A stretch of 64,000 nt of DNA from Methanobrevibacter sp. (GTDB lineage: Archaea > Methanobacteriota > Methanobacteria > Methanobacteriales > Methanobacteriaceae): contig NZ_JAFYHP010000031.1 in assembly GCF_017539065.1 (NCBI RefSeq), positions 62,001-126,000 of the forward strand, given 5' to 3'. Made by a program: the position numbers and the translations under genes. The notes beneath the pieces are model-generated. The model did no database searches and was not told where the DNA came from. It saw nothing but the letters and a program-made list of their open reading frames with translations. Positions 1 through 64,000 of this stretch are shown here, in pieces. Position 1 is the first letter of the stretch, and each line of letters opens with the position of its first letter.

Positions 1-91
1 GTTATTTGAATTTATTTAAAATTTTAATGTTTTTGCATTAAATTCCAAGATATTTATTCATTTCTTTAAAATAAAGTATCTTTTCAAAACA

Positions 92-1087
92 CTATTCAAT
101 ACATAAAACCTTATAGACCAAATCCAACAACTTATTTAAAGCCTTAGTAAAGATATTTCTAGATAATAAGTAGGTTATTGCAAATGCTCCAATAAAGATA
201 AATGCTATTGTTATTTTTATATGATTCTTTAAGTATGGTTCAGCCAGTGCCTTAGCGATTTTAATAGCATACGGGTGAAGCAGATAAACAGTAAGTGAGT
301 TCAGACCCATTTGGGTTAAGATGATTTCACGATTGGTCATGAATCTTGTCAAGACAACGACATTCACCGCAGACACAAATATGACCATTGCCCTGCAGAT
401 CATTTCCATAAGATACTCATCACCGTACATATGCTTCATGGATATTATGTCATGATTAAAATTCAATGCCAAAACCACTGATATGATAAGGGTTATAACT
501 GCAATGGTTATTGCAAAAGAATCATCTTCAACTATCGGGAATTTATCAATGAACCTTTCCCGGTAATCCTTATATTTAAATCCGAGAATGAAAATCGGCA
601 GGTAACAGAAGGTACGTGAAATTCCCAATATGTTTGAGTCTATAAAACCTATTAGCAATGATCCGATGACTGCAAGTATAATCGGGTATTTAAGCCTGTC
701 AATAATCGGCACCGCCATCTTCATGAAGAACAAGCTCATCAAGAACCATAGCATATAGCCTGGATGTATGAATAAAATCGAATTAGGATGCTCCCCTAAA
801 CAGTATACATTGAATATTTCCCAGATTACACAAAAGACTATATATGGTATAAATAATCTTTTAAACGCTTTAATTGGTTCATCAGGACCAACTTTTGAAA
901 AATAGCCCGCTACAAAGAAGAATACTGGCAGATGGAAAAGAAAAACAAAATTTCTGACAAAACCAATGAAATCATTGCCCCTAAATAATGTCAGATGGCC
1001 CAAAACCATCAGAAATATTGCGAGACCCTTAAGATTATCAAACTTATTAATTCTGCCAGATTTAACCGCATTCACCAAAATCACCAA
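92..1087 (-). CDS. Acyltransferase 3 family membrane protein
   Basis: Integral membrane protein of the acyltransferase 3 (OafA/YrhL-like) family, which moves acetyl or other acyl groups onto cell-surface sugars. The N-terminus reads FDNLKGLAIFLMVLGHL, the typical first-helix motif with the conserved His. About ten hydrophobic segments fill the 331 residues, including FLFHLPVFFFVAGYF, where the family usually has a second conserved His. There is no signal peptide. It is the first gene in the window, is transcribed leftwards and stands alone. Proximity to the glycosyltransferase/LicD locus makes a role in decorating a surface polymer plausible, but the substrate cannot be read from sequence. 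Confidence 0.85.
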   Translation of the reverse strand: MVILVNAVKSGRINKFDNLKGLAIFLMVLGHLTLFRGNDFIGFVRNFVFLFHLPVFFFVAGYFSKVGPDEPIKAFKRLFIPYIVFCVIWEIFNVYCLGEHPNSILFIHPGYMLWFLMSLFFMKMAVPIIDRLKYPIILAVIGSLLIGFIDSNILGISRTFCYLPIFILGFKYKDYRERFIDKFPIVEDDSFAITIAVITLIISVVLALNFNHDIISMKHMYGDEYLMEMICRAMVIFVSAVNVVVLTRFMTNREIILTQMGLNSLTVYLLHPYAIKIAKALAEPYLKNHIKITIAFIFIGAFAITYLLSRNIFTKALNKLLDLVYKVLCIE

Positions 1088-1143
1088 AATTATGATTTAC
1101 TATGTCATTCATGTAATATATATTTTATATTTGTTGAATATTA

Positions 1144-1180
1144 AAAAAAAGAAAAATACTCAAACTAAAATGTTTGAGTA
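1144..1180 (-). terminator. Hairpin plus T-run terminator of the zinc-ribbon gene
   Basis: Perfect 9-bp inverted repeat TACTCAAAC/GTTTGAGTA (1157-1165 and 1172-1180, loop of 6). On the minus strand it is followed by a T-rich tract. The hairpin overlaps the stop codon of the gene ending at 1165. Confidence 0.6.
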
Positions 1181-1815
1181 CCTGATTGAGGACTTAAACT
1201 TACACTTTTTGTAGTTATAAGATTGCTGTTTGAATCATATATCTTAATAGTTGCATAATCCGGATAATAATGATATGCATCTGCACTGGCTATTTCAAGA
1301 TAACCATCTGAATGAACAGTAGCGGGAACCATATTACCGTGGTTCAATGCATTGCCGTCTCTGGAATAGAAAATTTGGACAATAACATCCTCACCAGCAT
1401 GTTCAGTACCTACATTAATACGTGCATATGTTTTATCCTCTTCTGCACTGCCCGTTGAGAAACTTCCTCCCAAAATGGAAATTGAAGAAGTATCCGGTTC
1501 GCTTGGTACAGCTTGAGCAGTATCAGAGCTATCAGCCTCTACAGCATCATCATCCTGATTGACCTGTTGCGGTTGTGAATCATTACTTTGATTTGATCCG
1601 AATCCATAAATATAAACAAAAGCCCCTGCAAGTACAACCGCAATAATCGCCAAGGTAATTATGATGTATTTGGTTGTATCGTCACTACTTGAGTTATTGC
1701 TCATTGAATTAATCATTTTTTCATGATTGACAGCCTTTTTACTTAAAGGTGATCCGCATTTCTTACAGAATTTTGCTGAATCACTGTTTTCACTATCACA
1801 ATTCGGACAACGCAT
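1165..1815 (-). CDS. Zinc-ribbon membrane-anchored protein
   Basis: 216-residue protein with an N-terminal zinc ribbon (CPNC at residues 3-6, CKKCG near 17-21). A linker is followed by one transmembrane helix (about residues 50-70, IIITLAIIAVVLAGAFVYIYGF) and an acidic, Ser/Gln-rich spacer. The C-terminal part is beta-rich (about 110-216). The architecture suggests a cytoplasmic zinc ribbon and an extracellular beta domain. Start is ATG at 1815 behind GAGGTGA. The same zinc-ribbon plus helix layout recurs in the gene at 24724-25266. No enzymatic motif is visible; function unknown. Confidence 0.8.
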   Translation of the reverse strand: MRCPNCDSENSDSAKFCKKCGSPLSKKAVNHEKMINSMSNNSSSDDTTKYIIITLAIIAVVLAGAFVYIYGFGSNQSNDSQPQQVNQDDDAVEADSSDTAQAVPSEPDTSSISILGGSFSTGSAEEDKTYARINVGTEHAGEDVIVQIFYSRDGNALNHGNMVPATVHSDGYLEIASADAYHYYPDYATIKIYDSNSNLITTKSVSLSPQSGTQTF

Positions 1816-2043
1816 TAACTATTCACCTCAAAAACAATTTTTCTTTAATCATAATTTGTATACAATATTTTATAAAATTATCTATTTGGCCCAACTGATG
1901 TTGATAACATGACTACAAAATTTAAAAAAATAGAATTGCACCAGGATTATCGCAAATGCGATTGATTAAAATGAAATTAAAAAATGTAATGGCAATTTAA
2001 TTTAAGATAAAATAAATAATTCATAGGTCATTGAAAATGTGAA

Positions 2044-2069
2044 AAATAGATTAAATTTTAAATTTAATC
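2044..2069 (-). terminator. Terminator of the amino acid ABC transporter operon
   Basis: Inverted repeat GATTAAATT/AATTTAATC (2049-2057 and 2061-2069, 3-nt loop), followed on the minus strand by TATTTTTC. It includes the stop codon of the ATPase gene. Confidence 0.5.
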
Positions 2070-2747
2070 ATAGAATTTGCCTAAGAAATCTTTCATCCTT
2101 TGGTTTTCAGATGAAAATACTTCTTCCGGAGTGCCTTCCTCTACAATAACGCCTTCATCCATAAAGATGATTTTATCGGCCACATTACGTGCAAAGGCCA
2201 TTTCGTGGGTAACAATTACCATTGTCATATGTTCAGCTGCAAGGTCACGTATGACAGTTAGAATCTCACCAGTCAATTCAGGGTCAAGCGCGGATGTCGG
2301 TTCATCAAAGAACAGTATGTCCGGATTCATCGCAAGCGCACGTGCAATTGACACACGTTGCTGCTGACCACCAGACAGTTCACATGGATAAGCGTTTTCC
2401 TTTTCTTCCAAGCCCATTTTCTTAAGCAGATCCCTTGCATGTTCAAAGACTTCCTCTTTTTTTCTCTTTTGAACACGTAAAGGTGCATTGGTAATGTTTT
2501 TCATCACGGAGTGATGTGGGAACAGATTGAAGTTTTGGAATACCAAACCAAATGTTCCATCGAAATTAATTTCTCCACTATCTTCGGTTTCCAAATCTGT
2601 TATGCATCTAAGCAATGTTGATTTACCGGAACCTGACGGCCCAATAATAGCTAAAACTTCACCTTTTTCAACACTTAGAGAAATGTCCTTCAAGACCACA
2701 TTATCGCCAAAACTTTTCTTAAGATTTTTAACTTCAAGCAAACTCAT
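2064..2747 (-). CDS. Polar amino acid ABC transporter, ATP-binding protein
   Basis: GlnQ/HisP-type ATPase of 227 residues, which powers import of a polar amino acid together with the permease and binding protein encoded just upstream. Visible motifs are Walker [11 protein letters not shown]-loop [13 protein letters not shown], signature ELSGGQQQR, Walker [16 protein letters not shown] and the switch His in VIVTHE. The 227 residues are slightly short for the family (about 240). Start ATG follows AGGTGACAAT. It is the third gene of a three-gene operon, 8 bp after the permease. The exact amino acid transported cannot be told. Confidence 0.93.
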
Positions 2748-2755
2748 ATTGTCAC

Positions 2756-3406
2756 CTATTCATAATAATCTAATCTGTTTTCTAAGCGTTCCATTACAAA
2801 TGCAACTAGTATGTTGAAGACATAATAGAAAACACCAGCTACAAGCAATGCTGCAATTGAAGCATCAGCTGCTGCAATCTGTTTGGCTACAGTAAACATT
2901 TCCGGAATTGCAATAACGAAAGATAGGGAAGTATCTTTTACAAGTGTAATTACTTCATTAGTTACAGAAGGAAGAATTATCTTAAATACTTGAGGCAGAA
3001 TGATTATAAAGAATGTTTCCAGTCTGGAATAACCGAGTACCTGTGCCGCTTCATATTGGCCGCTGTTGATAGATTCAATCCCTCCCCTATAAATTTCAGC
3101 AAAATAGGCTGCATAATTCATAGTGAATGCAATGATAACAGCAATAAACCTATAATCAGCAGATAAACTTATACCAAACACATAGTATGGAGCAAAGAAT
3201 ACTACGATTAACTGCAACATCAACGGAGTACCCCTCATAATTGAGATATAAATCTTCATAAGCCATCTTAATGGCGCAATACTACTCATCCTTCCTCCAG
3301 CAATAGCTAAACCTAGAGGAAGAGAGAATAATAAAGTAAGTAAGAATATCTCAACAGAGGTAACCATACCTCCAAGCAATTGTGATATCACATTACTCAA
3401 TATCAT
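2756..3406 (-). CDS. Polar amino acid ABC transporter, permease
   Basis: His/Glu/Gln-type (HEQRO) permease of 216 residues with about five transmembrane helices. It contains the EAA loop that couples to the ATPase ([24 protein letters not shown]). The family signature [15 protein letters not shown] is present near residue 58. It is the second gene of the operon and forms the membrane channel, probably as a homodimer because no second permease is encoded. Confidence 0.93.
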
Positions 3407-3438
3407 TAATCAATTCTCCCATCATTAACTAAAATTGT

Positions 3439-4272
3439 TTATTTTTGGATTAAAGAACCTGGTACACCACTGTCGGAATAGTTCATTGCGATTTTAGCAA
3501 CGGTTCCGTCTTCGAACATTTCATCTAATGTTTCTTGTACTTGGTCTCTTAATTCAGTGTTTCCTTGTTTGAATCCTACACCGTATTGTTCTGAGGAAAT
3601 AATGTCCGGCAATACAACGAAGGTACCGTTTTCTTTATTTGCTAATTGGTGTAAAGCTACACCTACATCGATAGCTACTGCGTCACATGCACCGGATTCT
3701 AAATCCATGAATGCAGTGTTATAGTCAGCAACTTCGGTTAATTCTGCAAAAGTGTCTGCTAAGGTTTTGTTGTCCCCTTGAAGAGCTGCTAATGCGGATG
3801 AGTCTTTTTGTGTTTCTACGATTTTACCTTCAAGACCATCTAAGTTAGCAATTCCTGAGTCACCTCTTACAACAACTACTTGTTTGTTGTCAATATATGG
3901 TTCGGACCAGGTGTAGTCGTTTTCCCTACCGTTGATAGTGAAACCGTTCCAAATACAGTCAATAGAACCAGAGTCAAGTTCAGCGTCTTTTGCATCCCAA
4001 TCGATTGGTTGTGCTTTAAATGTCCAATTGTTTCTTTCACAAACTTCTTTTGCTAAATCTAAGTCGAAACCAACATAGTTTCCACTGTCGTCTTTATATC
4101 CGTAAGGTGGGAATTCAGCGTCAAATCCTACGATGAAAGTGTCTTCATCATTTGTAGCATTATCTCCAGCGTCATCTCCGCCTAAAAAGTCAAATAAACC
4201 AGCGCTTGCAGTACCCATAACTAAGAAAGCTACTAATACTAAAGCAAATATAATACCTATCTTTTTATTCAT
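3439..4272 (-). CDS. Polar amino acid ABC transporter, substrate-binding protein
   Basis: Extracellular solute-binding protein family 3, 277 residues. A signal peptide/anchor occupies residues 1-25 (hydrophobic core IIFALVLVAFLVMGTASA), followed by a short Asp/Gly-rich linker and the two-lobed domain. Family motifs include FIVGFDAEFPPYGYKDDSGNYVGFDLDLA (here split by the ligand pocket), the RGDSGI region and the C-terminal EDGTVAKI stretch. It is the first gene of the three-gene importer operon. A perfect palindrome at 4304-4318 lies about 30 bp upstream. Confidence 0.93.
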   Translation of the reverse strand: MNKKIGIIFALVLVAFLVMGTASAGLFDFLGGDDAGDNATNDEDTFIVGFDAEFPPYGYKDDSGNYVGFDLDLAKEVCERNNWTFKAQPIDWDAKDAELDSGSIDCIWNGFTINGRENDYTWSEPYIDNKQVVVVRGDSGIANLDGLEGKIVETQKDSSALAALQGDNKTLADTFAELTEVADYNTAFMDLESGACDAVAIDVGVALHQLANKENGTFVVLPDIISSEQYGVGFKQGNTELRDQVQETLDEMFEDGTVAKIAMNYSDSGVPGSLIQK

Positions 4273-4288
4273 TTTAAAACACCAAAAT

Positions 4289-4318
4289 AGTTATAACTAT
4301 ACCGTAGATTTAATCTAC
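4289..4318 (-). promoter_or_regulatory. Palindromic candidate operators before the amino acid transporter
   Basis: GTAGATT-T-AATCTAC (4304-4318) is a perfect 7-bp-arm inverted repeat with one central base. A second palindrome, AGTTATAACT, lies at 4289-4298. Both are between an AT-rich TATA-like stretch (about 4325-4335) and the start codon at 4272, so a bound protein would sit over the probable transcription start. The sites are seen; the repressor role is inferred. Confidence 0.4.
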
Positions 4319-4422
4319 TAATAATTGTTATATTTTTCAATATATTAAAATATTTTCTTTTGTTCAGAAATTTTTATAATCAATTACTGTTTTTTGAAAA
4401 AGTTTTAATTTTAAAAAAAAAT

Positions 4423-5529
4423 CTATATTCTCTTATTATGTTTAAAAAGATTTTTTAAAGACCTTTTAGGTTTTGAATTTAGCTCTTTGATTTTTTTGTC
4501 ATATTTCTTATTCTGCTTTTTGAGTTTGGAAACCTCTTTATTTAAGTCAAACACTTCAATAGACAATTCAAATTCCTTGGCAGTTTCTGATTCAATTGCC
4601 CTATCGAAAATTTCTCGGCTTCTTTTACTGGCAATCTCAAGAGTTCCATCATCTTCATAAAATTCCTTTTTGGCTAGAAAATCCTCTTTGATTTTTGAGA
4701 AAAAATCAGCTTTATACTCTTCTGGCACCTGCGAAAATCTTAAAAAGATGTCCCTGCATTGTCTGTGGAACAGTTTGCCTTTCTGTTCCTCGTATTTGCC
4801 ATATTTTTTAATTATTTGCAGGATAATATTATAAACAACTATCACGTCGCTGAATTTTTCAAAATTAGAAGATATTATTGAGTCATTTCTAATACGCCTA
4901 CAATATAAGTATTCATCAAATACGCAAGCTCTTTTTGTATTGAAGAACAATTCAAAGAAAAATGGATTGTCCTCAAAAATCAGGTCCTCCTGAAACCTCA
5001 AATCAGAAATTAATTCACGTTTGAATAATTTGCCCGGAGCGGTTACAGGTATTCTAAATAAGATATCCTTAACATCTTCATATGAAAAAACCTTATCCCC
5101 CACAGTTTTCTTTAAAAGCTCCAAATCAAAATATGAATATCTTGACTTTTCCCTGGTAATGTCATCAAAATCAATCAATTTAAATATCACTAAATCCAAA
5201 GACTTGGATTCGGCAATGTTAATGAGTTTTTCAAACACATTGTCCTCAAAATAATCATCGGAATCAATGAAAAGTATATATTCCCCTTTGGCATTTTCGA
5301 TTCCAACATTACGTGATGCGGACAATCCCCTATTTTCCTGATTAATGATCTTGATACAATCGTTTTTTGATTTGAAATCATTCAATATGTCCAATGAGTT
5401 ATCAGTTGATCCGTCATTTATACAAATTATTTCAATATCGTCAAAAGGTTGATTCAAAATACTATTCAGACATTCGGACAAATACTTTTCAGTGTTGAAA
5501 ATAGGGACAATAACCGAAATTTTTGTCAA
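4423..5529 (-). CDS. Glycosyltransferase family 2 with C-terminal coiled coil
   Basis: GT2 (GT-A fold) sugar transferase. The N-terminal domain shows SVIVPIFNTEKYLSECLNSIL, INDGSTDNS and FIDSDDY (the DxD-type metal site). It has the usual C-terminal half of the EpsJ/TuaG-like group, and then a Lys/Glu-rich coiled coil in the last 60 residues ending in a basic tail. Start: the GTG at 5535 overlaps the ribosome binding site GAGGTG, so TTG at 5529 (MTKISVIVPIF) is preferred. The downstream end of a run of surface-polymer genes, 9 bp from its upstream neighbour. It probably adds a sugar to an extracellular polymer; donor and acceptor unknown. Confidence 0.85.
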   Translation of the reverse strand: MTKISVIVPIFNTEKYLSECLNSILNQPFDDIEIICINDGSTDNSLDILNDFKSKNDCIKIINQENRGLSASRNVGIENAKGEYILFIDSDDYFEDNVFEKLINIAESKSLDLVIFKLIDFDDITREKSRYSYFDLELLKKTVGDKVFSYEDVKDILFRIPVTAPGKLFKRELISDLRFQEDLIFEDNPFFFELFFNTKRACVFDEYLYCRRIRNDSIISSNFEKFSDVIVVYNIILQIIKKYGKYEEQKGKLFHRQCRDIFLRFSQVPEEYKADFFSKIKEDFLAKKEFYEDDGTLEIASKRSREIFDRAIESETAKEFELSIEVFDLNKEVSKLKKQNKKYDKKIKELNSKPKRSLKNLFKHNKRI

Positions 5530-5538
5530 AAGCACACC

Positions 5539-7470
5539 TCATCTTCTAAAAATATTTTTTACATTATCAATTAATTTAACTGCCCTTCTAGATTTAAATT
5601 CATCAACTGTTTTGAGCAATTTTTCATTTTTATTCTTTAATTTATTATTCTCATTGATTAATTCCTCATTTTTAGCTAAAATCTCTTCCATTTGCTTTTT
5701 AGAATTTAGTATATCTACTGAAACATATATTTTGTTTCGTTTATTTTTAAAGGATATCTCATAATTATGATAAATAAATTTAAATTTCTTTTTTATACTA
5801 ATTGAGTTTAGGGATTGCGGGCAGTTCAACTCCCACTTTTTAACAACAACATTCTTCAATTCATCAAATGGAATAATGAAAACAAAATCATTAGAATTAT
5901 TACTGTAGATTACAGGACACTTCAGATGTTTATATGTTACAAAATTAGTCAGAATCATGCCTTTTACTTCGCCAATGGATTCGCATCTGAGTATGAAGTT
6001 TCCTTCATCAAAGACCACATCTTTAACCAATACATTATTCTCGGTTTTTCTGTTAACATCCAAATATAAAATATTGTTTATGCCTATTCCCAGATCTATG
6101 TCAAAATTAGCGTATTTAATTGATTTTCTCTGATAGTTTTTCAAAAGAGATGATTTAGCAAATGACGGCGATTTATAATCTAATCTTATTTTAAGATGAT
6201 TCAAACCTTTAATTAGGTCAAGGGAAAGAATAATAGTATTGTTATTAAATAATTTAATAGGAAATTGCTTATTTCCGTAAACTAAATATGCCTCCATTTC
6301 ACAAGGGCATTTATTTGAAATGAAATCAATGTTATAATCAAATTCCAAATATAAGTTCTCGTTATCATTGAAAACATCAATCACACGAGCGATGAATTCT
6401 TGTTTTTCACCATTGCAGTTGATATCAATGAGTTTCAAATACTCTTCATCGAGCAGCAGAGGCATTTCAGGATTCTGCTTGATTGAATCTTCTAAATGTG
6501 CAAAATATAATAATGATTTTAGGTCATTATTTTCAACCATCTTATAGAGAATTTTTAGATAAACATTCAAATCTTCTCTTAAATGGTTTGGAATGATTTT
6601 TAATATATAATTTGTCCCCATGATTAAATCAATATAGTATTTGCCAGGATAATTTCCGATTTTTTCAAGGGATGACCTTAAATCATGCTTTAACCATTTA
6701 TCATAGATGATATCTGAATAAGTTTCATCCAATGCATACTTTTTCATTAACAGGTCATAAATTCTTAGGATTTCCAATCTGCTTATGAAATTTTTCACAT
6801 CATCCGGCTTTTGAGTTATTGATGACTTATTTAATCTTGATCTCCAGAAATAAAAAATATTTCTTGAAAATGCAATAGAATCGGCGAGAACATATGACTG
6901 GAACGAGAATAAAACATCCTCATAATAAATGTTTTTATTAATGAACCTTAAATTATGTTTATCCAAAAACGATTTCTTATATAGCTTATTGCAGGTAATC
7001 GTATCCCATAGAATCTCCGGATATTCCTTAAAATTAAACGAATCGATATTGGCATTAAAATCCTTGTAAGCATGTTTGAACAATACATTCTCCCAAATAT
7101 TATACTCACCGAATTTTAATAGATTTCCTATGATGAAATCTGCATCTGGGTTGAAATTATATAACGTTTCATAGGCCTTCGGCGGCAAGTAATCATCTGC
7201 ATCCATAAAATGGACATATTCGCCTTTAGCAAAATCAAGACCATAATTTCTTGCAATTCCTGGACCTTCATTATTTTTATGGTATGCATGGAAATTATCA
7301 AAATTTTTCGCATATTCATCAATAATATACCTAGAATCATCTGTTGAGCCGTCATCAACCATTATCACTTCTATATCGCTGATCATGGTTTGATTCAAAA
7401 GTGAATTTAGTGTATCTTCCAAGTAATCTTCAACATTATAAACTGGAATTATAACAGAAATTCTAACCAT
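5539..7470 (-). CDS. Long GT2 glycosyltransferase with beta-rich accessory domain
   Basis: 643-residue protein. Residues about 1-110 are a GT2 catalytic domain (SVIIPVYNVEDYLEDTL, VDDGSTDDS, FMDADDYL), followed by a helical segment to about 330. Residues about 350-590 form a beta-rich region without recognisable catalytic motifs, and a Lys/Glu/Asn coiled coil closes the protein (about 595-643). The layout resembles teichoic-acid glycosyltransferases, which carry beta-sandwich accessory domains, but that is analogy only. Start ATG follows GGGTGAAAT. It lies 3 bp after the upstream TagF-type gene, so the two are surely co-transcribed. Confidence 0.85.
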   Translation of the reverse strand: MVRISVIIPVYNVEDYLEDTLNSLLNQTMISDIEVIMVDDGSTDDSRYIIDEYAKNFDNFHAYHKNNEGPGIARNYGLDFAKGEYVHFMDADDYLPPKAYETLYNFNPDADFIIGNLLKFGEYNIWENVLFKHAYKDFNANIDSFNFKEYPEILWDTITCNKLYKKSFLDKHNLRFINKNIYYEDVLFSFQSYVLADSIAFSRNIFYFWRSRLNKSSITQKPDDVKNFISRLEILRIYDLLMKKYALDETYSDIIYDKWLKHDLRSSLEKIGNYPGKYYIDLIMGTNYILKIIPNHLREDLNVYLKILYKMVENNDLKSLLYFAHLEDSIKQNPEMPLLLDEEYLKLIDINCNGEKQEFIARVIDVFNDNENLYLEFDYNIDFISNKCPCEMEAYLVYGNKQFPIKLFNNNTIILSLDLIKGLNHLKIRLDYKSPSFAKSSLLKNYQRKSIKYANFDIDLGIGINNILYLDVNRKTENNVLVKDVVFDEGNFILRCESIGEVKGMILTNFVTYKHLKCPVIYSNNSNDFVFIIPFDELKNVVVKKWELNCPQSLNSISIKKKFKFIYHNYEISFKNKRNKIYVSVDILNSKKQMEEILAKNEELINENNKLKNKNEKLLKTVDEFKSRRAVKLIDNVKNIFRR

Positions 7471-7473
7471 ATT

Positions 7474-9669
7474 TCACCCATCTCGTTTAATAGCTTCAAC
7501 AATTCTTTTTGAAGCATTCCCATCCTCGATACTGCAGAACCTTTCATAAAACTCATCATATTTATCAGAGTATTCTTTATTTAAATCATCAATGTTAATA
7601 ACTGCATCAATGACCTCTTCAGTAGTTTTCAACAAAGGTCCCGGTACTTCTGAATGAATATCAATATAAAATCCTCTTAAAACGTTTTCATATTTTTCTA
7701 AATCGTAAGTGTAGAACAATATCGGTCTTTTGAGATTTGCAAAGTCAAAGAACACACTTGAATAATCTGTGATTAGGATATCGCTGATTAAATATAACTC
7801 TGCAATATCGTCATATCTGCATACATCATACGCGAATCCCTTATATGGACTTAAATCAAGTTTATCTGCAACGAAATAATGGGTTCTGACAAGCAGAATA
7901 TATTCATCACTTAACGCATCCTGCAACTTATCCAATTCAAGATTCAAGTTGAAATGCATTTTGCCCGCATCAAAATACTCGTCATCTCTCCAAGTAGGAG
8001 CATATAATATTATTTTTTTATCCATAGGCAAATTTAAATCTCTTTTAATTTGATCAATCTGTTCTGGAGTAGCATTATATAAAACATCATTACGAGGATA
8101 ACCAGTTTCAAGAATATCCCCCTCATAACCAAATGAGCTGCGCAAAATATCAGTTGTATACCTGTTAGGAGATATGAGATAGTCCCATTCCCTTGCCACC
8201 TTAATGTATGATTTCTTAATGTTCGGGTCCCTTGTGTGAACATTGCCTATATCCAATCCGATTTTTTTAAGTGGGGTTCCATGCCAGGTAGAGATTATCT
8301 TTTGGGTGCCTCTTTTGTGCAACCTGGATGCCTGACGGCCATTGATAACCCAATATTGAGATTTTGCCAATTCCTTATAATACTTCAATGAAAATCTTTT
8401 CACCTTTTTAGGATTGCCCGGTATCTCAACACTCCTATCATTTATTACCCATACATAATCAAATTGGTCGCCATAAGTATTATACAGATATTCATACAAA
8501 TATTTAGGGCTGTCAGAGTAGAACTTACCTAAAAAGCTTATGAACATTATCTGTTTGCTATTAATCGGCTTTTTGTTATAATATCTGAAGTAAATGAATG
8601 TTTTAAATCTCCATCTACTTTTAAAAACACGTATTGTCTTTTTATAGTTTACTCTTAATTTGATGAATCTGGTTAATTTCTTAATGTCATTTTCTTGGAA
8701 TGCTTTAATTTCCCTTTTCTGGAAAAAAGATAAATAATCCATATTAAACTCATAGGATATTTTCTGCATTATCTTGAAAACTATTCCCCGCCAATTGTCA
8801 TCTTCACTATATAAAAAGTTCGGACCGAACACCTTGTAATAATAATCAAAGAAGGTATAAGCCATCTCATCCTTTAATAGAGTATATTTTTCTTGCGGAT
8901 TTTTATCATTTAAATCATTCACAACCTCTAAAACATCATAATATGCACTGGAATAACTTAAAAATGGGTCTCCATGGTCTTCCTGATTAAGTGAAGTTAA
9001 ATTTATTGGATCATCACGATTTCTTTTAGCATAAACCGCATTTTCAACTCCGACAAAAGTGTCCAAATTTGGAAAGATTGATGTTATAAACGAATAATCA
9101 GAGAAAAATTTCTCATTTTCATCAAATAGAGTATCTGCGATTTTTTCTTTCTTAATCAATGAATGAAGAACTGATAAAACCTCTTTTTTGTTGGTTTTTG
9201 AACCGACAAGCAATTTCATTGCAAATTCCATATCGGACAATTTGCCTTTTTTCATCGGATCCCTATTTTTTTTAGTGAATCTTTCCTCAAACCTTTCACG
9301 GATGAAAGCTGTTCCCATCCGTTCTCCGTTGATTAAATCGGCATGAGTCTCCTTTGCAACATCGACTAATCTGACTAAAGCATCCTTATATAAATAATCA
9401 TCAGAATCAATGAAATAGACATATTCTCCAGTAGCTATTTTCAACCCTTCATTTCTGGCGCGGGCTACTCCCAAACGTTGGTCAAAAGATTTTGTTATGA
9501 TGTTTAAATCAGGATACTGATTTAACAAATCATCCACATTCTCCTTATTTCCATTTAATATGAGGATTATCTCACAATCTTCAAGATTTTGCTCGAACAA
9601 GCTGTCCAAACAATCTTTCAAATACCTTTCTACGGTATCAAATGGAATGATTACACTTAAGAATATCAT
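7474..9669 (-). CDS. GT2 glycosyltransferase fused to CDP-glycerol-type phosphotransferase (TagF-like)
   Basis: Two-domain enzyme. The N-terminal GT2 domain (SVIIPFDTVERYLKDCLDSL, FIDSDDYL) is followed by a helical region. The C-terminal CDP-glycerol glycerophosphotransferase-like domain (from about residue 370) has the family features STWHGTPLKKIG, PRNDVLY, YAPTWRDDE and LITDYSSVFFDF. In bacteria this domain transfers polyol-phosphate units in teichoic acid synthesis. Several starts are possible; ATG at 9669 is chosen over TTG at 9678, which is only one codon inside the intergenic gap. It lies next to the LicD array, suggesting a phosphodiester-linked surface polymer; this is inference. Confidence 0.88.
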   Translation of the reverse strand: MIFLSVIIPFDTVERYLKDCLDSLFEQNLEDCEIILILNGNKENVDDLLNQYPDLNIITKSFDQRLGVARARNEGLKIATGEYVYFIDSDDYLYKDALVRLVDVAKETHADLINGERMGTAFIRERFEERFTKKNRDPMKKGKLSDMEFAMKLLVGSKTNKKEVLSVLHSLIKKEKIADTLFDENEKFFSDYSFITSIFPNLDTFVGVENAVYAKRNRDDPINLTSLNQEDHGDPFLSYSSAYYDVLEVVNDLNDKNPQEKYTLLKDEMAYTFFDYYYKVFGPNFLYSEDDNWRGIVFKIMQKISYEFNMDYLSFFQKREIKAFQENDIKKLTRFIKLRVNYKKTIRVFKSRWRFKTFIYFRYYNKKPINSKQIMFISFLGKFYSDSPKYLYEYLYNTYGDQFDYVWVINDRSVEIPGNPKKVKRFSLKYYKELAKSQYWVINGRQASRLHKRGTQKIISTWHGTPLKKIGLDIGNVHTRDPNIKKSYIKVAREWDYLISPNRYTTDILRSSFGYEGDILETGYPRNDVLYNATPEQIDQIKRDLNLPMDKKIILYAPTWRDDEYFDAGKMHFNLNLELDKLQDALSDEYILLVRTHYFVADKLDLSPYKGFAYDVCRYDDIAELYLISDILITDYSSVFFDFANLKRPILFYTYDLEKYENVLRGFYIDIHSEVPGPLLKTTEEVIDAVINIDDLNKEYSDKYDEFYERFCSIEDGNASKRIVEAIKRDG

Positions 9670-9678
9670 GCGAATCAA

Positions 9679-10641
9679 TTAATATCTCTCATTAGCTTTT
9701 TTAAGCAATCCAATACATTCCTCTAGAATGTCCATAATATTTTCAGCGCTTCGATATCTATTCAACCTACCATGGTCCCTTACCTTTTTAGGAATCTGCA
9801 TGTAACGTTTGCCGTAAATATCAATCAGATATTGTCTTGTGTCGTTAGGAGCCAGGAACTCATACGGACCGAACGGCAATCTGATTAATGGGAATATCTG
9901 GTCAGTCTCTACAACATCAAACTTATAAACTGAAAATTTCCTCAAGTTATTCCTTGAATCCTCAACACCAGGGATTATATGTGTATCCCTTTGAAGGGTA
10001 CAGTTGAATTTTTCATAAAATTCATATACTGTTTCTTCCAAATCATGGTCATCCGGATTATGATAGTACTCCTTTGAAAAGACCATGTAATCGTTTTCCA
10101 GGTCACGGCCGTCATAATCCTTAAGATATTCATAAGGGTAAATGTCCAATCCTATGAATTTTCCTTTAAAAATAGGGTAATAATAAGAAATCTGATACCA
10201 TCTTACTGATTTGAGATTATGCTTATCGATTTTTAAATCCGCCTTGACATGGTCAAGACCGCATGCATCAAGTTCGTCTTGAATCACATCGATGAATCGA
10301 ATGTAATCTTCCCTCATCATGCCGACATCCAAATCGTCATCCCATGGGATTAGTCCCTCATGGCGGTATGATCCAAGCAATGTTCCATAATCCATCCAAT
10401 ATTCAATATTATGCTTCTTACACACATTATCAAAGAATAACATGAACTCATAACATAATTCCTGCATAGCTGCTAAATAATCATTTGGTTCGAGTTTATG
10501 GAAAGCATAAATATTATTTAGATAATCCTGATGAGTATTTACTAATCGGTCAACTTTATCAAATTCCCTGCGGGTTACAAAATCTTCTTTTGAAACTCCC
10601 AACCAGGAGAATATTTTTCTTTTAATTTTATCTTTAACCAA
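9679..10641 (-). CDS. LicD family phosphotransferase (copy 1)
   Basis: LicD proteins (nucleotidyltransferase fold) transfer phosphocholine or related phosphoryl groups from a nucleotide carrier to surface glycans. The core motif is intact: YWMDYGTLLGSYRHEGLIPW followed by DDDLDVGM, giving the paired metal-binding acids. An N-terminal extension with NTHQDYLNNIYAFHKLEP is shared with the three following copies. TTG at 10641 lies 5 bases after GGTG and is preferred to the TTG at 10653, which sits in front of that site. This is the downstream-most of four tandem paralogues. The transferred group is unknown. Confidence 0.85.
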   Translation of the reverse strand: MVKDKIKRKIFSWLGVSKEDFVTRREFDKVDRLVNTHQDYLNNIYAFHKLEPNDYLAAMQELCYEFMLFFDNVCKKHNIEYWMDYGTLLGSYRHEGLIPWDDDLDVGMMREDYIRFIDVIQDELDACGLDHVKADLKIDKHNLKSVRWYQISYYYPIFKGKFIGLDIYPYEYLKDYDGRDLENDYMVFSKEYYHNPDDHDLEETVYEFYEKFNCTLQRDTHIIPGVEDSRNNLRKFSVYKFDVVETDQIFPLIRLPFGPYEFLAPNDTRQYLIDIYGKRYMQIPKKVRDHGRLNRYRSAENIMDILEECIGLLKKANERY

Positions 10642-10742
10642 ACTAAACACCAATGTAAATTTTTATTATTATTAATTATATTTTAAATAGATTATAAACG
10701 TTAGGATTTAATTTATGACTCAAATAGTTAATTTATAAAAAT

Positions 10743-11678
10743 TTATTTAAAATTTTCATTCACTTCGATTAATTCTTCCTTGGCTTCAGTTAGCTTTTCC
10801 ATGATATTTGGATATTTTTTATATCTGGTTAAACGCCCATGCTCTTTAATGCTTCTGCCAATTTCCATATACTTTTCGCCATATATGTCAATCAAATATT
10901 TATTAGGATTGTTAGGAGCCAAAAACTCATAAGGCCCGAACTTCACTCTTTTTAAAGGAAGCAAATCTTTAGTATAAAGGATTTTGAATGGTGATGTGAA
11001 ATAGAAACGACCTCCATCAACGCCGCCAATGAAATAATCTGTCTGAGTCAAACTCAAATTTAAATGGTCGCAACTGGACTCCAAGGCTTCCTCTAAGCTA
11101 ACGTCACCCTTCCATGCATCAAAGAAATCAGGCCGTAGCTTATGGAATCTTTTAACATAACCCTCATCAAAATCAGTGATGAAATCATAAGGAAAAACAT
11201 CAATTCCCACATATTTGCCGTTGTGAGTGGGATGTTTGCAATTTATCTGATACCATCTTTTGGAATTCAAATCCCATGAAGGCTCCTTAAACCATGCCTC
11301 AACATTTTTCAGCCCGCTTTTCTCAAGTTCTTCAGGGAAAACTTCAAGAAACTTGTAATAGTCTGCCCTTAACATTCCAACATCCAAATCATCATCCCAA
11401 GGAATAAAGTCCTCATGTCTTTGGGCGCCAAGCAATGTTCCAAAATCGAGCCAATACTCCAAATCATATTTGCTGCAGACATTGTCAAAGAACCTTAATA
11501 ACTCATATGAAACCGTTCTCATTAACTCCATGTAGGGGGTCCTTTCCAATTCATGGAACACATAAATATTATTCAGATAATCATGTTGTGTGTTAACCAA
11601 TTCCTCCAGCTTATCAAATTCCTCTTTAGTGGGATAAGGAGATTTTTTAACTCTTTTTTTCTTGAATCTATCAAACAT
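10743..11678 (-). CDS. LicD family phosphotransferase (copy 2)
   Basis: 311-residue paralogue of the LicD copies on either side. Intact core: EYWLDFGTLLGAQRHEDFIP then WDDDLDVGM, so probably active. It shares the NTQHDYLNNIYVFHELE segment and the C-terminal FGPYEFLAPN...YLIDIYGEKYMEI block with copy 1. Start ATG follows GGTGTGACTG. An 89-bp gap separates it from copy 1; copy 3 ends 15 bp upstream. Sequence drift between copies outside the core suggests different acceptors. Confidence 0.88.
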   Translation of the reverse strand: MFDRFKKKRVKKSPYPTKEEFDKLEELVNTQHDYLNNIYVFHELERTPYMELMRTVSYELLRFFDNVCSKYDLEYWLDFGTLLGAQRHEDFIPWDDDLDVGMLRADYYKFLEVFPEELEKSGLKNVEAWFKEPSWDLNSKRWYQINCKHPTHNGKYVGIDVFPYDFITDFDEGYVKRFHKLRPDFFDAWKGDVSLEEALESSCDHLNLSLTQTDYFIGGVDGGRFYFTSPFKILYTKDLLPLKRVKFGPYEFLAPNNPNKYLIDIYGEKYMEIGRSIKEHGRLTRYKKYPNIMEKLTEAKEELIEVNENFK

Positions 11679-11693
11679 CAGTCACACCAATTG

Positions 11694-12470
11694 TTAAAAA
11701 TTTTCATTAGCACTTCTAAACATTGCATTATATCTCTTAAGCATCTCAAATAAATCCGGCTGTTTTCTTAATCTGTTCAATCGGTCAAAGTCAGGTACTC
11801 TACTTAAACTGAACATAAAATCATCATTTCTATGCTTTAAATATTCGTAAACATCACAGGGTACAGGATATGAATAATCATCCAATTGCATTTTGCCTAA
11901 AGGAAATAGAATATCGGCTTTAAATGGTTTGTCTTCACTATCCTTAACCATAGATTCATCATCAAGATAATCATATGGGAAAACATTGACCTCTAATAGA
12001 AGATCTTCCAAATCGTTGAATTTAAAGGTAATTTTAAAGAATTCCGGAGATTCCTTGAATTCATAAGCAACATTATCTGAAAAAGTGTTATTCATCTCTG
12101 ATTTGAAAACCTCCACAAATTTCATCAAATCAGATTTCAACATTCCCATATTCAAGTCAAGATTCTCCGGCATGAATTCGCCGTGCCTTGCTACATTTAG
12201 GAGGGTATCGGAATCTAGCCAATAGGTCAAATCATGCTTATCACACAAATGACCTAAAAATTCCATCATCCCATAAGATAAATCCTTAATTTCCTTTAAA
12301 AATTGAGTTGGTTCTAATGAATAGAATACGTAAATGTTATTCAGATAGTATTGATGAGCATTTATACGTCTTTTTAACTTATTAAATTCCTTTCTAGAGA
12401 CGTAATCCTCATCTGAAATTATTTCCTCATTTTTATCTTTTTTCAGCTTATCTAAAATCATGGTTATCAT
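11694..12470 (-). CDS. LicD-like protein without the catalytic acids (copy 3)
   Basis: 258-residue paralogue, shorter than its neighbours (305-324). The alignment with them is clear in HQYYLNNIYVFYSLEPTQFL and TYWLDSDTLLNVARHGEFMP. However, where the others read WDDDL(D/N)VGM this one reads ENLDLNMGM (residues 102-110), so the first acids are Asn/Leu and the second is Asn. A block of about 50 residues in the middle is also missing. It is an intact reading frame, so a pseudoenzyme or partner subunit is more likely than a dead gene. It overlaps copy 4 by 23 bp; ATG at 12461 is an alternative start. Confidence 0.75.
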   Translation of the reverse strand: MITMILDKLKKDKNEEIISDEDYVSRKEFNKLKRRINAHQYYLNNIYVFYSLEPTQFLKEIKDLSYGMMEFLGHLCDKHDLTYWLDSDTLLNVARHGEFMPENLDLNMGMLKSDLMKFVEVFKSEMNNTFSDNVAYEFKESPEFFKITFKFNDLEDLLLEVNVFPYDYLDDESMVKDSEDKPFKADILFPLGKMQLDDYSYPVPCDVYEYLKHRNDDFMFSLSRVPDFDRLNRLRKQPDLFEMLKRYNAMFRSANENF

Positions 12471-13356
12471 TGACTTCTTTCAATTTGTCGCAAGATTTCT
12501 TGAGAATTTCCTCAATACTTTTGATTTCCCTATATTTAACCAATCTATTATTTTTTGGCTTTTTGTTTGGAATGCTGATGAATTTCTTGCCGTGAATCTT
12601 TCTTATGTATTTCAATGAATCATTAGGTGCCGGAAATTCATATTTTCCGAACTGCAATTTCCGAAGAGGGAATAACAAATCAGTTTCCCTTATTTTAAAT
12701 TTGAATCTGTTGTCCTTGCCGTGAATGCCTTCAACTCCAGGAATATAATGTTCATCCCTTTCGAATGTGAGATTCAACTGCGAATATAAATCATCAATAA
12801 ATTGGGAAGAATTTTCAAATTTCAATCCATATTCATCATATTTAACTTCGATGCCTTCAATAGCTTCACCTTTAACGTAATCATATGGAAATACGTTAAT
12901 TCCAATTAGCTTATCTGCAAAATCGGGACCCCGATAATTTATCTGCATCCATTTTTGATCAGGCCCATAATTGCATGAAACGTTTTCTAAACCACAATCA
13001 TCGATATGGCCTGGCAATATTTCAGCGAGTCTGACGTAATCGGCTCTCATCATTCCCACATTCAAATCATCATCCCAAGGAACAAAATCACCATGCCTAA
13101 CAGCTCCTAAAAGAGTGCCATAATCCATCCAATAGGTTAAATCATGTTTGCTGCAGACATTATCCACAAATCTTAACAATTCATATGACAAATCCCTAAT
13201 TCTTTCCAAAAAAGGAGTTGGTTTGAACTTATAAAATACATATAGTGTATTCAAATAATCCTGATGAACATCAACAACCTGCTGTAACCTTTCAAAATCT
13301 TTACGAGGAATTAAATCTTCCCTATTTATCTCTTCACCAGATTTATCAAAAAACAT
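12448..13356 (-). CDS. LicD family phosphotransferase (copy 4)
   Basis: First gene of the tandem array. Core TYWMDYGTLLGAVRHGDFVP then WDDDLNVGM; the second of the paired aspartates is Asn, so activity is less certain than in copies 1 and 2. It keeps the VDVHQDYLNTLYVFYKFKPTPFL segment and the FGKYEFPAPN block. ATG at 13356 lies 8 bases after GGTG and is preferred to GTG at 13365. The 13357-13488 gap to the divergent adhesin-like gene must hold the promoter of the whole leftward surface-polymer run. Confidence 0.82.
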   Translation of the reverse strand: MFFDKSGEEINREDLIPRKDFERLQQVVDVHQDYLNTLYVFYKFKPTPFLERIRDLSYELLRFVDNVCSKHDLTYWMDYGTLLGAVRHGDFVPWDDDLNVGMMRADYVRLAEILPGHIDDCGLENVSCNYGPDQKWMQINYRGPDFADKLIGINVFPYDYVKGEAIEGIEVKYDEYGLKFENSSQFIDDLYSQLNLTFERDEHYIPGVEGIHGKDNRFKFKIRETDLLFPLRKLQFGKYEFPAPNDSLKYIRKIHGKKFISIPNKKPKNNRLVKYREIKSIEEILKKSCDKLKEVNDNHDFR

Positions 13357-13488
13357 TTCATTCACACCAATACAAATTCTTTTATTTGACTAAATATATA
13401 AATTTAATTTAAAATTAAGACCTACAACCTTTAAATTCTAAAAACATCACCATTAACCTAATTAATAGGAAAGAACATATGTTAAATT

Positions 13489-14301
13489 ATGAATATCAAA
13501 GGAGTTATCCTATTAGTATTTTTGTCATTGATATTAATGACCAGTATTGCTGCAATTTCAGCGGAAAATTCTACTGATACATTAGCTGCTGAAAATGATG
13601 ACATCCTAGAAAATACTGACAATATGGGAGAAATAAGTGCTAGTGAGAATACAAATACTACTACAGATGAAGATAACACTACTGTTGTGTTCACTGAATA
13701 TAAAAACAAAGATAAGGCTCACAAAATTTATGTTACTGCAAAAGCCGAAACCAATAGAGGCAAAGTAGGCGACAAGATTTTATATACCGTTAAAGTGACA
13801 AATAAAAATCTATTTGACGTTTATCTTTTGGATTTATATATGGGTGAACGGGAGGAATATGCTCACCTTCCTATTGGACATAATGGATATGGAATATATG
13901 ATGATGAATGGATTACAGTATACAAATTGGGTGCAGGTCAGACAAAAACCATTAAAATGTACCTCAAGTTGTGGGAACCTGGCAATACAAGTATCAAAAC
14001 AACCGTAGGCAACTATGAAACAAAATCTAAAATCAGAACCCTTGCAGATACTCCAAAAGTAACAAGCAAATCCGTTAAAACAAAAATAACCTATAAAGCC
14101 AACAATGAACCTGTTAAAAAACTTAAGGTAAAAGTTAAGGTTTACACAGGAAAGCAATATAAAGTCTTCAAACTCAAAACCAATGCTAAAGGAATCATCA
14201 AGTTAAAAGCAAAATATTTTACAAAAGGAAAACATAAAATTGTTCTAAAATCCATGAATAAGAAATATTCCTTAAAAAATACCTTTAAAATTAGAATTTA
14301 A
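13489..14301 (+). CDS. Secreted adhesin-like protein with lysine-rich Ig-like C-terminal domain
   Basis: 270 residues. A signal peptide (about 1-26, LLVFLSLILMTSIAAISA) is followed by an acidic, Thr/Asn-rich spacer. A beta-sandwich domain (about 80-180) has the look of an extracellular CARDB-type domain (AKAETNRGKVGDKILYTVKV). The very basic C-terminal Ig-like module (about 190-270) reads VKVYTGKQYKVFKLKTNAKG. The same type of basic module ends the big adhesins at 57745 and 61819. No membrane anchor is visible. Convergent with the next gene, overlapping it by 11 bp at the 3' end. Confidence 0.8.
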   Translation: MNIKGVILLVFLSLILMTSIAAISAENSTDTLAAENDDILENTDNMGEISASENTNTTTDEDNTTVVFTEYKNKDKAHKIYVTAKAETNRGKVGDKILYTVKVTNKNLFDVYLLDLYMGEREEYAHLPIGHNGYGIYDDEWITVYKLGAGQTKTIKMYLKLWEPGNTSIKTTVGNYETKSKIRTLADTPKVTSKSVKTKITYKANNEPVKKLKVKVKVYTGKQYKVFKLKTNAKGIIKLKAKYFTKGKHKIVLKSMNKKYSLKNTFKIRI

Positions 14302-16666
14302 TGATTTCATTAAATTCTTCTATTACTTTTTTATTGTATTCTTCAAAATCAGAATCTTTACATCCGACATTGCCATTTGCGAAATCATACATTCCCTGCA
14401 AAATACCTTCTTTGGAATTGTCAACAATTACTCCCGCATAATCACCCATTACGCGAGTTGATTCAATGTCTGTAGAGATTATAGGTACTGATAATGTATC
14501 TGCTTCCATTAAAACCATCGGCCAGCCTTCATAATACGAAGACAATACAAACAAATCACATTCCTTCAATATAGGCATCGGATTTGAGATATTATTAATC
14601 AAAGTAACATTATCTCCATTTTCAATAGAATCGATTAATCTGCATGTATTTTCATATTCGACACCATAACCCCCAATGATAATTAATTGGGCATCGGGAT
14701 AGTCTATACAAAATTCATTGAACGCTTCTATCAATCTTTTATGGCCTTTTTCAGGTGAAAATCTGCCAATAGTTATGAATTTTAATCCTTCTTTTCCTAA
14801 AACACTATGGATGTCATTATTGTAAACAACAGTATTGGCATTGATTTCTAATTCTTCATCGGCCTTTTCCAATATGGATTCGTAATCATTAAGATTATGG
14901 ACTACATGGACATTGTCATTTCTGCGGCTGATTGTGCTTGTTGGCTTGATTAAACTTGGTGAAACTACACAAACATTATCAGCTTTAGAGTAAGCTTCAC
15001 TTAAAATGTTCCTGTTTTGATTTCCTTTGCATTTAATCTCTTGCAACATGTCATTGTGAACCCAAACGCTGCTTTTTCTACCTGAATTAACAAACATCAA
15101 TGTCTCATCATGATTATATCCGTCATAATCAATTACGGCATCGAATTTAACGCCGCCAAACTGTTTTTCAAATGACCTTTTGAATAACTTGTGAAGACTT
15201 TCCGGACAATCCATCTCATCATCAGCCAAATAAAACTTATTATAATCCAGCTTTTCTCGAACTGTAGGTGTTAGATTAAACCTTATCGGCAGCACTTCAA
15301 CATTCTCGGGAATTAACTGGAAAATTTCTTCATGATTTTCTAAAATATTTTCTTCCCATTGCTTAAATGTTAAAAAAAAGTTATAATTTTCTCGATCAAG
15401 ATTATTCAACAAGTTAAAAAGTGATGAAGCTATGCCGAACTTATATAAAGCACCCGCAAAAATCAAAATGTTTGGATTGTCATTTTCAATGCTTTTCTCA
15501 TTGCAAACATTCTCATTTGAAAAGATATGTCTGCAAATGTTTTTTACTGCATCGGGATTATCATATGTGCAGAATTTTTCCAGAAAGTCAGTGTCATCAT
15601 AATTTTTTGGAGAATTTAATTCATTTATCAGTTCATTGATTGTTTGAACTTTAGGAAACGGCAAATCTGAAAGCGGGAAATAAAAACCCCTATATGACAA
15701 GTAATCCTCTTCATCATAGTTAAATAGGATAATTTTTCGTCGGGTATTGGCAAAATCAAAAAATACACTGGAATAATCCGTAATCAGTACGTCAGCCAAG
15801 TTAACAATATCATATATTTCATAACCTTCCGGAAATGCTTTAATATGACTAAATTTAGAAAAATCAATTTCGGATTCGTTCAACACATGCAACTTTGCAA
15901 ATAATATTTGATTGTCATTTAGATTAGTGTCAATTTCTGATAAATAAACTTCAACATCATTTTTCTGACCTTCATTATCCCTATCCATCAGGATTCCCCT
16001 AAATGTCGGCATGTAAATGAATATTTCTTTATCATTTAGACCCAAAGCATTTTTCAAATCATCTGATTCTTTGAAAAATGCGCTGTTTCTCGGATATCCT
16101 TCAAGCAATATCTTTCCAGGATAAATCTTTTCAATCATATATGAATCAAGCATTTTTTCCATAATATACTCATTAGGATAAAGTAAATAATCGCTTGACA
16201 GCAATGGATGCTGTACATTGCCTAAACGATGTTCCTCAGGAATATTGTACTTGCCCATGACTTTTAAAGGTGTTCCATGCCAGGTATTAACAAAAATCTG
16301 ACCATCCCTTTTTACATATTTCGGCCGTATCCCTGAATCTGTAAAAATATATTTCGCTTTTTCTAAAATTTTTGTAGCTGTCGCTTCTTTTGTGATAATT
16401 TTATCGATTTTTAAATTATAATTCTTTTGATATGCTTTTATCTTATCTACAACATGAGGTTTTGCATGTACATATACCTTTAAATCATCATACTTCTCAT
16501 TTGATAATTCTTCAGCAATTCTAAAGATATTTCCAGTGAAATCGAGTCCGTCACGAGATTCCAGATAAACTAATCTCTCATCAAGATCATTATTATAATA
16601 TGCATTATAAATCATTGAATTGACAGCACAATCTTTAAAATTATGTAGTTTTGATTTAAAACCCAT
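14291..16666 (-). CDS. CDP-glycerol-type phosphotransferase fused to GT4 glycosyltransferase
   Basis: 791-residue fusion. The N-terminal half is a TagB/TagF-like domain (FVNTWHGTPLKVMGKYN, EGYPRNSAFF, LITDYSSVFFDFANTRRK). The C-terminal half is a GT-B fold family 4 glycosyltransferase (TIGRFSPEKGHKRLIEAF, LIIIGGYG, LFVLSSYYEGWPMVLMEA, with the E-x7-E retaining motif). It would add a polyol phosphate and a sugar to the same polymer, as fused wall-teichoic-acid enzymes do; in this archaeon the product is unknown. Start ATG follows GTGATAAA. This is the second TagF-like fusion in the locus, but the domain order is reversed relative to the gene at 7474. Confidence 0.87.
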   Translation of the reverse strand: MGFKSKLHNFKDCAVNSMIYNAYYNNDLDERLVYLESRDGLDFTGNIFRIAEELSNEKYDDLKVYVHAKPHVVDKIKAYQKNYNLKIDKIITKEATATKILEKAKYIFTDSGIRPKYVKRDGQIFVNTWHGTPLKVMGKYNIPEEHRLGNVQHPLLSSDYLLYPNEYIMEKMLDSYMIEKIYPGKILLEGYPRNSAFFKESDDLKNALGLNDKEIFIYMPTFRGILMDRDNEGQKNDVEVYLSEIDTNLNDNQILFAKLHVLNESEIDFSKFSHIKAFPEGYEIYDIVNLADVLITDYSSVFFDFANTRRKIILFNYDEEDYLSYRGFYFPLSDLPFPKVQTINELINELNSPKNYDDTDFLEKFCTYDNPDAVKNICRHIFSNENVCNEKSIENDNPNILIFAGALYKFGIASSLFNLLNNLDRENYNFFLTFKQWEENILENHEEIFQLIPENVEVLPIRFNLTPTVREKLDYNKFYLADDEMDCPESLHKLFKRSFEKQFGGVKFDAVIDYDGYNHDETLMFVNSGRKSSVWVHNDMLQEIKCKGNQNRNILSEAYSKADNVCVVSPSLIKPTSTISRRNDNVHVVHNLNDYESILEKADEELEINANTVVYNNDIHSVLGKEGLKFITIGRFSPEKGHKRLIEAFNEFCIDYPDAQLIIIGGYGVEYENTCRLIDSIENGDNVTLINNISNPMPILKECDLFVLSSYYEGWPMVLMEADTLSVPIISTDIESTRVMGDYAGVIVDNSKEGILQGMYDFANGNVGCKDSDFEEYNKKVIEEFNEIIKF

Positions 16667-16690
16667 TTTATCACAAAAAAAGAATAATAA

Positions 16691-17077
16691 TTAGTAACCA
16701 TCATCGATTACTAATGAATCTACACCATGGTAAGGTTTGTTAAATAATGTTCCATTATAATTTGTGTGAATTGTATAATTTCCATTTTCAAATGTTGATA
16801 AAACAACTGACGCTTCTCCTTCATCATCAGTAACAACATCATAATTATCCGCCCAGCCAGAATCATCTAATATCTTAATATGGACTTTTTCTCCAGGATA
16901 TACATTCCTATACTCATCTTTTAGGACGATTTGGACAGCATCCCCATTTTGCAATGTTGAATCACTAATCACCTCAACTTTTGTGTTGTGTGAATTAGAT
17001 TGAATGAAGAAAAATGCTCCAATTGCAATGATTAAAATAAGGATTATTAATAAAATCACTAAATTTTTTGCTTTCAT
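16691..17077 (-). CDS. Small membrane-anchored protein with one Ig-like domain
   Basis: 128 residues. One N-terminal transmembrane helix or uncleaved signal (residues 5-27, VILLIILILIIAIGAFFFI) is followed by a single extracellular beta-sandwich with the phrase YPGEKVHIKILDDSGWADNYDVVTDD split around a turn. This is typical of archaeal Ig-like surface repeats. Start ATG follows AGGTGACAT. It sits 24 bp before the TagF-GT4 fusion and 7 bp after UspA. Function unknown. Confidence 0.75.
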   Translation of the reverse strand: MKAKNLVILLIILILIIAIGAFFFIQSNSHNTKVEVISDSTLQNGDAVQIVLKDEYRNVYPGEKVHIKILDDSGWADNYDVVTDDEGEASVVLSTFENGNYTIHTNYNGTLFNKPYHGVDSLVIDDGY

Positions 17078-17084
17078 ATGTCAC

Positions 17085-17510
17085 CTAATCATTATGAACT
17101 AACAATACATCCACTTCACTATTTTTAAGTACTTTTTCAGCAACACTACCAATAACAAATTTGTGAATTCCGCTTTTTCCAGATGCAGATATTACAATTA
17201 AGTCAACACCCTCTTCTTCAGCTACTTTTTTAATAGTTTCAGCCGGAAAACCTGTTAAAACCATTTTCTTAACATTATAACTATCATCAAATTTTGATGC
17301 CATCTGGTCAACAAATTTAATAGCGTCCTTTTTGAGTTTGTCATTAACTTTCTTTACTTTTTTTCTTGATTGAAAAGCACTAGATGTTAATCTACCGGCA
17401 ACAGATAAAATAATAATTTCCCCATCGTCAGCAATTAATTTTTCCACTCTTTCTACTTCTTGGTCTGCATAGGTTGAACCATCGGTTGGTAATAAAATTT
17501 TTTTATACAT
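17085..17510 (-). CDS. Universal stress protein, UspA family
   Basis: 141-residue single-domain USP. It opens KILLPTDGSTYADQEVERV. The ATP-binding signature near the C-terminus is VISASGKSGIHKFVIGSVAEKVLKNSEVDVLLV, here GxxG-(9)-GS(V), so nucleotide binding is likely. Start ATG behind AAGGTGCAAG. USPs are soluble dimers that help survival under stress, with generally unknown partners. Divergent from the small gene at 17689. Confidence 0.92.
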   Translation of the reverse strand: MYKKILLPTDGSTYADQEVERVEKLIADDGEIIILSVAGRLTSSAFQSRKKVKKVNDKLKKDAIKFVDQMASKFDDSYNVKKMVLTGFPAETIKKVAEEEGVDLIVISASGKSGIHKFVIGSVAEKVLKNSEVDVLLVHND

Positions 17511-17688
17511 TTACTTGCACCTTTATTAAGTAAATATATCTATGTATTTAATAGTTAATATATTTTAGTTAATGATGAATGATAAAAAAATTAAAATTAT
17601 AAAAAAGCTTTATAGCTTAGTTTCATGAATTATTACACCTTAAAATATTAAATAGTAGATTAATCTAAAATATAATTAAGGTGATTAT

Positions 17689-18066
17689 ATGGATAAAAAT
17701 AAAATTATTTTAGCTGCAATTGCTATTTTAGTAATCGCACTTATAGCACTTGGCGCATATATTATCATTTCAAATGGCGATCAAGCTTCCGTTAATGGCA
17801 ATGTCACCCTCCAAAACAAAACCGATGATAATAACACAACAGTTATTATGATTGATGAAAATGGAAATGTTACAAATGACACTGACATAGGGAACAATTC
17901 CGCTAATAACACCAACGACACTAATAAAACTTATAGGATTTATGACCCTCAAAGTGATTCATATGTAACTGTCATCGGCGAAGCTTATGATGCTGAAGTT
18001 GACAGATGGTATACTTACGATACTGATGGTGTAAGATATTACAATACAAGAATTAAAAACTTTTAA
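17689..18066 (+). CDS. Small N-terminally anchored surface protein
   Basis: 125 residues. One transmembrane helix or signal (residues 5-28, IILAAIAILVIALIALGAYIII) is followed by an Asn/Thr/Asp-rich spacer with many N-x-T/S glycosylation sites. The C-terminal 35 residues are Tyr-rich (YRIYDPQSDSYVTVIGEAYD). A strong ribosome binding site AAGGTGAT lies 4 bases before the ATG. A TAGATTAATCTA palindrome at 17656-17667 precedes it. No family recognised. Confidence 0.7.
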   Translation: MDKNKIILAAIAILVIALIALGAYIIISNGDQASVNGNVTLQNKTDDNNTTVIMIDENGNVTNDTDIGNNSANNTNDTNKTYRIYDPQSDSYVTVIGEAYDAEVDRWYTYDTDGVRYYNTRIKNF

Positions 18067-18088
18067 TTCTTTTTTTTATTTTTTTTTA
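18066..18088 (+). terminator. Poly-T terminator
   Basis: Two T-runs (18070-18077 and 18079-18087) directly follow the stop codon of the gene at 17689. This is the usual archaeal U-tract terminator. It also separates that gene from the convergent one ending at 18086. Confidence 0.55.
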
Positions 18089-18376
18089 GATAAATACCGC
18101 ATTGATTAAATTGTCTCTATATGTCGTTTCATCTTTTAAAGATTCAATATGATGAATAACATTTAATTTCAAATCTTCTAATTTTATACGAGTCTCAATG
18201 TCTTCAAAGTCCACCTGAAATAGGAATAGGTATTTTACTTCCATGTCATAATCATAGATTACCCAATTGGGACCATTAATGTCTAAAAATTGGATTGACC
18301 ATTTAGACATTATATGGTTGATTTGTTTTGTTGTTTCCTCAACATTGAAATTTTCATCTAAAAAAATTTCATTCAT
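18086..18376 (-). CDS. Hypothetical protein, 96 residues
   Basis: Small soluble protein, alpha/beta by eye, with an aromatic-rich centre (WSIQFLDINGPNWVIYDYD) and acidic charge. No known motif, signal or membrane helix. It overlaps the upstream gene by 4 bp (ATGA type), so the two are translated together. Third gene of a leftward unit with the zinc-ribbon HExxH gene. Function unknown. Confidence 0.6.
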   Translation of the reverse strand: MNEIFLDENFNVEETTKQINHIMSKWSIQFLDINGPNWVIYDYDMEVKYLFLFQVDFEDIETRIKLEDLKLNVIHHIESLKDETTYRDNLINAVFI

Positions 18377-18678
18377 TGGTATAAATCCTCAGATCCTTCT
18401 TCAGATTCCTTTTGAGTATCTATTTCTGCATCAACATGTTCATGTCTAAAAATTCCAAAACTAGTAATCTCACTTTTTTTAATGCATAATGGCTGTGCTG
18501 TTTCCTTTGATTCCAAAGATACAATAACTACATCCACCCATTCTTCATCCTCTGATAAGTAGGCGCAAGGTTCAAATAGCTGGTATTTAGTTATAATTGT
18601 TAAAAGTATCTTATTGATATCTACAGTCCCATTAGTGCATTCCTGATATAATTCTAAAATTCTGTCTTTGATATTCAT
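18373..18678 (-). CDS. Hypothetical protein, 101 residues
   Basis: Soluble protein of 101 residues. The N-terminal half is helical (KDRILELYQECTNGTVDINK), the middle a beta region (WVDVVIVSLESK), the tail strongly acidic (DTQKESEEGSEDLYQ). No recognisable family. It lies 22 bp after the HExxH gene and overlaps the next by 4 bp, which supports a three-gene operon. Function unknown. Confidence 0.6.
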   Translation of the reverse strand: MNIKDRILELYQECTNGTVDINKILLTIITKYQLFEPCAYLSEDEEWVDVVIVSLESKETAQPLCIKKSEITSFGIFRHEHVDAEIDTQKESEEGSEDLYQ

Positions 18679-18700
18679 AGTTTACTATATGTTTGAAAAC

Positions 18701-19927
18701 TTATGTATATTTTACTACTAATTCATCAATGTGGGAACTTGCAACTTCACATCCCTCATTTAAAATTAACCAAATAGCTTTGATGAACCCTTCATTGTTT
18801 AATTTTTGACAATTTTCCATTCTCAAAGCGTTGAAATCCGGGTCATCCAATACATCGCTTAAAAATTGTTCTTTTATCTCTTCGCGTAAATCCTTATCAA
18901 TTAACGATTCTAGAATTTTTTTAATATAGATTGCAAAGGTATTGCCAATTGATTTTGTTATCTCAATCTCGCTAGTTGACATTTCACCTTGAAGACTTTT
19001 CTCAATTTGTTTATAGGATGAATAGTCCTGATATCCGAAAATAGTAAATCTTCCTTCAACGCTATGTGCCGAATATTCATCAATCAGTTGAGTAAATGAT
19101 GAATAAGATAAGATGAATGAGGTTAAGGATTCTATAAATAAGTTCCTAGAAGCATTCAATATTTTGCAGATTATATGAATTAAAATTTCCTGAATAATGA
19201 AATGTGATAATTCATGAATTAAAGTGGTTATCTGTAGAGATTTGGTTTGCCTATCATCAATAAATATGGTTCCGGTTTCAAAATAACCCAATTGACCGCC
19301 AAATGATTTATAATTAACATTAACAAATGATTTTGTAAATAAAATTATTTTATCAAGAATATCCAATGAATCAAAATCTATTTCATTTGTCTTAACCAGA
19401 TTATCAAAATTCTTAAAAGCTTGAGATTTAATACGATATATAATTTTAGAGAAATCCCTAATTGAAAAATCGAATTCATTAATTTTCGAGAGATTGGTCT
19501 TATTTAATAAGTCCTCGAAGCTATCAAAATCATTTTCCCCTTCAATAATAAATTGGGGGCTGAATTCTATATCAAAAACATCTACATCATCGGAGATGTC
19601 TTTTAGGTGAATTAAGCACTCGAAACAAACGTTTTCGGACTTTGGATATTTGCGGCCACATTCAGGACAATACTTAGATTCAACAAAAATAATTTCCTCA
19701 TCGCTGATCTCTTCATCATAAACATCTACACCTGAAAGTTCAAATTTTTCATCATAACATCTAGTAAAATTAAGTTTTTGAAATTCCCTTGCTTTATCAG
19801 GAATATTCTTTAATGATTCTTTTAAAACTCTAGGCCCATAATACCCTTCCAAAGTATAAGTTACCAACCTTGACTTTTCGATATCCCTTTTACTATATCT
19901 TGATAATTCATTTATATTGCCTGTCAT
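18701..19927 (-). CDS. Zinc-ribbon protein with HExxH metallopeptidase-like domain
   Basis: About 408 residues. A zinc ribbon (CPECGRKYP...CFECL) sits near residues 87-107. Past the middle is a helix with the HExxH signature in LIHELSHFIIQEIL, and about 55 residues later DEYSAHSVEGRF, an E-x-x-A-H arrangement of the kind that supplies the third zinc ligand in small metallopeptidases. These features suggest a soluble zinc protease or an inactive relative. ATG at 19927 lies 9 bases after GGAG and is preferred to GTG at 19942. It leads an operon with two unknown small proteins that could be substrates or partners. No close family recognised. Confidence 0.7.
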   Translation of the reverse strand: MTGNINELSRYSKRDIEKSRLVTYTLEGYYGPRVLKESLKNIPDKAREFQKLNFTRCYDEKFELSGVDVYDEEISDEEIIFVESKYCPECGRKYPKSENVCFECLIHLKDISDDVDVFDIEFSPQFIIEGENDFDSFEDLLNKTNLSKINEFDFSIRDFSKIIYRIKSQAFKNFDNLVKTNEIDFDSLDILDKIILFTKSFVNVNYKSFGGQLGYFETGTIFIDDRQTKSLQITTLIHELSHFIIQEILIHIICKILNASRNLFIESLTSFILSYSSFTQLIDEYSAHSVEGRFTIFGYQDYSSYKQIEKSLQGEMSTSEIEITKSIGNTFAIYIKKILESLIDKDLREEIKEQFLSDVLDDPDFNALRMENCQKLNNEGFIKAIWLILNEGCEVASSHIDELVVKYT

Positions 19928-20041
19928 GTGTAAAATCTCCACAACTTATTAATACTTTAATTTTGATTATTTAAAAATTTTTCACAAAAAGCGCTAAAAT
20001 TAGAAAAGTTTAATTTATAAAAAAATAAAATAATTAAATTA

Positions 20042-20755
20042 ATGAAAACAATAGCTATTGGTGTTGGTGATAATGAAAATATTATTCAAGCATGTCATAT
20101 TTTCAAAGAAAAACACCCAAAAACGGACATAAAACTAATATATAGTGATGAAGACTTAGTCAAGGCAGTTTTAGATGACAGAGTAGATGCAGTAATTCGT
20201 GGATCGCTTCCAGCATCCCATATTATGCAAGAACTCAAAGAATACTACCCTAACTTATCAAGAGCAACCTATATTAATGGAGATGATTATGAATTCCTAT
20301 TATCTCCTGTTGGTATTGATGAAGGTACAAATGTAGAAGAAAGATTTGAAATTGCCAAAAACTGTATTGATTTTCTTAAAAAAGTAGGTAAAAAACCTAA
20401 AATTGCAATACTTGCCGAAGGAAGGGAAGACGACTTTGGAAGGGGTAATGAAGTATCTAACTCAATTAAAGAAAGTGAGAAATTAACAAAACTTATCGAA
20501 GAAAACACCTCAGAAGAAGTAGAAAATTTCTTTATTTTAATAGAAAAAGCAATAAACAGCAAATCTAATGTAATTATTGCACCTAATGGAAGAGTAGGAA
20601 ATATTATATTTAGAACACTTGTTTTACTTAGTTCCTGGCCAAGTTATGGTGCTGTAACATTTGGAATCGATAGAGTTTACATTGATACAAGCCGAGACCA
20701 AAGTATTGATGGTTATGTCCGTAGTTTAATATTAGCTAACCAATTATCAGAATAA
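20042..20755 (+). CDS. mtxX: Methanogenesis marker protein 4 (MtxX-type)
   Basis: 237-residue protein matching the archaeal MtxX / methanogenesis marker 4 family, found almost only in methanogens and distantly similar to phosphate acetyltransferases. Recognisable stretches are DAVIRGSLPASHIM, KIAILAEGREDDFGRG, VIIAPNGRVGNIIFRTLVLL and the C-terminal DTSRDQSIDGYVRS. Its biochemical role is unsettled. No ribosome binding site is visible before the ATG, and a TATA-like stretch lies about 25-30 bp upstream, so the transcript may be nearly leaderless. First gene of a tight mtxX-uppS-tatD run. Confidence 0.82.
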   Translation: MKTIAIGVGDNENIIQACHIFKEKHPKTDIKLIYSDEDLVKAVLDDRVDAVIRGSLPASHIMQELKEYYPNLSRATYINGDDYEFLLSPVGIDEGTNVEERFEIAKNCIDFLKKVGKKPKIAILAEGREDDFGRGNEVSNSIKESEKLTKLIEENTSEEVENFFILIEKAINSKSNVIIAPNGRVGNIIFRTLVLLSSWPSYGAVTFGIDRVYIDTSRDQSIDGYVRSLILANQLSE

Positions 20756-20764
20756 GTGATAAGA

Positions 20765-21529
20765 ATGGGAGAGAATATACTTTATAGATTATATGAATGG
20801 TACATTACTCGTGATTTAAAACCAGAGAAAATGCCAAAGCATGTTGCTATAATTATGGACGGGAACAGAAGATACTCACGACTCCAAGGAAACATGGATG
20901 TTGTCAAAGGCCATGAAATAGGAGTCGACACATTAGAAAAAGTTCTTGATTGGAGTATTGAACTTGGAATTGAAATCATAACAGTATATGCCTTCTCAAC
21001 AGAAAACTTTAACAGACCAAAACACGAAGTCGAAGGATTAATGAATTTATTCGTTAAAAACTTCAAAAGATTAGTAGACCACAAAAAGATACACAAAAAC
21101 GAAGTAAGAGTAAAAGTAGTGGGTAGAACTGAATTGATTCCTGAAAGTGTACGTGAAGCAATAAAAGAGGCTGAAGATGCTACTGCACACTATAATAAAA
21201 GATTATTTAACATAGCTATTGGATATGACGGACGTTTAGAAATTATAGATTCATTTAAAAAGATTATTGCTGATGTACAAGCTGGTAAAATCACCATAGA
21301 CGATGTAGATGAAGAACTTGTAAGTAAAAACCTTTACACCGAAGGATTAGAAGACCCTAACTTGATAATAAGAACAAGCGGGGAAGAACGTTTAAGCGGA
21401 TTCTTACTTTGGCAATCCTCATACTCTGAATTGTATTTCTGTGAAACTTTATGGCCTGAGCTTAGAAAAGTCGATTTTATAAGAGCAATTAGGTCATATC
21501 AAGCAAGAGATCGCAGATTTGGAGTTTAA
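20765..21529 (+). CDS. uppS: Polyprenyl diphosphate synthase (cis-prenyltransferase)
   Basis: Archaeal tritrans,polycis-undecaprenyl diphosphate synthase. It extends geranylgeranyl diphosphate by cis-condensation to make the lipid carrier for pseudomurein and glycan assembly. Visible motifs are [14 protein letters not shown] (catalytic Asp), [13 protein letters not shown], and the C-terminal [27 protein letters not shown] at 20765 is chosen because AGTGAT (20755-20760) lies 4 bases before it; a GTG at 20756 would sit inside that site and abut the mtxX stop. Confidence 0.93.
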
Positions 21530-21531
21530 AC

Positions 21532-22293
21532 ATGATTGATACACATTGCCATATTGATTTTAAAGACTTTGATGAAGACCGCGACGAAGTCATCAAAAGG
21601 GCTCAAGATAAATTAGACCATGTAATAGTTTCAGGATACAGCAATGACAGCAATATGGAAGTATTGCAACTTTCAAAAGATTATAATGGCTTTATTTATC
21701 CTACTTTTGGTTTTCACCCTGTAAGCTCACAAAATGCAACAGAAGAAGATATTAAAATCGCACATGAGAATATTGATAAATACCTAGATGACATTGTCGC
21801 TATTGGCGAAGTCGGAATGGATTATTTTTATGTAACCGACAAAGCTTTACGTGAAAGACAACAAGAAATTTTTAAAGGATTTTTAGAGCTTGCTAATGAA
21901 TATAAGGTTCCAATCGTAATGCACGTAAGGGACTGTGAGAAAAAAGCGGTTAATATTATCCCTGAATATGAGGATATTCCTTATTTTGTTTTCCATTGTT
22001 ATGGAGGTAGCTTAAAAACTGCTAAAAAAATCATGAATATGGACAATTGTGTAATGAGTTTTTCAACCATGCTCTGCTATTCCAAACATCATCAGGATTT
22101 AATTGAAAAAATAGATTTGGATTATGTTTTAACTGAAACTGATAGTCCTTACTTGGCAATGACAAAAGAAGAAAGAAACGAACCTGCAAACGTTACAAAA
22201 GCAGTTGCCAAAATTGCCGAAATAAAGAATATGGATATAAGTGCCGTTGATGAAATCACCACCAGCAATGCCAAAAAGATTTTCAAAATCTAG
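21532..22293 (+). CDS. tatD: TatD family metal-dependent hydrolase
   Basis: TIM-barrel amidohydrolase of 253 residues, a DNase/3'-exonuclease-like family. Metal-binding motifs are all present: IDTHCHID at the start, AIGEVGMDYF, MHVRDCEK, FHCYGG and LTETDSPYL. The ATG lies 6 bases after GGAG, with only 2 bp after the uppS stop, so it is translated in the same operon. It overlaps the convergent gene below by 4 bp at the 3' end. Confidence 0.92.
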   Translation: MIDTHCHIDFKDFDEDRDEVIKRAQDKLDHVIVSGYSNDSNMEVLQLSKDYNGFIYPTFGFHPVSSQNATEEDIKIAHENIDKYLDDIVAIGEVGMDYFYVTDKALRERQQEIFKGFLELANEYKVPIVMHVRDCEKKAVNIIPEYEDIPYFVFHCYGGSLKTAKKIMNMDNCVMSFSTMLCYSKHHQDLIEKIDLDYVLTETDSPYLAMTKEERNEPANVTKAVAKIAEIKNMDISAVDEITTSNAKKIFKI

Positions 22294-22541
22294 AACCTTT
22301 TGAAAACATTCATTTTTCGTGACTTGTCATGGTATTTGTTTGGATCCTGCAAGCTATCAAAGGTGCTGTTTGGAGTGAATTGACTGCATGTGTCTGTTGG
22401 ATTCGTATGTTCTTTAGTCAAACGACAGATAACACCCTCCGCAGGACCTCTTATTTGAATATTGACTTGCCAATGCTTACAGTTTAAACATACCCTGTCA
22501 GGATTGATATCCGAAATGTTTATTCCATCAATGTTGTACAT
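22290..22541 (-). CDS. Small cysteine-rich protein
   Basis: 83 residues with a four-cysteine pattern: VCLNCKHWQ near residue 18, GVICRLT near 39, TCSQF near 53. This resembles small zinc- or Fe-S-binding proteins. No signal peptide. It follows the carboxymuconolactone decarboxylase-like gene by 4 bp and probably shares its transcript. No family name can be given with confidence. Confidence 0.6.
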   Translation of the reverse strand: MYNIDGINISDINPDRVCLNCKHWQVNIQIRGPAEGVICRLTKEHTNPTDTCSQFTPNSTFDSLQDPNKYHDKSRKMNVFKRF

Positions 22542-22545
22542 TTTA

Positions 22546-22926
22546 TCATTTCAAAGGTAGCAAATCTCTTTTTGCAAATACTTCTTTTGCAGCCACTATC
22601 CCATTAATGGCTTTTGGAAAACCGCAGTAAGCACTCATCTGCATTATAATTTCAACGACTTCTTTTGGAGAGTTGCCGACATTTAAAGCCGCATTAATAT
22701 GGTCTTTAAGTTGAGGGACAGTTCCTAAAACTGTTAGGGCTGCAACAGTGCATAATTCACGAGTCTTTAAATCAACATCTTCTCTTGTATAAATCTCAGA
22801 ATATGGAAATTCCACCACAAATCTTGATAAGTCGGGTGCAATATCTTCTAAGTCTCTAAAAATTTCTTCAACTGAACGCTCTTGTATACTTTCTATAGTT
22901 TGTTTACCTTTCTCATATCTTGTCAT
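22546..22926 (-). CDS. Carboxymuconolactone decarboxylase / AhpD-like protein
   Basis: About 126 residues, all-helical CMD family. Hallmark text is LKTRELCTVAALTVLGTVPQLKDHINAALN (given here in overlapping pieces: LCTVAALTVLG, DHINAALNVG) and MSAYCGFPKAING. The AhpD-type CxxC pair is absent, so a peroxidase role is doubtful; a decarboxylase or unknown role fits better. ATG at 22926 (MTRYEKGKQ) is preferred because family members begin there. A start at 22977 would overlap the upstream pilin gene by 41 bp. Confidence 0.82.
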   Translation of the reverse strand: MTRYEKGKQTIESIQERSVEEIFRDLEDIAPDLSRFVVEFPYSEIYTREDVDLKTRELCTVAALTVLGTVPQLKDHINAALNVGNSPKEVVEIIMQMSAYCGFPKAINGIVAAKEVFAKRDLLPLK

Positions 22927-22936
22927 GAGTATACTT

Positions 22937-23440
22937 TTATCCCTGAATCCATTTAACATTAGCTGTTGTGTAAACATAGTGAGATGAAAATACGGGATTA
23001 TATAACTTATTTGTAGAAGGAGTTGTATTGAAACTTATGGCAAGGGATTTCCTTAAGTTGTAATTAATCCTATCTCCAATTGAAACCAATTCTGAGTCAT
23101 CAAACCTTTCTGAGGTTTTTGCATACACCATAAACCTGATCCACATTTTTTCGTAATTGGAATCATAACCCAATTCGGCATATGACACATTCACAATTTC
23201 AACAGAATATGGAAATAACAGACTTGTTTTTGAATTTGAGTAAACAGTGAATGTATCTTTAGGATATATTGCGCTCGAAGAGCTTTCAGACCCTTCAATA
23301 GCGCCATTTCTAGCAGCTGCCATGGCGATATTCAATTCATTCTCATTAGCTACAAAAACAATTGATAACATGACCAACAATATTAAAACACCGAATAAAA
23401 ACAAAAATTCCGCTGAAATTTGACCATTATCGTCCATCAT
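22937..23440 (-). CDS. Pilin-like protein with class III signal peptide
   Basis: 167 residues beginning MMDDNGQISAEFLFLFGVLILL. The QxSxEF box just before a hydrophobic helix is the archaeal class III signal (cut by the EppA/FlaK-type prepilin peptidase), so the helix stays on the mature protein as a type IV pilus-like scaffold. The rest is a beta-rich head with Tyr and Asn. The ATG overlaps the stop of the upstream pilin-like gene. Probably a minor pilin or surface filament subunit; no pilus ATPase is in the window. Confidence 0.75.
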   Translation of the reverse strand: MMDDNGQISAEFLFLFGVLILLVMLSIVFVANENELNIAMAAARNGAIEGSESSSSAIYPKDTFTVYSNSKTSLLFPYSVEIVNVSYAELGYDSNYEKMWIRFMVYAKTSERFDDSELVSIGDRINYNLRKSLAISFNTTPSTNKLYNPVFSSHYVYTTANVKWIQG

Positions 23441-23829
23441 GTTATCACGATTCCATCTGAGGTTTTTGTAATCACATAACTTCTGCCGCTGGTTAACTTA
23501 TATTTCGTTTCAACATCTACTAGCGGGAGCAGTGATTCGCCTTTCCTGTCATCGTATTCCATCGTCAATTTATTCCTGTCGACAGTTATTTCAAAATATC
23601 CCTTGTCGGAAGGTAGCTTAAGGTATTTTGAATAACCAATGCCATTTGAGTTAACTTGGCTTATCACATTCGCCACATCATCCAAAATTAACCTATGCGT
23701 TACACTACTTTCAATATTTAAACTTGATGATATTGATTCTGATGCGTAAAATAAGATTCCGCAAGCAATAATTATGACAATAAATAATGAAAACAAATAT
23801 TCTATTGAAATAAACCCTTTATTATCCAT
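23437..23829 (-). CDS. Second pilin-like protein with class III-type signal
   Basis: 130 residues beginning MDNKGFISIEYLFSLFIVIIIACGILFYASES. GFISIEY before a hydrophobic helix resembles prepilin processing sites (the Glu five positions after the cut is kept, although the Gln is replaced by Phe). A small beta domain follows, with a DDRKGESLLPLVDV loop. First gene of the pair; the next pilin overlaps it by 4 bp. Both are likely exported through the same pilus-type machinery. Confidence 0.7.
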   Translation of the reverse strand: MDNKGFISIEYLFSLFIVIIIACGILFYASESISSSLNIESSVTHRLILDDVANVISQVNSNGIGYSKYLKLPSDKGYFEITVDRNKLTMEYDDRKGESLLPLVDVETKYKLTSGRSYVITKTSDGIVIT

Positions 23830-23926
23830 ATTTTCTAATTATTTTAAAAATTAATAAATTTTACTCTAAACTAAGTTCAATTTTGATACAAAATTGTTAA
23901 ATAATACTTGATGTAAACATAATATT

Positions 23927-24679
23927 ATGAAAGGTAAAGTAATTTTTGTCGGTGCAGGACCTGGAGATCCTGATTTAATCACTGTTAAAGGAAGAAATGT
24001 AATTGAAAAGGCTGATGTCATAATTTATGCAGGTTCACTTGTAAATAAAAATGTTTTATGCCCTGCAAAAGAAGATTGTGAAATTCACAATAGTGCATAT
24101 TTAAATCTAGAAGAAACCGATGCAATAATAACTGAAGCGGTCAATGAAGGCAAATTGGTTGCCCGCGTACATACCGGCGATCCTTCAATTTATGGTGCTA
24201 TTGCCGAACAAATTCGTGAATTAAAAAAACATGACATTGAATATGAGATTATTCCAGGAGTAAGTTCACTATTTGGAACAGCTAGTGTTTTAGAAGCGGA
24301 ATTAACTTTACCTGAGATTTCACAAAGCGTTATTATTACACGTCCGGAAGGCAGAACTCCAAAACCTGAAGGCGAAAGTATAGCTAGTTTTTCCAAGCAT
24401 CATGCAACCATGTGCATATTTTTGGGAATTGGTATGATTGATAAAGTAGTTGATGAACTGCTTGTAGGTTATGAAGAAACCACTCCTATAGCAGTTGTCA
24501 AAAAGGCAACTTGGCCAGACCAGCAAATAATTAGAGGAACCCTCGCGGATATTGCACAAAAAGTTAAAGATGCCAATATAACAAAGACTGCAATGATTGT
24601 AGTGGGAGATGTGTTAGACCCTGGTGACTTTAATGCATCTAAGCTATATGACAAAAACTTTAAACATGAATATCGTTAA
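23927..24679 (+). CDS. cbiF: Cobalt-precorrin-4 C11-methyltransferase
   Basis: CobM/CbiF of the cobalamin pathway: methylates C-11 of cobalt-precorrin-4 with S-adenosylmethionine. The 250 residues show the SUMT-family start FVGAGPGDPDLITVKG, DVIIYAGSLV, RVHTGDPSIYGAIAEQ and PGVSSLFGTASVLEAELTLPE. CbiF is favoured over CbiE/CbiH by the AGSLVN motif. Methanogens need large amounts of corrinoid for methyl transfer. Stands alone, divergent from the pilin pair. Confidence 0.93.
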   Translation: MKGKVIFVGAGPGDPDLITVKGRNVIEKADVIIYAGSLVNKNVLCPAKEDCEIHNSAYLNLEETDAIITEAVNEGKLVARVHTGDPSIYGAIAEQIRELKKHDIEYEIIPGVSSLFGTASVLEAELTLPEISQSVIITRPEGRTPKPEGESIASFSKHHATMCIFLGIGMIDKVVDELLVGYEETTPIAVVKKATWPDQQIIRGTLADIAQKVKDANITKTAMIVVGDVLDPGDFNASKLYDKNFKHEYR

Positions 24680-24680
24680 A

Positions 24681-24710
24681 ATTGGGACATCCCTCCCAAT
24701 AACTTTTTTT
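24681..24710 (+). terminator. Hairpin plus T-run terminator of cbiF
   Basis: ATTGGGA/TCCCAAT perfect 7-bp stem (24681-24687 and 24694-24700, 6-nt loop) followed by seven T residues at 24704-24710. It directly follows the cbiF stop codon. Confidence 0.7.
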
Positions 24711-24723
24711 AAAAATTTAACAA

Positions 24724-25266
24724 TTAAACCCGGCCAATCACTTTTACATCTTCAAATGCATCATAATCAGATACATAAATCATGCAAACTTCATCTTTAA
24801 GTCCAAAAATAAATGCGCAACCCTCATTTTCATATTCTAAATAATAACCTGTATAACCAAACATTTTAGTAGGTGTTCCTCCTAAACTTGCCGCAACCTC
24901 TTCACTGTTAAAACCGGCTCCTGGCGTTTTTGTAACTCCAATTTCTATATAATACTTGTCGTTACTCCAACCCATTGCACTTGATTTAACATTTTCATCA
25001 TAACTTATCTCTGTTCTGGACGGCTCTTTAACATAATCAGCAGGTAGTTCAAACTGGACATTGTCGACTTTGACAACTTGAGTCTGGTTTAAAAGAAAAG
25101 TGGTTGATAAAAAAACAGCTAAAACAATTAGAATAATAATTATTATAATAATAACATATTTATTTAAAAGAGTTTTATTTTTATTTGGAACCTTTTCGCC
25201 GCAATTAGCACAGAATACCGCATCTTCTTTTAATTTTTCACCGCATTTACTGCAATATTCAGTCAT
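24724..25266 (-). CDS. Zinc-ribbon membrane-anchored protein
   Basis: About 180 residues. N-terminal double-CxxC zinc ribbon (YCSKCGEKL, FCANCGEKV), then one transmembrane helix (IIIIIIILIVLAVFLSTTFLL) and an extracellular beta-rich domain (QVVKVDNVQFELPADYV). That domain looks like the PsbP-type/DUF4367 fold by eye. ATG at 25266 lies 6 bases after GGTG and is preferred to GTG at 25275. Same architecture as the gene at 1165, with a different outer domain. Function unknown. Confidence 0.75.
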   Translation of the reverse strand: MTEYCSKCGEKLKEDAVFCANCGEKVPNKNKTLLNKYVIIIIIIILIVLAVFLSTTFLLNQTQVVKVDNVQFELPADYVKEPSRTEISYDENVKSSAMGWSNDKYYIEIGVTKTPGAGFNSEEVAASLGGTPTKMFGYTGYYLEYENEGCAFIFGLKDEVCMIYVSDYDAFEDVKVIGRV

Positions 25267-25284
25267 AATTAACACCAGAAGGGA

Positions 25285-26229
25285 TTAACTATATTTATCT
25301 TTGATATCATTCATTAATTTCAATTTTTCAAAAGCAACATCTTTTGGAGCTCTTCTAAGACCACAATCAGGATCTAAAAGCAGATTATCTTTTCCAACAA
25401 TTTCAATAGCTTTTGCAACTAACTCATCCACATCACTAACATCATCAACAGTGTTTACAGATGAATCGACACAACCAAATCCAATTTTTTTATCGGCTAT
25501 CAAATCGGCATTCTTTTCTAAAACGCCTAAATTAACATTATTTCCTGCAAATTCAAAATCAAGAATATCCACATTGAATTTGGAAATATCCTTAAACGCA
25601 TCAGATAAAATTCCGCAAACATGCATCCCCAACGGTACATCCAAACCATCCCGTAAGATATCAATAGATTCGCGGGCAGTTTTCATATCAACCATGCCAG
25701 TTGACAAAAACGGTTCATCAATTTGAATATAGACAGGCTTTACTTTTTTTGCTATTGCATCTACTTCATATTTTAACGAATGAGCCAAATCAATGATTGC
25801 ATCTTCCCTATTTTTATAGAAAAACTGTATTCTTGAGGAGTGTACAATGGTATTTGGACCTGTGATGATTCCTTTAACGCCTTTGCCTTCGGGAATATTG
25901 CCATTATAATAATCGCTCATGACCTTTTTAGCATATTTCAGGTCTTTTACTGAAATTTCCTGAATTGGTCTTTGGATTTTGGAAACAATCATAGTATTCC
26001 CGTCTTCAATTTTCATTCCAGGAATATACTTTGTAAAAATAGAAACCATATCCCCTCTAACCTGACCATCAGATATAATATCTACACCCGCATCAAGTTG
26101 AGCAATCACACTACTTCTAATAGCATCTTTATATATATCATGGGCTCCAAGAGCTTTTAATAGTTTATCTTTAGGAGAAGATGGTTCTTTAAGCTCTACT
26201 GGATAACTTCCAACAACAGTAGATTTCAT
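25285..26229 (-). CDS. Methionine synthase, archaeal core type (MesA-like)
   Basis: 314-residue protein equivalent to the C-terminal catalytic barrel of MetE, lacking the N-terminal half that binds folate in bacteria. Conserved pieces are STVVGSYPV, DGQVRGDM, VYIQIDEPFLS, GMHVCGILSDAF and DPDCGLRRAP; His and Cys are the zinc ligands that activate homocysteine. Archaeal enzymes of this type use a corrinoid-bound methyl group rather than methyl-tetrahydrofolate (known for Methanothermobacter). It overlaps the small gene upstream by 4 bp, and a three-gene operon with 26226-27000 is clear. Confidence 0.85.
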   Translation of the reverse strand: MKSTVVGSYPVELKEPSSPKDKLLKALGAHDIYKDAIRSSVIAQLDAGVDIISDGQVRGDMVSIFTKYIPGMKIEDGNTMIVSKIQRPIQEISVKDLKYAKKVMSDYYNGNIPEGKGVKGIITGPNTIVHSSRIQFFYKNREDAIIDLAHSLKYEVDAIAKKVKPVYIQIDEPFLSTGMVDMKTARESIDILRDGLDVPLGMHVCGILSDAFKDISKFNVDILDFEFAGNNVNLGVLEKNADLIADKKIGFGCVDSSVNTVDDVSDVDELVAKAIEIVGKDNLLLDPDCGLRRAPKDVAFEKLKLMNDIKDKYS

Positions 26230-26540
26230 TTTTTATTACCGGTATCTAATTTTTTGATTTTTTCAACTTCTTCTTCATCAATTGGAAGTTCCACTACTGA
26301 AGTTCCATGACAAGGTTTTGTATAAGGTAAAAAAACAGTCCCTTTTTCATGGTCAAATCCAATTGGAATTGGAGGTATGCCTATGACTCTGACTCCTAAT
26401 ACTTGATCTCCAGGTTTAATATAAACAATGTCATCTGCCTTGAATCTAATAATCATTGCACAATCTTTAAAACCTGCTCTTGAAGCATGGATTTCATAAT
26501 TATCAGATTGTTGAAGGTATGTATCCAAACAAAAAGACAT
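26226..26540 (-). CDS. DUF1894-like small protein next to methionine synthase
   Basis: About 104 residues, soluble, with YIKPGDQVLGVRVIGIPPIP in the middle and LPYTKPCHGTSVVELP near the end. I take it as the methanogen-restricted DUF1894 family, from memory of its pairing with DUF1890. ATG at 26540 is 10 bases after GGAG and replaces TTG at 26549. It overlaps methionine synthase by 4 bp. Tight linkage implies a role in methyl donation or corrinoid handling, but no activity is known to me. Confidence 0.6.
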   Translation of the reverse strand: MSFCLDTYLQQSDNYEIHASRAGFKDCAMIIRFKADDIVYIKPGDQVLGVRVIGIPPIPIGFDHEKGTVFLPYTKPCHGTSVVELPIDEEEVEKIKKLDTGNKK

Positions 26541-26541
26541 T

Positions 26542-27000
26542 CTATTCAAACTCCTTTATTGCTCTGTCAAATTTAACTTTAATTGGTGAAGGATTATGGA
26601 AAGCTCTTACAGCTGTGATTACAGCATTACTGCCACTTTCTTCAATCATTGTAACAAATTCGGCCACCTCATCCGCATCTCTTGAAAATACTAATGCAAG
26701 AGATTTGCACTGTAAGATTTGTTCAAATGTTACGAAAAATGATGCTGCGGCATCCTTATGTACAAAACCAACCAATAAATCATAATCCCCTTGTTGAATT
26801 TCACCTAATGTTCTTTCCAAATCTAAGAGGTTTAGATTATAAAATCCTTCCGGGTCAGATATTTTTACTAATTTAGATGCTGCAGGATTTGCAGCTATTG
26901 AAACATCATACCCTAAGTTGGTTAATTTATTAAATACATAAATTGCCATTGGAGTTTGAGATGGAGTCTCTGGGCATCCAAGTAAAACTAAAGCTTTCAT
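26542..27000 (-). CDS. DUF1890-like protein
   Basis: 152 residues, Rossmann-like alpha/beta: VLLGCPETPSQTPMAIYVFN, then DYLL(V)GFVHKDAAASFFVTF and LALVFSRDADEVAEFV. It looks like the DUF1890 family, found in methanogens. Conserved Cys and His within GCPE and GFVHKD could bind a cofactor. First gene of the mesA operon, 14 bp downstream of no other gene on this strand except the membrane protein at 27014. Confidence 0.65.
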   Translation of the reverse strand: MKALVLLGCPETPSQTPMAIYVFNKLTNLGYDVSIAANPAASKLVKISDPEGFYNLNLLDLERTLGEIQQGDYDLLVGFVHKDAAASFFVTFEQILQCKSLALVFSRDADEVAEFVTMIEESGSNAVITAVRAFHNPSPIKVKFDRAIKEFE

Positions 27001-27013
27001 ATAACTACCTCAA

Positions 27014-28096
27014 TTATGATCTTGTTTTTAATGTAACTACATTAGCTAAAATTAATGTGCCTATAAATAAGAATGTAAATAATGCCATACCATTGATTGT
27101 TCTGTTAAATAAAAACATACCAATTAATGCTTGTGTACAGAAAGCCGCTAACGCTCCTGTTAATAATACTTCTTTGCCTAGGAATTTCTTATTATTTTTT
27201 TCTCTTTTTTCACGATACATCTTCAATACTTTAAATCCGATAAGTATTGTTCCAAGTACGAACACCATTAGGCCCGCTAAACCTAAAATACCGAAGTCGA
27301 ATCCATATCCAAAGATACCTGGAAGCAAATAGTCGATTGTATCTTTTTGGTTAACCAATATACCGAAAAACATTGGGAAAGGCAATCCGAAGAACAATAC
27401 AAATTGCATTGGTAAGGTAATATACCCTTCAGCAAAAGCCGTTCCTTCCGCTCCCCAATAGGAAGCATTTGCATTATGGCCAATCAATTGAATATTATGC
27501 AATACTGTCTTAATACTTGATAAGGAGTACTGTTCAATCCTGCCTAATCTTAACAAAGGAGAAAAGACTGTCATTCCAGTTACCCTTGAAACTACCTCCA
27601 AGAGTATAAAACCTACTCCTAAGACACCTAAAAATGTTAAAATCCTATTCATAGTAAAAACGGATTTTTCCCTGAATGATTTTGAAATAATCAAATAACC
27701 AAAGAACAAACCGATTACCCATAAAATTAAAAAGGATCTGTGCATCAATCCACCAAATACTGTAATGCCTGCAATGAACAATATTACAAATCTTCTAAGC
27801 GGCCGTATATCGACTCCCGATTCTTTCATCACCTTCAGCGATGCCAGAGCAGTAACCGCACCTAAAAGTGCAATTGGACCAAATGGATGTGTAAATTCCG
27901 CCTGACTCGAAGATATTATCAAAAGTGCAATGTCTGCTCCGAAAAGTAAAGTGAAGCCTCCTAATAAAAATAGGGATAAAAAGGTTACAACACTAAGTGA
28001 TAATGGAATTAAGTTTAAAACAAATATCCATGTGGCAAATAGTATCACTGCCATTTCGACAATCAATTGTAAATGGTTTTGAGCAATTAACAACAT
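27014..28096 (-). CDS. Polytopic membrane protein, unknown
   Basis: 360 residues with about ten hydrophobic helices and no signal peptide; short basic loops such as KVLKMYREKREKNNKKF face the cytoplasm. A longer outside loop carries RLGRIEQYSLSS and NANASYWGAEGTAFAEGY. The general look recalls O-antigen ligase/polymerase-type proteins, but the defining motifs are not convincing. ATG follows GTGATTAGAAT. It lies between the tRNA gene and the DUF1890 gene and may lead that operon (13-bp gap). Confidence 0.7.
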   Translation of the reverse strand: MLLIAQNHLQLIVEMAVILFATWIFVLNLIPLSLSVVTFLSLFLLGGFTLLFGADIALLIISSSQAEFTHPFGPIALLGAVTALASLKVMKESGVDIRPLRRFVILFIAGITVFGGLMHRSFLILWVIGLFFGYLIISKSFREKSVFTMNRILTFLGVLGVGFILLEVVSRVTGMTVFSPLLRLGRIEQYSLSSIKTVLHNIQLIGHNANASYWGAEGTAFAEGYITLPMQFVLFFGLPFPMFFGILVNQKDTIDYLLPGIFGYGFDFGILGLAGLMVFVLGTILIGFKVLKMYREKREKNNKKFLGKEVLLTGALAAFCTQALIGMFLFNRTINGMALFTFLFIGTLILANVVTLKTRS

Positions 28097-28134
28097 ATTC
28101 TAATCACAATTCGTTTATTTCATTGATTTTTAAG

Positions 28135-28207
<73 letters not shown>

Positions 28208-28251
28208 ATATATACAAATATTATTAATATATAGAATTATTACTATAAATA

Positions 28252-29283
28252 CTATTTGCCATTACGTGCCAAATCATATAAGTTATCTATTATAATTTGG
28301 AACAAATCATCAGTTTTTACATCAATCTTCTCATGTGGATTGACAATAAAGTCCAATGCTTTTTCAATAACATCATCAGTATCATGAGACCTATACATTA
28401 ACCCCTTATTAATATAATATTGGTCAACTGACAGGGTTTCTCCAGGATAACAGGAAATTACCGGAGTCTGCAAGATTGCAGCTTCCCTATTCATTGTTCC
28501 GCCAGCACCAATAACCAGATCTGATTTTTTAATGATACTGGATGTATCAACTGGAGGTTTTAATATATGTACGTTTTCAATTCCTTCAAATATATCTGCT
28601 TGTTCTTTAAATCTTGGCAGAATCAGAATATTTGCCATATTTTTTAACTCATCAACTATTGGAGATAAAACAGATTTTCTACAATCCGCATCTAAATATG
28701 AAGCAAGTGAAGGTTCAGGCCTCATTAAAATAGTTTTTGGATGAGTCAAATCTAAATCTAAATCATTGAAAACATTATCATTATATTTAAAACTTTTAAA
28801 ATGCATTAATTCAGAGGTACCATCATATGGAATAATTGTATTAGGATCAGCACCGAATTTCATTAATTTCCAAAAATCAATTATATCCGGGGTGATAATC
28901 CTGTCACACAAAGGAAGAGTTAATTTATTAGCTGCGAGCGCATGCTCATTATCTAAAACATATAAACTTGGAATTCCTAAACCGAATGAGATTCTTGGAA
29001 GTTCTATAGAATGCTTGCTAAGGGCGACATCAACATTTTCGCCATGAATAATATCTACAAGATTAAATACTCTTTGAGTACTCTCCCTAAGTTTATCATA
29101 TAGGCTGACTCCATGTTTTCCAACAGAAATGAAGTCAATTTCATACATTTCAAGTAATTTATGGATATCTCCAAATTGCCTTGCTGTAACAATTACATCC
29201 TCACCTTCGGCTTCGAGATATTTTATTACATCTTTAAAGAACCTTACATGAGGAGCATTTGAAATGTCTATCCATACTTTCAT
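28252..29283 (-). CDS. DUF354 family glycosyltransferase-like protein
   Basis: 343 residues, DUF354, a GT-B fold family related to UDP-GlcNAc 2-epimerase and MurG-type enzymes. Start motif WIDISNAPHVRFFKDVI is diagnostic; later KHSIELPRISFGLGIP and GAGGTMNREAAILQTPVISCYPG, which match the nucleotide-sugar-binding loop of the fold. The substrate is unknown. ATG follows GGTGGTAAC. It lies 20 bp after hypB, perhaps on the same transcript, although functional linkage to hydrogenase maturation is not expected. Confidence 0.85.
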   Translation of the reverse strand: MKVWIDISNAPHVRFFKDVIKYLEAEGEDVIVTARQFGDIHKLLEMYEIDFISVGKHGVSLYDKLRESTQRVFNLVDIIHGENVDVALSKHSIELPRISFGLGIPSLYVLDNEHALAANKLTLPLCDRIITPDIIDFWKLMKFGADPNTIIPYDGTSELMHFKSFKYNDNVFNDLDLDLTHPKTILMRPEPSLASYLDADCRKSVLSPIVDELKNMANILILPRFKEQADIFEGIENVHILKPPVDTSSIIKKSDLVIGAGGTMNREAAILQTPVISCYPGETLSVDQYYINKGLMYRSHDTDDVIEKALDFIVNPHEKIDVKTDDLFQIIIDNLYDLARNGK

Positions 29284-29303
29284 GTTACCACCTGAATCAT
29301 TAT

Positions 29304-29957
29304 TTAGTTATTCATTGCTTCTTCAATGACTTGTATAATTTCATCTAATCCGCAACCTTGTTTTAAGCTGGATTTGATGACTTTAACGTTAGGGTTTAAT
29401 TTTTGAGCATCTGCAACCATTTTATCTGCATCTGCTCCAACAGCATCTGCAAGGTCAACCTTGTTGATTACAACTACGTCTGATGTTTGGAAAATAATTG
29501 GATGTTTTTCTACAGTATCATCACCTTCAGTTACACTTACAACAACTATTCTCAAGTGAGAACCTAATTCAAAATCAACAGGACAGATTAAATTACCCAC
29601 ATTTTCAATAATGACCATGTCCAAATCATCTAACGGCAAATCTTCTAAACCGTGGCCTACCAAATGTGCATCCAAGTGACATTCTTTACCGGTGTTTAAA
29701 CCTACAACAGGCACATTATGTTTTTCAATACGTCCTGCATCGAATTTTGAGATTACATCTCCGGCTAGAACACCTATTTTATAATCAGTATTATCAATGA
29801 TTTCTTCTACAAGTGTTGTTTTACCGGAACCGATTGCTCCTACAAAATCAACACAAAAAATGTCTTTTTCTTCCAAATTTTTTAAGTTTTTATCTGCTAA
29901 TTTTTTATTTGCATCCATAATATTTTTTGCTACTTCTACATCAGCTACTTGGTGCAT
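29304..29957 (-). CDS. hypB: Hydrogenase nickel incorporation GTPase HypB
   Basis: SIMIBI-class GTPase that delivers nickel to [NiFe]-hydrogenases, 217 residues. P-loop DFVGAIGSGKTTLVEEI, switch region GKECHLDAHLV (the metal-binding Cys-His pair), ENVGNLICPVDFELG and NKVDLADAVG. The His-rich N-terminal tail seen in some bacteria is absent, as usual for archaea. ATG follows GAGGTGAAAAA. Encoded 18 bp after hypA. Confidence 0.96.
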   Translation of the reverse strand: MHQVADVEVAKNIMDANKKLADKNLKNLEEKDIFCVDFVGAIGSGKTTLVEEIIDNTDYKIGVLAGDVISKFDAGRIEKHNVPVVGLNTGKECHLDAHLVGHGLEDLPLDDLDMVIIENVGNLICPVDFELGSHLRIVVVSVTEGDDTVEKHPIIFQTSDVVVINKVDLADAVGADADKMVADAQKLNPNVKVIKSSLKQGCGLDEIIQVIEEAMNN

Positions 29958-29975
29958 TTTTTCACCTCAATTAAT

Positions 29976-30353
29976 TTAAACATCCTCAGGTTTCTCTATA
30001 ACAATATTTTTAACAACAATATCTTTCCCATTTAAAGTTTCTACACTCAAACTGTCGCATTTAGGACATTTAACAAGTGGAGCATAATGGTCACTATCAT
30101 CCAGTATAGCTTCACCATGGAATTTACAATCATGACATTCAATTTCGGCAGGGATTTCTTCAAATTTAATTTCTGCATCTTGCATAATAGTATTATCTAT
30201 TAAAACACCTAATATGAACTCTAATTGTTCTGGATTAATCATGGCTAGTCTACCTACTTCAACAGTGACTTCGTTAACTTCAGTTGCATTATTTGCCTCA
30301 GCAGTTTCTAGAACTGCATTTATAATACCCTGAGCCATAGATAATTCATGCAT
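29976..30353 (-). CDS. hypA: Hydrogenase nickel incorporation protein HypA
   Basis: 125-residue nickel chaperone. It begins MHELSMAQGI (His2 and Glu3 bind nickel) and has the zinc site CHDCKF with CPKCDS, as in all HypA. It hands nickel to HypB for the methanogen's [NiFe]-hydrogenases, such as Frh and Mvh. ATG follows AGGAGTAATAAA. First gene of the hypAB unit, divergent from the aldo/keto reductase. Confidence 0.96.
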   Translation of the reverse strand: MHELSMAQGIINAVLETAEANNATEVNEVTVEVGRLAMINPEQLEFILGVLIDNTIMQDAEIKFEEIPAEIECHDCKFHGEAILDDSDHYAPLVKCPKCDSLSVETLNGKDIVVKNIVIEKPEDV

Positions 30354-30450
30354 TTTATTACTCCTATCTAAACTTTAATACATTAAATTTAGTTTTATTT
30401 ATTTATAAAAGTATTTAATATATGGATATATTTAAAGTAATACTATAAAC

Positions 30451-30477
30451 TGTTGCTAAAAGCAACATTTATATTTA
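30451..30477 (+). promoter_or_regulatory. Palindrome abutting a TATA box before the aldo/keto reductase gene
   Basis: TGTTGCT-AAA-AGCAACA (30451-30467) is a perfect 7-bp-arm inverted repeat. Its right end touches TTTATATTTAA (about 30468-30477), a good archaeal TATA box, 33 bp before the ATG at 30511. A protein on the palindrome would cover the BRE. Repeat and TATA are seen; regulation is inferred. Confidence 0.5.
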
Positions 30478-30510
30478 ACAATTAATAAAAATATCCATGG
30501 AGATAGTGTT

Positions 30511-31659
30511 ATGACTTACAAATCAAAATTCGGTTTTGGGTGTATGAGGCTTCCGCTAATTGATGCAAATGACCCAACATCCGTTAACCAGGAACTATTC
30601 AACCAGATGGTTGATATATACATGGAAAAAGGTTTTAACTATTTTGACACTTCTTATGCTTATCATAATGGAGTTAGTGAAGTAGCTATAAGAAAAGCCG
30701 TCGTTGAAAGATATCCTCGTGAATCTTATCAAATCTGTGATAAAATGCCCACCTGGGCGTTAACAAGTGAAGAAGATAATGACAAATTTGTAAACCAAAT
30801 GCTTGAAAGATTAGGTATCGATTATTTTGATGTATTTTTAGTTCACAATATTAACACTCCATGGCATAAACTTGCTGAAACACACAAAACATTCGAATAT
30901 GTTAAAAAAATGAAAGAAGAGGGAATTGCCCGCAAAATTGGTATAAGTTTTCATGACAAAGCAGTATTACTAGAAGAGGTCCTAGATAAATATGGAGATT
31001 TCCTGGATGTTGTCCTATTAGAACTAAATTATCTCGACTGGGAAGATCCTGCAATCGAATCTCACAAATGTTATGACTTATGTGTAAAACACGGCCTTGA
31101 TGTTTATGTTATGGAACCATTAAAAGGCGGAGTTATTGTCAACCCTAATGATGAAATAAAAAACGATTTTAAAGAATTCAGCCCCGATAAATCCATAGCT
31201 AGTTTCGCATTAAGATTCTGTGCTTCACTCGAACATGTTAAAATTGTATTAAGCGGCATGAGCAAACTGGATGATTTACTTGATAACTGTAATACCTTTG
31301 AAAATTTCAAACCATTAACCGGTGAAGAAATGGAATTTCTGGAAGAAATGACTGAAAAATTAAATTCAACAGTTGCAGTTTCATGCAGCGAATGCGGATA
31401 TTGCGTTGATGCATGTCCTGAAATGATTCCAATTCCCGAATATTTCAGTTTATATAATCTTAGTACAAATCGCCCGGAATCAAACATTTACAGATTGTAC
31501 TTTGATAAATTAGCTGATGAAAAAGTTCCTGCTGACGAATGCAATTACTGTGGGACATGCATTGATTACTGCACTCAACACATTGACATTCCAGAAGAAT
31601 TAGAAAAAGTATGCGAACACTTTGAGGAGGGTTTCACGCCTTACGCCCGGTCTTCTTAA
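30511..31659 (+). CDS. Aldo/keto reductase fused to a 2[4Fe-4S] ferredoxin domain
   Basis: 382 residues. An AKR TIM barrel (1-290) has the catalytic Asp/Tyr in FDTSYAYHNGVSE, Lys in DKMPTW and His in VHNIN. A C-terminal ferredoxin part has two clusters, CSECGYCVDACPEM and CNYCGTCIDYCTQH. This type probably takes electrons from ferredoxin rather than NADPH; the substrate is unknown. ATG follows GGAG at 9 bases. A palindrome overlaps the promoter. Its last 4 bases overlap the convergent helicase gene. Confidence 0.88.
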   Translation: MTYKSKFGFGCMRLPLIDANDPTSVNQELFNQMVDIYMEKGFNYFDTSYAYHNGVSEVAIRKAVVERYPRESYQICDKMPTWALTSEEDNDKFVNQMLERLGIDYFDVFLVHNINTPWHKLAETHKTFEYVKKMKEEGIARKIGISFHDKAVLLEEVLDKYGDFLDVVLLELNYLDWEDPAIESHKCYDLCVKHGLDVYVMEPLKGGVIVNPNDEIKNDFKEFSPDKSIASFALRFCASLEHVKIVLSGMSKLDDLLDNCNTFENFKPLTGEEMEFLEEMTEKLNSTVAVSCSECGYCVDACPEMIPIPEYFSLYNLSTNRPESNIYRLYFDKLADEKVPADECNYCGTCIDYCTQHIDIPEELEKVCEHFEEGFTPYARSS

Positions 31660-34511
31660 GAAACTCTCATTTTTAATTCTTTAACCATTTCGCCATTTTT
31701 ATTTATTTTTAAAGCTTTCTTATAATATTCAATAGCCTTTGGGAATATGCCTGAGTGATAATAAATTAAGCCCATTAATGCTAGCGCCTCTGAATTTTTA
31801 TCATCAAAATCTAGGAGATTCTCCAAAATTTCGGCAGCCGTTGCTAAATCCCCCTGATTAAATAGATCATATGCCTCTTCATATAATGTATCGATATCAT
31901 CAAGAGAGCTCAACTCAACAGCCTGCTTTTGAGGTTTATTTGTCAGTAAAAGTTCAAGTTCCATTGCCATTTCATTGGACTTATCACAGGATAGGGCTTT
32001 TCTGGCAAATACCAATGCGATATCTCTTTGATCTTGTTCATATAATATTTTAGCCATTAAAGCCAAAGCTTTTGAATGCTTATTATCATGAGCCAAAACA
32101 CTATTTAAAACATCTTTTGAAGCTGAATAATCTCCCTTATCATATAATTCTAATGCATCACCAAATTCATCAATTTCTTCAGCTTCAATAATAACTTCCC
32201 CTTTTTCAACAGTGCCCTCACTAGAGATAAGACGGGACATGTACTTCAAGATAAATTTTGTAGCATTTTTGTGTAATGGCTTATTATCATTTCCACATTT
32301 TGGTGAGTAAATGCAGGCAGGACAGCCACTTTGGCATTGACAATTCTCTAATAGGTCAATTGTGGAGTTAAGCAAATCGACAAATACCTCAACTGCTTTT
32401 TCACATATGCCAATTCCACCTTCATAACCATCATAAATAAAAATAGTAGCTTCTTGAGTATCTTCATGATAATTAGTAGATAATCCTCCAATATCAAATC
32501 TATCACACATCGTATGAAGCGGGAATAAACCAATTAATGCATGTTCCGCTCCATGAAGGCCTCCAGCAAAAACCTCCTCTTCATTTGGAAACATGTCTTC
32601 AAGAGTATCTTTAACTTTTTTTGGAATTGTAAACCATAACCCCTTAGTATTAAATCTTAAAGGAGGCAGTTCCAGCGGATAGGTTCCGACTACTTTTGAA
32701 AATTGCATTTTTTTATATTTGAAGTAATCTTCGCTGACAGTTAACTCTCCAAAGTGTATTGTTAAATTACCGTAATTTGTTTTTGATAATTTCTTTTTAA
32801 TATTAATCTCTGTTTGATTTAAAACCATTGTATGATAATCAACAGCTTGTTTAGATACATTGACAAACCTGCTTTTTAAATTTACATCATTAACAACATA
32901 GGTATCTCCCTTGTTAATTAAGATAGCTCCTTCATGAGCTTCACGATACACCTGTGATCTCTCCATTGTCTCTAGAAGTTGCCCGTTATTCATTACTCTA
33001 AATTCTTCTGAAGATATCTGGTCAAGAGAGTGATCCATTGCAGGATTGTCATCATAAGGATATATGAAATCTCCTCTATGATTTTCATATAAGTCCTTTT
33101 TAGAAACTAATTCGTCAATCAAATTTTGAGATATTCCAAAGTATTTTTCCGATTCCCCTCTTTGAAGCGGGAGTTCTTTTGCGGCACATAACAAATGAGC
33201 TTCTTGTAGGATAGGATTTGTTAAATCGATGATTGCATTTTCATGAGCCTTATCAAAAAAGAATTTTGGATTGTTCATAAAATATTGGTCAAGCTGATTT
33301 TCAAAAGCTATTAAAACAGCTAAAGATTTTTGATTGCTTCTACCTGATCTTCCGGCCTGTTGCCATGTAGAAATCATGGTTCCAGGATAACCCGAAATAA
33401 TAACAGCATCCAAAGAACCAATGTTAATGCCTAATTCCAATGCATTAGTGCATGTTACACCCAAGTATTTGCCGCTTTTAAGGCCTTCTTCAATTTCACG
33501 TCTTTCTTTGGCCTGATAGCCGGCACGATATGCTGCAATTCTGCTGGCCAATTTTCCCTTAACCTGAGTCATGTCATTTTTAGCCCACATTGCAATTAAC
33601 TCTGTTGTTTTTCGTGAAACAGTGAAACATAATGTTTGAATATTCTTTAACATCATGTACATGAAGATATTTTCTGTTTCCATATGGACTGAAGGGGCAT
33701 TTTGAGTATTGGTCTTCTTTCTTACATAATTTTTAAAAGGATTATATAAAATAAAGTCTTTTTCACCACTTGGAGATGAATCATTATCAACAAGCGCAAA
33801 TTCTTCACCAGTTAAACGGTTAGCCAACTCTAAAGGATTAGCTAGAGTGGCTGAAGATAAAATAAACTGGGGATATGATCCATAAAAATTTGCTATTCTT
33901 TTCAGTCTTTTAATCAAAAAAGCAACATTTGAACCGAATACTCCTTTATAGTAGTGTGATTCGTCAATTACAATATATCTTAGGTTTTTATAAAATCTTG
34001 ACCATTGATGATGCCAGGATAAAATTAAATGGAGTTGATAAGGGTTGGTTAAAACAATCCTTGACTTTTCGCGTATCCCCTTTTTATCTTCCCTTGGTGT
34101 GTCTCCATCATAGGTTCTGGGATTGATTTTTATATCTAATTCATGTTCCATGTTTTCCAAAACATGCAGCTGGTCATTTGACAGGGCTTTTGCAGGGTAG
34201 ATGTATAATGCTGTTGCATCTTTATCTTCAATCATTGTTTCCATTATGGGCAAATTAAAAGCCAAAGTTTTTCCAGAAGCAGTAGGTGTGGTTATGATGA
34301 CATTTTCACCATTTTGGATAGCCTCATATGTATCCGCTTGATGTTGGTATAATCTAATATCTTTTGAGGAAAGATACTCAACAATTCTTTCGTTTAAATT
34401 ATCGACTTTTTTAAAACTAGCTTTTTTAGCAGGTATTGTTTCAACATGAGCTATATTCTCCCTATACCTCACATCATTTTTAAACATATCAATATTGTCA
34501 ACCTCTCCCAT
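31656..34511 (-). CDS. MrfA/YprA-type DEAD/DEAH helicase with C-terminal TPR extension
   Basis: 951 residues. SF2 helicase core: Walker A TPTASGKTLAF, DESH box YIVIDESHYYKG, motif VI QQAGRSGRS. A DUF1998 zinc-binding region near 735-760 (CQCQSGCPACIYSPKCG) is diagnostic of the MrfA/YprA family (COG1205), which works in DNA cross-link repair in Bacillus. Residues about 795-951 hold TPR-like repeats (ALALMGLIYYHSGIFPKAIE and similar), an extension not usual for the family. Its promoter contains a copy of the 21-bp repair element. Confidence 0.88.
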   Translation of the reverse strand: MGEVDNIDMFKNDVRYRENIAHVETIPAKKASFKKVDNLNERIVEYLSSKDIRLYQHQADTYEAIQNGENVIITTPTASGKTLAFNLPIMETMIEDKDATALYIYPAKALSNDQLHVLENMEHELDIKINPRTYDGDTPREDKKGIREKSRIVLTNPYQLHLILSWHHQWSRFYKNLRYIVIDESHYYKGVFGSNVAFLIKRLKRIANFYGSYPQFILSSATLANPLELANRLTGEEFALVDNDSSPSGEKDFILYNPFKNYVRKKTNTQNAPSVHMETENIFMYMMLKNIQTLCFTVSRKTTELIAMWAKNDMTQVKGKLASRIAAYRAGYQAKERREIEEGLKSGKYLGVTCTNALELGINIGSLDAVIISGYPGTMISTWQQAGRSGRSNQKSLAVLIAFENQLDQYFMNNPKFFFDKAHENAIIDLTNPILQEAHLLCAAKELPLQRGESEKYFGISQNLIDELVSKKDLYENHRGDFIYPYDDNPAMDHSLDQISSEEFRVMNNGQLLETMERSQVYREAHEGAILINKGDTYVVNDVNLKSRFVNVSKQAVDYHTMVLNQTEINIKKKLSKTNYGNLTIHFGELTVSEDYFKYKKMQFSKVVGTYPLELPPLRFNTKGLWFTIPKKVKDTLEDMFPNEEEVFAGGLHGAEHALIGLFPLHTMCDRFDIGGLSTNYHEDTQEATIFIYDGYEGGIGICEKAVEVFVDLLNSTIDLLENCQCQSGCPACIYSPKCGNDNKPLHKNATKFILKYMSRLISSEGTVEKGEVIIEAEEIDEFGDALELYDKGDYSASKDVLNSVLAHDNKHSKALALMAKILYEQDQRDIALVFARKALSCDKSNEMAMELELLLTNKPQKQAVELSSLDDIDTLYEEAYDLFNQGDLATAAEILENLLDFDDKNSEALALMGLIYYHSGIFPKAIEYYKKALKINKNGEMVKELKMRVS

Positions 34512-34573
34512 AATATCAGCTAAACCCCTAGTTAATGTTTATATTTTAATCGTAACTTTATATAAATCAAACG

Positions 34574-34594
34574 AGAGAGCATTTGATAAGTATT
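34574..34594 (-). promoter_or_regulatory. 21-bp repair-gene element, copy upstream of the MrfA-type helicase
   Basis: Core AGAGAGCATTTGATAAG on the plus strand; read towards the helicase it is the reverse complement ending in ATGCTCTCT. It ends 7 bases before TTTATATAA, a TATA-like box, and about 62 bp before the ATG at 34511. It matches the copy at 34762-34782 in 19 of 21 positions. Confidence 0.6.
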
Positions 34595-34761
34595 CGAAAA
34601 ATTTAAATTCCTTAAAAATAGTAAGTTAGAAACAAAATTGCTTCTAACTTATGCATATTATGGAAGTGTTTACTCCCATGATTTTCAATCTATTTTTTTG
34701 ATTAAATAAAAGTTTTCATAGCTCAAATATTTGTGATATTACATCAAAAAAAGTTAATTAA

Positions 34762-34782
34762 AATAGTTTTCAAATGCTCTCT
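34762..34782 (+). promoter_or_regulatory. 21-bp repair-gene element, copy upstream of uvrD
   Basis: Plus-strand text TTTTCAAATGCTCTCT, the same orientation towards its gene as the other copies. It lies 6 bases before the TATA-like box TTATAAATA (34789-34797), 52 bp before the ATG. Confidence 0.6.
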
Positions 34783-34834
34783 AAATCATTATAAATAACT
34801 TTAATACATACATTTAATTAAGAGAGGTAACGTA

Positions 34835-37273
34835 ATGATTTCATATGAAGAATTTGAAGAAATTGTTGTAAAAGTACTTGAAAGGGATATTTCTTCAAAT
34901 GAAGACCAGAAAAAGGCAATATTATCGCCAACTAACCAATCATTATTTTTAGTTGCAGGTCCCGGAAGCGGTAAAACAACAGTGATGGTTCTGAAAATAT
35001 TAAAATTCATATTTGTTGACGACATTAATCCGAGTGAAATACTAGCAACAACATTTACAAAAAAAGCGGCTGAAGAGTTAAATTCAAGGATTTTGGGTTG
35101 GGGAGATGAAATAAAAAACTATATTGCTGAGAATACGGATGACTTTGACATTATCACAAAAATAGTCAGAATCGATTTTAACCAGATAAAGGTAGGCACT
35201 ACTGATAAACTCGCAGACGAGATAATGCGGGAAAACAGAGATCCTGGAACAAACCATCCTATAGTCATTGAAAAATTTGTTTCAAACTCCGCAATGATAA
35301 AAATACTGAGTGAAAATGAAAGATATAAGGATAAAGATTTACAGGAATTTCTAAAAAGATTAACCGGTAGGGAAAGGCTTGATGAACCCTCTCAAATGAG
35401 TGAAACAATACTTGAAATAAAAGATAGAATCTATCACGACCAAGTAAACATGGATGAATTATATGATGCCGTTGAAAACGACAAAGGGATGCGAACAGCC
35501 CTTGATTGTATTAAAGACTATGAAAAAATACTAATCAAGAGAAACACAATGGATTTTGCAATGGTCGAATCCAGATTCTTAAAATTGCTTAAACAGCATA
35601 AATTAGATGTGTTTTTAGATAATGTTAAAATCGTTTTAATAGACGAATATCAGGATACAAACTTGATTCAAGAGGACATCTACTTTACTATTGCTAAATC
35701 GGCACTGCAAAACAATGGTAATATCACTGTTGTGGGAGACGATGACCAATCACTTTACAGATTCAGAGGGGCTACCGTAGATTTATTTACAAATTATAAA
35801 AAGAGAGCTAAAGATAAATTAGGAATAGATGTTGAGGAAATCAATCTTAAAACTAATTATCGCTCTACGGAAAATATCATTAACCATTGCAATCGGTTTG
35901 TTGAAATTGATGAGGAATATCAATCAGCAAGAGTTAAAAATAAACCTAAAATTATTGCTCCTGATTTTGAAAAAGATAAAATGCCAGTCCTTGGATTGTT
36001 TAGAAATAATGTTGAAATGCTTTCAAGGGACTTGTCCAATTTAATTTCAAAACTGATAAATAAAGGTGAAGTTAATTTAAAAGTCTTAAAAGTCCTTGAT
36101 GAGGAATATTTCAAACAAGTAAATGGAAACATTGACATTGCTAAACTGCAACAACTCAATGCGCAAAAAGAAAAAGAAGGAAAGGATATTGAAAGGATTA
36201 GTCTGAAACTAAATAGCGAATTTGGGTCCGCATCAGATATAGCAATATTATCCTATTCGCCTAAAGAGAACCAATTCGGTTCCCGTTCATTATTATATTA
36301 TCTTAGAAAGAATCTTAAAAAGCAAAAAAACCCAATTGAAGTGTTCAACCCAAGAGGAATCGAACTGCAAAAGATAGATGTCGTTTCAATATTTTGTGGA
36401 CTATTGCTTGAATGTATAGACCCTGAAAGTAAAATTCAAATCAGCGATAAAACAATTCCAAATTTGGCCAAAGTAACAATGACAAGATGGAGAGCAGCTG
36501 CGCGAGAGTATATTAAACTTAATCCAGAACCTCGTGAACCGCTTACATTAAGTCAATTTGTCCTGTATTGGCAGAATAGAATACCTAGAGGCACTGATAA
36601 ATGGCCTAAAAAAGCTAGTTTAATGGAGTTGGCTTATAAATTAGTAACTTGGATTGAAGATTTGCAAGAGGATGTCGAAGGAATTGTTTATTTAGAGGCA
36701 ATAACCAAATCCATAACCCAAACTGGTTTTTTCAGCAAATACTATTCGAATATCTCATTTGTTAATAAACAAGAAGAAAAAGAATCAATTCTGGAAGCAA
36801 TATGGAATATTTTTATCCCCCTGTCAACTGGAGGAATAGAAATCGATGAAACATTGCTTGAAACATTGCCGGATGACAGAATAAATGTTTTATCAATCCA
36901 TCAATCCAAAGGATTGGAATTCCCATTAGTTATTGTTGATGTGGGTTCCAGATTCAGAGACAATCATGTTAAAACTAAAAGATTAAGATTTCCTAATAAG
37001 GAACCTGAAAACATTACAATTGAAGATACAATACGGCAATACAGTGAACTCGGAGAACCTACAAGAAGCGAAAAAGATAGATCATTTGATGATTTAACAC
37101 GCCTTTATTTTGTTGCATTTTCAAGAGCCGAAAGTGTATTGCTATTAGTTGGCCTAAATCAGTCAATTGTAGGATTTACCCGCAAGAATAAACACTTTAA
37201 TATACCAAATGTAGCTCTCGGATGGAGTAGAGATGAAGAATACATTGGATTTGATGAAATATACTTAATATAG
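34835..37273 (+). CDS. UvrD/Rep-type ATP-dependent DNA helicase
   Basis: 812-residue SF1A helicase. All motifs are present: Walker A VAGPGSGKTTVM, Ia TTFTKKAAEEL, II VLIDEYQDTN, III VVGDDDQSLYRFRG, IV NLKTNYRSTENI, V VLSIHQSKGLEFPLVI, VI YFVAFSRAES. It translocates 3'-5' and unwinds duplex DNA. The gene directly downstream encodes an AddB/Cas4-like Fe-S nuclease, giving an AddAB-like helicase-nuclease pair. Ribosome binding site GAGAGGTAACGT. The 21-bp repair element lies 52 bp upstream. No nuclease domain is fused here. Confidence 0.92.
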   Translation: MISYEEFEEIVVKVLERDISSNEDQKKAILSPTNQSLFLVAGPGSGKTTVMVLKILKFIFVDDINPSEILATTFTKKAAEELNSRILGWGDEIKNYIAENTDDFDIITKIVRIDFNQIKVGTTDKLADEIMRENRDPGTNHPIVIEKFVSNSAMIKILSENERYKDKDLQEFLKRLTGRERLDEPSQMSETILEIKDRIYHDQVNMDELYDAVENDKGMRTALDCIKDYEKILIKRNTMDFAMVESRFLKLLKQHKLDVFLDNVKIVLIDEYQDTNLIQEDIYFTIAKSALQNNGNITVVGDDDQSLYRFRGATVDLFTNYKKRAKDKLGIDVEEINLKTNYRSTENIINHCNRFVEIDEEYQSARVKNKPKIIAPDFEKDKMPVLGLFRNNVEMLSRDLSNLISKLINKGEVNLKVLKVLDEEYFKQVNGNIDIAKLQQLNAQKEKEGKDIERISLKLNSEFGSASDIAILSYSPKENQFGSRSLLYYLRKNLKKQKNPIEVFNPRGIELQKIDVVSIFCGLLLECIDPESKIQISDKTIPNLAKVTMTRWRAAAREYIKLNPEPREPLTLSQFVLYWQNRIPRGTDKWPKKASLMELAYKLVTWIEDLQEDVEGIVYLEAITKSITQTGFFSKYYSNISFVNKQEEKESILEAIWNIFIPLSTGGIEIDETLLETLPDDRINVLSIHQSKGLEFPLVIVDVGSRFRDNHVKTKRLRFPNKEPENITIEDTIRQYSELGEPTRSEKDRSFDDLTRLYFVAFSRAESVLLLVGLNQSIVGFTRKNKHFNIPNVALGWSRDEEYIGFDEIYLI

Positions 37274-37283
37274 GAGATTGAAC

Positions 37284-38516
37284 ATGAAATTACCTTCCCG
37301 ATCAAAATCATATATGATTCCTGAATACAGTCTAACAGGAGACTTATTGTCATTTTTAACATGCAACTTGCAATATAGATATCAGAATAAGGGAACATTG
37401 CCTCCTTCAAAACCTGTGCAAAGATGGTTTGGGGAATTTATTCATGGCGTACTGGAAGAGGCATATCTGGAATGGGATTTGAATAATAAACAGTTCCCAT
37501 GGGATTGGAAAACTGACATTAGGCCAATTGAAGATATGATTGATATACGATTGCAAGTGGATGGGCTTTATCCCTATGATGAAGATTTATTTTACAGTTT
37601 ATTAAACAGCGATTTAACAGCTGATGAATTAAATGAACATGACCATAAAAAATTGGCTAGTGCAAGAGCTGAAAAGGCCATAAATATATGGGGGCCTCAC
37701 CTGTTTCCTTTAATTGATTCTACTGAAATTTTAATAAAAGGAATAAGAAACATGCCCAATTATGAAAAAAACGTCAGTAGGTCAAATTATTATGGAATAA
37801 ATGGAGTTGTAGATGTATTAAGTTCCATTAAAATCAATGATAACCTTAATCAAAGCAATTTGGATAACTACAATAATAAAATAATTGAATTTCTAAAAAA
37901 AGATCCTGAATTTCGAAAACGCATTGCTAATTATAGTGACGGAGACGAATATGAAATTATCATTGATTACAAAGGCATGAAAAGACCTCCTTTGAAAAGC
38001 ATTAATAAATTCAATAATCCTTGGGAGAACCATAGGCAACAAATTTTAACATATACTTGGCTTAGACGCCAACAGGAGGATTCAAAACCAATTTTTGCTG
38101 GAATAATATTCTATTTAAATGAACTTGTACCTTCAAAAGAGGATTTGCTCCTAATTCAAGAGGAAATCGCTAATGACCTAACCGATGATGCTATTGATTA
38201 TAGCAAATTCGCCAATGATATTGAGTTGATAATGAATTGGAGCGAAGATGACAAGGCACCGGAACTTAGTGAAGAGTTTAAAATAGCCAGATCAATTAGA
38301 ATAATTAACATTGATAAAGAAGAGATCAATGATTCACTGGATAGATTTGACAGCGTTGTTTTCAATATTGAAAGTTCATTAATCAAAGAAATTAAAGGCT
38401 GTAAGATTCAGGAGGCATGGAAAGCAGAATCAGATGAGAGAACCTGTAGTGCTTGCGATTTTAAGACATTCTGTAAAAATAACAGTGTTAAAAACAAAGA
38501 TATAAAAATTCCTTAA
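37284..38516 (+). CDS. PD-(D/E)XK nuclease with Fe-S cysteines (AddB/Cas4-like)
   Basis: About 411 residues, RecB-family nuclease. Conserved pieces are FGEFIHGVLEEAY (motif His), GINGVVDVLSS, EIIIDYKGMK (the D-x-K catalytic motif) and QILTYTWLRRQ (Q-x-x-x-Y type). Four cysteines for a 4Fe-4S cluster are in place, one near the N-terminus (FLTCNLQYRY) and three at the end (CSACDFKTFC). It would trim DNA ends with the UvrD partner. ATG at 37284 is 7 bases after GGAG; TTG at 37278 is rejected. The start lies 10 bp after the helicase stop. Confidence 0.85.
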   Translation: MKLPSRSKSYMIPEYSLTGDLLSFLTCNLQYRYQNKGTLPPSKPVQRWFGEFIHGVLEEAYLEWDLNNKQFPWDWKTDIRPIEDMIDIRLQVDGLYPYDEDLFYSLLNSDLTADELNEHDHKKLASARAEKAINIWGPHLFPLIDSTEILIKGIRNMPNYEKNVSRSNYYGINGVVDVLSSIKINDNLNQSNLDNYNNKIIEFLKKDPEFRKRIANYSDGDEYEIIIDYKGMKRPPLKSINKFNNPWENHRQQILTYTWLRRQQEDSKPIFAGIIFYLNELVPSKEDLLLIQEEIANDLTDDAIDYSKFANDIELIMNWSEDDKAPELSEEFKIARSIRIINIDKEEINDSLDRFDSVVFNIESSLIKEIKGCKIQEAWKAESDERTCSACDFKTFCKNNSVKNKDIKIP

Positions 38517-38541
38517 AACAAATAATAATTTAGGTGATAGT

Positions 38542-39219
38542 ATGGCAGATAATCTGGAGAAAAACAAAAAATATTGTGAAATGATCGAAAGTAAAATTAA
38601 TCTTGATGCTAAACCTGTAGCAATGAAATTAATTAAAACAGAAGAAGACCTTCCTGAAGGTTATGATTTAATTGATGAAAAGATTAGACATTGCGAAATG
38701 GTTAGAAAAGCTTCTTTAGGTGATAAATTTTACTCAACAATAGACCAACAACTATGTTTAGGAGGAGCAGGGGCTATTGGTCTTAGGGACATGCCTGAAA
38801 AATTAGCAAATGGTGAAAAATACTTTTCATTAGGCAGATTCCAAGATTTAGAAACTGCTAAAAAACTCACTGGAAAACTTTCAATCATCGAAGATATCAG
38901 TTGGGGCATGATTTATGCACCGTTAGATGAAGCTGATTTTGAAGCTGATGTTATTCAAGTCATTACAGAACCTGTTGGCGGAATGAAACTTGCTCAAAGT
39001 ATTGTTTATAAAACTGGTGAGAAAATTAACCCATCATTTGCAGGTATTCAATCATTATGCGGTGACGCATTTGCTAACCCATATTTAGCAGATGGCATAA
39101 ACTTCACTTTAGGCTGTGACGGTTCAAGAAAGGCAGCTGATATTAAAGATAATGAAATGACAGTCGGCATTAGTAAAGCCAAAATCGAAGAAGTTATTTC
39201 AGGCCTTGAATCAATCTAA
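38542..39219 (+). CDS. DUF169 family protein
   Basis: 225 residues, DUF169: LDAKPVAMKLIKTEEDLP near the start, QQLCLGGAGAIGLRDMPE and the C-terminal SLCGDAFANPYLADGINFTLGCDGSRK. Several Cys in conserved positions suggest metal or cluster binding; the family is common in methanogens and its activity is unknown. ATG follows TTAGGTGATAGT, 26 bp after the nuclease, but it is probably not functionally tied to it. Ends 9 bp inside the convergent nucleotidyltransferase gene. Confidence 0.82.
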   Translation: MADNLEKNKKYCEMIESKINLDAKPVAMKLIKTEEDLPEGYDLIDEKIRHCEMVRKASLGDKFYSTIDQQLCLGGAGAIGLRDMPEKLANGEKYFSLGRFQDLETAKKLTGKLSIIEDISWGMIYAPLDEADFEADVIQVITEPVGGMKLAQSIVYKTGEKINPSFAGIQSLCGDAFANPYLADGINFTLGCDGSRKAADIKDNEMTVGISKAKIEEVISGLESI

Positions 39220-39864
39220 GAGTTTTAAATAATCATCATAGTGATTAATATTTAATAACTCTTTTTCATTTTTTTCTTTTATTCCATAAAATGTGTATCC
39301 ATCATCAAATATTTTACGTAAAATCGGATTTAAATTATCATTTTCATTTTCCAAATATTTCATTAGGTTTTCACGAGGTGCTACAAAAGGCATTCCAAGG
39401 CCTTCAGCGGTATCTAATAAACCTGTTTTTCTTCTACGCAAAATTGATATAGTTTTATATGGATTTTCACTATTTTGACTTACTTCAATCATTTTATTGA
39501 ATGTTTCAGTTGAGACTGTTGGTTGGTCTGCTGTAATACATAATGCAAAATCGGATTCAGAATTTGACAAACCATTGTATAATGACACTGATAAACCTAC
39601 ATCCACAGGGTTGTTTTCAATGAATTTTACGTCATCTTTATAATTATCAAAAATAGCTTCCTTTATTTCATTAGCATAATGGCCAAGTACAACAATGCAT
39701 TCATCAATATTTAAGGATAGTGCATTGTCTATAGTTGTCTCTATAACAGTCTTATTATTAAATGGTAAAATTAATTTATTTGTTAAATCCATTCCTCGAG
39801 AAAGCTGATCCTTCCTCATTCTAGAATTTTTTCCAGCCGCAGTAATAATAGTAGAGATTGACAT
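39211..39864 (-). CDS. MobA-like NTP transferase
   Basis: 217 residues, GT-A type nucleotidyltransferase of the MobA/MocA group: TIITAAGKNSRM for nucleotide binding, VVLGHYANEIKEAI, and CITADQPTVS with the metal-binding Asp. MocA-type enzymes make molybdopterin cytosine dinucleotide, but this one may act on another small acceptor. The G-x-G-x-S-R-M loop is close to MocA. Convergent and overlapping with DUF169 by 9 bp. Confidence 0.8.
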   Translation of the reverse strand: MSISTIITAAGKNSRMRKDQLSRGMDLTNKLILPFNNKTVIETTIDNALSLNIDECIVVLGHYANEIKEAIFDNYKDDVKFIENNPVDVGLSVSLYNGLSNSESDFALCITADQPTVSTETFNKMIEVSQNSENPYKTISILRRRKTGLLDTAEGLGMPFVAPRENLMKYLENENDNLNPILRKIFDDGYTFYGIKEKNEKELLNINHYDDYLKLLD

Positions 39865-39888
39865 AAAATAAAAAAAAGAAAGATATAT

Positions 39889-41076
39889 TCAACCATTCGG
39901 AATATATCTAGTTATTTGACAATAAATGCCCATACCCGTACCTTCACCTTCAGTCCACATATTAATTTTGACTGGATAGTCATGGTTGTTGGTTACTGTA
40001 ATATCCTGAGCTGGATTGAATCCAAACAGAACCGCATTTTCATCCCAAGACATACCAACAGGCAAATCAAATCCTTCTGCAGTAACAGCTGCTCTTAAAG
40101 CTCTAGCTGGAGGGCATACTCCATGTGCTGCACTTCCACCAGGTGCTTCAGAATCTTTAGCGGATTCGAAGTAAATATAATCTTTTCCACTGGATGTTGA
40201 ATTAGGAGGAATAACAGTTCCATTCCATGCTTGTACGAATTGTCTTGCATTTATTTCTCTTACATAATTACCATATTCAGGGTGAGAACCTAAAGAAGTA
40301 CCATAAGCTTCACCGCTTTCTGCAGTGTAATTTCCAGAATATAACAAAATTGGAGAACCAGTAGGATATTCAAAAGCGTAATCTACCACGTCTTGACCGA
40401 ATATTTTGGGAACATCAGATGAGCTAATATTATTCCTTCCATCGGAAAAACCAACCATTCCTTTTTCTAAAGTAAAAGTAGAGCCTACAGATGCATCATA
40501 ATTATACCAATTTGCAATTGTAGTGCCATTATAATAATCACTTTTATAGTCCAGATTCCTAATTTGGTCAACAGGAACGGATTTGACCAATTTGCCATCT
40601 TCATAAATATCAAGACCGGATTCTGTTTTTTCTAGCCATTTATATGGTGCACTATAAGCCCAAACATAATTATCCGGTGCTTTTACAACTAATTTATCTC
40701 CAGCATAAGTTAAAAAGCCAGGACCCTCAACATCAACAACATTACCGTAAGAATCAATACCCTCTCCTGCAACAGTAGTAAAGTCAAACGGAACAACACC
40801 AGTTGATGTAGCCATTAAAATGCCCTGTAAATCTAAAGCTAAAAGCTGATGCAATAAAAATCCTGCATTAGATATTAAAGGAACTTCGACCGGATTAGTT
40901 GTACCTACAATAGATTGATTTTCAAACATGGATTGGCCAATAGGAAGATTGTATTCATTTGTTACGGATTCAGCAGTATAATTTGTAGTTGCAGAACTAG
41001 TAAAAGCTACAAATATACATAAAAAAATTAATACTATCAAAATAGCAATTGAAATTTTTCTCCAACCGTTTCTCAT
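39889..41076 (-). CDS. Secreted protein with a VanW-like C-terminal region
   Basis: 395 residues. Signal peptide or anchor at 10-30 (IAILIVLIFLCIFVAFTSSA), then an extracellular domain of unknown type. Near the end, AAHGVCPPARALRAAV and VTNNHDYPVKINMWTEG recall the VanW/YoaR-type proteins (which have a G-x-C start and a NNTDYPI-type end), though similarity is distant. Two NxT/S-rich stretches may be glycosylated. ATG follows GGGTGTATTAA. It sits next to the Mur ligase, so a cell-wall role is possible. Confidence 0.6.
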   Translation of the reverse strand: MRNGWRKISIAILIVLIFLCIFVAFTSSATTNYTAESVTNEYNLPIGQSMFENQSIVGTTNPVEVPLISNAGFLLHQLLALDLQGILMATSTGVVPFDFTTVAGEGIDSYGNVVDVEGPGFLTYAGDKLVVKAPDNYVWAYSAPYKWLEKTESGLDIYEDGKLVKSVPVDQIRNLDYKSDYYNGTTIANWYNYDASVGSTFTLEKGMVGFSDGRNNISSSDVPKIFGQDVVDYAFEYPTGSPILLYSGNYTAESGEAYGTSLGSHPEYGNYVREINARQFVQAWNGTVIPPNSTSSGKDYIYFESAKDSEAPGGSAAHGVCPPARALRAAVTAEGFDLPVGMSWDENAVLFGFNPAQDITVTNNHDYPVKINMWTEGEGTGMGIYCQITRYIPNG

Positions 41077-41142
41077 TTAATACACCCAATAAATATACAA
41101 TAATAATTATAAAAAACGTTATATAAATATGTTATTAACTGG

Positions 41143-42423
41143 TCATAACTTTTCTGAAATCAATTTAATCCTTTCTTGAATATCTATAATTGTATCTTGA
41201 CCATTTCCTCCAATTAAAATAGCATCTTCATGAGAGTACTCTGCAACCAGTTCAATGATTTGGTCTAGAGTGTTAACGGTTATAATATTTCCCATATACC
41301 CCAAGGAATGGAGCCTGTATATTGCAATATCAAGAGTATCATCTAAACCTGGGAACAAAACAATGACTTCTGGATTATATTCCGCGGCAACATCTAAAAT
41401 ATCTAATCTATGAACCTCATTATGTCTCGGAGTTCCAATAAATAATGCATAGAAATCTTTTTCTTTTAAAACTGAAGCTAAAGCATCTGAATTATCGGTT
41501 TTGCCCACATAAACATCAGCATCATTAATCTTGTACACATCTAAACGGCCTTGAACAGCTTTAAAATCAGCAAGGGTTTGTCTAATAACATCCTTAGGTA
41601 CTTTTAACTCCTTTGCAATAGCAGTTGCCAATCCTGCATTAAGTAAGTTGAATTTTCCGATTAATTGCAATTCATCTTGATAGGCAAAATAAGGAATAGT
41701 TTTTTTAGCCGCTTCTTTAAAATCAGCGTTGAAATCTTGATTATATGCTGTAAAAATTGTTTTGCCTGTGAAAAATCTTACTAAGGAATCTTTATAATTT
41801 GCTATGGTTTTGTGAACATCCATATGATCATTACCAATATTAGTAAGTCCAACCATATCAAAATCAAAACAGTAATTTGTAAAGTCTAAAGTCATATCAC
41901 AGACTTCAACAAGCAAAATATCATAATCTCCTTCTTCAGCTTCGAGGATTAAATCATAATAACCTGAAAATCCTCCACCGCCGTTTCCACCGACCAATAC
42001 TCTTTTACCGGCATTTTCCAAAATATTTTTTAACATATGGACTGTTGTAGTTTTACCATTTGTTCCTGTAATTCCAATTGTGAAAATATTTTTATGCTTT
42101 TCTAAAATATCACTTAATAATGTGCCGTTTTCCAATAGTTTATTAGCAAAAGAGCCCCCATACATACTGGGGCTAAAAGCTATTGCATCACACTCTTCAA
42201 TAGCATAAGAATTAGTAAACCCCAAATCAACAGTTATTTTATCTCCAACAATAGAAACTGTTTGATTGTCATCAATCATATCCATATCCAATATTGGCAA
42301 ATTTAAACCATTTAAATCAACATTAATATTCAAATCAGTTGCATAAACTTCCCAACCATGTTTTAAAAGAGAGTTTACTGCTTTTTTTCCTTCCACACCT
42401 AATCCTATTACTGCAGCTTTCAT
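41143..42423 (-). CDS. Mur ligase family protein (probable pseudomurein peptide ligase)
   Basis: 426 residues. Rossmann-like N-terminal domain (AVIGLGVEGKKAVNSLL), central ATPase domain with P-loop GITGTNGKTTTV and the GLTNIGNDHMDVHKT metal/phosphate loop, and a short C-terminal domain. This is the layout of UDP-substrate amino-acid ligases. In Methanobacteriales such enzymes build the pseudomurein stem peptide from L-amino acids; which residue this one adds cannot be told. The catalytic Lys normally found after the central domain is not obvious to the eye. Leftward, near the VanW-like gene. Confidence 0.78.
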   Translation of the reverse strand: MKAAVIGLGVEGKKAVNSLLKHGWEVYATDLNINVDLNGLNLPILDMDMIDDNQTVSIVGDKITVDLGFTNSYAIEECDAIAFSPSMYGGSFANKLLENGTLLSDILEKHKNIFTIGITGTNGKTTTVHMLKNILENAGKRVLVGGNGGGGFSGYYDLILEAEEGDYDILLVEVCDMTLDFTNYCFDFDMVGLTNIGNDHMDVHKTIANYKDSLVRFFTGKTIFTAYNQDFNADFKEAAKKTIPYFAYQDELQLIGKFNLLNAGLATAIAKELKVPKDVIRQTLADFKAVQGRLDVYKINDADVYVGKTDNSDALASVLKEKDFYALFIGTPRHNEVHRLDILDVAAEYNPEVIVLFPGLDDTLDIAIYRLHSLGYMGNIITVNTLDQIIELVAEYSHEDAILIGGNGQDTIIDIQERIKLISEKL

Positions 42424-42521
42424 AAAAAATAATTCCTAAACAATTCTAATATAATCTTAACTTTTAAAATTAATAAATATTTTTATATCATAAAAGGTTA
42501 AAATTAAAGCAAGGTGTTTAG

Positions 42522-42917
42522 ATGTTCGAAGATGAAAGAAATGACAAAATATACAATTTAATTATCACTAACGGTTTCGATAGAAATAACGAATATGGTC
42601 AATTTACAGAAAAATTATATTCCAAAGTTGACTTTTTATGGAAAGAATCAATGTCAGGATCATATTCAACAGCAAGCGAAGAATTTTACAGCAAAGTGGA
42701 CGGAATTATCATGTTAGCCGGCCTATACAATGATAATAAAGAACTATTTGAAGACCTATTAAACGCTAGTAAAAAATATGACATACCAATAGTCTTAGTA
42801 AGACCATACGGATTAGAAGAAGTTCCAGAAATACTAGAAGAAAATGCTGCAACTATCGTTGGATGGAACGCTAATTGTATTATCGATTCAATTAAAGATG
42901 CTAGACACACAATGTAA
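42522..42917 (+). CDS. TIR-like (MTH538/DUF1863-type) protein
   Basis: 131 residues, flavodoxin-like alpha/beta fold. The text from IIMLAGLYNDNKELFEDLLN through SKKYDIPIVLVRPYG to AATIVGWNANCIIDSI fits the MTH538-type TIR-like family (PF08937), whose members include the ThsB subunit of Thoeris defence. MTH538 lies close to the mre11-rad50 genes in Methanothermobacter, and here the gene is convergent with rad50, so the linkage is conserved. A Thoeris ThsA partner is not visible nearby. Whether this one makes a signalling nucleotide is unknown. Confidence 0.7.
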   Translation: MFEDERNDKIYNLIITNGFDRNNEYGQFTEKLYSKVDFLWKESMSGSYSTASEEFYSKVDGIIMLAGLYNDNKELFEDLLNASKKYDIPIVLVRPYGLEEVPEILEENAATIVGWNANCIIDSIKDARHTM

Positions 42918-42950
42918 AAAAAATAGTAATAATGTAGCTACATTATTACT
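42917..42950. terminator. Bidirectional terminator between the TIR-like gene and rad50
   Basis: Perfect 26-bp palindrome, arms AGTAATAATGTAG (42925-42937) and CTACATTATTACT (42938-42950). It contains the rad50 stop codon. On the minus strand it is followed by ATTTTTTTT, on the plus strand by TTTTG, so it can serve both convergent genes. Confidence 0.6.
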
Positions 42951-45685
42951 TTTGAAATACCATTCTCTTTTTCAACTTTAATTAAATTATCAGCGGCGTT
43001 TTCAAGTTGCGCTTCGTGAGTAACAATTATCATTTGAGGTAAAGAGGACATTTCTTTTAATAAATTAATTAATTCATGCCTTCTTGAAGCATCTAAATGA
43101 ATTGTAGGCTCATCTAATAAAATAGTATCCAATTCACCATTTGCCATAGCTTGAGTAATACCCAATCTTAAAGCAAGTGCAATAGCTATTTTTTCACCGC
43201 CACTGACCATAGTCATTGATGATTCGCCTTCAGGACCATAAACTGTCACATCATATTCCTCATCAATTGTTAAATCCGAATAATTAAAGTTAAACTCTTT
43301 AAAGTATTCTTTAGTATGCTTTTGAATCATCGGCCTTGAAATATTCCTTAAATCTTTTTGAACACCATTTTTACTATATAAATTTCTAATATGGGAAAGT
43401 AAATTTATATAATCTGAAATATCATTGTACTCCTGTTCGAATTTGCTAGCAGCAGTAATTTTACCTGTTAATTCATTAATAACTTTTATTGATTCCCGTG
43501 CTTCGCCTTTGATCTCTGAAAGTTCAGTTGAGAAGGAATTTTTTTTCTCTTCATATTTCTCATAATTCAACAGGATTTGCTCGTATTTTTCTTGATTGAA
43601 TGCTGAAGCTTCAATCTTATTTTTAGTGATGTCTATTTGATTTAAGGACATGCCAATGTCATCCTTAATAGAGTCCATTTGAGCCATGAATGATTGTTTA
43701 TTTTTAATAAACCCTTTGTATTGATTATACTCTTCATTTTTCTGTTTTAAATCATTGATACGATCTTCAAGTTCCTTTTCAGTGATTTCACTACTTAAGT
43801 GAGGATCTTTCTCAATAATTCCTTTAATAATCACGACCTGATTATCTATCTCATTTTTTATTTGTTTTAGTTTTAATTGAGCATCGGTTTCACTTCCTAA
43901 AGCATCTAAAGCGCCTTGAGCTTGAATATATGCATCATGCTCTTCTTTGAATTCTTCACGAGCGGATTTTTTATTAGCTAAATCCAATATAAGGTCACCA
44001 AGCTTATTGCTTATTTGCTCTTTACCTTCGAGTTGCTCATCGATTTTATTTAATCTAACTAACTCATCTTGTAAATGATGGAATTTTTGTTTATATTCAA
44101 CAATTTCTTTAGACAATCCGGAAAGGTCTTCACGTTTTTCCTCAAATCTATTCTTATTTTTAGTAAATAAACTAAGGCTTTCTTCATTTTGAACAATGAG
44201 CTTTTTGTTTTCAGCAATTTCAGATTTGTATTGTTTAATCAATTCTTTTTTCTTAAATGAATCTATTTCTGATTGGCAAACAGGACATTTATTATCGATT
44301 TCATCTAATTCATCTAAAGGTTTTTCACAAGATTTGATATTCTGTTTGAAGACAACAATCTCTTCATTCTTAGCAATGATGTCCTTTGATAACTTTTCGA
44401 TTTTTGATGAAATCTCATCAATAAAGTTAACAGTTGCTTCATCTAAATGATTAAAGTCATCAATTTTTGCTAATTCATCTTGATCCAATCCATTTTCGGA
44501 TAATTTATCCTTAGCATTTGAAAAGAAATCGTCAATATCATTTCTTTCATCTTCAATCTGTGTTAATAACTCTTTTTTATCACTTTCAAGTTTAGACATT
44601 GCATCTAATTCGTTTTCTAATTTAGTTTTTTGTTCATTGCATTTAGTGATTTCATCTTCTGAGGACAAATAATTATTATAACCTTCTATTTTATTTGAAA
44701 GAATTAATTTTTGATTATCAATAGCGGCTAATTTCTCTTCAACTGCCTCTTCCTCTTTTTTCAATCTGCGAATGTTTTCTACAGTTTTGTCGAACTCAAG
44801 ATAAATATCTAATTTTGAAATATATTTGGATAATCTGTCGATTTCCTCTTCGGCTTCACGAATCTTATCTAAATTTTCTTGAACCATCTGTTTATCTTCT
44901 TCAAGTTTAGACAATGTTTTCTTTTCAACTTCAAGACTGTTGATTTGACTTTCATAGATTTCTTTTTCTATTTCCATATTACGTTTACTTTCAGCCATTT
45001 CATCTAAAATCTTTTTAACATCTTCGATTTGTTCTTCAAGTTCATGGCCCCTATCTTTAAGAGTGTCTAACTCTGATTTTTTTAGGGTGTATTCTTCACG
45101 CAATTCTTTAGAATTATACAATTTGCCTTTCAATTCAGCTAGTTGATTTTCATAATCATTTATTAATGGTAAAAGATTTTTCCATGCTTTTTCAAGAGAA
45201 TCCAGTCCTAACAATTTACCTATTAATAGTTTTTTCTCAGCGGATGTTTTATCAACTAATTCTGCAATTTCTCCTTGTCTTATGTAGATTGCATTCAAGA
45301 ACAGATCAGAATCGATATCCAATATCTGGTGAATCTCATTAGATACTTCCTTATCGCCAGTGCAGATATGCACATACCCTCCATCTGAAGAAGTCCTTTT
45401 AAACAAAGAAGACTTTAAGTTTGATTTTTTCTGACGGACTATTTTATATTCCCTGCCGTTAGATGTGAATTCTAACTCAACTGTCATTGATGATGCATTA
45501 TTTCTTACCAAATCGTCAATTTTTTTACCTGTATGTTGTTTGAATAATGCAAAACTAATTGCTTCAAGGATTGTTGATTTTCCTGCACCATTCTCTCCGA
45601 CAATGACACTAATCCCCTTATTAAATCTAATTACTGTGTTTTCATGGGATTTAAAATTATATAATTTTAATCTATTGAAAATCAT
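42938..45685 (-). CDS. rad50: DNA double-strand break repair ATPase Rad50
   Basis: 915-residue SMC-like ATPase. Walker A VGENGAGKST at the N-terminus, about 600 residues of coiled coil broken by the zinc hook CPVC (DNKCPVCQSEID), and the C-terminal signature MVSGGEKIAIALALRLG with Walker B TILLDEPTIHLD. It forms the Mre11-Rad50 complex that tethers and resects DNA ends. The ATG is 2 bp after the mre11 stop, behind AAGGAGG, so coupled translation is likely. Confidence 0.97.
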   Translation of the reverse strand: MIFNRLKLYNFKSHENTVIRFNKGISVIVGENGAGKSTILEAISFALFKQHTGKKIDDLVRNNASSMTVELEFTSNGREYKIVRQKKSNLKSSLFKRTSSDGGYVHICTGDKEVSNEIHQILDIDSDLFLNAIYIRQGEIAELVDKTSAEKKLLIGKLLGLDSLEKAWKNLLPLINDYENQLAELKGKLYNSKELREEYTLKKSELDTLKDRGHELEEQIEDVKKILDEMAESKRNMEIEKEIYESQINSLEVEKKTLSKLEEDKQMVQENLDKIREAEEEIDRLSKYISKLDIYLEFDKTVENIRRLKKEEEAVEEKLAAIDNQKLILSNKIEGYNNYLSSEDEITKCNEQKTKLENELDAMSKLESDKKELLTQIEDERNDIDDFFSNAKDKLSENGLDQDELAKIDDFNHLDEATVNFIDEISSKIEKLSKDIIAKNEEIVVFKQNIKSCEKPLDELDEIDNKCPVCQSEIDSFKKKELIKQYKSEIAENKKLIVQNEESLSLFTKNKNRFEEKREDLSGLSKEIVEYKQKFHHLQDELVRLNKIDEQLEGKEQISNKLGDLILDLANKKSAREEFKEEHDAYIQAQGALDALGSETDAQLKLKQIKNEIDNQVVIIKGIIEKDPHLSSEITEKELEDRINDLKQKNEEYNQYKGFIKNKQSFMAQMDSIKDDIGMSLNQIDITKNKIEASAFNQEKYEQILLNYEKYEEKKNSFSTELSEIKGEARESIKVINELTGKITAASKFEQEYNDISDYINLLSHIRNLYSKNGVQKDLRNISRPMIQKHTKEYFKEFNFNYSDLTIDEEYDVTVYGPEGESSMTMVSGGEKIAIALALRLGITQAMANGELDTILLDEPTIHLDASRRHELINLLKEMSSLPQMIIVTHEAQLENAADNLIKVEKENGISKVIM

Positions 45686-45687
45686 TT

Positions 45688-46902
45688 TTAATCCTCCTTA
45701 AGTGTTTTTTGTACATCCTCATTTTCTGGAGGTTCTTCAGTTTTAAATTCAACATCTTCAGCGACACTCGCATAATGTTCATCATAGAATTGGGCAATAA
45801 TTTCTCTAGCTTCATCAAATTTATCTTTGGACAATAATTTGTACAAATCAGTGGCTAAAATATCAACATCACTATTGCCATATCCTTCAAGTTGCATTAT
45901 TAAAAGCTTTTCAGGACCTAATTTAGCGGTTAACTCCCCAACGTCAATCGGTTCTTCGCCTGCAAGATTAAATGAAGGCCTAATCATTAATGCCAGATCA
46001 CCTAATTCTTCCTTAATAATATCATATATCCCTTTAGTGTCTGATTCAACATTATTTATTGTTAAATTCAGAATAGGTTTTTTATCAAAATCTTTAATAG
46101 TGTCTTTAATTGATGAAATATCCTTTTCTAAGTTAGAATAATCAATTGTTTTTTTGATAAATTCTCTTGGGATATCTATTTTAACTCTTTTAACGATTGG
46201 TTTTGAACCTTCAAAGTCAACAACTACAAATCCTTTACCATTTTCATGATAATCCTGAAGCTCTGATGTTTTCCAAACTTCACTAGATCCAGGATAAACC
46301 AATCTGCCCCTTCCGAATTTATCGTTAACATATTTGTGAATATGGCCTAACGCATAATAATCAAAGTTATCTGGAATTTCGCCTATTTCCAATTCATAAT
46401 TATAACCAAAGTATTTGTCTATTCCCTGGTGTAAAACTAGAATTGCTTTATCATGGTTTGTTGCTTTTTGGGATAATTCGGCCAATTTACTTTTTAAAGC
46501 TTTTCCATGTGATGCCGGATAGTATGGTAATCCTGCAATAAATATATCTCCGTGCATATATGTTGGATTAATAGTACTGATTACTTTTAGTCCTAATTTT
46601 TTAAAGATTACCTGCGGTGGAATTGAACCTTTACGCATTACAGAATCATGGTTTCCAGCTATTGCATACATTGGGATTCCTGCACCTTTAAGTTTCAATA
46701 ATCCTTTTTGGAATGTTAAAAGTGCCATAGGTGAAGGTCTTGCGGTTTCAAATAAATCCCCGCTATGTATTACAAAGTCTACATTCTCTTCAATTATTTT
46801 ATCTATAACCTTTTCAAACACTTCATAAAAGTCTTTTTCCCGTTCAAATAATCCATATTGACGGTAACCTAAATGAGTGTCTGCTAAATGTGCAAATTTC
46901 AT
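45688..46902 (-). CDS. mre11: DNA double-strand break repair nuclease Mre11
   Basis: 404-residue calcineurin-type phosphoesterase. Metal-binding motifs in order: ADTHLGYRQ, HSGDLFETARPS, AIAGNHDS, LHQGIDKYF and ALGHIHKY. The C-terminal acidic tail is typical. It acts with Rad50 as endonuclease and 3'-5' exonuclease at double-strand breaks. ATG follows GAAGGTAATATA. The 21-bp repair element lies about 100 bp upstream, next to an AT-rich promoter. Confidence 0.97.
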   Translation of the reverse strand: MKFAHLADTHLGYRQYGLFEREKDFYEVFEKVIDKIIEENVDFVIHSGDLFETARPSPMALLTFQKGLLKLKGAGIPMYAIAGNHDSVMRKGSIPPQVIFKKLGLKVISTINPTYMHGDIFIAGLPYYPASHGKALKSKLAELSQKATNHDKAILVLHQGIDKYFGYNYELEIGEIPDNFDYYALGHIHKYVNDKFGRGRLVYPGSSEVWKTSELQDYHENGKGFVVVDFEGSKPIVKRVKIDIPREFIKKTIDYSNLEKDISSIKDTIKDFDKKPILNLTINNVESDTKGIYDIIKEELGDLALMIRPSFNLAGEEPIDVGELTAKLGPEKLLIMQLEGYGNSDVDILATDLYKLLSKDKFDEAREIIAQFYDEHYASVAEDVEFKTEEPPENEDVQKTLKED

Positions 46903-47003
46903 TATATTACCTTCTTTTAATTTGTGTATATAACCAATTTAAACACTTTAACAAGTATTTAATGTGTAATAATTTAATCTAATTAATATTTAATATTTTG
47001 CTA

Positions 47004-47024
47004 AGAGAGCATTTGAAAAGTAAT
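47004..47024 (-). promoter_or_regulatory. 21-bp repair-gene element, copy upstream of mre11
   Basis: Plus-strand text AGAGAGCATTTGAAAAG; only one position differs from the consensus of the two copies at 34.6 kb. Same orientation relative to the gene (minus-strand reading ends in ATGCTCTCT). About 8 bases downstream is TATTAAATATT, a TATA-like stretch; the ATG of mre11 is 101 bp away. Confidence 0.6.
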
Positions 47025-47099
47025 CAAAATTGATTTTATCGTAGCAAAAAAAGGAATTTAATATGTAAGTTAATCTGGAATTGTAATAATAATTATAAA

Positions 47100-50000
47100 T
47101 TAATATCTCTCAACTTGACAAATCAGTCCACTGAATTCGCATTTATCACAGCTTACAGAATGTTTTGAGTAGTTATCTTCAGAAATATTTTTCACTACAC
47201 TTTCTAAAAACTCCAATATAAATTCATTTTTGACATATTCTTTTTCATAGAGTTTTCCTTCATCCAAAACATATAATATCAAATTTTCAACTTTTACATC
47301 TTCCATTTCGCTTAATGCCCTTGCATAATAACTTAAAAGTTCCATGTAAAATGAATGATAGTTTTTCATCTCATCCCTTGTACGGATAAAGTGAACAAGA
47401 CTCACTCCTTCACCCTCAGAAATTATCAGATCAATGACCCCATTAATATCATAGCCTTTTACATCCAAACTAACCGGATAGGCAGTTTCAACCACATCAA
47501 AATTTTTGCCATAAACCTGCCAGTAATCAGCGAAATTATTAAATAAATCTTTTAAACTCTTTTCACCTGATGAAAATGAATATGATTTAATGACTTCCGA
47601 AACCAGATTTTCTATACTCTCTTTATCCCAATCAGTCATAAATTTATCATTGTGAAGACGATTAACAATTATCCTAAGTTTAGAATCAACAAATTTATTA
47701 ATATTTTTTGGGTTTTTGAATTTTAAATTAGATTCCAAATTGTATCTTAAAGGACAGAACAAATAATCGCTTAAAATGCTTTCAAAGTCTATCTGGTTAA
47801 ATAAATTAGAATCACGAATCAAATGGGAAGTTACCTTTTTCATTTTAAATACGTCAGATGGCTCTATTCTAACCAAATCGTTTTCAAAGTCCTGCAGTAC
47901 TTTTGGAGTTCTGCTGCCTGTGCGAGGCAATACTGTAGATAATATCAATAATTCTTCAGCACGGGTATTTGCAACATAAACCACCCTTTCCTCTTCTCGG
48001 TTAAATTCTAATGGTTCCTTTTCTTCTGAAATTTTATATTTTAAGAATTCATTGGGAGTCGGATAAACAGGATAATTATTGTAAATATGTGATTTACGTT
48101 GGGCTGAAAAGGTGAGCGGAAAACTTCGATCTTTAATGGATGCAGTTATCACAACAGGATACTCCAGGCCTTTTGCTTTGTGAACTGTCATAATATGGAC
48201 CTTTTGTGAGTTGTCTTCCTCTTCATTAATTGGACATGAGTAATATTTAAGTGAACGATACAGATAATTGAATAAACCGATTAAATCATATTTTCCCATG
48301 ATATTTTCATAATCGGAAATTATCTCGGAAATCAATGCTAAATTAAGCGCCGCTTTTTTAGCTTCAAAATCAGACCTAGAAAGTAATTCATCAGCATATC
48401 CTGTGATTTTTATTAATTCATAAAATACTTCAAGGGAAGTTAATCTTACATCGCTTAAAGATGATTTTAAATCATTTAATCCCTCAAATAAGTCTAAATC
48501 ATGCTCATCAGTAATTCCAATACTTCTAAATTCATCGCGTGAATATGTACTTAAATCTATAACTCCTACTTTTCTAAAGATTTTATCTAATGTCTCATCA
48601 GAGTAATCGCGGACAACATCCATAATTGAAGTTGATTTGGAATCGGAATCCATCGCTTCAAATTTATTTTTAATTCTTAAAACATTTGAATGGTACTTCA
48701 GCTCGATTTCATTTAATATTTCTTGGGTTTTATTAGATAGCTTAAATACTTTTGATGCATCATAATATTTATCTGTGAAAGAGGATAAGTTAATCCATTG
48801 ACCCCCATCCCCATAATAAGCTATTCTAGTTGGATCAAAAGGCAGCATATACCATAACAGGGTCAGAACAGCTTTCACTTCATCCTGATATATTAAATCA
48901 TCGATTCCCTTAAGATAATATGGGATTTCCTGTTTTTCAAATTCTTCAAGAATGTCTTTTTTATCTTTATGGCTTCTAAACAATACGCAAATATCACTAT
49001 ATTTGGAAATTTTACCTGAACTTTTAAGGTTTTTAATAATATATGCAATTCCTCGATACTCATCTTCAGGACGTGAATTTTCAAGCATGTAAACCGGCAT
49101 TTTAGATTCGTTAGTAGTTTTCAAATCCTTTTGATTTACACGTTTTTCACGGATGAACTCCTCATTGAACTTGACAATGTCCGATGTTGAGCGATAATTA
49201 TTTATAAGGATCTTATTTTCAAATTCGTCATTATTTGAATAATCATTGAAAAATTTCGGGTTTGCTGCTCTGAATGAGTATATGCTCTGGTCAGCATCAC
49301 CAACAACCGTGAATGTATCTGCTATGCTTCTCATGTGTTCGAAAATTTGCATTTGGATTGCATCGGTATCCTGAAACTCATCAATCAAAACATTTCGGTA
49401 TTTTACTTGTTTCAAGTTGTTTTCATCTGACAATATTTCAAGGGCTTTAACTAAAAGGTAATTCTGGTCACAGACATGTTCGCTTTCCATTAATTCAATC
49501 CAATCTTCATATGATTTTGCAATCTGCAAATATCTTGCTTTATAAACATCACATTGAAATTTGTGTTGTTTGATGTCTTTTTTGGTCGGATATTGGGTTT
49601 TCGGATGATTTTGGTAAAATTCATCAATGAATGATAGATATTCATCTGACGGAGTGTATTTTGATTCGATATAATCGATTAAACCTTCACAGTCAACTTC
49701 AAATAATGCAAACTCATCATATTTTTTTAAAACTTGACCTGACTCATAATTCCTTAAAAATGCGGGACCCGTAAATCCTAAGTCTTTTCTGTGTTTGTTA
49801 AAAAACAGATTTCTTTCAGATTCTCTTTTAAGTAAATTATATGGAATATCACAAAAATCAGAAAGAATAGACCTGCAAAAACTGTGAATTGTACTTATTC
49901 TCATTTGATTAATAATATTTAAATCTAATTTTGTGTCTTTTTTAAATCTTTCACGTAATTCATCGGCAGCTTTATTTGTAAATGTGATTACAAGTATTGA

Positions 50001-50777
50001 TTCGGGGCTTGCTCCATTTTCTATCAGATATAATACCCTTTCAATTATTACCCTTGTTTTACCTGCGCCGGGACCTGCGTTTATAACCAGGGGTTTGCCT
50101 ATAAACTCGACAGCTTGTTTTTGATGTTCATCCAGATTTACGTCAGGAGGAATTTCACGTACCGTGCACCTATCAGCTTTTTTAAATGCTTGGAAGTTTA
50201 AAGGCCTTGACAATGGATTTCCTTCACTATCAAATAAATCTAGGGTCAGAACTTGCTCTTTAATGAATTTATTTAAATTTTCTTCAATTAAAGTTAAAGC
50301 CCTGATCTTATCAGCTGAATCTAGCTCTTCAATGGATATCAAATCTTCGCCTTCCAAATCAATTAATGACGGCTTTATTGAGTTAACTTCAAGGTTATCT
50401 AAAATCAGGTATATGTCCTCATTAGTGATTTTCGGATTGTGTCCCAAAAATGAGAAATCAAATTCATAGTCAACTTGTAAAAACTCCTCAAATCCTACAA
50501 AATAATCCTCATAGATATATTTGAACAATGTTTTATGAACACTTTCAAGGTCTCTTTGTTTTAACATTAATGTCGGGTCATTAAAAACATCGATTGTGAA
50601 GACCAATTCCTTTTTGGTTTGGTGGCAAAATAAATCCAAGATAACTTTTGCGGTAGCCATGGCTAGGTCATATTTCTTCAATACAATAAATTTTTCCATG
50701 ACTTCACATAAGTCATATAAATTCTTAAATTTACTTTTAAGAAAAGTAAAAACACTACTCTCTCTCATTATAATCAT
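47100..50777 (-). CDS. Large UvrD-type helicase fused to a degenerate Fe-S nuclease domain
   Basis: 1225 residues. The N-terminal 210 are an extra helical domain of unknown type. Helicase core: Walker A INAGPGAGKTRVI, ITFTNKAADEL, VLIDEFQDTD, VVGDADQSIYSFRA, INNYRSTSDI, MTVHKAKGLEYPVV, YVANTRAEE. The C-terminal 218 residues keep the four Fe-S cysteines (FCPLRYN near 1008; CDKCEFSGLIC at 1210-1220) and GVIDL, but the D-x-K catalytic site reads VHFIRT (about 1128-1133). Nuclease activity is therefore doubtful. Start could also be ATG at 50768. It overlaps the gene upstream by 23 bp. Confidence 0.88.
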   Translation of the reverse strand: MIIMRESSVFTFLKSKFKNLYDLCEVMEKFIVLKKYDLAMATAKVILDLFCHQTKKELVFTIDVFNDPTLMLKQRDLESVHKTLFKYIYEDYFVGFEEFLQVDYEFDFSFLGHNPKITNEDIYLILDNLEVNSIKPSLIDLEGEDLISIEELDSADKIRALTLIEENLNKFIKEQVLTLDLFDSEGNPLSRPLNFQAFKKADRCTVREIPPDVNLDEHQKQAVEFIGKPLVINAGPGAGKTRVIIERVLYLIENGASPESILVITFTNKAADELRERFKKDTKLDLNIINQMRISTIHSFCRSILSDFCDIPYNLLKRESERNLFFNKHRKDLGFTGPAFLRNYESGQVLKKYDEFALFEVDCEGLIDYIESKYTPSDEYLSFIDEFYQNHPKTQYPTKKDIKQHKFQCDVYKARYLQIAKSYEDWIELMESEHVCDQNYLLVKALEILSDENNLKQVKYRNVLIDEFQDTDAIQMQIFEHMRSIADTFTVVGDADQSIYSFRAANPKFFNDYSNNDEFENKILINNYRSTSDIVKFNEEFIREKRVNQKDLKTTNESKMPVYMLENSRPEDEYRGIAYIIKNLKSSGKISKYSDICVLFRSHKDKKDILEEFEKQEIPYYLKGIDDLIYQDEVKAVLTLLWYMLPFDPTRIAYYGDGGQWINLSSFTDKYYDASKVFKLSNKTQEILNEIELKYHSNVLRIKNKFEAMDSDSKSTSIMDVVRDYSDETLDKIFRKVGVIDLSTYSRDEFRSIGITDEHDLDLFEGLNDLKSSLSDVRLTSLEVFYELIKITGYADELLSRSDFEAKKAALNLALISEIISDYENIMGKYDLIGLFNYLYRSLKYYSCPINEEEDNSQKVHIMTVHKAKGLEYPVVITASIKDRSFPLTFSAQRKSHIYNNYPVYPTPNEFLKYKISEEKEPLEFNREEERVVYVANTRAEELLILSTVLPRTGSRTPKVLQDFENDLVRIEPSDVFKMKKVTSHLIRDSNLFNQIDFESILSDYLFCPLRYNLESNLKFKNPKNINKFVDSKLRIIVNRLHNDKFMTDWDKESIENLVSEVIKSYSFSSGEKSLKDLFNNFADYWQVYGKNFDVVETAYPVSLDVKGYDINGVIDLIISEGEGVSLVHFIRTRDEMKNYHSFYMELLSYYARALSEMEDVKVENLILYVLDEGKLYEKEYVKNEFILEFLESVVKNISEDNYSKHSVSCDKCEFSGLICQVERY

Positions 50778-51612
50778 TAAAACGTTTAGTTATAAAAACA
50801 CCATCAATACTTTCAGGTTGAATCAAACCTTTTGAAATATCCTCTTTAATCTCGGAAACAATGATTTTTCCATCATCTTTGGAAAGTCTTTTAAATTTAA
50901 TTAATTTGGAAAATGAATCCCCACTGCCTTCAACAAAATAATCTAATTTTTTACGGCATTGAGCCTTTTTATTTTCACTTTTAACCATGCATTGACGTTT
51001 AAATTCATTTTTAATACCCTTTTTAAATTCTTTTGCCTCGATGATTTCCCCATACATATTGGAAATTATCTCTACAATGTCCCGATCCTGCAGGATAGGA
51101 TATTTCTTTTTAAGGTTGGTTATTATTAACGTATCATAATTCCTACCAACAATATTATCCAATTCATTTATATATGAAAGTTGCTTAACGGAATTTAAAA
51201 AATAATACTCCAAATACCGTTTGATTTCAAAATCACTTATATTATCATTAATTATTTTAGATTCAACCCTTTCATAAATCATATTAATGTCCTCAGAATC
51301 AAGATCATATTTTTTTAAGTATTTAATATAAAAATCGTTGTCTTCTTGAATCAATGAAGATAAGAACTCTATTTTTTCCTGCTTTTCTAAGTCAATGACT
51401 TTTGATTTAAGATAATCATCTAATGTTGATACAATATTATTTGAAATTATTTTATTAGATGCAATGTCACTTTTTAGTTTTTCGATTATTTCCTCACATT
51501 CCTGTAAAGTCAAATCATAGGAATAAAGTAGATAATTGAAAAATGGAGTGTCAAAATCTCCGATAAGTTCATCTAATCTTTTTATATTAATTTCATTAAT
51601 CATTGTTAACAT
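50755..51612 (-). CDS. Hypothetical helical protein linked to the large helicase
   Basis: 285 residues, highly charged and mostly alpha-helical, with repeated short helices such as FFNYLLYSYDLTLQECEEII and ISDFEIKRYLEYYFLN. Near residue 215 is a basic stretch with two cysteines (FKRQCMVKSENKKAQCRKK). No known domain. It overlaps the large helicase start by 23 bp, so both are translated together and it is probably a partner. A second ATG at 51603 is an alternative start. Function unknown. Confidence 0.65.
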   Translation of the reverse strand: MLTMINEINIKRLDELIGDFDTPFFNYLLYSYDLTLQECEEIIEKLKSDIASNKIISNNIVSTLDDYLKSKVIDLEKQEKIEFLSSLIQEDNDFYIKYLKKYDLDSEDINMIYERVESKIINDNISDFEIKRYLEYYFLNSVKQLSYINELDNIVGRNYDTLIITNLKKKYPILQDRDIVEIISNMYGEIIEAKEFKKGIKNEFKRQCMVKSENKKAQCRKKLDYFVEGSGDSFSKLIKFKRLSKDDGKIIVSEIKEDISKGLIQPESIDGVFITKRFNDYNERE

Positions 51613-51665
51613 TATTTGTTTTGAATAAGATAAATAACTTATGTAAATTTTAAAAGATAATTTTA

Positions 51666-51748
51666 CTGTTTAACTGGGAAAAAACGAATTTATAGGAGTT
51701 AAAAAGGTGAGACAAATATGAATGAAGTAAAAAAACCCAGTTAAACAG
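51666..51748. repeat. 13-bp perfect inverted repeat enclosing 57 bp
   Basis: CTGTTTAACTGGG (51666-51678) and its exact complement CCCAGTTAAACAG (51736-51748). Inside, on the plus strand, AGGAG and AAGGTGAG precede an ATG at 51718 that opens an 8-codon frame. The right arm, read on the minus strand, is followed by a T7 run and may end transcription of the operon at 51764-53108. Confidence 0.5.
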
Positions 51749-51763
51749 CTGTCAGCATGAAAT

Positions 51764-52060
51764 TCAAGTTGAAGCATTAATTTTAGATGCTTCAAAGCTT
51801 AAATGTTTATTTTCAAGTTCCATCCATGGAAATTTATGTATCCTGACTAACTCCTCTAACTCTTCAAGTGAATCAGCTTTCAAGACAATTTGTCTTCCAT
51901 GAACTGAGAATATGTAGATATATCCATTATTAACCTGGAAAACATTTAGGAGATTTGTTTTAAAATCTCCTATGATTTCACCATCAATTTCGCTTCCACA
52001 CTCATAGCAATATGCGAAATTCTCATTTAATTTTTTTAAGCAATTCGGACATGTATTCAT
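51764..52060 (-). CDS. Small zinc-ribbon protein
   Basis: 98 residues. An N-terminal zinc ribbon with CPNCLKKL and CYECGSEID is followed by a beta-rich part with GRQIVLKADSLEELEELV. The SLEELEELVR phrase resembles SIYELKELVQ in the neighbour at 52057, so the two may be related by duplication. Soluble, no signal. Last gene of the four-gene operon; overlaps the preceding gene by 4 bp. Function unknown. Confidence 0.65.
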   Translation of the reverse strand: MNTCPNCLKKLNENFAYCYECGSEIDGEIIGDFKTNLLNVFQVNNGYIYIFSVHGRQIVLKADSLEELEELVRIHKFPWMELENKHLSFEASKINAST

Positions 52061-52425
52061 TTCCTACCCCCTGATTGAACTAATAATCTCCCTGCCAATA
52101 TCTCATCAAAGACATACCATATTCTGTTTTCAGATTGAACCAATTCCTTTAACTCATAAATTGAATCAGATTCAATGATATATCCAAATTCATTATAATA
52201 ATATTTATTTTCAATAACTTGAACTCTAAACAGTCCAGTTTCATTCTCCAAGTAATTCAGCTTTAGCTCCATTGTTAGAAGTTCCTCAAAGAACAGAAGA
52301 ACTTCTTTAAGTTCACAATCTTTAATTCCTGATAAGTCTAAAATTCCATAATCAATTTCCCTTAACGTTTCAACATTTAAAAATTCACCAATCTCTACCG
52401 TATATTTATCCCAATTAAACTCCAT
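52057..52425 (-). CDS. Hypothetical protein, 122 residues
   Basis: Soluble, acidic, alpha/beta protein: GILDLSGIKDCELKEVLLFF, YYNEFGYIIESDSIYELKEL. The C-terminal half resembles the next gene (see 51764). ATG follows AGAGG at 5 bases, 9 bp after the stop of the small membrane protein. No family recognised. Third gene of the operon. Confidence 0.6.
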   Translation of the reverse strand: MEFNWDKYTVEIGEFLNVETLREIDYGILDLSGIKDCELKEVLLFFEELLTMELKLNYLENETGLFRVQVIENKYYYNEFGYIIESDSIYELKELVQSENRIWYVFDEILAGRLLVQSGGRK

Positions 52426-52434
52426 TGAAACCTC

Positions 52435-52590
52435 TTAAATCAATAACATCCACAACAAACATAAATTAAGCAAAAACATTATATACGAACTTCTATTATT
52501 ATCCCCTCTAATCAATAATGTGTATAGCACTAATGCTAATGAAATTAATATTACAATCAACTGTACAACTGTTACAAGACTGTTAATCAT
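52435..52590 (-). CDS. Small membrane protein (51 residues)
   Basis: Not in the usual length range, found by reading the gap. It opens MINSLVTVVQLIVILISLAL, a transmembrane helix, then a short loop RGDNNRSS and a second helix (YIMFLLNLCLLWMLLI). Its ATG overlaps the stop of the upstream gene (ATGA), with GGAGGGGATGATACT before it, and the next gene starts 9 bp after its stop. Intergenic spacing and translation signals are therefore consistent. Function unknown; probably a two-helix membrane peptide. Confidence 0.6.
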   Translation of the reverse strand: MINSLVTVVQLIVILISLALVLYTLLIRGDNNRSSYIMFLLNLCLLWMLLI

Positions 52591-53108
52591 AGTATCATCC
52601 CCTCCATAATCTCAATAACCTTTTTGTTTAAAGGATTTTCAAGTGAAATAAATTTCTCATTTGCTTTGCTTGATCCAAACTCGGCAAAGTAGGGGGTCTG
52701 TCCACAACCTCCTTCAATAGTTGCTCCAAAAGTAACCTCGGAACCTTTTACTTTAATCCCGAAGTCTGCAAATTCAAATATTAAGACATCATCAATGTCT
52801 TTTGTTCTAAATTCTTCTTTATTGTCACCATATTCCAATTCGAATACAGATTCACCATCAATTTCACTAGCTGTTGCAAATACAAGACGGATATATATTC
52901 CATCCTCATTTGCCTTACGATTCAAGAATTCAAAGAATTCGTCATTCATTTCATCGAATGTATACTTTTCATCTGCCTTCCCAGCATAGGTCGGCATGTA
53001 ATCATTGGATGTAATTTCATCCACATAGAAATGAAATTCCTCATTTCCCGCTACAGAGTTTTCAACAGTCTTTTTAACATTTAAATTGATATTTCTCTTA
53101 ATTTCCAT
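52587..53108 (-). CDS. Hypothetical acidic protein leading a small operon
   Basis: 173 residues, beta-rich and acidic. The N-terminus is MEIKRNINLNVKKTVENSVA, later FHFYVDEITSNDYMPTYAG and VTFGATIEGGCGQTPYFAEFG; the last carries a conserved-looking Cys. ATG at 53108 is 7 bases after GGAG and is preferred to TTG at 53156. No known family. First gene of a four-gene operon (51764-53108). Function unknown. Confidence 0.6.
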   Translation of the reverse strand: MEIKRNINLNVKKTVENSVAGNEEFHFYVDEITSNDYMPTYAGKADEKYTFDEMNDEFFEFLNRKANEDGIYIRLVFATASEIDGESVFELEYGDNKEEFRTKDIDDVLIFEFADFGIKVKGSEVTFGATIEGGCGQTPYFAEFGSSKANEKFISLENPLNKKVIEIMEGMIL

Positions 53109-53495
53109 TAATTTCTCTCCAAATGATGATAGTTTTTGTTTAAGGATATAACCCAACTCAACGATAGCCGTTGCTAGAATAGTCCAATAAGCAATTCTGT
53201 AAATTTTCGCTTAATCTTGGTGAAATTTAGATTAAGCATTATAAGTCTAAAAGAACACTACACTCCAATATGTAGTTGATTTTAGTTGTGGTGTCATTTT
53301 TATCAGCCTCCAATGTTAAAAAGTTCGTACAGAGTCTAAATTCATAATTTTCTTTAAATGATGTGGTTAAATTATTTCGATAATTTAAAGTGTATAATAA
53401 TTTATGGTTCCTATAATATATAAATGTTTTGTTTTTTTAACATTTGAAGAAGAATTTTGGAAGTTAAAAATTAAAAAAAAATAAGTAATGGAGAA
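53109..53495 (-). other. Region between operon promoter and acyl-CoA synthetase (387 bp)
   Basis: No ORF over 30 codons. An SD-led 16-codon frame (53247-53297) follows TTGGAGGCTG at 7 bases. A 21-codon frame without a ribosome binding site lies at 53174-53239. The rest is AT-rich, and the promoter of the operon at 52587-53108 must lie in it. It also follows the stop of the leftward acyl-CoA synthetase gene, whose terminator may be the T-rich stretch near 53430. Confidence 0.4.
53247..53297 (-). CDS. Possible 16-residue leader peptide
   Basis: MTPQLKSTTYWSVVFF, with a ribosome binding site TTGGAGG 7 bases before the ATG. It lies upstream of the operon at 52587-53108. Aromatic and hydrophobic end. 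May be a leader peptide or a chance frame. Confidence 0.25.
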   Translation of the reverse strand: MTPQLKSTTYWSVVFF

Positions 53496-55160
53496 CTATA
53501 ATTCTCCTCTTTCACGACGTTCGTCTAGAAGTTTAAGACCTAAATCTCCTAATTTGTATTTTTGGATTTTACCACTTGTTGTTAGTGGGAATTCATCAAC
53601 GAAGAACACATATTTAGGTACTTTAAACCTTGCAATTGATCCAATACAGAAATCACGGATATCCTCTTCAGTCACATCTTCAAATCCATTCTCTTTAATG
53701 ATGAATGCGCCTACAATTTCTCCGTACTTTTCATCTGGAATTCCTGCAACTTGAACATCCTGAACACAATCATGAGTAAATAAGAATTCTTCAATTTCAC
53801 GTGGATAAATGTTTTCTCCACCTCTAATAATCATGTCTTTGATACGGCCCACAATTGAGTAGTATCCGTCTTCATCCACTGTTGCAAGGTCTCCTGAGTG
53901 TAACCATCCGTCAGGTTCAATAGTTTCAGCGGTTTTTTCAGGCATGTTATAATATCCTTTCATAACATTAAAACCTCTACACATTATCTCGCCTGTTTCA
54001 CCAGGACCTAACTCTTCACCAGTTTCAGGGTCAACGATTTTCACTTCAATGTTTGGGAATTTTCTTCCCACAGTATTGATTTTTTTCTCAAATGAATCGG
54101 CAGCATTGGTTTGTGTAAAACCCGGTCCTGCTTCAGTAAGCCCATAAACACTAGTAATCTCTTTCATGTTCATTTTTTCAATTGCATCTTTCATGGTTTC
54201 AACAGGACAAGTTGATCCTGCCATAATTCCTGTACGTAGTGAACTCATGTCAAACATGTCGAACATTGGATGGTTCATCATTCCGATGAACATGGTAGGA
54301 ACGCCATAAACTGATGTGCATTTTTCTTTTTGAATTGAAGAAATAGCTAAAAGCGGATCATATTCCTCTAAAACAACCATGGTGGAACCATGAGTTATGA
54401 CCGCCATTACTCCTAAAACAGTTCCAAAACAATGGAAAAGAGGCACTTGTAAGAGCAATCTGTCTTTTTCAGTGTAATTCATGTTTTCTCCAATATAATA
54501 ACCATCATTTAAAATGTTACGGCTGGAAAGCATTACACCTTTAGGAAAACCTTCAGTTCCTGAAGTGTACTGCATATTAATTACATCATATTGACTTACT
54601 GCATCTTTTACTTTTTGATACTCCTCTTCATCATAGTTCATTCCAAGTAATAATAATTCATTAGTATTAAACATTCCACGGTGTTTTTCTTGACCTACAT
54701 GGAAAATAAATTTTAAATATGGGAATTTTTCAGATACTAAGTTTCCTCTTGCACTTGTTTTAAGTTCCGGGACAAGTTCATTAATAATATCAAAATAACT
54801 TGTATCCCTAAATCCATCGGTCATTGCTAAAGCTTTCATCTCGGATTGGCCTAATACATAATCTAATTCATGAGCCTGATATGCTGTGTTAACTGTCACT
54901 ATTGTTGCACCTATTTTAGAAGTTGCAAACATATATGTTAACCATTCAGGGACATTTTTTGCCCAAATTCCAACACGATCGCCTTTTTCAATTCCAATAG
55001 CTAGCATTCCTTTTGCTAGGTTATCTACTCTTTCATTAAATTCTTCATATGTGAATCTTAAATTTCTATCCGGATAAACAATAAATTCATGATCTGGTTG
55101 CTTTTCAACCATTGATTCGAAAAATTTTCCAATTGGTAATTCTGTAAATAATTCGCTCAT
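53496..55160 (-). CDS. AMP-binding acyl-CoA synthetase
   Basis: 554-residue ANL-superfamily adenylate-forming enzyme, which activates a carboxylic acid as acyl-AMP and then as CoA thioester. P-loop [22 protein letters not shown], and the linker and hinge [23 protein letters not shown]; the C-terminal catalytic Lys is in [13 protein letters not shown] follows GAGGTGAAAAT. It lies downstream of a cupin-type regulator and a small ORF, consistent with one transcript. The acid is unknown; short or branched fatty acids or aromatic acids are plausible in a gut methanogen. Confidence 0.9.
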
Positions 55161-55210
55161 ATTTTCACCTCAATTTTTTTAATAAAATAACTAAACCAAA
55201 ATACAAATCA

Positions 55211-55294
55211 TTAATGCAATCCCAATTGCAATGTTAAGTAGAAACCCAAATCCTCTGTGAAAAATTTATTTGGTTTGAAAGTTATTTTATTCAC
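55211..55294 (-). CDS. Small ORF between regulator and acyl-CoA synthetase
   Basis: 27 codons from GTG at 55294: MNKITFKPNKFFTEDLGFYL then TLQLGLH. The site TAGGAGAG lies 8 bases upstream, only 12 bp after the regulator stop. In the next frame the DNA encodes a transmembrane helix (FGFLLNIAIGIALMICILV) ending in TAG. One more T in the TTTTT run would join the two halves into one short membrane protein. The frameshift could be real or a sequencing error. Confidence 0.35.
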   Translation of the reverse strand: MNKITFKPNKFFTEDLGFYLTLQLGLH

Positions 55295-55305
55295 TTTTCT
55301 CTCTC

Positions 55306-55878
55306 CTAGTATGGTGTATATAATACGGCGAGTATTTTTGCCTTATCGTTTCCACTTGCGTGAAGGTGGTGTGGCACTACTGAATCATAAAAGATTGTGT
55401 CTCCTTCGCCAATTGTGAAGGCATCTTTACCGTAGATTACTTCAATTTCTCCTTCTAAAACATAGATGAACTCTTCACCTTCGTGAGAGGATAATTCTTT
55501 TTCTCCTTCCTCATAATCAATGTCAATGATGAATGGGTCTATGTTCCTGTCTATTTTACCTGCACCTAATGAGTGGAATTCTAAGTTAGTTGCGTTTGTA
55601 ACGTCTTCTCTGCCTGAGAAGTATAATGAGTTTTCGGTTTTTCCACCACGGGTTACAACAGGTCCGAGTTCTGGAGTGTCATCTAAGAATGTTCCGAGGC
55701 GTACGCCTAATGCCCTTGCCATTTTAGTTAATGGTGTAAGGGACGGAATGACTTCTCCGTTTTCCATAGCTTGTAAAACTTCAAGTTTTACGCCACTTTT
55801 TTCAGCAAGTTCTTCGATAGACATATTCTGTCTAGCTCTAATATCTTTGATTTTTTGTGCAAAATCTTCGTTTGTCAT
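55306..55878 (-). CDS. HTH-XRE regulator with cupin domain
   Basis: 190 residues. An N-terminal helix-turn-helix (DIRARQNMSIEELAEKSGVKLEVLQAMENG) is followed by a cupin barrel (EFIYVLEGEIEVIYG, DTIFYDSVVPHHLHAS), a common architecture in which the cupin senses a small molecule. It precedes the small ORF and the acyl-CoA synthetase, and probably controls them. A perfect palindrome (ACTTAAT/ATTAAGT) lies 26 bp upstream, between TATA and start, and is the likely operator. ATG behind GAAGTGAAAATAAT. Confidence 0.88.
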   Translation of the reverse strand: MTNEDFAQKIKDIRARQNMSIEELAEKSGVKLEVLQAMENGEVIPSLTPLTKMARALGVRLGTFLDDTPELGPVVTRGGKTENSLYFSGREDVTNATNLEFHSLGAGKIDRNIDPFIIDIDYEEGEKELSSHEGEEFIYVLEGEIEVIYGKDAFTIGEGDTIFYDSVVPHHLHASGNDKAKILAVLYTPY

Positions 55879-56246
55879 ATTATTTTCACTTCTTTGGATT
55901 TTTACTTAATAAATTAAGTTATTTATAATTATATTTAATTAGATATTTAAAAGTATCTTGCATTTTGCCTTTTTTATAAAAAATTTCTTGTTTGAACATG
56001 AAAAAAGTTAAAAGATAATTGTTAATCAATTATTAATTGAAATGAAAACTGATTTAAATGGGTACGATTAACTTAAAAAGGTATAATTAACCTTAAAAAT
56101 AAGAAAAATAATATATGCTTTGAGAACATATGATTATATGTAGAGAAATTCCTATTTCTTTACAAAGTTATGTAGAAATAAACTATATTAGTAGATGAGA
56201 ACTAGTAAGACTGGAATTTTCCAGTCTTATTTTAAAAACTATTTTA
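55879..56246. other. Intergenic region (368 bp)
   Basis: Holds the promoter of the regulator gene with palindrome ACTTAAT-AA-ATTAAGT (55904-55919), then two tandem near-copies GGTACGATTAAC and GGTATAATTAAC (56061-56099). A hairpin AAGACTGGAA/TTCCAGTCTT (56207-56228) lies 18 bp before the acetyltransferase start at 56247. No ORF or tRNA seen. Confidence 0.45.
55904..55919 (-). promoter_or_regulatory. Palindromic operator candidate of the cupin regulator
   Basis: ACTTAAT-AA-ATTAAGT, perfect 7-bp arms. On the minus strand it directly follows ATTATAAATA, so it sits over the likely transcription start of the regulator gene. Autorepression is inferred. Confidence 0.45.
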
Positions 56247-56837
56247 ATGAGGGGCAATAAACAATTGAACATGGAACTACAAGAATATTTGGATTATGTA
56301 AATAGTGGAAAAAGAATAATTGGGGGCTCACATGAGCATCTTTTCATGACCGAAAAGCTTAATGAAGCTTTAGAAATTACCCACAAAATCAATAATGAAT
56401 ATCATAGCCCTGAAGAAATTCAGGAATTATTTGCAGAACTAACCTTAAAGCCGGCTAACAAGACTTTACGTTTAATGCCTCCTTTCAACACAGACTTTGG
56501 TAAAAATATCCACATAGGTGAAAATGTTTTTATCAATTCCGGTTGCAAAATGCAAGACCAGGGAGGAATATACATTGGCAACAACGTTTTAATAGGACAT
56601 AATGCATGTTTACTGACATTAAACCATGATATGGATCCTGAAAACAGGGCAGATATGCATCCTAAACCAATTTTCATAGAAGATAAAGCATGGCTGGGTT
56701 CAAACGTTACAGTTCTGCCTGGCGTTAGGATTGGTGAAGGCGCAGTTGTTGCAGCAGGAGCAGTTGTCACAAAAGACGTTCCGGCCAATAGTGTTGTTGG
56801 TGGCGTGCCTGCAAGAATCATTAAAAAAATTGAATAA
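56247..56837 (+). CDS. Hexapeptide-repeat acetyltransferase (Maa/NodL type)
   Basis: Left-handed beta-helix acetyltransferase of about 190 residues. Hexapeptide repeats run from NIHIGENVFINSGC to AWLGSNVTVLPGVRIGEGAVV, ending in VVGGVPARIIKKIE; the catalytic His is in LTLNHDMDP. It would acetylate a sugar hydroxyl with acetyl-CoA. Start is uncertain: ATG at 56247, TTG at 56265 (10 bases after GAGGGG) and ATG at 56271 (MELQEYLDYV) are all possible, and the family alignment favours one of the last two. Confidence 0.88.
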   Translation: MRGNKQLNMELQEYLDYVNSGKRIIGGSHEHLFMTEKLNEALEITHKINNEYHSPEEIQELFAELTLKPANKTLRLMPPFNTDFGKNIHIGENVFINSGCKMQDQGGIYIGNNVLIGHNACLLTLNHDMDPENRADMHPKPIFIEDKAWLGSNVTVLPGVRIGEGAVVAAGAVVTKDVPANSVVGGVPARIIKKIE

Positions 56838-57030
56838 TCCTCACGATTCCAAACCATAATTTAATTAATTCTAACTGCAATTAAAATTATAGTTAAACAT
56901 TATCCTTTCAAATATTCAAGTAGAAATTTAATTAAATGTAATAAGATATTGAATATGAAAAATATACTAACCAATATCTACATATATTAATACAAACAAA
57001 GTTTTAATCAATAAAAAAGGACTGTTTTAT

Positions 57031-57741
57031 ATGTTAAGTATTACCCAATGTTACTTAGATTTTGTTGATAAAATCTTAAAAACCGGAAAAGAAACCTATA
57101 AGGACTCCAATCATCATTTATTAGAAAGTTTAGGAAACTTTTATGTAATAGATGACCCATTGGATTTGAAATTTAGAGCAAAATATCAAAATTATACAAC
57201 TGAAATGATGTTGGCTGACATTAAATCTGGAAAATATGATTTGGAAGCATGCCCAATTAAAAGCGATGCATTATATGAATATGTACGGTCAGTGGAAGAT
57301 CCGGATATAATCAACAACACTCAAGGATTCGTATACACTTACCCAAACCGTATCTTCGCTCATTTTGATGTTGACCAATTCGAAACAATGAAAAAAAGAA
57401 TTTTAACCGCGACCGGATCAAACCGTGCGGTGGCAGTTACAATTAATCCTATTGAAGATGCTGAAGAAGAGGACATTCCTTGCCTTCAATTCTTGCAGTG
57501 CCTTGTACGTGACAATGAGCTTACAATCCACTGTATATTCAGAAGTAATGATATTTTCGGTGCTTTTTACTCAAATATGTTTTTCATAGCATATTTAGGC
57601 CTTAAAATGAAAGAAGAAGTTAACAAAGAAATAATGGGTGAAAAATTAAACTTCGGCGGAGTTCACTACCACTCAACTTCAGGCCATATTTATAATACTG
57701 ATATTAAAGCAGCACGTAAATTGATAAAAGCAAATAAATAA
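57031..57741 (+). CDS. thyA: Thymidylate synthase-like protein (archaeal ThyA type)
   Basis: 236 residues, close in size to archaeal thymidylate synthases. The active-site region reads DIPCLQFLQC (Cys at 151), FRSNDIF (Arg 171, Ser 172, Asp 174) and YSNMFFIAYL (Asn), matching the order in classic ThyA. Near the end, HYHSTSGHIYNTD resembles the UMP-binding H-x-Y segment. The rest differs greatly from the bacterial enzyme, so the reductive-methylation function is likely but not certain. The ribosome binding site is weak. Convergent with the adhesin gene. Confidence 0.65.
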   Translation: MLSITQCYLDFVDKILKTGKETYKDSNHHLLESLGNFYVIDDPLDLKFRAKYQNYTTEMMLADIKSGKYDLEACPIKSDALYEYVRSVEDPDIINNTQGFVYTYPNRIFAHFDVDQFETMKKRILTATGSNRAVAVTINPIEDAEEEDIPCLQFLQCLVRDNELTIHCIFRSNDIFGAFYSNMFFIAYLGLKMKEEVNKEIMGEKLNFGGVHYHSTSGHIYNTDIKAARKLIKANK

Positions 57742-57769
57742 GATTTAATTTTTAATTTTAATCTTATTT
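57736..57769. terminator. Bidirectional terminator between thyA-like gene and adhesin
   Basis: Inverted repeat AAATAAGATT (57736-57745) and AATCTTATTT (57760-57769), spanning the two stop codons of the convergent genes and T-rich on both sides. Confidence 0.5.
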
Positions 57770-60700
57770 TTTATTTGTAGCTTACCATATCTTGTTTTTA
57801 TGGTATATTTTCCTTTTTTATATTTATTTTTAATTTTTAAGGTGGCTTTTCCTTTATTATTTGTTTTGATTTTGTAGGTTTTACCCTTAAATTTAAACTT
57901 GACCTTTTTATTTTTCAATATCTTGCCTTCAGAGTCAAGGATTTTTGCGGTGAATTTGATGGTTTTTCCTTTTTTAACAATTATATTCTTGGTTATGATA
58001 GTTGTTTTGACGACTATTTTATTGGATACCTTGAAACCTTTATATTCAGCAATTATCTTATATGAATCCGGCTTTAGATTAATTTTAAAAGAAGCATATC
58101 CCTTATTATCAGTGGTTCTTGTGTATTTGACATTATTAATTGTGAAAGTGATCTTAGCGCCTTTGGCGACATTACCGTTATCATCGAACACTTTAACCCT
58201 GTAGTATTTGCCTGCACCGTAATACATTTCCAGGTTTGAATTTTCTGTAATTCTTTTGACAACATTAACTGTTTGAATCTTAAACTCACCTGTGACTACA
58301 TTAACAACAGTAATCTTATAAGAACCTGGGGAAAGCTTAAGGTTATAATTCAATTTTCCATTGGCGTCTGTCTTCAAGTCATAAAGGGAGTTGCCAATCA
58401 AAAGAGTCACTTCACCATTGACCAAATTATTTCCATCTGAATCAGTTAAAACTGCAATATAATTAGAATTGTAAGTATAAGATAATGTGGAAGGCAATAC
58501 AATTGTTGATTTGATTATAATGTTTCTGATTGCTTCTGATTTTAAGTATTTCTCTCCTTCAGGACATATAATTTCAATTTTATATGTTCCTGGGTTCAAA
58601 TCAACTTTAACATTTGCAATACCCATATCATTAGTTATAGATTGCTTGGTAGTAGTTCCAACTATGAACCTGATGATTTTGCCAACAATCGGATTGTTAT
58701 TCATATCAGATAGCCTAATGGAATAAGTGAAGTCTTCACCATAAGAAATAGTGCTATCGTTCGCTTCAATAAAGGTTTTTAAATATTTTATATCAAATGA
58801 ATCAGTGAAATTATTGCAATTGTAGCAATTGGAATTAACATATGCTTTAACATCATGTATTCCATAGTACACATCAGTTAAAACCAATTTTCCAACTCCA
58901 TTTGTCATGGTCACATTATGGGTTGATTGGTCTACAACAACATGAACTGTTTCATTTATTGGTTTAGATAACTGGATATTGATTTGAGCATCAGTGACAT
59001 CAACGGTAATGTTTAAATCAATTTCAAGATTTCCTTTATTGATTGTAAATGTTTTCTGTGAAGAGGAACTGTTAAAACCTACTTTTTCAAAGCTGGCAGT
59101 AATCGTATTATTTCCAATATTTTCAAAAAGGTGGTATAGGCTAGCTGCCCCATCCACAATTTCTACAACATAATCCATTCCGTCAATACTTAAAGTGACA
59201 TTGCCGAATAAAACCGGATTTCCATATTGATTTAATACAACAGCCTTAATTAAGCAAGGATTTTCCGGATTTTCAACGGATATGTCAATTGTAGTGTTAA
59301 CAGGATTTAAAATGGTGAATGCTTTAATACAAGCCACTTGTGAAGCATAATTATGAGAGGAATATGCCCAAACTAATTCATATAAATCTGTCCAATGTTC
59401 ACCATCATAACTTATAAATGATATATTTTCATAAAATAACTGTTTGTTTATTGGAACACCACTAGCAATTATATCCTCAGAAATTGGAACACTTGCCTCT
59501 TTATCAACAGTTATTTTAAATTCGACTTCAAAAATATCTCCAAAATTAAGTGGAATAAAATTACTCAATTCTATTGTTGAATAACTAGAAGTTGATTTGC
59601 CTGATTGAGTATGTTTTAAGATATTATTTACATAGATAGATAAATCCCAAGATGTATCTTTTTCAAAATATGTTGAAACAGCAGATAAATATTCATTATC
59701 ACTAGCAATGAATTTATTTTTATACCAAACAGTATTTGATGAATTTAAAAAGAAATCTGTTCTTCCACTAACATCATATTGGTAATTTTTATCATATTTT
59801 ATTGATTCATTGAACAAGAAAACATATGTTGAATAAGGCTTATTTAAAGGAGCTAAAGAAGTATCATAATAAGAAACATAATAATAACCTCCTTCTCCAG
59901 AACTAGGACCCCAACTATTTTTAATTATCCAAGCACCATCTCCTGAAGGTGTTGTTTTAAAGTTATTTCTTGAATAATTATCATCCCAACCAACAATAGC
60001 TACTGCATGGTTTGCTCCTTTATCCGTTTTATACCAGTAAATATTTTTTCCATTAACATAATAATTAGTTCCATCCTCATTAGATTGATACCAATGAATA
60101 CTTGTTGAAACAGCTCCATAACTAATTATTGCTCTTTTAATTTCATCATTATCTGTGAAGCTAGTTCTTTTTAAAAATAAAATGTTTTGAATATGGAAAA
60201 TACTATTTAAAACAGGAGATAATACTTCGTTAAGTATATATTTATCATCACTTTCATTAACTGGCCCCAACCAACTTACAAGATAAGCATGACCCATACG
60301 GTCATAGCCTCCAGTATTTGTTTCCATATCCCAACCATAACTTGAAAATTTGGACATTAAATTTTTCATATTTTCTTCAGATAGATCATAAGTGAATCCA
60401 GTTGCCTTTAAAATACATGATTCAAGAGAAGCAATTGACGCAAATGCCCAGCAATTTCCATTATTACCTTGATTTTTAACAGGGGTGACCATATACTCAT
60501 TTCTTAAATCATAACTGCTTGGTAAAGTTAAATTATATAATGAATCGGATTGAATGAGCATGTAGTTTTGAGAATTATAATTGATATTAATGGCTTCACA
60601 TTCATAAACATCATTTTCAAAGCTTGCGACATTATTGAAAAATGAATTCATTAGGGAGTCATTCAAAACGGAATTATGATTAAAATTTCTGCCAATTGCT

Positions 60701-61674
60701 GAATAAACTGCTCCTGCAATACTTCCTGCAGTATTATTAGTAAAATTATTATTAAATGGAATAAAATTATTGACTTCATCTATAAATAATGCTCCGCCAT
60801 CTTTTTGTGCAGTATTATTAATAAAAGTAGAATTATAAAGTGATAGAGAACCAAAAAGGGCATATATCACACCACCACTATACTTTGCACTATTATTTCT
60901 AGCAGTTAAATTAGTTAAATTTAGATTTGCAGATACTGCAGTAATTGCTCCTCCCATTTTTGATGTAGAATTAATTATTTCTAAATTTCGACAAATAAAT
61001 TTAGATTCACGAATATAAATTGCTCCACCATATTGTTCAGCATAATTATTCATTAATAAAGAGTTGACAATTTCTAAACTACCCTTATTGATGTTTATTG
61101 CACCACCTGAATATGCATGATTATTTAAAAAAGTACAGTTTTCGAGAACAACATTGGAATTAGAAAAAGATGTGCTAATCGAACTAATTTTAGAATCTTT
61201 AAAAATTACATTTGTTGCTTCAATAATTGAATCTGAACTATCGGAAATAGCTAAATTAATTAAGGTTACATTTTGAAGAGTTAATGAATTTGCAACATAA
61301 AAACCAGCCCCACTATAAGATATAATAGTTCTTTCAACATTTTGGCCTATGATAGTCAAGTTATTCACAGATTTAGAATAATCCAAATTATACACTCCAT
61401 CGGCTAAATGAATAACACTATTGGATTGAATCCTACTGGACTTTAAATCTCTATATGGATTATCCATTGACCCGTTTCCAGTGTCATTTTCAACAGAAGC
61501 ATTATAATAATAATCAACGTCTAAAACATCGTCAGGAATACTTGATAAAGTAGAATTCTGATTATCGTCACATATTGCAAGGACTGTTTCATTATCAACT
61601 GCAAAACTATCTGGAATTACAATCAATAAACAAATCAATATTGCAATAAATGCGACAAATTTCATTCTTTTCAT
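57745..61674 (-). CDS. Adhesin-like protein with papain-type protease and Ig-like repeats
   Basis: 1309 residues. Signal peptide (MKRMKFVAFIAILICLLIVI), then a right-handed beta-helix (about 85-365, polymorphic repeats such as GGAIYI). A C1A papain-like domain follows (about 380-610) with Q402 and C408 (NQGNNGNCWAF), H556 (GANHAVAIVGWDD) and N586 (IIKNSWGPSSG), all essential residues in place. Next come a lectin-like beta domain (about 615-760), Ig-like repeats and a very Lys-rich final module. ATG at 61674 lies 9 bases after GGAG and is preferred to TTG at 61689. Secreted; the protease may process surface proteins or host material. Confidence 0.87.
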   Translation of the reverse strand: MKRMKFVAFIAILICLLIVIPDSFAVDNETVLAICDDNQNSTLSSIPDDVLDVDYYYNASVENDTGNGSMDNPYRDLKSSRIQSNSVIHLADGVYNLDYSKSVNNLTIIGQNVERTIISYSGAGFYVANSLTLQNVTLINLAISDSSDSIIEATNVIFKDSKISSISTSFSNSNVVLENCTFLNNHAYSGGAININKGSLEIVNSLLMNNYAEQYGGAIYIRESKFICRNLEIINSTSKMGGAITAVSANLNLTNLTARNNSAKYSGGVIYALFGSLSLYNSTFINNTAQKDGGALFIDEVNNFIPFNNNFTNNTAGSIAGAVYSAIGRNFNHNSVLNDSLMNSFFNNVASFENDVYECEAININYNSQNYMLIQSDSLYNLTLPSSYDLRNEYMVTPVKNQGNNGNCWAFASIASLESCILKATGFTYDLSEENMKNLMSKFSSYGWDMETNTGGYDRMGHAYLVSWLGPVNESDDKYILNEVLSPVLNSIFHIQNILFLKRTSFTDNDEIKRAIISYGAVSTSIHWYQSNEDGTNYYVNGKNIYWYKTDKGANHAVAIVGWDDNYSRNNFKTTPSGDGAWIIKNSWGPSSGEGGYYYVSYYDTSLAPLNKPYSTYVFLFNESIKYDKNYQYDVSGRTDFFLNSSNTVWYKNKFIASDNEYLSAVSTYFEKDTSWDLSIYVNNILKHTQSGKSTSSYSTIELSNFIPLNFGDIFEVEFKITVDKEASVPISEDIIASGVPINKQLFYENISFISYDGEHWTDLYELVWAYSSHNYASQVACIKAFTILNPVNTTIDISVENPENPCLIKAVVLNQYGNPVLFGNVTLSIDGMDYVVEIVDGAASLYHLFENIGNNTITASFEKVGFNSSSSQKTFTINKGNLEIDLNITVDVTDAQINIQLSKPINETVHVVVDQSTHNVTMTNGVGKLVLTDVYYGIHDVKAYVNSNCYNCNNFTDSFDIKYLKTFIEANDSTISYGEDFTYSIRLSDMNNNPIVGKIIRFIVGTTTKQSITNDMGIANVKVDLNPGTYKIEIICPEGEKYLKSEAIRNIIIKSTIVLPSTLSYTYNSNYIAVLTDSDGNNLVNGEVTLLIGNSLYDLKTDANGKLNYNLKLSPGSYKITVVNVVTGEFKIQTVNVVKRITENSNLEMYYGAGKYYRVKVFDDNGNVAKGAKITFTINNVKYTRTTDNKGYASFKINLKPDSYKIIAEYKGFKVSNKIVVKTTIITKNIIVKKGKTIKFTAKILDSEGKILKNKKVKFKFKGKTYKIKTNNKGKATLKIKNKYKKGKYTIKTRYGKLQIKNKIKIKN

Positions 61675-61818
61675 AGTATTCCACTCCAATAATCATGAAA
61701 GATTATTAAACATCATATAATATTTTTATTTTAGTTTTTCATATTATAAATAATGTTTGTAAAAAAAATTGCAAAAATGACTTTTGAAAAAAATAAGAAA
61801 AAATAAGGATTTAAAATC

Positions 61819-64000
61819 CTATTTTTTGATTTTAATTGTATTAATATTTTGGAGTTTGGCATATTTTGAGGTAATCTTATACTTTCCGACCTTTAAATTT
61901 TTTATTTTAATTGTCGCTTTTCCTTTTTTATTTGTTTTAGCAGTGCATTTTTTGTTTTTAATTTTAAAGGTTATTTTCTTGCCTTTAAGAGCTTTTCCAT
62001 TAGTATTTAATAGCTTTGCTGTGAATTTAACAGTTTTTCCTTTTTTAGCTGATTTATTTTTAGTTATTAAAGTTGGTTTGATTGTTATCTTATTTGATAC
62101 CTTATATCCCTTATATGTGACGGTTACATCATAAGTTTTAGCCGCAAATTTATTCAATTTAATTGATGCAATACCGTTCTTATTGGTTTTAATGTTGTAT
62201 GATGTTCCATCGATTTTGAACAGCACTACTTCATTTGCGCCTACAATCTTTCCATCATCCCCATAAACTTTAACTGAATAAAGTTTATTTGCTCCATAAT
62301 ACGTCATTATGTTTTTATTGTCGCCCAACCGTGGCAAAATTTTGATAGTTTGGGATTGCACTTCTCCTGTAACCGGATTTGTAACGGTAATTACATGAGA
62401 TCCCACATTAAGATTGATATTTAATGATATTCTCCCATCCTTGGCTATGACTTTATATAAAACTCCATCAATTGAAACATCAACTTGTTTGCCACTAACG
62501 TTTCCGGTCAATGATGCAATATACTCTGAATTTAAGGTATACTGATTATTTGAAAATACTATACTCGGATTAACATTTATATTTGCCATGCCCTGTGAAG
62601 AGATGAAATCATTATCCCCTTTGAATTTGATTAGAAGATTATGGTGGCCATTATCAAGCTTAATCGGAATTAATGCAATTCCTTCATCATTTGTTCGGAC
62701 AATATTGGTCTCAACCCCATCAAAGGTCAAACTGATTAAAGCTGATTTGACAGGAAGGCCATCTTGATCCGTTAATTGTACCTTATAACAGTCCCCACTT
62801 CCCCAGTAGGTTTCAAAATCATTTGCAATTATTTGGGTGCCCTTAACATTCACGGTGAAATTACATTCGACAGGTGGTGATGAGAAATATTTATTTTCAT
62901 CCAAATTGAATCTGATTGTATAATTGCCATTTTCCAGATTATTTAAGTTCAATATGGTATTGCCATCTGTTATGTTAACGCTTCTGTTTTCGCCATTGAT
63001 TGAAACATTTATGGTTTCATTGATGGCTTTTGTAAATGAAATGTTTACTTTAACGTCCCTTAAATCTCTAGTTACCTCAACATTTGCGGATGCATTGATT
63101 TTAACTATGATTTTTGATTTAATTTCACATCCGAAGTAGTCATTTATAGTGTCTAGTGACGGGTCAAATTTAGAAGTAATAGAATAGTTTCCATAGGACA
63201 AATCAATTGGAATAGATGCCTGACCTGTTTCATTAGTGAAAACTAAATATATCTTATCGAGAACTAACATTATTCTTTCATTTGAAATCGGAATTCCATC
63301 CTCATCGATTAATGTAACTGTATAGTTATCTCGGCTATGCTCTTCTGTTATAAAATCACCAGCAAGAATTTGTGTCTTCTTAATTAAAACAGTGAAATTG
63401 GTTGATGTTTTGTTGAAATCATACTCATCTCCCAACAACTCGACTGAAACGTTATGAATCCCGTTTTCTAAACCGGATTTGCTTATTACTCCTTGACCGT
63501 TGATGATATTTACAGTAGTATTTACTCCATCAAGACAAATTATGGCTGTCTGGTTAATCGGTCTTGAAAATTGTGCTTCAATGAAAAATAAATCCACCAT
63601 ATTTGCAACGATGATTATTGCTGTGATGCGTGGTTTATAGGTTATTTGGCCAGAAGAATTTGTCTTAAAGAAATTTTTGTCTCCTTTAAATGAGATGCCG
63701 ATTGAATTTAATCCTTTTAGTAAAGGCAAAGTAATGCTTGCATTTCCACCATCATCAGTGGTTGCATAATAGGAAACATTATTTAATCTAAATCCTATTT
63801 CTTTATTTTCTAATGGATTTCCATCTTCATCAATCAAAGTTATGGTATAATTTACATTTTCATCGCTTGTGACTAGATTCTGAGCTAGAATATCAGTATT
63901 CCTAACATTGATATTGATTTCAAGAATGTTTGAGGAATATTGGTATGAGTCATCCAAGTAAGCAGCAATAGTATAATTTCCATTTTCTAAATTAGTTAGA
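61819..64000 (-). CDS. Adhesin-like protein of Ig-like repeats, cut by the window end
   Basis: At least 727 codons, open to position 64000 (the frame reads LENGNYTIAAYLDDSYQYSS across the edge), so the N-terminus and signal are missing. It consists of repeated Ig-like domains of 85-100 residues with hallmark phrases like YTVTLIDEDG and KISVNI-type strands, ending in the same Lys-rich module (KKGKTVKFTAKLLNTNGKAL) as the gene at 57745. No enzymatic domain. Likely extracellular; it may bind host or microbial cells. Confidence 0.8.
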   Translation of the reverse strand, partial: LTNLENGNYTIAAYLDDSYQYSSNILEININVRNTDILAQNLVTSDENVNYTITLIDEDGNPLENKEIGFRLNNVSYYATTDDGGNASITLPLLKGLNSIGISFKGDKNFFKTNSSGQITYKPRITAIIIVANMVDLFFIEAQFSRPINQTAIICLDGVNTTVNIINGQGVISKSGLENGIHNVSVELLGDEYDFNKTSTNFTVLIKKTQILAGDFITEEHSRDNYTVTLIDEDGIPISNERIMLVLDKIYLVFTNETGQASIPIDLSYGNYSITSKFDPSLDTINDYFGCEIKSKIIVKINASANVEVTRDLRDVKVNISFTKAINETINVSINGENRSVNITDGNTILNLNNLENGNYTIRFNLDENKYFSSPPVECNFTVNVKGTQIIANDFETYWGSGDCYKVQLTDQDGLPVKSALISLTFDGVETNIVRTNDEGIALIPIKLDNGHHNLLIKFKGDNDFISSQGMANINVNPSIVFSNNQYTLNSEYIASLTGNVSGKQVDVSIDGVLYKVIAKDGRISLNINLNVGSHVITVTNPVTGEVQSQTIKILPRLGDNKNIMTYYGANKLYSVKVYGDDGKIVGANEVVLFKIDGTSYNIKTNKNGIASIKLNKFAAKTYDVTVTYKGYKVSNKITIKPTLITKNKSAKKGKTVKFTAKLLNTNGKALKGKKITFKIKNKKCTAKTNKKGKATIKIKNLKVGKYKITSKYAKLQNINTIKIKK

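Follow-up and report, generated by a model that had tools for sequence, protein, structure and literature searches.

A directional promoter element shared by DNA-repair genes of Methanobrevibacter and a candidate damage regulon in Methanobacteriales

The window analysed here is a stretch of 64,000 nucleotides of a Methanobrevibacter genome, about 93% of which is coding according to our gene picks; the genes and sites concerned are collected in Table 1. A gap of 323 bp (34512-34834) separates the divergent ORFs of a MrfA/Hrq1-type helicase and a UvrD-family helicase. The uvrD ORF is followed after 4 nt by an ORF for a PD-(D/E)XK nuclease, and the two, as far as can be judged from sequence, probably form one operon. 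For Mre11, encoded together with Rad50 elsewhere in the window, orthologues were found in 30 of 31 genomes of the genus. The MrfA-type helicase carries a C-terminal TPR extension (residues about 876-947). A second gene combining UvrD and PD-(D/E)XK parts, a fusion of 1225 aa (47100-50777), lies directly upstream of the mre11 site, and no element copy of its own was seen.

Table 1. Genes, element copies and TATA-like boxes at the sites in the window
Feature	Position	Strand	Basis
MrfA/Hrq1-type DEAD helicase, 951 aa	31656..34511	-	Pfam DEAD, Helicase_C, MZB, WHD_HRQ1, TPR
TATA box TTTATATA, 8 nt after copy 1	34559..34566	-	sequence; spacing rule from 64 promoters
Element copy 1, towards MrfA-type helicase, ATACTTATCAAATGCTCTCT	34574..34594	-	exact consensus match
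Element copy 2, towards uvrD, ATAGTTTTCAAATGCTCTCT (feature list: AATAGTTTTCAAATGCTCTCT)	34762..34782	+	window match
TATA box TATAAATA, 8 nt after copy 2	34790..34797	+	sequence; spacing rule from 64 promoters
UvrD-family helicase, 812 aa	34835..37273	+	Pfam UvrD-helicase
PD-(D/E)XK nuclease ORF directly 3' of uvrD	37278..38516	+	Pfam PDDEXK_1
Rad50, 915 aa	42938..45685	-	Pfam SMC_N, Rad50_zn_hook
Mre11, 404 aa	45688..46902	-	Pfam Metallophos
Weak TATA-like stretch ATATTAAATA, 8 nt after copy 3	46987..46996	-	sequence
Element copy 3, towards mre11-rad50, TTACTTTTCAAATGCTCTCT (feature list: ATTACTTTTCAAATGCTCTCT)	47004..47024	-	window match

The first-pass annotation of this DNA had described two inverted copies of one element in the gap between the mrfA and uvrD genes and a third copy before mre11-rad50, each directed at its own gene and placed just before a TATA-like box. 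We could confirm the coordinates and strands of all three copies; any two of the three 21-mers are identical at 19 of 21 positions (consensus in gene direction, ATTACTTWTCAAATGCTCTC), and the box follows after 8 nt, that at mre11 being poorer than those in the MrfA/UvrD gap. At the mre11 TATA-like position, ATTAAATAT is also present in relatives. When the 18-mer TACTTWTCAAATGCTCTC was compared with the window, the three sites differed from it at 0, 0 and 1 positions and the next best match at 4, while no match to the 23-mer occurred in 100 dinucleotide shuffles of the 64-kb window. The three-copy observation is real and far from chance.

The anatomy of the element was derived from 64 promoters in three genomes of the genus. 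The element is about 20 bp long, directional and asymmetric (non-palindromic), with the consensus ATTACTTTTCAAATGCTCTC, and an A located two bases 5' of the searched pattern, a position that played no part in selecting the sites, is 92% conserved. On its 3' side lies a T/A block, in which the best TTTATATA-like octamer starts 8 nt on in 21 of the 64 promoters and 7-10 nt on in 37. With about 8 nt between its end and the TATA box, the element abuts the BRE, for which the spacer is barely long enough, and the centre-to-centre distance between element and TATA box is about two helical turns. LexA and DdrO are repressors released upon damage, and a factor acting in that manner here would block TFB/TBP until freed by damage; since the site abuts the BRE, a bound protein could also block TFB. 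We regard such a repressor as unlikely without dismissing it, for the single asymmetric site is placed upstream of the BRE/TATA rather than over the TATA box or the start, and this geometry matches the damage element of Sulfolobus, which is needed for promoter activity (PMC5817253). That the factor activates and does not repress is an inference drawn from the position of the site.

Throughout the 1.84-Mb genome, the 18-mer with up to 3 mismatches found 28 sites, 14 of them exact, against 4 for the reversed pattern, and nearly all are intergenic, 50-250 nt before a start codon and in one orientation. We read the target genes from the sequence stretches around the matches and assigned them with Pfam and NCBIfam. 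Genes downstream of the sites encode the MrfA-type helicase, UvrD with PD-(D/E)XK, Mre11-Rad50, Hef, Hjc and UvrA; further targets are TopoVI-B, RFC-S, Hel308, MutS2-like, DinG/XPD-like, RPA, NurA and NrdD genes, and others are a YdjM-family protein, PfkB, DUF763, Zn-ribbon proteins, TPR proteins, a 59-aa membrane protein and unknowns. Longer stretches revealed the target operons RPA-RadA (L450), RFC-S/L and NurA-HerA, in which RadA, RFC-L and HerA were named from reading the sequences, with no family search behind the names. Repair or DNA-metabolism genes follow 14 of 26 sites, an enrichment beyond chance by many orders of magnitude on the assumption that such genes make up about 5% of all genes. 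The proposed regulon comprises about 25 targets, mostly DNA-repair genes, and about ten lie outside repair (for example PfkB, Zn-ribbon, RhuM-like and TnpB). The genome-wide check proposed in the first-pass annotation, that sites should cluster in promoters of repair genes, was passed, with one orientation and one TATA distance.

We scanned relatives with a 17-mer, allowing up to 2 mismatches, together with a control pattern. Among 36 genus relatives, 34 had 6-47 matches (0-4 for the control), and no counts above the control were obtained in archaea outside the order; a scan of 150 genomes of the order located the element in most genera of the family and in family f3, and weakly in family f2. 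Promoters from G028, G010, G011 and G033 (M. smithii PS, judged from its provirus) serve orthologous targets, not every gene in every genome: RPA, TopoVI-B, Hef, Hjc, UvrD, UvrA, MutS2-like, DinG-like, DUF763, NrdD, PfkB, YdjM, a SocA-like protein, and proteins of 111 aa, 59 aa and 115 aa (the last an unknown). The expectation that the element is kept before orthologous genes stood for UvrD, whose site is well conserved with an orthologous site in all four of these genomes, and for RPA (in f3 as well), TopoVI-B, Hef, UvrA, Hjc and others; it was met in part for Mre11, with a site at the same position (-115 to -123) in 13 of 28 genus relatives, and failed for MrfA, whose site is kept in none of the five relatives with a readable MrfA promoter. 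In genus g17 the standard element is rare; TopoVI-B, a small membrane protein gene and truncated cdc6 genes are preceded there by a drifted form, TTACTTATCAAGACCCC, which often occurs as tandem copies 22-24 bp apart. Bacterial contigs and viral contigs from other hosts yielded many exact 16-mer matches that fall within genes or have no TATA context and appear chance-like.

These comparisons also bear on the view that the copies are chance repeats or belong to a mobile repeat spread over the genome, to which the presence of the site at transposon-like TnpB genes might seem to point. Only about 20 bp are common to the copies and their flanks differ, while the targets are orthologous across genera and the TATA distance is fixed; placement before orthologous genes rules this view out, and we consider it hardly conceivable.

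A shared repair or damage regulon in Methanobacteriales, for which expression and binding data are lacking, is in our judgement likely, and the first-pass annotation, which had offered it as an inference, is supported by the targets, orientation, TATA spacing and orthologues; damage as the inducing signal is itself inferred from the gene list. The presence of RFC, RPA, NrdD and, in some species, MCM among the targets makes a role in replication or the cell cycle possible: the regulon would then provide a timed supply of RPA, RFC, NrdD, TopoVI and, in those species, MCM. RFC-S/L, RPA, NrdD and TopoVI-B are indeed linked to replication, some species have the site before MCM-like genes (L061, L249, L056), and the possible reader discussed below is related to an initiator. 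We think this role improbable, however, as UvrA, Hef, Hjc, MutS2-like, NurA-HerA, Mre11-Rad50, DinG-like and Hel308 are repair genes, as integrases, TnpB and a SocA-like antitoxin are better explained by a stress signal, and as PCNA, polymerase, primase and ligase were not seen among the target promoters read.

In ten viral contigs (among which L281/L348 and L315/L352 are close pairs), an integrase-like ORF begins 46-74 nt after the element; most of these ORFs are integrases by Pfam or PHROGs, and the aligned set has the R...HxxR...Y residues common to tyrosine recombinases. In M. smithii PS, the element ACTTATCAAATGCACTC is located 59 nt before the start codon of the integrase of provirus MSTV1, a human-gut archaeal virus (L258:2063-2121, L577), within the viral genome at its left end. 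Chromosomal integrases (L200, L212, L216, L229) and TnpB genes (L040, L044, L051) also carry it, the latter in their promoters. Through this site, proviruses may link their integrase to damage of the host, and the regulon predicts a possible inducer of the M. smithii provirus. Lambdoid phages tap the damage response of their bacterial hosts, and our observations suggest that archaeal viruses tap the host response likewise. As a separate observation, TnpB or transposase-like genes with the element or its drifted form are found at L040, L044, L051, L488 and L501.

The most widely conserved target is a small membrane protein gene, and in f2 and f3 the element precedes this gene, of 56-64 aa, beside cdc6-2. 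The two genes are convergent in families f1 and f3 and adjacent in f2, which makes cdc6-2 a neighbour of this target in three families. The membrane protein gene lies between archease and cdc6-2 at L444:5437-5700, L463, L465, L466 and L468. The protein is possibly a damage-induced division inhibitor, which is a guess.

Cdc6-2 is the second Orc1/Cdc6 paralogue, about 26-30% identical to Cdc6-1. Extra Cdc6-2-like genes occur in g17, g18, g19, g20 and g22 (L533-L546); their products of 234-284 aa (about 275) stop short of the winged-helix region. The element or a close variant is present in each of the 14 promoters read for these truncated paralogues, from five genera. No element was seen upstream of full-length cdc6-2. 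The truncated proteins are possible dominant-negative or feedback factors. In addition, the element is similar to the ORB repeats at the origin of this genome, TTACACTTGAAATnnnnCTCT, when the spacer is taken as 3 bases shorter: RTTACnnTTnAAAT and the CTCT end are common to both, whereas two inner bases differ, and the ORBs sit at the origin by cdc6-1 and the element in promoters. At L540 and L541, an origin box, TTACACTTGAA, was observed directly before the element, about 120-150 nt before a truncated cdc6.

Because of its location beside the conserved target, the promoters of its truncated copies and the likeness to the origin box, Cdc6-2 is our best candidate for the reader of the element, and by analogy with Orc1-2 of Sulfolobales we would give it an even chance; there are no binding data. 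The protein was found in 28 of 30 tested genomes, including genomes in which the standard motif is rare, and since it is nearly universal, its presence alone is no proof, and presence or absence proved uninformative as a discriminator. It was not seen in G036 and G009, both of which carry the motif; the neighbouring rtcB is missing too, and an assembly gap is therefore suggested. In g17, the conserved winged-helix columns F318, K349 and R352 of Cdc6-2 are changed, but switches in 3 of 26 conserved winged-helix columns against 5 of 100 in the AAA part are not significant by count, and Cdc6-1 of g17 has 2 of 57 columns changed, both hydrophobic; these numbers are too small for proof. Identities among same-genus Cdc6-2 proteins were left out of this comparison, because one row may represent a wrong ORF.

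The same regulon and the same damage logic could be served by another, unidentified transcription factor, the link to Cdc6 being a matter of neighbourhood and chance. Motif-rich and motif-poor genomes cannot be told apart by whether they have Cdc6-2, and no direct evidence of its binding exists; this keeps another factor a serious possibility, somewhat short of even. Against it stand the truncated Cdc6-2 paralogues, with the element in all 14 promoters read, and the position of cdc6-2 beside the most widely conserved target. The WYL-type damage regulators cannot supply such a factor, as no WYL-domain protein was found in 150 genomes of the order. PafBC and DriD, the bacterial damage regulators of that type, have an asymmetric site upstream of the promoter core, as is the case here.

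Returning to Cdc6-2 as the reader, the closest known system is that of Sulfolobales, where Orc1-2 acts in the damage response via a non-palindromic motif directly upstream of the BRE/TATA (PMC5817253, PMC6934391, PMC10470591). Common to both are an asymmetric motif just 5' of the BRE/TATA (here with the peak at 8 nt), repair genes in the target set, a second Orc1/Cdc6 protein, a cdc6 gene as target (here the truncated paralogues) and a reader of the Orc1/Cdc6 family, demonstrated there and only proposed here. The lineages are different, and the Sulfolobales motif, A(N)TTTC (PMC5817253), shares only TTTC with our consensus; it has 6 bp and 214 genes, whereas the Methanobacteriales element is about 20 bp long and highly specific, with 28 sites, and the targets there are ups/ced DNA-transfer genes, in contrast to NER, HR and RPA genes and provirus integrases here. 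These likenesses suggest that two distant archaeal lineages employ a relative of the initiator to regulate their damage response.

The bacterial SOS system (LexA/RecA) is comparable in that UvrA, UvrD, DinG-like, a recombinase operon (RadA), integrases and a small membrane protein are placed under one site; ydjM is a LexA target in E. coli, and a YdjM-family gene is a target here. The SOS operator, however, is palindromic and overlaps the promoter, whereas our element is asymmetric and upstream of an archaeal TATA/BRE promoter. Our literature search, limited to open-access papers, turned up neither this element nor any repair regulon of methanogens that has a defined site, and the exact text of the motif gave no match in papers.

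In the mechanism that we propose, the element would be the putative site of one sequence-specific regulator of the repair regulon, which would bind upstream of the BRE/TATA after DNA damage and help TFB/TBP to load, resulting in activation of about 25 transcription units; by the analogy mentioned above, the regulator would be Cdc6-2. The full picture, an SOS-like response of Methanobacteriales in which Cdc6-2 binds a descendant of the origin box and truncated Cdc6 copies exert feedback, with a conserved damage-induced small membrane protein and proviruses such as MSTV1 wired in through their integrase promoters, is put forward only tentatively. For the genus of the dominant human-gut archaeon, the analysis provides a list of about 25 targets together with a precisely defined site and a candidate regulator.

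Two further targets were noted. A 111-aa protein without a Pfam match is a conserved and regular target (L001, L077, L106, L131, L148); an AlphaFold2 model from 4 sequences had a mean pLDDT of 41.5 and was not used. Near its gene, a SocA/Panacea-type antitoxin-like gene is likewise a conserved target (L449:3794-4294, L106:4515-5012).
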